DNA of 15,692 nucleotides from Nostoc sp. GT001 (GTDB taxonomy: Bacteria; Cyanobacteriota; Cyanobacteriia; Cyanobacteriales; Nostocaceae), in contig NZ_JAUDRJ010000003.1 in NCBI RefSeq assembly GCF_030382115.1, positions 4,155,027 to 4,170,718 on the forward strand, given 5' to 3'. The translations under genes and the position numbers were made by a program. A model generated the notes under the pieces. It was not told the DNA's origin and did no database searches. It was given only the letters and a program-made list of their open reading frames with translations. The first letter of the stretch is position 1. Each line of letters begins with the position of its first letter. This document shows positions 1 to 15,692 of the stretch, in pieces.

Positions 1-222
1 GCCCCAAAAAATTGCTTTTATCTCAATACCAGCAAGCATTTCACCCCACTCATTACCCAATTATCATCCGCGCAATCTCTGAAATGCTTACAAAAACTAG
101 GATGTCAGCCTTTAACTTTTCCCGGCACTCTTCCCAAAGGAATCCTCTAATGCTATCATTGCTCCAGAATCGCGCAACCGCACCTTGAAAACTAAATACA
201 GCTTGCCTTTCAGGCTCCCGCT
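1..222 (+). other. Leader-side flank of the CRISPR array; possible gene tail
   Basis: Frame 1 is open from the window edge to a TAA at 148-150 (49 codons, ending in the residues TLPKGIL). Frame 3 is also open to about 185, so an open frame here is weak evidence of a gene. The segment could be the 3' end of an upstream gene, but I do not recognise the peptide. The stretch from 151 to 222 would be the CRISPR leader if the array is read rightward, as the repeat polarity suggests. I see no convincing promoter in it. Confidence 0.3.
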
Positions 223-1198
223 ATTGCAATTCATCAAAATCCCTATTAGGGATTGAAACACATCGATCCTATTCACGGTTACTTCCCTTTTGCATTGCAA
301 TTCATCAAAATCCCTATTAGGGATTGAAACAGCGGTTGAACATGATGTAGAAGGGTTTTTAAGCACATTGCAATTCATCAAAATCCCTATTAGGGATTGA
401 AACTTGACGACAACAAAAGAGGGCGGCGTTTCTTTTATATTGCAATTCATCAAAATCCCTATTAGGGATTGAAACTTTAAAAGTTTCGGTGATAAAAATC
501 TGTGTTCCTAATTGCAATTCATCAAAATCCCTATTAGGGATTGAAACGTGACATCATACAGTCGTAATCCTACTTCATAAGGATTGCAATTCATCAAAAT
601 CCCTATTAGGGATTGAAACCCCATCCTGAAAGCCCAAGGCACTTCTGGATTCATATTGCAATTCATCAAAATCCCTATTAGGGATTGAAACGCAAATGTG
701 TGGAAGAGGATCGCGCATTCATCCAATTGCAATTCATCAAAATCCCTATTAGGGATTGAAACGCATCCCATGATAGAGTAGCACCTGGAGCAATATTAGA
801 ATTGCAATTCATCAAAATCCCTATTAGGGATTGAAACAGCTTTTGCGTAACCCGAAGCTGGCGAAGGTAAGCATTGCAATTCATCAAAATCCCTATTAGG
901 GATTGAAACAAGCTTTACAGTGCTTCCATAGCCTATCGTGATAATTGCAATTCATCAAAATCCCTATTAGGGATTGAAACGATTTGGTCACACCCTGGTA
1001 AATCAGCCCAACTGGATTGCAATTCATCAAAATCCCTATTAGGGATTGAAACTTCTATGTACCAACTGTATGGTTTACCTTCAACCATCAATTGCAATTC
1101 ATCAAAATCCCTATTAGGGATTGAAACTTGTTAACGCTTTGACCATTAGCTACTACTTCGAATTGCAATTCATCAAAATCCCTATTAGGGATTGAAAC
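223..1198 (+). CRISPR. CRISPR array, 14 identical 37-bp repeats and 13 intact spacers
   Basis: The repeat starts ATTGCAATTC and ends GGGATTGAAAC. Repeat starts are 223, 294, 367, 439, 511, 583, 655, 726, 801, 873, 944, 1016, 1091 and 1162. All 14 copies look identical; spacers are 34-38 nt and all different. Each repeat holds a stem AATCCC/GGGATT with loop TATTA. The 3' end would give the 8-nt tag AUUGAAAC, typical of Cas6-processed type I and III arrays of cyanobacteria. That tag, plus the decayed repeat at 1338, suggests transcription rightward with the leader to the left. No cas gene lies in the window, so the subtype is open (I-D and III are common with such repeats). The uniform repeats suggest recent activity. 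Confidence 0.98.
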
Positions 1199-1218
1199 GT
1201 TTTTGATATCGCCTCATA

Positions 1219-1322
1219 TATAGCAATCCTAAATGAGTTGTGAAAATGCGCGATGTCCAGATCCCCGACTTCTCGAAGAAGTCGGGGATCTAATTTTTCA
1301 CGAATGATTTAGGATTGCTATA
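1219..1322. mobile_element. Palindromic MITE inserted in the last CRISPR spacer
   Basis: The ends are inverted repeats: TATAGCAATCCTAAAT at 1219-1234 and the complementary ATTTAGGATTGCTATA at 1307-1322. The outer arms extend imperfectly through GTGAAAA/TTTTTCAC. The centre is a perfect 15-bp stem (1259-1273 pairs with 1277-1291, starting AGATCCCCGACTTCT) with a 3-nt loop CGA. There is no coding capacity. The flanking TA dinucleotides fit a TA target site, as used by IS630/Tc1-type transposases; a mobilising transposase is inferred and not seen here. A related right end recurs near 13972-13990. Confidence 0.85.
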
Positions 1323-1337
1323 TTAAAGGCCGCCAAG

Positions 1338-1350
1338 ATTGCAATTCATC
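1338..1350 (+). repeat. Truncated terminal CRISPR repeat (13 of 37 bp)
   Basis: ATTGCAATTCATC matches the first 13 bases of the array repeat exactly and then diverges into TTTACTAG. Removing the MITE and one TA leaves about 35-37 nt between repeat 14 and this stub, the length of a normal spacer. It therefore looks like the leader-distal, degenerate last repeat of the array. Confidence 0.8.
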
Positions 1351-1376
1351 TTTACTAGAATCATATTTGGTATTTA

Positions 1377-1405
1377 TTGTCAATATATAAACCATAAAAT
1401 ATATA
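1377..1405 (+). promoter_or_regulatory. Possible promoter of the SDR/SMP-30 operon
   Basis: TTGTCA (1377-1382) and TATATA (1400-1405) are separated by 17 bp, a sigma-70-like arrangement about 75 bp upstream of the SDR start. The region is very AT-rich, so chance matches are likely. Confidence 0.3.
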
Positions 1406-1478
1406 TTGCTAAAATCAATTTGCTTAATTTACAACATCTCAGTACAGTAAACTTAAAAGCAGTTTGAAGGTCATAAAA

Positions 1479-2225
1479 ATGACGACTCAAAAAAGGATTG
1501 CTGTAGTCACAGGAAGTAACCGAGGGCTAGGATATGCAATTTCCCGTCAATTATCCCAAATTGGCAACCGCGTAATTCTGACGAGTCGTAATGAAACAGA
1601 TGGTCTTGCTGCCAAGCAGCAGTTATCGAGTGAAGGGCTTGATGTTGACTATCACAAGCTGGATGTTACCAATGATGGAAGCGTGCAGCAGTTTACCGAA
1701 TGGTTGCGTGAAACTTACGGTAAAGTAGATATTCTGGTCAACAATGCAGGTGTAAATCCCACAACCAAGCCTGAAGAGTCCAGCTTACTGACTGTCCAAC
1801 TGGAAACGATGCGATCTACCTTTGAAACTAATGTTTTAGCGGTACTCAGAATTTCTCAAGCATTAATTCCGTTAATGAAGGTGCAAAACTACGGTCGCAT
1901 TGTCAATATCTCAACGGAAATGGCGTCTCTAGCGTCAGTTTCAAGTGACTACTACCCTTTAGCACCTTCCTACCGACTCTCAAAAGTAGGAGTAAATGGA
2001 CTAACAGCAATTCTGGGGAAAGAACTTCAAGGTGCTAACATTCTCGTAAATGCCTATTCTCCAGGTTGGATGAAGACCGATATGGGAGGAGATGATGCTC
2101 CTTTCACAGCAGAAGAAGGAGCGCAAACAGCTGTTTATTTGGCAACACTTCCCGATGGAGGAGCGCAAGGACTATTTTTTGCAGAGATGCGAAAGTTTGG
2201 TGGCCCCATTCAATTACAGTGGTAG
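1479..2225 (+). CDS. Short-chain dehydrogenase/reductase (carbonyl reductase-like)
   Basis: A 248-residue classical SDR with a Rossmann fold that would reduce a carbonyl, or oxidise an alcohol, with NAD(P)H. Visible motifs are the cofactor loop TGSNRGLG (residues 11-18), NNAG (88-91), the catalytic Ser145 in VNIST, and YRLSK with Tyr165 and Lys169. The late YSPGWMKTDM segment resembles plant and animal carbonyl reductases. I chose ATG 1479 because GAAGG lies 8 nt upstream; an in-frame TTG at 1464 would add five residues but has no clear ribosome site. Its stop is 6 nt before the SMP-30-like gene, so the two are probably one operon. The substrate cannot be told from the sequence. Confidence 0.92.
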   Translation: MTTQKRIAVVTGSNRGLGYAISRQLSQIGNRVILTSRNETDGLAAKQQLSSEGLDVDYHKLDVTNDGSVQQFTEWLRETYGKVDILVNNAGVNPTTKPEESSLLTVQLETMRSTFETNVLAVLRISQALIPLMKVQNYGRIVNISTEMASLASVSSDYYPLAPSYRLSKVGVNGLTAILGKELQGANILVNAYSPGWMKTDMGGDDAPFTAEEGAQTAVYLATLPDGGAQGLFFAEMRKFGGPIQLQW

Positions 2226-2231
2226 GTTAAT

Positions 2232-3170
2232 ATGGGAAATTCCGCAGTTTTACCGCCGATTTACGCAGATACAACTATTGAATTAGCACCAGCTAAAGTT
2301 GTCACCTCATTCCCCATTAATACTTTTTTAGAAAATCTAGCAATCGCACCAGATGGCACAATATTTGTAACTAATCACGAAGTTGGCGAGATTGTTCGTA
2401 TTAGTCCAGATGGCAATCAGCAGATTCATGCCACTCTTGAGGGTAAAGTGAGTGGTCTTGCTTTCACTGCAAACGGGGGTTTAGTGGCAACAGGCTGGAA
2501 TGCTGATTCTATACCAGTGATTTCTTTAGTTGCCAGTGATGGGACAGTGGAAACCTTGCTGAAACTGCCAGATGCAATATTTCTCAATGGCATCACTCCT
2601 CTTTCTGACACTCAGTATTTAGCAGCAGATTCTTATCGGGGTGCAATTTGGCTGATTGATATCGCTCAACCTCGCGCCTCAATTTGGCTAGAACATCCAA
2701 TGCTTGCTCGCAGCAATTCGGAAAATGTCATTCCGGCTGCAAATGGTTTGAAGCGTTTTGGTGATTTTCTCTACGTTTCAAATACGGAAAAAATGTTGCT
2801 GTTGCGAATTCCCGTCGATACCGCAAATCGACCAGGTGAGCCGGAAATTTTTGTTGAGCAAACTAATATTGATGACTTCGCCTTTGACGTGGAAGGGAAT
2901 CTTTATGGAGCGACGCATATTTACAACAGTGTTGTGCGAATTGCAAGCGATCGCAGTACTACTATTATTGCTCAAGCCGAGCAAGGTGTAATTGGCAGCA
3001 CAGCCGTGGCTTTTGGTCAAACTGAAGGCGATGTCTACGACGGGCTACGCCTACGCACCGCAATTTATGTTGTGACTAATGGTGGAATGTTTTTACCTCC
3101 ACCCACTGGTGTCGTTCCTGCTAATGTTGTTCGGCTTGAAGTTGGAAAACCTGGATATCCCTTAGCTTGA
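2232..3170 (+). CDS. SMP-30/gluconolactonase-like beta-propeller protein
   Basis: A 312-residue protein with propeller-blade repeats of the type [19 protein letters not shown] (about residues 36-56), followed by similar DG-containing blades. This matches the SMP-30/gluconolactonase/LRE-like superfamily, whose members are metal-dependent lactonases or of unknown function. No signal peptide is obvious. It starts 6 nt after the SDR stop, with AGG in GGTAGG overlapping that stop as the likely ribosome site, so translation may be coupled. Near the C-terminus the run DGLRLRT is encoded by a short nucleotide repeat (see 3042-3056) and looks like an in-frame insertion. The exact reaction is not known; a role with the SDR on a shared small molecule is inferred from the operon only. 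Confidence 0.8.
3042..3056 (+). repeat. Short GC-rich repeat inside the SMP-30-like gene
   Basis: GGGCTACGCCTACGC contains CTACGC twice in tandem and encodes GLRLR. Similar short GC-rich words are dispersed in Nostocales genomes, usually between genes; a related GCTACGCGTAGC occurs at 7457-7468. Here the reading frame stays open. Confidence 0.5.
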
Positions 3171-3193
3171 GCGTGACCGAATTTTATATTTTA

Positions 3194-3225
3194 AATTTGG
3201 GATTTTCAATTGAAAATCCCAAATT
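3194..3225. repeat. 32-bp perfect palindrome, possible bidirectional terminator
   Basis: AATTTGGGATTTTCAA (3194-3209) is followed directly by its exact reverse complement. It lies 24 bp after the SMP-30-like stop, where a transcript hairpin could end the operon. There is no clean U-run after it on the plus strand. It also resembles a dispersed Nostoc intergenic palindrome. Confidence 0.6.
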
Positions 3226-3296
3226 GCTACTCGCTCTGCAATTGGTAAGCTCAACCGCATTTAGTTTGCATAATCTGAAATTGTAAATTTCTTGTG

Positions 3297-3317
3297 GGGT
3301 GGGCGTCTCGCCCGCCC
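3297..3317. repeat. GC-rich hairpin repeat
   Basis: GGGTGGGCG (3297-3305) pairs with CGCCCGCCC (3309-3317), with one T-G pair and a TCT loop. It stands out from AT-rich surroundings and looks like a dispersed cyanobacterial intergenic hairpin. Confidence 0.5.
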
Positions 3318-3393
3318 AATATATGCAAATTAAATGTGGAACAGTTTAAACTACGTGAAAAAATCTAAAATCCACAATTGATTGGCATAACTA

Positions 3394-3960
3394 ATGGAGA
3401 TAGAACAGAACGATCAATTTGTAACCGTGGTCATTACACAACTTGTCAAACCAGGATGCGAAACCGCTTACGAAGCTTGGTTGAAAGAGATTACCAGGGT
3501 TTCTAGAACCTATGTAGGTCACATGGGAACAAATGTGATTTGTCCTCAACTTGGGGTGCGAAATGAATATGTGATTATCTTCCGATTTGACAGTTATGAA
3601 AATTTAGATGTGTGGATGACATCGCGCGATCGCGAACATTTGCTCAATCAAGGTAAGCATTTGGTTGAATCCGATCCTTATGTTCAAAAAATTAGTGGAT
3701 TAGAAGCTTGGTTTTCTCTTCCCGGTCAACCCTTAAAAACTCCGCCGCGCTATAAAACAGCCTTGCTAACTTGGGGAGCTGTATATGTGTTGATTAATTT
3801 ATTGAATACGTTCTTAGTACCCCTAATTCGGGCTTTACCACCCTTGATTATTTCGTTGATTATAACGATTACTATGGTTTTGCTATTAACTTATGTTGTC
3901 ATGCCTAGAGTTAGCCGCTTGTTTAGCTTTTGGCTATATCCTAAATCACGAAAAATTTAG
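3394..3960 (+). CDS. ABM-domain protein with two membrane segments
   Basis: 188 residues. Residues 8-108 form a dimeric alpha+beta barrel of the antibiotic-biosynthesis-monooxygenase (ABM) type, with a VTVVITQLVKPG opening, a FRFDSYENLDVW strand-helix and an SGLEAWF end. Residues about 122-145 and 149-171 are hydrophobic and probably cross the membrane, followed by a basic tail (PRVSRLF...KSRK). This layout matches the COG3224-type membrane-bound ABM proteins, whose reaction is unknown. The ATG at 3394 has no strong ribosome site. It converges on hetF, with 158 bp of repeat-containing DNA between the stops. No cofactor residues can be assigned. Confidence 0.8.
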   Translation: MEIEQNDQFVTVVITQLVKPGCETAYEAWLKEITRVSRTYVGHMGTNVICPQLGVRNEYVIIFRFDSYENLDVWMTSRDREHLLNQGKHLVESDPYVQKISGLEAWFSLPGQPLKTPPRYKTALLTWGAVYVLINLLNTFLVPLIRALPPLIISLIITITMVLLLTYVVMPRVSRLFSFWLYPKSRKI

Positions 3961-4054
3961 GAATAAAGTCGAACTCCTAAGAAATAAGGCAGGAGGCAGA
4001 AGAAAAGAGGATTTGACTTGTTTCTTTCGCCCTTCCCGCTGAATTAAAGATTTC

Positions 4055-4110
4055 ACTCATTACTCATTACTCATTACTCATTACTCCTTACTCCTTACTC
4101 CTTACTCATC
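4055..4110. repeat. Heptamer tandem repeat (ACTCATT/ACTCCTT), eight units
   Basis: Four ACTCATT units (4055-4082), three ACTCCTT units (4083-4103) and a final ACTCATC run head to tail, just beyond the hetF stop. They match the short tandemly repeated repetitive (STRR) heptamers known from heterocystous cyanobacteria. Such tracts vary in length by slippage. No clear hetF terminator is seen in this gap. Confidence 0.9.
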
Positions 4111-4118
4111 ACAATATA

Positions 4119-6623
4119 TTACTGTTCTTCGCCTTTTTGCTGAAGGAGCGATCGCCAATCTTCAATCGCCTTCTCCGTCCACAGCCAATTTTTAGCTAAT
4201 TTATCTACCTGGAAATTTTCTCGGTCGGACTTAAGAACTGTTTGTCGCAATTTGATCGCTTCATTCAGATATTGCGTCTGCTTTCCATTAGATTGACTAA
4301 GTGCAGATTTATACAATCCAAGAGCTAAACCAGCATAAGAAGTTAAAGCATCTTGAGGAACTGCTGTATTTCTGGATGTTGAGTTTGTGTTCTGTTCTTT
4401 GAGAGCTAAATTCAAAGCCTTGAACCAAGCATCATTGGCGCGATTCAGATTGCCTTCTGTGTAGTAGGCAAATCCCAAAGCGTTATTATACAAAAGCGAT
4501 TCGGGTTTAGCTTTGGCAGCAGTTTCCCAATAACGACGGGCATCATCGACACTATAGTTATTGTCTCCAGTTTGGATCGACTGCCACGCCAATCTTCCCT
4601 TGTAAAAATTCACAGAGGGATCGTCAGCTTGTTTACTAGGAATTAGTTTTAAGGAAGTTTCAGCCGCAGCCAGTGCGCCCCGATTCAGTAGTTCTTCTAC
4701 AGCCAATAGCCCACCTTGCAAGTCACCCTGGCTCAATTTTTCCGTAGCAGTAGCAGTGACAATTCCAGTGGGTGCTATTCCTAAATCGATATTCGGCTGC
4801 TTTTGAATCGGTCGAGAATCAGGTAGAGACTGGGCAGGAATTTCTGGTATTTTAGGCAGTGCTTGGGGGCGATTTTGCCACCACCAATTTAAACCGATCG
4901 CAGCGGCGATCGCACTGATCCCCACAACACCCACAATCGGCCACAGTTTGCGGCGACGGGTACGATTTCTTGGCGGGGGTGGTTGCGATTGCGAAAAATT
5001 AGAATTTTGCCAATTTTCTTCAAGGTTTCCTGGAGTTGCAGGTGGCGGTGGTGGAACTTCTCCCCACAAATCTGCTGACTCTTCAGAGGAAATGACTTCC
5101 TCAGAAATCTGGCTTTGGTGAAGACTATTTTCGCGAATTTGTTGATCCGGTTCAGTTGGAGGTTTTTGGTTATCTAGCTGACGAAACAAATCCGAAACGA
5201 TTGCAGAATCTTCTTCATAGCTTGGGTCATCATACTCAATTTCATCAACCAGATCGCCCCAAGTATCTTCACCCAGCCAGTCCAACCCAGAAGAGTCCCG
5301 CGTCAAACCAGAAGGAATCATGTCTTCCATTCCTAAAGGCATCTCGCTATCATCAGGTATACCAGGGTACATCGTGGAAGTTGCCCCTAAAGGCGAACTA
5401 TACTGATTCAGCGACTCCGTACTTGCGGATACCTCAGTTTCCTGACTCAGAAAACCGTCAAATTCTGGCTGAAGATATAAAATCGGTAATGCCCAGTACA
5501 TCTGGAGAGAACCATAAGCAGAAATTAATCCTTGGCGCACCCTACTTACACACAAATCTACTGGATATCCCTGACTCAAGTTGCGGTAAAACAATTGTGT
5601 GAGCGTCAATGCCACTTCATCAGGAATCCTTTCTGACATCGCCAAAACGCTTCTAATTCCTCGTTTCACGAGACTTTCCGCTAAGTTTCGTTCGCCAGTA
5701 TCTCCAGAGGGATTGGACGCTGCTGTGTATGCGCCCAAGCAGGAATTAAACACTGCCATTTGGATATTATTATTGACGAGCAAACCTGCCAAATCGTCTC
5801 CAGTCAAGATTTCCGTTAAGCCAGTTCTGCGACTAACAAGATAAATTTCTCCGCCATTTGCGCCTAAATTACTATGACCAGAGTAGTGGAGAACGTGGTA
5901 TCTGCCTTGTTCTAGGGCTTGCGTCAGTTCTTCCCGCCCTGGTTGGTCTAATACAGTGAGTTCAATTTCGGGGAAACGATTCCGACTTTCACCAGGTCGT
6001 GACGTTTGACGGTGAAGTTCCGTTTGTAGTTTAATCGCTTCTTGTTTCTGTAAGTCAAGACGGACTTGATCTGAGGGGGAAGCAATTACCATCAAGACTC
6101 TGACACCACCTTGTTCTGGTGGTGTGGGCATATTTTGCGACCGCAAAGGAGAAGCCCCCGAAATTCCACTTTGGAAGCGAGAAAAAGCCACATAAGGCCC
6201 AGTAGCCAGAGGGCGATCGCCTGCGTGCATTACTTCCCAAGGCAAACGAGCTAATCTAGTATCTTTTAGCCCCAAGCGTAAGCGTAGTACTTGCTGATGG
6301 TTCTGGGCAATACCTTGGGCAGTAATCCAACTATCTCTGAGAGTGCCTTGAAATAGGGCGTTATAAAATTGTTGACCCAACGCCACCAAATTCACAGAGT
6401 TTCTGGCGATATCGCTTTCATGGCCACCAGAGGTGAATGGATCTCCCTGCAACACCGAATTCAACGGGTCATTCATCAAATGCCCAGCAGCCATCAACCA
6501 ATCAGCTATAGGCCAAGTCACCAATTCTTCTGCCAATGGTACCCCAGGCGCGACTTGTTCCGTCCGCACCAAGTAGTCATTTTGCCCTACTGGGGTTACG
6601 GAAATATGGAATTCCTGGGTCAC
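4119..6623 (-). CDS. hetF: HetF, CHAT-domain regulator of heterocyst differentiation
   Basis: 834 residues. In Anabaena/Nostoc, HetF is needed for heterocyst formation and, with PatA, controls the level and activity of HetR. The N-terminal half is a CHAT (caspase-like) domain, about residues 75-390, with the His-Cys pair visible as His246 in LHYSGH and Cys295 in FNSCLG. Residues 400-550 are acidic and proline-rich, probably disordered. One membrane segment lies at about 561-582 after RTRRRK, so the CHAT part is probably cytoplasmic. Residues 630-820 contain TPR-like helices (YNNALGFAYYTEGNLNRA). The start is GTG 6623, set by AGGAG five nt upstream. The NsiR1 array lies upstream on the opposite strand, as in PCC 7120, which together with the domain order makes the name firm. 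Confidence 0.95.
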   Translation of the reverse strand: MTQEFHISVTPVGQNDYLVRTEQVAPGVPLAEELVTWPIADWLMAAGHLMNDPLNSVLQGDPFTSGGHESDIARNSVNLVALGQQFYNALFQGTLRDSWITAQGIAQNHQQVLRLRLGLKDTRLARLPWEVMHAGDRPLATGPYVAFSRFQSGISGASPLRSQNMPTPPEQGGVRVLMVIASPSDQVRLDLQKQEAIKLQTELHRQTSRPGESRNRFPEIELTVLDQPGREELTQALEQGRYHVLHYSGHSNLGANGGEIYLVSRRTGLTEILTGDDLAGLLVNNNIQMAVFNSCLGAYTAASNPSGDTGERNLAESLVKRGIRSVLAMSERIPDEVALTLTQLFYRNLSQGYPVDLCVSRVRQGLISAYGSLQMYWALPILYLQPEFDGFLSQETEVSASTESLNQYSSPLGATSTMYPGIPDDSEMPLGMEDMIPSGLTRDSSGLDWLGEDTWGDLVDEIEYDDPSYEEDSAIVSDLFRQLDNQKPPTEPDQQIRENSLHQSQISEEVISSEESADLWGEVPPPPPATPGNLEENWQNSNFSQSQPPPPRNRTRRRKLWPIVGVVGISAIAAAIGLNWWWQNRPQALPKIPEIPAQSLPDSRPIQKQPNIDLGIAPTGIVTATATEKLSQGDLQGGLLAVEELLNRGALAAAETSLKLIPSKQADDPSVNFYKGRLAWQSIQTGDNNYSVDDARRYWETAAKAKPESLLYNNALGFAYYTEGNLNRANDAWFKALNLALKEQNTNSTSRNTAVPQDALTSYAGLALGLYKSALSQSNGKQTQYLNEAIKLRQTVLKSDRENFQVDKLAKNWLWTEKAIEDWRSLLQQKGEEQ

Positions 6624-6628
6624 AACTT

Positions 6629-6633
6629 CTCCT
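6629..6633 (-). promoter_or_regulatory. Shine-Dalgarno of hetF
   Basis: AGGAG read on the minus strand, 5 nt before the GTG start codon. It fixes the otherwise ambiguous non-ATG start. About 170 bp separate it from the nearest NsiR1 gene, so a hetF mRNA beginning beyond 6863 would carry a leader complementary to at least one NsiR1. Confidence 0.75.
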
Positions 6634-6800
6634 GTCCGCCTCCTAAATCTGGTTTGAAACGCGAAAGTTTCAAGTCGATTTTTCGCTTTCTCTGATAATT
6701 TAGATGCATCCTGCCCCTGAATGTTTCTGATTCGGTGTCGTTTTGGTTTTTTGCCTTTACAACTTTATCCGGATCGGATTACTTGGGTCTAGAACACTTA

Positions 6801-6863
6801 ATTGGTAGATGCACCTTGATCTTCAACTCCCCTAGTTGGCTAACACCCACTGGGGGTTTTTTT
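6801..6863 (+). ncRNA. nsiR1: NsiR1 copy 1 (hetF-proximal, full length)
   Basis: The conserved unit is ATTGGTAGATGCACC..., then CCCCTAGT pairing with ACTGGGGG and a run of seven T (6857-6863), a Rho-independent terminator. Upstream lie TCCGGA (6768-6773) and TAGAAC (6790-6795), 22 bp start to start, which is the DIF-type promoter of early heterocyst genes in PCC 7120. The transcript would be about 63 nt. The start site is estimated from the -10 box and is not exact. It is the copy most likely to overlap the hetF leader in antisense. Confidence 0.9.
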
Positions 6864-6938
6864 ATTTTTGGCAAACAACAGCAACTTCTGACGCAGATAT
6901 TCTCTACCAGAAAATAGTGCTTAATCCTAGAATACTTG

Positions 6939-7005
6939 ATTAATAGATGGATGTCCCTTGATCTTTAACTCCCCTAATTGAGTTAATATCCACTTTGGTT
7001 TTTTT
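6939..7005 (+). ncRNA. nsiR1: NsiR1 copy 2 (diverged)
   Basis: It aligns with copy 1 at a constant offset of 138, but ATTGGTAGAT has become ATTAATAGAT and the 3' stem is broken (CCCCTAAT against CTTTGG), though seven T remain (6999-7005). The -35 position reads ACCAGA (6906-6911), two changes from TCCGGA; the -10 is TAGAAT (6928-6933). It may be a decaying copy, or a divergent RNA with altered promoter response. Confidence 0.75.
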
Positions 7006-7073
7006 GACACACGATAACAATCAATTTTCTCATAAATTTATCCGGAGCATGGTGGTTAAACCTAGAACATTTA

Positions 7074-7136
7074 AGTGGTAGATGCACCCTGATAACTAGC
7101 TCCCCTGGTTGGCTAACGCCCACTGGGGGTTTTTTT
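7074..7136 (+). ncRNA. nsiR1: NsiR1 copy 3 (full length)
   Basis: TCCGGA at 7041-7046 and TAGAAC at 7063-7068, 22 bp start to start as in copy 1. The 5' end is diverged slightly (AAGTGGTAGATGCACC). The terminator is CCCCTGGT...ACTGGGGG with seven T (7130-7136). Between copies 2 and 3 only AT-rich spacer is seen. Confidence 0.9.
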
Positions 7137-7201
7137 ATGAAAATTGAGTCCTATTGATTAACCTGACACACCTATTTTGTCAGGCAGCGCGCCGAGCGTT
7201 T

Positions 7202-7233
7202 AATTGGTAGGTCTGTCTTGATAACTAACCCCT
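7202..7233 (+). ncRNA. nsiR1: NsiR1 copy 4 (5' fragment, no promoter)
   Basis: AATTGGTAG and CTTGATAACTAACCCCT match the first half of the unit, after which similarity stops; the terminator is gone. The promoter positions hold ACCTAT and CCGAGC, so neither box is present. It is a remnant, probably silent. Confidence 0.55.
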
Positions 7234-7320
7234 TTGAGGTTGTTCTTTGAGCAACAAATAGTAAAAGCTTCAACCTCTGCTAATTTATCCGGTAGCCACC
7301 CATTTATTTTAGAAAAGATT

Positions 7321-7382
7321 ATTGGTAGATGCACCCTGATAACTCACTCCCCTGGTTGGTTAATACCCACTGGGGGTTTTTT
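7321..7382 (+). ncRNA. nsiR1: NsiR1 copy 5 (full length)
   Basis: The -35 box is TCCGGT (7288-7293), one change from the motif; the -10 is TAGAAA (7310-7315), at the usual 22 bp. The RNA body is ATTGGTAGATGCACCCTG..., with a CCCCTGGT/ACTGGGGG stem and six T (7377-7382). Confidence 0.88.
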
Positions 7383-7569
7383 CTAGTTACGTCACTGATA
7401 GCGATCGCGAATGCGTCTCGTAGAAAAATGTTAGCGAGTCTTTTGCTCCCAGAGATGCTACGCGTAGCTTGCTTTTTCATAGAGGTACGAGCTTTACAGC
7501 CCATCGTAGACATCGCCTCTAATTTAGTCCATTTTTCCCGGAAGATGCTAGCTGCCCCTAGAAAAGATT

Positions 7570-7632
7570 ATTGGTAGATGCACCCTGATAACTCACTCCC
7601 CTAGTAGGCTAACACCCACTGGGGGTTTTTTT
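7570..7632 (+). ncRNA. nsiR1: NsiR1 copy 6 (full length)
   Basis: The -35 box is CCCGGA (7537-7542), embedded in the duplicated spacer, and the -10 is TAGAAA (7559-7564). The body ends with a CCCCTAGT/ACTGGGGG hairpin and seven T (7626-7632). A promoterless partial unit follows 14 bp later, so read-through would meet a second terminator. Confidence 0.88.
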
Positions 7633-7646
7633 ATTTAAAAAATAAC

Positions 7647-7698
7647 TGACCCTGATAACTCACTCCCCTGATAGGTTAACACCCACTGGGAGTTTTTT
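7647..7698 (+). ncRNA. nsiR1: NsiR1 copy 7 (5'-truncated, promoterless)
   Basis: The unit begins inside the RNA at TGACCCTGATAACTCACTCC; TTGGTAGATGCA and both promoter boxes are missing. The 3' hairpin is intact but altered: ACTCCC pairs fully with GGGAGT, then T-run 7693-7698. It probably acts as a backup terminator for copy 6, or is a by-product of recombination. Confidence 0.7.
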
Positions 7699-7877
7699 CT
7701 ACTACTTGCGTTACCAATAGCGATCGCAAATGCCTCTGTTAGACAAATTTTCGCCAGTCTTTCTCTCAGAGATGCTTTACTTCTCCATAAAGGTACGAGC
7801 TTTACAGCCCATCGTAGACATCGCCTCTGATTTAGTCCATTTTTCCCGGAAGATGCTAGCTGCCCCTAGAAAAGATT

Positions 7878-7940
7878 ATTGGTAGATGCACCCTGATAAC
7901 TCACTCCCCTAGTAGGCTAACACCCACTGGGGGTTTTTTT
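7878..7940 (+). ncRNA. nsiR1: NsiR1 copy 8 (full length)
   Basis: The -35 is CCCGGA (7845-7850) and the -10 TAGAAA (7867-7872), spaced 22 bp. The RNA body appears identical to copy 6, with seven T at 7934-7940. It is a product of the 308-bp duplication. Confidence 0.88.
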
Positions 7941-7954
7941 ATTTAAAAAATAAC

Positions 7955-8006
7955 TGACCCTGATAACTCACTCCCCTGATAGGTTAACACCCACTGGGAA
8001 TTTTTT
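7955..8006 (+). ncRNA. nsiR1: NsiR1 copy 9 (5'-truncated, promoterless)
   Basis: Sister of the unit at 7647, with the same truncation point. Its stem reads ACTCCC against GGGAAT, so one C-G pair is lost relative to the sister; T-run 8001-8006. No promoter box is present. Confidence 0.68.
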
Positions 8007-8186
8007 CTACTACTTGCGTTACCAATAGCGATCGCAAATGCGTCTCGTAGAGAGATATTTGCGAGTCTTTTTCTCTCAGGGATGCTTTACTTCTTCATAG
8101 AGGTACGAGCTTTACAGCCCATCGTAGACATCGCCTCTAATTTAGTCCATTTTTCCCGGAAGATGCTGGCTGCCCTAGAAAAGATT

Positions 8187-8249
8187 ATTGGTAGATGCAC
8201 CCTGATAACTAACTCCCCTAGTAGGCTAACACCCACTGGGGGTTTTTTT
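8187..8249 (+). ncRNA. nsiR1: NsiR1 copy 10 (full length)
   Basis: CCCGGA at 8155-8160 and TAGAAA at 8176-8181 are 21 bp apart start to start, one less than all other copies because a C is missing from CTGCCCTAG. This could change promoter strength. The terminator is CCCCTAGT/ACTGGGGG with seven T (8243-8249). Downstream, AATTGACC is a last trace of the truncated unit seen after copies 6 and 8. Confidence 0.87.
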
Positions 8250-8315
8250 ATTTAAAAAATAATTGACCTTTGTACAAATTTATCCGGAGTATGGTCTTCA
8301 ACCTGAGAACACTTA

Positions 8316-8379
8316 ATTGGTAGATGCACCCTGATAACTAACTCCCCTAGTAGGCTAACACCCACTGGGGGTTTTTTTT
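8316..8379 (+). ncRNA. nsiR1: NsiR1 copy 11 (hetF-distal, full length)
   Basis: TCCGGA at 8283-8288 with the upstream sequence AAATTTATCCGGAG, as in copy 3. The -10 position reads GAGAAC (8305-8310) in place of TAGAAC, so this promoter may be weaker. The body matches copies 6, 8 and 10 closely, with a T-run of eight (8372-8379). It ends the array. Confidence 0.87.
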
Positions 8380-8704
8380 GCCGTAGACGCGTAGTGGTGA
8401 GCCACATAACCGGGAGTACATCACTCTGGTAGATCTTGAGTATCCTCCTGTTGACAGGATAGAGCGTAACTTACTCACTCAATCTCTGAATCGCTTTCTT
8501 TTTATTGTGAGCTAGAGATGCTACTTCAAAATGATTGCTATGATATTTAATCACATTCTTAATTTTTTTTATATATTTTGACGAGTTCCCTTTTAACTTT
8601 CACTATTTGTCTGCCTCAGCAAAACTTACCTTCTTACTCAGCACAGACTAACAAACTAAATGCCACGCTACCGCTAACAGCACTCCTCAAACAATTGAAA
8701 ACTG
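8380..8704. other. Intergenic region beyond the NsiR1 array
   Basis: No gene is supported. A GTAGACGCGTAGTGG word near 8383 resembles dispersed Nostocales repeats, and CCTGTTGACAGG near 8447 could form a small hairpin. The rest is AT-rich. It lies after the convergent stop of the FHA gene and shows no U-tailed terminator for it. Confidence 0.5.
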
Positions 8705-9463
8705 CTAAAAGTTACAATTTTTTAGCTGGTTGGGATTAGACAGTACTTGTGTGGTAAACAGGCGGTCTAAAATTTCTGATTTCTGTTCTGAACTGAAGTT
8801 GTCATAAAAATTGTCAAACTTCTCAACTATGCCGAAATTTTTGAAAGCCTCTAAATTAGAATCTGGTTTTTCAATTAGAGATTTTTGTCTATTCTGGGAA
8901 TAAGTAAGTATGTCTACTGTATGATTATTCTTTCGATACACAAGCTGCATCAATAAATCCATTGCAACAGTTGGCAGAACGCGGTAGGTAGAAGTCACGA
9001 AAAAATCAAAAGCCATATTTCCTAGACGGATGCGATCGCCATCTTTGAGCTTAATCGGCCTAACAGCACGATTACCATTCACAAAGGAGCCATTGGTACT
9101 GTTGAAATCAATTAAGTAAAAGCCTTGCTCGTCAATATGCTGAATAGCAGCGTGGCGACGAGACAGATGATTGTCAGCAATGCAAATACCACTGGTGCGA
9201 TTACGACCTATCGTCCAGATTTGTTGTGGCTGTCGTAAACTCTGAGTCTGATTGTCGCCCAAGTTAGTCATCAAATAAACAGCAGCACTATCCACTACAC
9301 CATGTACGTAACCCGTCGTCTTGACTCTCCTCAACGACGGTTGAGATAGGTTTTCTAGCTGAAGTATTTCATCTAGAAGGCTGCTGTGGTGTTCATACAA
9401 CTTGAGAAATACTTGATATAAAGTTAATCGCCGTTCTATTTCCGTTTGTGCAAAGTCAGTCAT
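8705..9463 (-). CDS. FHA-domain protein
   Basis: 252 residues. A forkhead-associated domain, which binds phosphothreonine peptides, spans about residues 60-155. The signature is complete: GR at 86-87, SRRH at 101-104, and NSTNGSFVNG at 121-130, followed by LKDGDRIRLG. The first 60 residues are helical (YQVFLKLYEHHSSLLDEILQLENL) and the last 90 have no motif I recognise. There is no membrane segment. The ribosome site is weak (AAGG about 10 nt before ATG). It lies downstream of the kinase gene on the same strand but about 700 bp away, so co-transcription is doubtful. A role as reader of Ser/Thr kinase output is inferred from the domain. Confidence 0.88.
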   Translation of the reverse strand: MTDFAQTEIERRLTLYQVFLKLYEHHSSLLDEILQLENLSQPSLRRVKTTGYVHGVVDSAAVYLMTNLGDNQTQSLRQPQQIWTIGRNRTSGICIADNHLSRRHAAIQHIDEQGFYLIDFNSTNGSFVNGNRAVRPIKLKDGDRIRLGNMAFDFFVTSTYRVLPTVAMDLLMQLVYRKNNHTVDILTYSQNRQKSLIEKPDSNLEAFKNFGIVEKFDNFYDNFSSEQKSEILDRLFTTQVLSNPNQLKNCNF

Positions 9464-10162
9464 TATACGTAAACCTTATACTACCTGATTTCGGTTGTAA
9501 TATACATCTCCAGCCGACAACCAGGAATAATTGATTTTTTGCTTTTTGCTGCCATCTGAAAAATTTAGTGGTTTAGGATCATTCTATTTTACAAATTTTA
9601 GGTGTGAGATTCCCTGTTATTTATAGCCATAAAAAGCATATAAATAAATATCTTTATAAAATTATTATGATGCTTTATTGTTTATTGTAAATAATCATTT
9701 GTTATTTGTAACAGATGAAAATCATAAAGATTTCATGAAGAATTCACAAATATCTACGTATTTCTGCTAGATATTTGGATATTTCTTAATATTGATGAGA
9801 GTGATAGCTATGGCTCAACCTAAACATTATACATATTTGGTCAATTCTGAATAAATCTAAGTTTTTATCGAGAATAATCAGGGCTAATTTTCCCAGATAT
9901 AAGAAAAGTTCAACCTTGTGATTCTGATAAAATGAGTGTTTTAAAATTATTAATAAAAATGGAGAACTTAAAAGCAGGGAGGTTGAGGCTATTCTGCTAA
10001 TCTCAAATAATTGACTTCAAGAAAAAGGATTCATCCATCAGGATAATCTAGAACCTAATATAGGAAAATATTCGCATAGAACTATGGCGACAAAAGAGGC
10101 TATTTCCGATGAATTAGGAAATTCCATCCGTCTATAAGATTGCGGTAGTTCACGCTTTCAAA
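9464..10162. other. Long AT-rich intergenic region between kinase and FHA genes
   Basis: About 700 bp without a supported gene. Only very short frames occur, such as an ATG at 9810 opening 14 codons (MAQPKHYTYLVNSE) and one at 9959 of 13 codons; neither has a convincing ribosome site. It should hold the FHA promoter and the kinase 3' end, but I see no clear -10/-35 pair or U-tailed hairpin. Confidence 0.5.
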
Positions 10163-11758
10163 TCATAACAAGCCTCGTTTTCCATTGGGGCGCACAGTCA
10201 TCCAATTTGTTTTTGCTAGTGCTAGCTGCTCATCAGAAATTTTAGCACTGGTGAGATTAGCACCACACAAATTAGCTCCTCGGAGGTTAGCATTGCTGAG
10301 ATAAGCATTGCTAAGGTCTGCGCCTCTCAAGTCTGCTCCTTCTAAATCAGCATGGTTAAAGTATGCTTTGCTCAAATTAGCATCTTTAAGATTTGCTCGA
10401 GTCAGACTGGCTCTGCCAAAGTCACTATTGTGAAGATTAGCTCCCTGAAGATTGGTTTTTTGCAATTGAGCAGAATGAAAATTTGTTTGAGATAAATCAG
10501 CACCTTGCAGATTTAGCAAATTTAAATTGTGTAAGGCAAAATCTCGTCTTCCCTTCAGATAAGCTGTTAATAAACCTTGGGTATCTAACTTCCGCCCAAC
10601 TTTAGAATTTTGACCTTGTGAACTATTGCTGTTGCTACTGAAAGTCGTTGATTTAGCCATCCCAGAACCCTGGTGTAATCCCGCAGCTTCCGCTGCCTTG
10701 GCTCGTCTAGCACGAATCGCTGCCGCTACCTGTGCCACTCCAGTGCTGGTAGCAGCTGGGTTGTTACATAAAACAGCAGAATTTTCCAGGTGGTTATGTG
10801 TTCGCTCTTTAGATCCGTTATCAGATTTAATCAGCAAACCCTTTGCTAAACTATCTAAGTATGGTTCTATTTCCAATGCTCTGAGAACTTCTGCCGCTGA
10901 CTGATAGCGATTACGTACAGACACCTCTAACATTTTTCGTAACACATTGCCCAAGTGATCGCTCACTTGCACAAGCTGCTCCCACATCATCTCGCCAGTG
11001 TTGGGATTGTAATCTAAATCTTTAGGAGTTTTGCTAGTCAGTAAATAAATGCATGTTACCCCCAATGCATAAATATCACTGGCGTAGACTGGACGCATAG
11101 CCATTTGCTCTGGAGGTGCAAAACCAGGAGTACCAATTGCATACGCAGTTAATGCTGTCTGTCCTGATGGGCCTGTTGCACCTTGGCTGATTTGGTTTTT
11201 GACGGCACCAAAGTCGATCAGTACCATTCTGGCATCTTGAGTGCGGCGGATTAAGTTGGCTGGCTTAATATCACGGTGAATCACCTTTTGATCGTGGATG
11301 TATTGCAATAGTGGCAAAATCTCGCTCAAAAATTGCTTGACTCCAGTTTCACTCAAGATGCCGTTAAGTTTGACCTCCTCTTGCAAGGTGTCACCACTGA
11401 TATATTCTTGAATTAAGTAGAATTGCTCGTGATCTTCAAAATAGTCTAACAATCTTGGTACTTGGGGATGATTGCCAATCTTACCGAGAGTTTTAGCTTC
11501 TCGCTCAAAGAGTTCTCTGGCCATCTGTAAAACGTGTGGGGCGCTTCCTGATGGGCGTAATTGTTTGATTACGCAACTCGGTTCTCCTGGTAAGCCTTGA
11601 TCGTTGGCTAGGAAGGTCGCTCCAAAGCCACCCTGACCTAATGGTTGGATCACCTGATAGCGATCGCGCAACAGTAGTTGCGAGCCACAAGACTGACACC
11701 TTTGGCTATATACCAAATTTTCTGGATTGGAACAGGTAGGATTTAAGCAGTAGCTCAT
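10163..11758 (-). CDS. spkB: SpkB-like serine/threonine kinase with zinc ribbon and pentapeptide repeats
   Basis: 531 residues. The N-terminus has four cysteines (C4, C9, C21, C24) spaced like a zinc ribbon. The kinase domain covers about residues 34-300: glycine loop GQGGFG (41-46), Lys65 in VIKQ, catalytic HRDIKPAN (161-168), DFG at 182-184, and FAPPEQ at 213-218 as the APE motif. All key residues are present, so it should be active. A Ser/Ala-rich linker (330-390) leads to pentapeptide repeats A(D/N)LxxA at about 413-505, a right-handed beta-helix. This order matches Synechocystis SpkB, linked there to oxidative stress; strict orthology is not proven. There is no membrane segment. The ATG has no strong ribosome site; a hairpin lies 32 nt upstream. 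Confidence 0.9.
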   Translation of the reverse strand: MSYCLNPTCSNPENLVYSQRCQSCGSQLLLRDRYQVIQPLGQGGFGATFLANDQGLPGEPSCVIKQLRPSGSAPHVLQMARELFEREAKTLGKIGNHPQVPRLLDYFEDHEQFYLIQEYISGDTLQEEVKLNGILSETGVKQFLSEILPLLQYIHDQKVIHRDIKPANLIRRTQDARMVLIDFGAVKNQISQGATGPSGQTALTAYAIGTPGFAPPEQMAMRPVYASDIYALGVTCIYLLTSKTPKDLDYNPNTGEMMWEQLVQVSDHLGNVLRKMLEVSVRNRYQSAAEVLRALEIEPYLDSLAKGLLIKSDNGSKERTHNHLENSAVLCNNPAATSTGVAQVAAAIRARRAKAAEAAGLHQGSGMAKSTTFSSNSNSSQGQNSKVGRKLDTQGLLTAYLKGRRDFALHNLNLLNLQGADLSQTNFHSAQLQKTNLQGANLHNSDFGRASLTRANLKDANLSKAYFNHADLEGADLRGADLSNAYLSNANLRGANLCGANLTSAKISDEQLALAKTNWMTVRPNGKRGLL

Positions 11759-11789
11759 GCACTCTCAACTCGCTGCACGAATAATCACG

Positions 11790-11806
11790 GGGAGTGTTAT
11801 ACTCCC
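11790..11806. promoter_or_regulatory. Hairpin upstream of the kinase gene
   Basis: GGGAGT (11790-11795) and ACTCCC (11801-11806) form a 6-bp perfect stem with loop GTTAT. It would lie in the kinase 5' leader if transcription starts further upstream, or serve as an operator. No family is assigned. Confidence 0.35.
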
Positions 11807-12227
11807 TTTCAATTATTTAGACATTAATCAACTCTTGCCAGGTAATTTCTGCTGGAAATCCTTTGAAGAGTTCCTAAAGTTTAACTGAGATTACCTAAAG
11901 CGATCGCTAAACAAGATTATTTATTATACTTACATTGGCAAATACTGTTTATGCTGCTTTCTACCAATTCCTAATTCCTAGTCACGCTCTCTCAAGGCTT
12001 GTGGCGTTCATCGCGCTATTATCCCATTCAGAAAATCAGCTTTAATCTGGTTTTTGCATGGGAGAATTGGTATTAAAAGGTATTGGAGGGCAGTGCCCAA
12101 CGCCAGTTACTATATTTGGGGAAACCCCAAGACCGCACTGGCTACCCTACAGAAAGTCGCTATAGGATTTTGGATGCCCAAATTTGGAGGCAATTTAGAA
12201 TCATCTCCATCAGTCGTTAAGAGATTA
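11807..12227. other. Intergenic region with nested inverted repeats
   Basis: No gene is supported. It holds a HIP1 site near 11900, and between 12088 and 12142 three stems: GGGC/GCCC around AGT (12088-12098); GCCAGT (12102-12107) with ACTGGC (12137-12142); and within it TTGGGG/CCCCAA around AAA (12116-12130). The nested stems resemble dispersed Nostoc intergenic repeats. A plus-strand frame crosses this area but overlaps the synthase gene antisense and is unsupported. Confidence 0.5.
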
Positions 12228-13058
12228 TTAGCTAGCTTTCATGTTCACACTAGTCAGCTGTTCGATAAGTGCAAAAACATCACTGCGGCTGAGTTTCTCT
12301 TTACCATTAGCAAGGGCGTCAAGAGTGCCATTTGCCAAGGTGAAGGGGATTTGACAAAAATCTAAGGCTGGCCCGGTAGGAAGGTCTTTGATATAAGCTT
12401 CAGCCAGCCCGATATTGCGTCGGGCATACTCTTGCATATTTTCTGCACTCCAACCTTCTGGGAAGAATTCTACTCCACGCCCCAAATCTTCAGTGTGGTT
12501 ACGCAGGATATTGACTGCTTGTAAACCCCGACCAAAACCAATCGCCTGGATACGGTTCGTTTGTGTTCCATCATACCAAGTCCATAAATCAGAAAGTAAC
12601 AGTCCCACTGCACCTGCAACTCCAAAGGTATAACGATCTAAATCAGATTCTGTATAAATTTTCCAGTTTTTTTCTGCCCAATAAGCCATCCGGTCTGCCA
12701 TTGCAGCAGTGGCATCCCAAATTCGAGGTGCAATGGTGTCTGGTGCTAGCAGTGACCATTCTCTAATCCTCAAAGTGACTTCTGCTAATGAATTCTCATA
12801 CCCACTAAATCCTGCAAAGAAAGCATCTACCGCAAAACCATCAACTCCTGCTTGCAATGTCAGGCTAATGGTTCTTAACAGCTTGGCTTTAGTAGCATTA
12901 TCTAGTTCGGGATGATCTTCAATTTCATCAATGGCACGCATACACAAATATGCTGATGCTACTGCTTCTTGCAATCCTGGCGGTAAAACACTAATTGGGA
13001 TATAAAAAGTTCGGCTAGTTTCTTTGAGGATTTGCAATGCATCTCTACGTAAATTCAT
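12228..13058 (-). CDS. Squalene/phytoene synthase-family protein with altered second motif
   Basis: 276 residues from the chosen start. The family joins two prenyl diphosphates head to head (squalene, phytoene). The first metal-binding motif DEIED is intact at 44-48, and TFGVAGAVG (144-152) matches the conserved AG-VG segment. The second motif, normally RDxxED, reads RNHTED (186-191), so the first Asp is Asn187. A subgroup of family members shares this change and has no proven product. I chose ATG 13058 because GGGGAG lies 7 nt upstream; the ATG at 13091 would add 11 residues without a ribosome site. Neighbours give no pathway. It may make an unusual isoprenoid, or have lost synthase activity. 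It should not be called crtB. Confidence 0.82.
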   Translation of the reverse strand: MNLRRDALQILKETSRTFYIPISVLPPGLQEAVASAYLCMRAIDEIEDHPELDNATKAKLLRTISLTLQAGVDGFAVDAFFAGFSGYENSLAEVTLRIREWSLLAPDTIAPRIWDATAAMADRMAYWAEKNWKIYTESDLDRYTFGVAGAVGLLLSDLWTWYDGTQTNRIQAIGFGRGLQAVNILRNHTEDLGRGVEFFPEGWSAENMQEYARRNIGLAEAYIKDLPTGPALDFCQIPFTLANGTLDALANGKEKLSRSDVFALIEQLTSVNMKAS

Positions 13059-13065
13059 GTTTTCA

Positions 13066-13071
13066 CTCCCC
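13066..13071 (-). promoter_or_regulatory. Shine-Dalgarno deciding the synthase start
   Basis: GGGGAG read on the minus strand, 7 nt before ATG 13058. It lies inside the frame of the longer alternative start at 13091 and argues for the shorter protein. Confidence 0.65.
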
Positions 13072-13327
13072 ACTTGATTTTTGCACCACATGAAGTTTGC
13101 AGTTTTTTGATGATACTGGATATAGTTTTGACTAAACCTTAAAAACTATAGACTATAAGATACGCTAGTATTTCATCTAAAAATTGATAGTTTTTGGTAT
13201 TGCAATTAACAAAACTCTCAAATTTATCAAAGTTTAGTCTAGTATAGAGGTTTTTGGGTGCAAAAGTGTTTGAAGTGTCGTTTGATATAGCTTTCATAAA
13301 CTTTTAGTATACATATAAAGAATTATG

Positions 13328-13349
13328 GTAATATTTGGTTGGATATTAC
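13328..13349. promoter_or_regulatory. Inverted repeat GTAATAT-N8-ATATTAC
   Basis: Two perfect 7-bp arms (13328-13334 and 13343-13349) with spacer TTGGTTGG. The geometry suits a dimeric regulator. It is not an NtcA site (GTAN8TAC), since the arms lie further apart. Its target gene is unclear. Confidence 0.35.
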
Positions 13350-13830
13350 GAAATTTTTCCATAAGCAAACATCCATTTTAGCGATTTGAAAGTGCTTTAA
13401 GTCTGCGTTAATCTGACTAACAAAGTGTAATTATTGTATATATAAAGACAATTCAGGAAAAGCTGACAACGGATAATAGCATTTGTACATACCTTTGGAT
13501 GGGTACAGTGGTTTACCGAAGAGTTAGGGTGAGTTAAATTGGACGACATATAAGGCTGCAATGCCTGAGTTCGACTATACCTAATTGATTGGAGTCAGAA
13601 CGGTCTTGCTGTTCAAAGTGACATAAAGTGACCAAAACTCAGAACAAGAAGTTCCCGTATATTTACGAGATTGACAATAAAAAAGTTGGCTGTTTACCCA
13701 CTCAACACAATATTTGTGAATATTTGACCTCTCATATCATGTCCGCCTGATTACTTATTAAACCCGAATAACCCCAAAGAGCTTAAGCTACACTTCGTCT
13801 CACTGACCGCTTATCTACAGTGCAGACACA

Positions 13831-13994
13831 AGTCCTAAAAATCTAAGCCTGATGAGGTCATCCTCATTCCCATGCAGAGTATGGAACGAGAAGACAATAG
13901 GAAATCGGGCTTTTTTCGACTTATATACACGCTAGCTCCGCTTGCAAAGAGGGTATTAAAGGGAAACATCAATGATTTAGGACTGCTATAGTCC
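13831..13994. mobile_element. MITE-like inverted-repeat element
   Basis: AGTCCTAAA (13831-13839) is inverted as TTTAGGACT (13976-13984). The right end continues as ATGATTTAGGACTGCTATAG, one base different from the right end of the MITE at 1219-1322 over the shared part. The interior does not match that MITE and holds a terminator-like structure. It may be a relative with a different core, or two unrelated repeats side by side. Confidence 0.45.
13846..13916 (+). terminator. Two-stage hairpin followed by six T
   Basis: AGCCTGAT (13846-13853) pairs with ATCGGGCT (13904-13911) through 8 bp with one U-G, followed by T 13911-13916. Inside, CTCATTCC...AT (13863-13873) pairs with ATGGAACGAG (13881-13890) with one mismatch and one bulge. 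A competing perfect stem ATGAGG/CCTCAT (13852-13867) overlaps both. It reads as a Rho-independent terminator on the plus strand or the 3' part of a small RNA. No plus-strand gene is seen upstream. Confidence 0.5.
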
Positions 13995-14016
13995 AGATTA
14001 TGTTTATACAAAAACA

Positions 14017-14030
14017 AACCGAATAGTCTG
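14017..14030. promoter_or_regulatory. Operator-like word downstream of the thioesterase gene
   Basis: AACCGAATAGTCTG differs by two bases from GACCGAATGGTCTG upstream of the tetR gene (15202-15215). It may be a second site for the same regulator, although no gene starts next to it. Confidence 0.3.
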
Positions 14031-14066
14031 TAAAAAATTAAAAAAATATCGAAGTATTCCTAATTA

Positions 14067-14510
14067 TTAAATTTTCTGAATCCCTTGTTGATACTGTAAA
14101 TATTTTTTCTGTAATTCCTCTGGAATGGGAATAAGACGATTATTTTCCAGACTGACAAAACCACCCTTCTGGCTAGCCACTGCTGCTAACTCATTGTTAG
14201 ATAAAATTTCAGCTTTCACAGTCCACTTTAAGCGTCCTAAACCACTCAGCCATAAACGTCCAATCACTTTATCAATAATCTTTATTGGACGTTTATATTC
14301 AATCTCTGTTCCAGCTAGAATTGGTGTATATCCTTGTTCAATTTGTTGATTGAGTTGCCAATGTTCATCTAAAAACTTTAGACGTAAATCCTCTAGCCAT
14401 CTGATATACACGATATTACTCACAATTCCCATAAAATCAATGTCGTATGTTTTGACAGGAATTGCTAATACTACTTCTAATGGTCTATGTAAGTTGTTAT
14501 TTACTAGCAT
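14067..14510 (-). CDS. Hotdog-fold acyl-CoA thioesterase (YbgC/4HBT-like)
   Basis: 147 residues, normal length for a single hotdog domain. The segment YDIDFMGIVSNIVYIRWLEDLR (22-43) matches the active-site loop and central helix of the 4-hydroxybenzoyl-CoA thioesterase family, with Asp25 at the usual catalytic position. The second half holds the strands EIEYKRPIKIIDKVIG and LKWTVKAEIL. It would hydrolyse an acyl-CoA thioester in the cytoplasm; the acyl group is unknown. AGAG lies about 6 nt before the ATG. It starts 41 nt after the tetR stop on the same strand, so both are probably one transcript, with the regulator first. Confidence 0.87.
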   Translation of the reverse strand: MLVNNNLHRPLEVVLAIPVKTYDIDFMGIVSNIVYIRWLEDLRLKFLDEHWQLNQQIEQGYTPILAGTEIEYKRPIKIIDKVIGRLWLSGLGRLKWTVKAEILSNNELAAVASQKGGFVSLENNRLIPIPEELQKKYLQYQQGIQKI

Positions 14511-14551
14511 TATTTCTCTTGAGATTTTTTAATACTGCTCGGTCTGTTCAA

Positions 14552-15139
14552 TTAAAGAGAAGTTTTCAAGTATTGATTCAGGTGATTAATTACCCTATGA
14601 ATATGAATTGAATCTCCATATAGCTTGCTCATCATTATGCCTCCTTCCAGTGTTGCAATTATGATGGTAGCAATTTCATCAGCACTCACTTCAGAGCGAA
14701 TTTCACCCTTTTCAATTCCTTTTTCAATAATTCGACAAATTAGATGTAGCCAAGAGTTCATTGCTTGTTGAGCACGTTCTCGCAACGCCGGATGAGCATC
14801 ATCACTTTCCACAGCAGTATTCAGCAGTGGACACCCTCCTTTAATCGGTGGATTTTCTGCGAAGCTACTAAACACCCCAATGATTGCTTGCAGACGTTCT
14901 ACTGCGTGGTGTTTGCTTCGTAATACAAATCTAGTATGCTGCTTAATGCGAGCGATCGCAAAATCAAAAGCCTGTAGTGCGAGATCATCTTTGCTTTGGA
15001 AGTGATTGTAAATTCCTCCTTTCTGCAATCCAGTTACACGCATAATGTCTGACATCGATGAACCTGCATACCCCTGTTGATTAAACAGTTCGGCTGCTTG
15101 CTCAAGAATTCTGGTTTTTGTTTCTTCGCCTTTGGACAT
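14552..15139 (-). CDS. TetR/AcrR-family transcriptional regulator
   Basis: 195 residues. The N-terminal helix-turn-helix (about residues 8-54) is clear: TRILEQAAELFNQQGYAGSSMSDIMRVTGLQKGGIYNHF in outline, ending in YNHFQSKDDL. The C-terminal part (about 75-190) is a helical ligand-binding domain with GGCPLLN, a motif common in the YxaF/LmrA-like subgroup. Family members usually repress their own operon until a small ligand binds. Here the palindrome at 15200-15215, 60 bp upstream, is the likely site. The ATG has no good ribosome site. The ligand is unknown; the alcohol dehydrogenase remnant upstream might once have been part of the regulon. Confidence 0.92.
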   Translation of the reverse strand: MSKGEETKTRILEQAAELFNQQGYAGSSMSDIMRVTGLQKGGIYNHFQSKDDLALQAFDFAIARIKQHTRFVLRSKHHAVERLQAIIGVFSSFAENPPIKGGCPLLNTAVESDDAHPALRERAQQAMNSWLHLICRIIEKGIEKGEIRSEVSADEIATIIIATLEGGIMMSKLYGDSIHIHRVINHLNQYLKTSL

Positions 15140-15199
15140 TACAGCGATTTTGATAGTAGGGAGTTGATTGAATTGAAAATTGCTGTAAATTAAATATTA

Positions 15200-15215
15200 C
15201 CGACCGAATGGTCTG
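15200..15215. promoter_or_regulatory. Probable operator of the TetR regulator
   Basis: CCGACCGAATGGTCTG is an imperfect palindrome with GACC-N4-GGTC at its core, in the AT-rich region upstream of tetR. GACC/GGTC half-sites are common for TetR-family repressors. GGTCTG also occurs at 14541-14546, between tetR and the thioesterase gene. Confidence 0.6.
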
Positions 15216-15290
15216 ATTTAAAATATCATGATAGTTGCTTGTAAGTCAATATTTTTTCAACACTGAGTAAAGAACTAGGCATTGGCTATA

Positions 15291-15463
15291 GCCAAAGTTT
15301 GCCAATGCAGACTTCACCTGGTTATAGACGCCGTTAGTTTTGATGCTACCCCACCATAATTAATCAGGATTTTGGCATTACCAGGAATTTCAGCAGCAAT
15401 GTTGGCGATTTGACCTTTGCCAAACAGAATTTTGACTTGATTGCAAAAAACAAAGTTTTCCAT
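15291..15463 (-). pseudogene. Remnant of a YqhD-type iron-containing alcohol dehydrogenase
   Basis: From ATG 15463 the frame reads MENFVFCNQVKILFGKGQ and on to AKILINYGG, which matches the N-terminus of NADPH-dependent butanol/aldehyde reductases of the YqhD/BdhA type. After GG a base is missing near 15348-15353: the original frame stops at 15314-15316, while the next frame continues the expected GSIKTNGVYNQVKSALANFG. Similarity then ends near 15291. About 60 of roughly 385 residues remain, without the metal site, so the gene is dead by frameshift and truncation. Confidence 0.75.
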
Positions 15464-15587
15464 GAGTCATTAAACTAGGGAATCGAAATTGACCTTGAGT
15501 ATTGTAATCACTTTCAGGATGTTGCCTAATTGCAGCATAATGCGATATATCGCGTCTCTACAAAGTTTGGAATTATCCTTATGCTTA

Positions 15588-15692
15588 CTAACTTGTAGGT
15601 AAATTTTTGAGCAACCAGTCCGTAGGGAGTTTGACTGACTGCGGTGTATTATCCAGATAATGAGCGATATACAACGCGAATACGCTGGACGT
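15588..15692 (-). CDS. 3' end of an unidentified gene, cut by the window edge
   Basis: An open frame enters at 15692 and ends at TAG 15588-15590 after 34 codons. The peptide ALYIAHYLDNTPQSVKLPTD is protein-like in composition and ends in WLLKNLPTS. I do not recognise the family. A 12-bp palindrome GCGATATATCGC (15542-15553) lies downstream of the stop. Confidence 0.45.
   Translation of the reverse strand, partial: TSSVFALYIAHYLDNTPQSVKLPTDWLLKNLPTS

Follow-up and report, generated by a model that had tools for sequence, protein, structure and literature searches.

An NsiR1 tandem array opposite hetF in Nostoc sp. GT001, a likely member of a dispersed small-RNA family associated with HetR

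The window, a stretch of 15,692 nucleotides from Nostoc sp. GT001, contains a tandem array of NsiR1 units on the strand opposite hetF. We consider it likely that unit 1 is an antisense RNA to hetF, that the other copies act mainly in trans and that the array is one member of a dispersed, HetR-associated family of small RNAs, whose common part would be the 5' end GUAGAUGCACC(C/U)U. The array beside hetF is already known in related cyanobacteria, as is antisense repression of hetF in PCC 7120 (PMC9045159 and PMC8406250, cited throughout from the parts available). In the literature searched, we found no description of the 5' end at three other loci, of the co-occurrence of NsiR1 and HetR across genomes, of a single antisense unit at hetF outside the family of Nostoc sp. 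GT001 (the own family below) or of arrays away from hetF in four genomes. This comparative result would recast the array as a single antisense pair turned array, and NsiR1 as a family of RNAs whose hallmark is the 5' end rather than the location at hetF.

Anatomy of the array and the hetF leader

Eleven NsiR1-like units lie at 6803-8379, all on the plus strand, against hetF on the minus strand (4119-6623), which encodes a CHAT-domain protein of 834 amino acids (Pfam CHAT PF12770, E 1.5e-25) with 80 relatives. Seven units are intact, one is diverged and three are fragments; this census combines a covariance search and a direct-repeat search, and both the count and the orientation are those given in an earlier sequence-only reading. 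Its identification of the units as NsiR1 was borne out by the Rfam model RF02399 (NsiR1; gathering score 39 bits), with which seven of the 11, at 6803, 7076, 7323, 7572, 7880, 8189 and 8318 on the plus strand, scored above the cut-off (67.7-77.3 bits, E 7.6e-12 to 3.1e-14). Two fragments without the 5' end, at 7647-7700 (28.8 bits) and 7955-8008 (25.1 bits), were matched below the cut-off. The direct-repeat search added the diverged unit 2 (about 6944-7005) and a fragment consisting of the 5' half of a unit (from about 7205 to 7245). RF02399 also gives sub-cut-off matches in an E. coli control.

The TCCGGA and CCCGGA boxes named in the same reading are real. A TCCGGA with at most one mismatch starts 36-37 nt before GTAG, at -35, in 7/7 intact units, compared with 1.2% of the positions of the region. 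Unit 1 (6803-6864, 67.7 bits), which has the CACCTT form and is the equivalent of NsiR1.1, is preceded by TCCGGA at 6768-6773, unit 3 (7076-7137) by TCCGGA at 7041-7046 and unit 5 (7323-7384) by TCCGGT at 7288-7293. The box is CCCGGA at unit 6 (box 7537-7542, unit 7572-7633), unit 8 (7845-7850, 7880-7941) and unit 10 (8155-8160, 8189-8250), and again TCCGGA at unit 11 (8283-8288, 8318-8379). Of the imperfect units, the diverged one and the 5' fragment were tested and have no such box, and the latter also lacks a terminator; the fragments at 7647 and 7955 have no 5' end before which a box would sit. Because the four imperfect units are without a box or a 5' end, transcription of every unit from its own promoter is not likely. 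Each of the seven intact units probably has its own DIF1-type promoter and gives an RNA of about 60 nt, with a strong terminator at its end; by analogy with PCC 7120, we presume that this transcription depends on HetR and is confined to heterocysts. Units 5-10 lie in a 308-bp higher-order tandem repeat (7333-8268, 3.0 copies), which indicates that several units of the array are recent duplicates.

The known array of PCC 7120 is organized in much the same way, with tandem units of about 60 nt opposite hetF, individual DIF1-box promoters, a copy 1 of slightly deviating sequence that overlaps the hetF leader, and other copies that are near-identical (PMC9045159, PMC8406250). It has 12 units compared with 11 in the window, and the degenerate unit 2, the three fragments and the 308-bp repeat in the middle of the array distinguish the window from PCC 7120. 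An array of short tandem repeats, 12 in number, is likewise reported upstream of hetF in Nodularia spumigena CCY9414 (available part of PMC3610870).

Two parts of the region upstream of hetF are conserved on the minus strand. The proximal leader (6624-6743, about -120 to -1) is conserved in alignments and contains GATGCATCTA, a small hairpin and the ribosome site. A second block, between units 1 and 2 (6869-6946, about -323 to -246), is conserved across 15 relatives aligned with the window and is the predicted promoter and start region of hetF; in PCC 7120, hetF is reported to start at -256 (PMC8406250). The position of unit 1 fits an antisense RNA to the hetF leader, the hetF start being predicted from conservation and the PCC 7120 start only. 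It is predicted before unit 2 in the window, whereas that of PCC 7120 is reported in nsiR1.2 (PMC8406250). The block and the PCC 7120 start together suggest that the leader probably carries one complement and not several; with a start at the block, unit 1 is probably the only unit complementary to the leader. Conserved RNA structure was almost absent when 46 hetF leaders were folded together with RNAalifold.

The sequence-only reading had proposed a long hetF mRNA that begins inside the array and whose leader, with the complements of one or several copies, would be titrated by every copy. Part of this proposal stands. A duplex of 61-62 nt with the unit-1 complement in the leader is predicted for each of the seven intact units, at -101 to -125 kcal/mol; 100 shuffled units averaged -32 kcal/mol and reached -44.6 kcal/mol at best. 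On paper, each intact copy can pair with this complement at full length. A longer hetF leader is also possible. However, the presence of several complements in the leader is opposed by the conserved block and the start at -256, and we regard the proposal in its full form as unlikely.

hetF loci in other genomes

An antisense unit is found at 75 of the 80 hetF loci of the own-family type, and sense-strand units at none. Where at least 2,000 nt upstream were available, 54 of 63 such loci have 5-13 units; a leader element was left out of the unit counts, including those at loci L060, L061, L089, L096 and L129. At the locus L118, one weak sense-strand match was seen at 9374, downstream of hetF.

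In one set of hetF loci outside the own family, exactly one antisense unit was present at 20 of the 24 informative loci. Of 20 hetF-like loci in a second set, drawn from families further away, only 4 had antisense units (2-3 each), which speaks against our preferred reading. Several matches in this set cover the front part of HetF only and may be paralogues, and at 8 of the 20 loci the position of the hetF start was not found. A group of 20 loci chosen as top NsiR1 matches, 14 of which adjoin hetF, is not a fair sample, and 30 loci chosen by similarity to one distant HetF lean to few families. We suggest that the array may have arisen by amplification from an older state, with one antisense NsiR1 beside hetF.

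The link between array and hetF is not universal. Four genomes keep their arrays elsewhere and have no unit within 6 kb upstream of hetF, and at three loci of the own-family type (L099, L103, L117) hetF is separated from the nearest unit by 649-697 nt. Both observations speak against a long hetF leader titrated by the copies of the array.

Dispersed siblings and the association with HetR

The 5' end of NsiR1 recurs at three further conserved loci, where it is followed by other terminators: D1 lies at cobM-lgt, D2 adjoins exoD and forms a mini-array, and D3 lies at gatB-argJ. The first 14 nt are identical between loci at 14 or 12 positions, whereas the similarity of D2 and D3 to the array unit in their 3' parts does not exceed that of shuffles. 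The 11-mer GTAGATGCACC occurs 18 times in the genome of Nostoc sp. GT001, compared with 0 occurrences of the reversed control; seven are in the array, five at the three dispersed loci with a hairpin and a T-run, and six without these. Among the genomes of the genus (G001-G014, the incomplete G006 being left out), D1 and D3 are each present in 13/13 and D2 in 12/12 of those looked at. In 10 spread Nostocales genomes, D1 was found by cobM in 10, D2 by exoD in six and D3 by gatB or argJ in five.

The siblings differ in their scores and promoters. D1 reaches 52.1 bits (G000:C3:706215-706265), above the RF02399 cut-off, and a 23-mer of it is present in 29/29 own-family genomes, with 0 matches for the control. 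D2 and D3 score 32.6-38.1 bits in Nostoc sp. GT001, below the cut-off, and we do not file them as RF02399 members. TCCGGA stands at -35 of D1 in 28/28 cases in the family set and 16/18 outside, and with at most one mismatch in 43/44 units of D2. At D3 no DIF box was found in any of 23 units, from which we infer that D3 may not be HetR-dependent. Because it is co-directional between gatB and argJ, D3 might alternatively be a terminator or derive from the 3' region of gatB.

These loci bear on the idea that the array is a promoter or HetR sink, whose boxes titrate the regulator or insulate hetF transcriptionally and whose RNAs are by-products. Seven boxes within 1.6 kb would suit a sink. In PCC 7120, reporters of the hetF promoter gave similar fluorescence with and without the array (PMC8406250), so the RNAs may be dispensable for hetF transcription. 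However, conservation of the RNA 5' end at loci that are unlinked and whose terminators are unrelated is not what a sink predicts, D3 retains this 5' end without any box, and both overexpression and depletion of NsiR1 are reported to give phenotypes in PCC 7120 (PMC9045159); we therefore think a sink very improbable. It is about as improbable that D1-D3 represent nothing more than usual terminators, or matches by chance, having an 11-mer in common with NsiR1, as the low scores of D2 and D3 and the six remaining genomic occurrences, which look like chance, might suggest, because place and 5' end are conserved in many genomes, D1 and D2 also have the box at -35, and D1 exceeds the cut-off and keeps its 23-mer throughout the own family.

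NsiR1 is tightly tied to HetR. Among genomes sampled from the order, all 163 HetR-positive ones have an NsiR1 match at E <= 1e-3 (161/163 over the cut-off), compared with 35 of the 128 HetR-negative ones (20/128 over the cut-off); the Fisher p of 6e-42 ignores kinship, and related genomes are not independent. Many of the HetR-positive genomes have no recognisable nifH: a match to TIGR01287 is absent from 95 of 134 outside the own family, which suggests that these are not diazotrophs. This is a suggestion and not proof, because TIGR01287 was over its cut-off in only 17 of the 29 own-family genomes, and some of the matches listed were partial or had a stop codon.

Probable action in trans and a possible wider role of NsiR1

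The recurring 5' end, the co-occurrence with HetR, the single units outside the own family and the arrays away from hetF favour a mainly trans action of NsiR1. In the reading that we prefer, unit 1 would overlap the hetF leader and repress hetF as an antisense RNA, and the other copies would raise the dose and work mostly in trans, through the common 5' end, on hetF and further mRNAs; for most targets this end would be the pairing part. The antisense repression of hetF in PCC 7120, named in the sequence-only reading, agrees with the published work, in which NsiR1.1 is reported to be an antisense RNA that inhibits the translation of hetF, and NsiR1.4 to have a partial regulatory effect on hetF (PMC9045159). 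According to the literature on that strain, NsiR1 is HetR-dependent and heterocyst-specific and represses hetF and the hetP-like gene alr3234. By analogy, we assume that this regulation holds in Nostoc sp. GT001. One published result counts against the preferred reading: in PCC 7120, fluorescence from the hetF promoter-gfp fusion changed little when nsiR1.1 or its -10 box was removed (PMC8406250).

A search for trans targets of NsiR1 gave no convincing one. GATGCATCTA is exact in 63 of the 80 hetF leaders, about 80 nt before the start, and matches the 5' end of NsiR1 with one mismatch. Compared with dinucleotide-shuffled RNAs, its pairing was convincing for D3 (0/100) and fair for D2 (4/100), and unconvincing for the array form (16/100) and D1 (15/100). 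With such mixed results, this conserved site is a lead for trans action and not a finding. Across the 14 hetF leaders examined outside the own family, GCATCTA was confined to the NsiR1 complement. We rejected a hetP-like target, since the 5' ends of the five RNAs paired with the start region of the one HetP-family gene found in the genome of Nostoc sp. GT001 no better than shuffles did; alr3234 itself was not in this comparison.

On balance, we lean towards the view that NsiR1 is not an invention for the heterocyst but the RNA arm of an ancient HetR circuit, of which the heterocyst formers amplified the hetF copy into arrays and kept at least three dispersed siblings that share its 5' end. If this is true, at least one RNA of the NsiR1 type should be found wherever HetR occurs in the order, in many lineages as one lone antisense unit at hetF and at cobM-lgt, and the D3 sibling would have a promoter of another, non-DIF type. 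Through an RNA, HetR would then control division and its own turnover even in cyanobacteria that form no heterocysts. The hetF product is reportedly a divisome component in PCC 7120. The single copies offer a way to ask which role HetR has where no heterocysts are formed, since a single-copy NsiR1 by hetF is far easier to delete or mutate than an array of twelve.

One published precedent for a wider distribution is RNA162 (57 nt) of Limnospira indica PCC 8005, which is NsiR1-like and comes from a cyanobacterium that has HetR but forms no heterocysts (PMC8400943). It is reported as a single RNA of one strain, and the available part of that report mentions no HetR association across genomes, hetF or siblings. 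The same phylogenetic pattern is seen in a peptide inhibitor of HetR, which is tied to HetR beyond the heterocyst formers and has a DIF1-type promoter, and which differs from NsiR1 in being a peptide and not an RNA.

The NsiR1 array facing hetF

Tandem NsiR1 copies are already known upstream of hetF from Nostoc PCC 7120, where there are 12, each with a DIF1 promoter (PMC9045159), and 12 repeats have been described in Nodularia (PMC3610870); therefore, the array in the window belongs to a known kind. It lies on the plus strand, back to back with the CHAT-domain gene hetF (4119-6623, minus strand). The sequence-only reading had counted eleven units facing hetF, and we recovered the same set: seven intact, one diverged and three fragments. 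The intact units, starting at 6803, 7076, 7323, 7572, 7880, 8189 and 8318, scored 67.7-77.3 bits in the covariance search that this reading had proposed, compared to a cut-off of 39 bits for the Rfam NsiR1 model. The Rfam search also found two 5'-truncated units (7647 and 7955, plus strand), and a repeat search added the diverged unit (near 6944) and the 5' half of another (near 7205), both on the plus strand. A 308-bp higher-order repeat, present in 3.0 copies, contains units 5 to 10. With one mismatch allowed, the DIF1 box, TCCGGA at -35 (PMC6133370), precedes 7/7 intact units (background rate, 1.2% of positions), and no such box was found at -35 before the diverged unit or the 5' fragment. 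Elsewhere in the window, a CRISPR array (223-1198, plus strand; 14 CRISPR-DR5 matches) lies downstream of hetF, past genes at 1464-3960, and an ACTCATT 7-bp tandem repeat of 7.9 copies (4055-4109) closely follows the hetF 3' end.

In PCC 7120, hetF transcription starts at -256, inside nsiR1.2, and deletion of nsiR1.1 or its -10 box changed the expression of a hetF promoter-gfp fusion little (PMC8406250). Alignment of the window with 15 relatives revealed a conserved block from -323 to -246, which separates unit 1 from the diverged unit 2 and would include the PCC 7120 start. Because this block fits that start, unit 1 is probably the only one whose complement is present in the hetF leader. Pairing with this complement was predicted at -101 to -125 kcal/mol for the seven intact units and at -37 to -75 kcal/mol for the imperfect ones, while shuffled units (n=100) had a mean of -32 and a best value of -44.6 kcal/mol. 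It had been proposed from the sequence that a leader with the complements of one or several copies could be titrated by all copies; the predicted energies make the pairing in trans plausible, but several complements are unsupported. Two smaller elements lie nearby. The leader element GATGCATCTA (6704-6713, minus strand), about 80 nt before hetF and conserved in 63 of 80 loci, is nearly complementary to the NsiR1 5' end, with mixed pairing statistics. A terminator-like hairpin, read on the plus strand at 6650-6677 opposite a conserved hetF leader hairpin, could halt antisense transcripts leaving hetF ahead of the array.

hetF loci with and without antisense units

Antisense NsiR1 units were present at 75 of the 80 hetF loci with upstream DNA, and none of these loci had units on the sense strand. 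A unit was located 170-195 nt from hetF in 59 of the 80. Where at least 2,000 nt of upstream sequence was available (63 loci), 54 had 5-13 units, five had 2-4 and four had none; locus L136 offered only 392 nt. The four loci without units belong to Nostoc sp. CHAB 5844, TH1S01 and FACHB-280 and to N. spongiaeforme FACHB-130. These strains have 11-14 NsiR1 matches elsewhere, organized as arrays, with no HetF match in the surrounding 4-12 kb. Their hetF is 67% identical, and its leader differs and lacks an NsiR1 complement. Within 6 kb of hetF, these sequences exclude a cis-antisense role in the four uncoupled strains, yet the RNAs persist. Repeated TTGAGCAT-like words occur in a different hetF leader at L103 and at the uncoupled loci L118, L121, L127 and L132. 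In all four genomes, one relocated array (L200, L205, L210, L215) ends towards a conserved gene, which encodes a protein of 197-219 aa beginning ...MTKVQRLAHKMLQCQEESVRFSVTL....

Outside the own family, a first set of hetF loci was selected for resemblance to a single distant HetF. Where at least 500 nt of upstream DNA was available (24 loci), 20 carried exactly one antisense unit, complete with terminator and box and 159-472 nt from the hetF start, and four carried none; three additional loci had too little sequence. Three own-family loci in the same set had at least three units each. Of another 20 hetF-like loci, sampled for spread across families, four had 2-3 units and 16 had none. Therefore, the NsiR1-hetF pair is widespread and not universal. 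Among the loci examined, large arrays were restricted to the own family; a single NsiR1-like RNA has been reported for Limnospira (PMC8400943).

Dispersed siblings of the array

The literature passages on NsiR1 that we consulted describe neither dispersed siblings nor arrays distant from hetF nor HetR-NsiR1 co-occurrence, although the main subscription papers may do so. We located 18 copies of GTAGATGCACC in the own genome (reversed control, 0): seven sites are in the array, five, with hairpin and T-run, are in three dispersed loci (D1-D3), and the remaining six look like chance. D1 (706215; 52.1 bits) lies between cobM and lgt, D2 (3538759-3539103; three copies) beside exoD, and D3 (4920071, minus strand) between gatB and argJ. 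A second, more diverged copy adjoins D3, the pair occupying 4531-4590 and 4420-4475 of L011 (minus strand). L011 also has two Cyano-1 (Yfr2-type) RNAs next to each other (7283-7358 and 7443-7518, minus strand). Among the genomes listed for the genus sample (G001-G014 minus G006, which is 72% complete), D1 and D3 were each found in 13/13 and D2 in the 12/12 looked at. Across 10 spread, named Nostocales genomes, D1 lay beside cobM in 10, D2 beside exoD in six and D3 beside gatB or argJ in five; one further D2-like unit has other neighbours.

When the array, the three dispersed loci and a distant unit at hetF are compared with one another, 14 or 12 of the first 14 nt are identical. In their 3' parts, D2 and D3 are no closer to the array unit than shuffles are, and D1 is slightly more similar (6/300 shuffles equally good). 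The DIF box is kept in 28/28 D1 and 43/44 D2 units and in 0/23 D3 units. A common 5' end, combined with varying terminators and at least two kinds of promoter, is the pattern that a trans-acting family would show. In distant genomes (L234-L241, L243), D3 has a TATACT-like -10 that is preceded by a GGGG...CCCC inverted repeat.

In an order-wide sample of 291 genomes drawn evenly, a D1 23-mer with at most one mismatch was found in 29/29 own-family and 24/262 outside genomes (control, 0). For 18 outside loci that were fetched, cobM was adjacent in 16 and TCCGGA stood at -35 in 16; the two without the box represent one genus without HetR in the sample. One outside locus (L257) has four tandem D1 copies between cobM and lgt.

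Proposed action and co-occurrence with HetR

In PCC 7120, translation of hetF is inhibited by NsiR1.1, which is complementary in sense to the hetF leader (antisense); NsiR1.4 acts on hetF partially and represses the hetP-like gene alr3234, and four HetP-family genes are reported for that strain (PMC9045159). The anatomy and conservation of the units are documented here; HetR dependence, and the repression of both hetF and a hetP-like gene, are taken from PCC 7120 and would apply by analogy. We suggest that the unit 1 RNA pairs with the hetF leader during its synthesis, and that the remaining units may add dose, using their 5' end to act on the hetF message and on further mRNAs. D1-D3 would supply the same targets from other sites, D3 perhaps under another signal. 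Only one HetP-family gene was found in the own genome (G000:C3:7280860, L139), and the leader and HetP-family pairing predictions gave no convincing trans target besides hetF.

HetR (PF03574) was detected in 163 and NsiR1 (E <= 1e-3) in 198 of the 291 genomes. NsiR1 was found in 163/163 HetR-positive compared to 35/128 HetR-negative genomes, and above the Rfam cut-off (181 genomes) in 161/163 compared to 20/128, both comparisons being uncorrected for kinship. The strong HetR-negative cases came mostly from two families, f32 (10) and f18 (6). At one locus (L276, G139), whose genome gave no HetR match, three NsiR1-type units stand in tandem and have TCCTGA or TCCGGA boxes.
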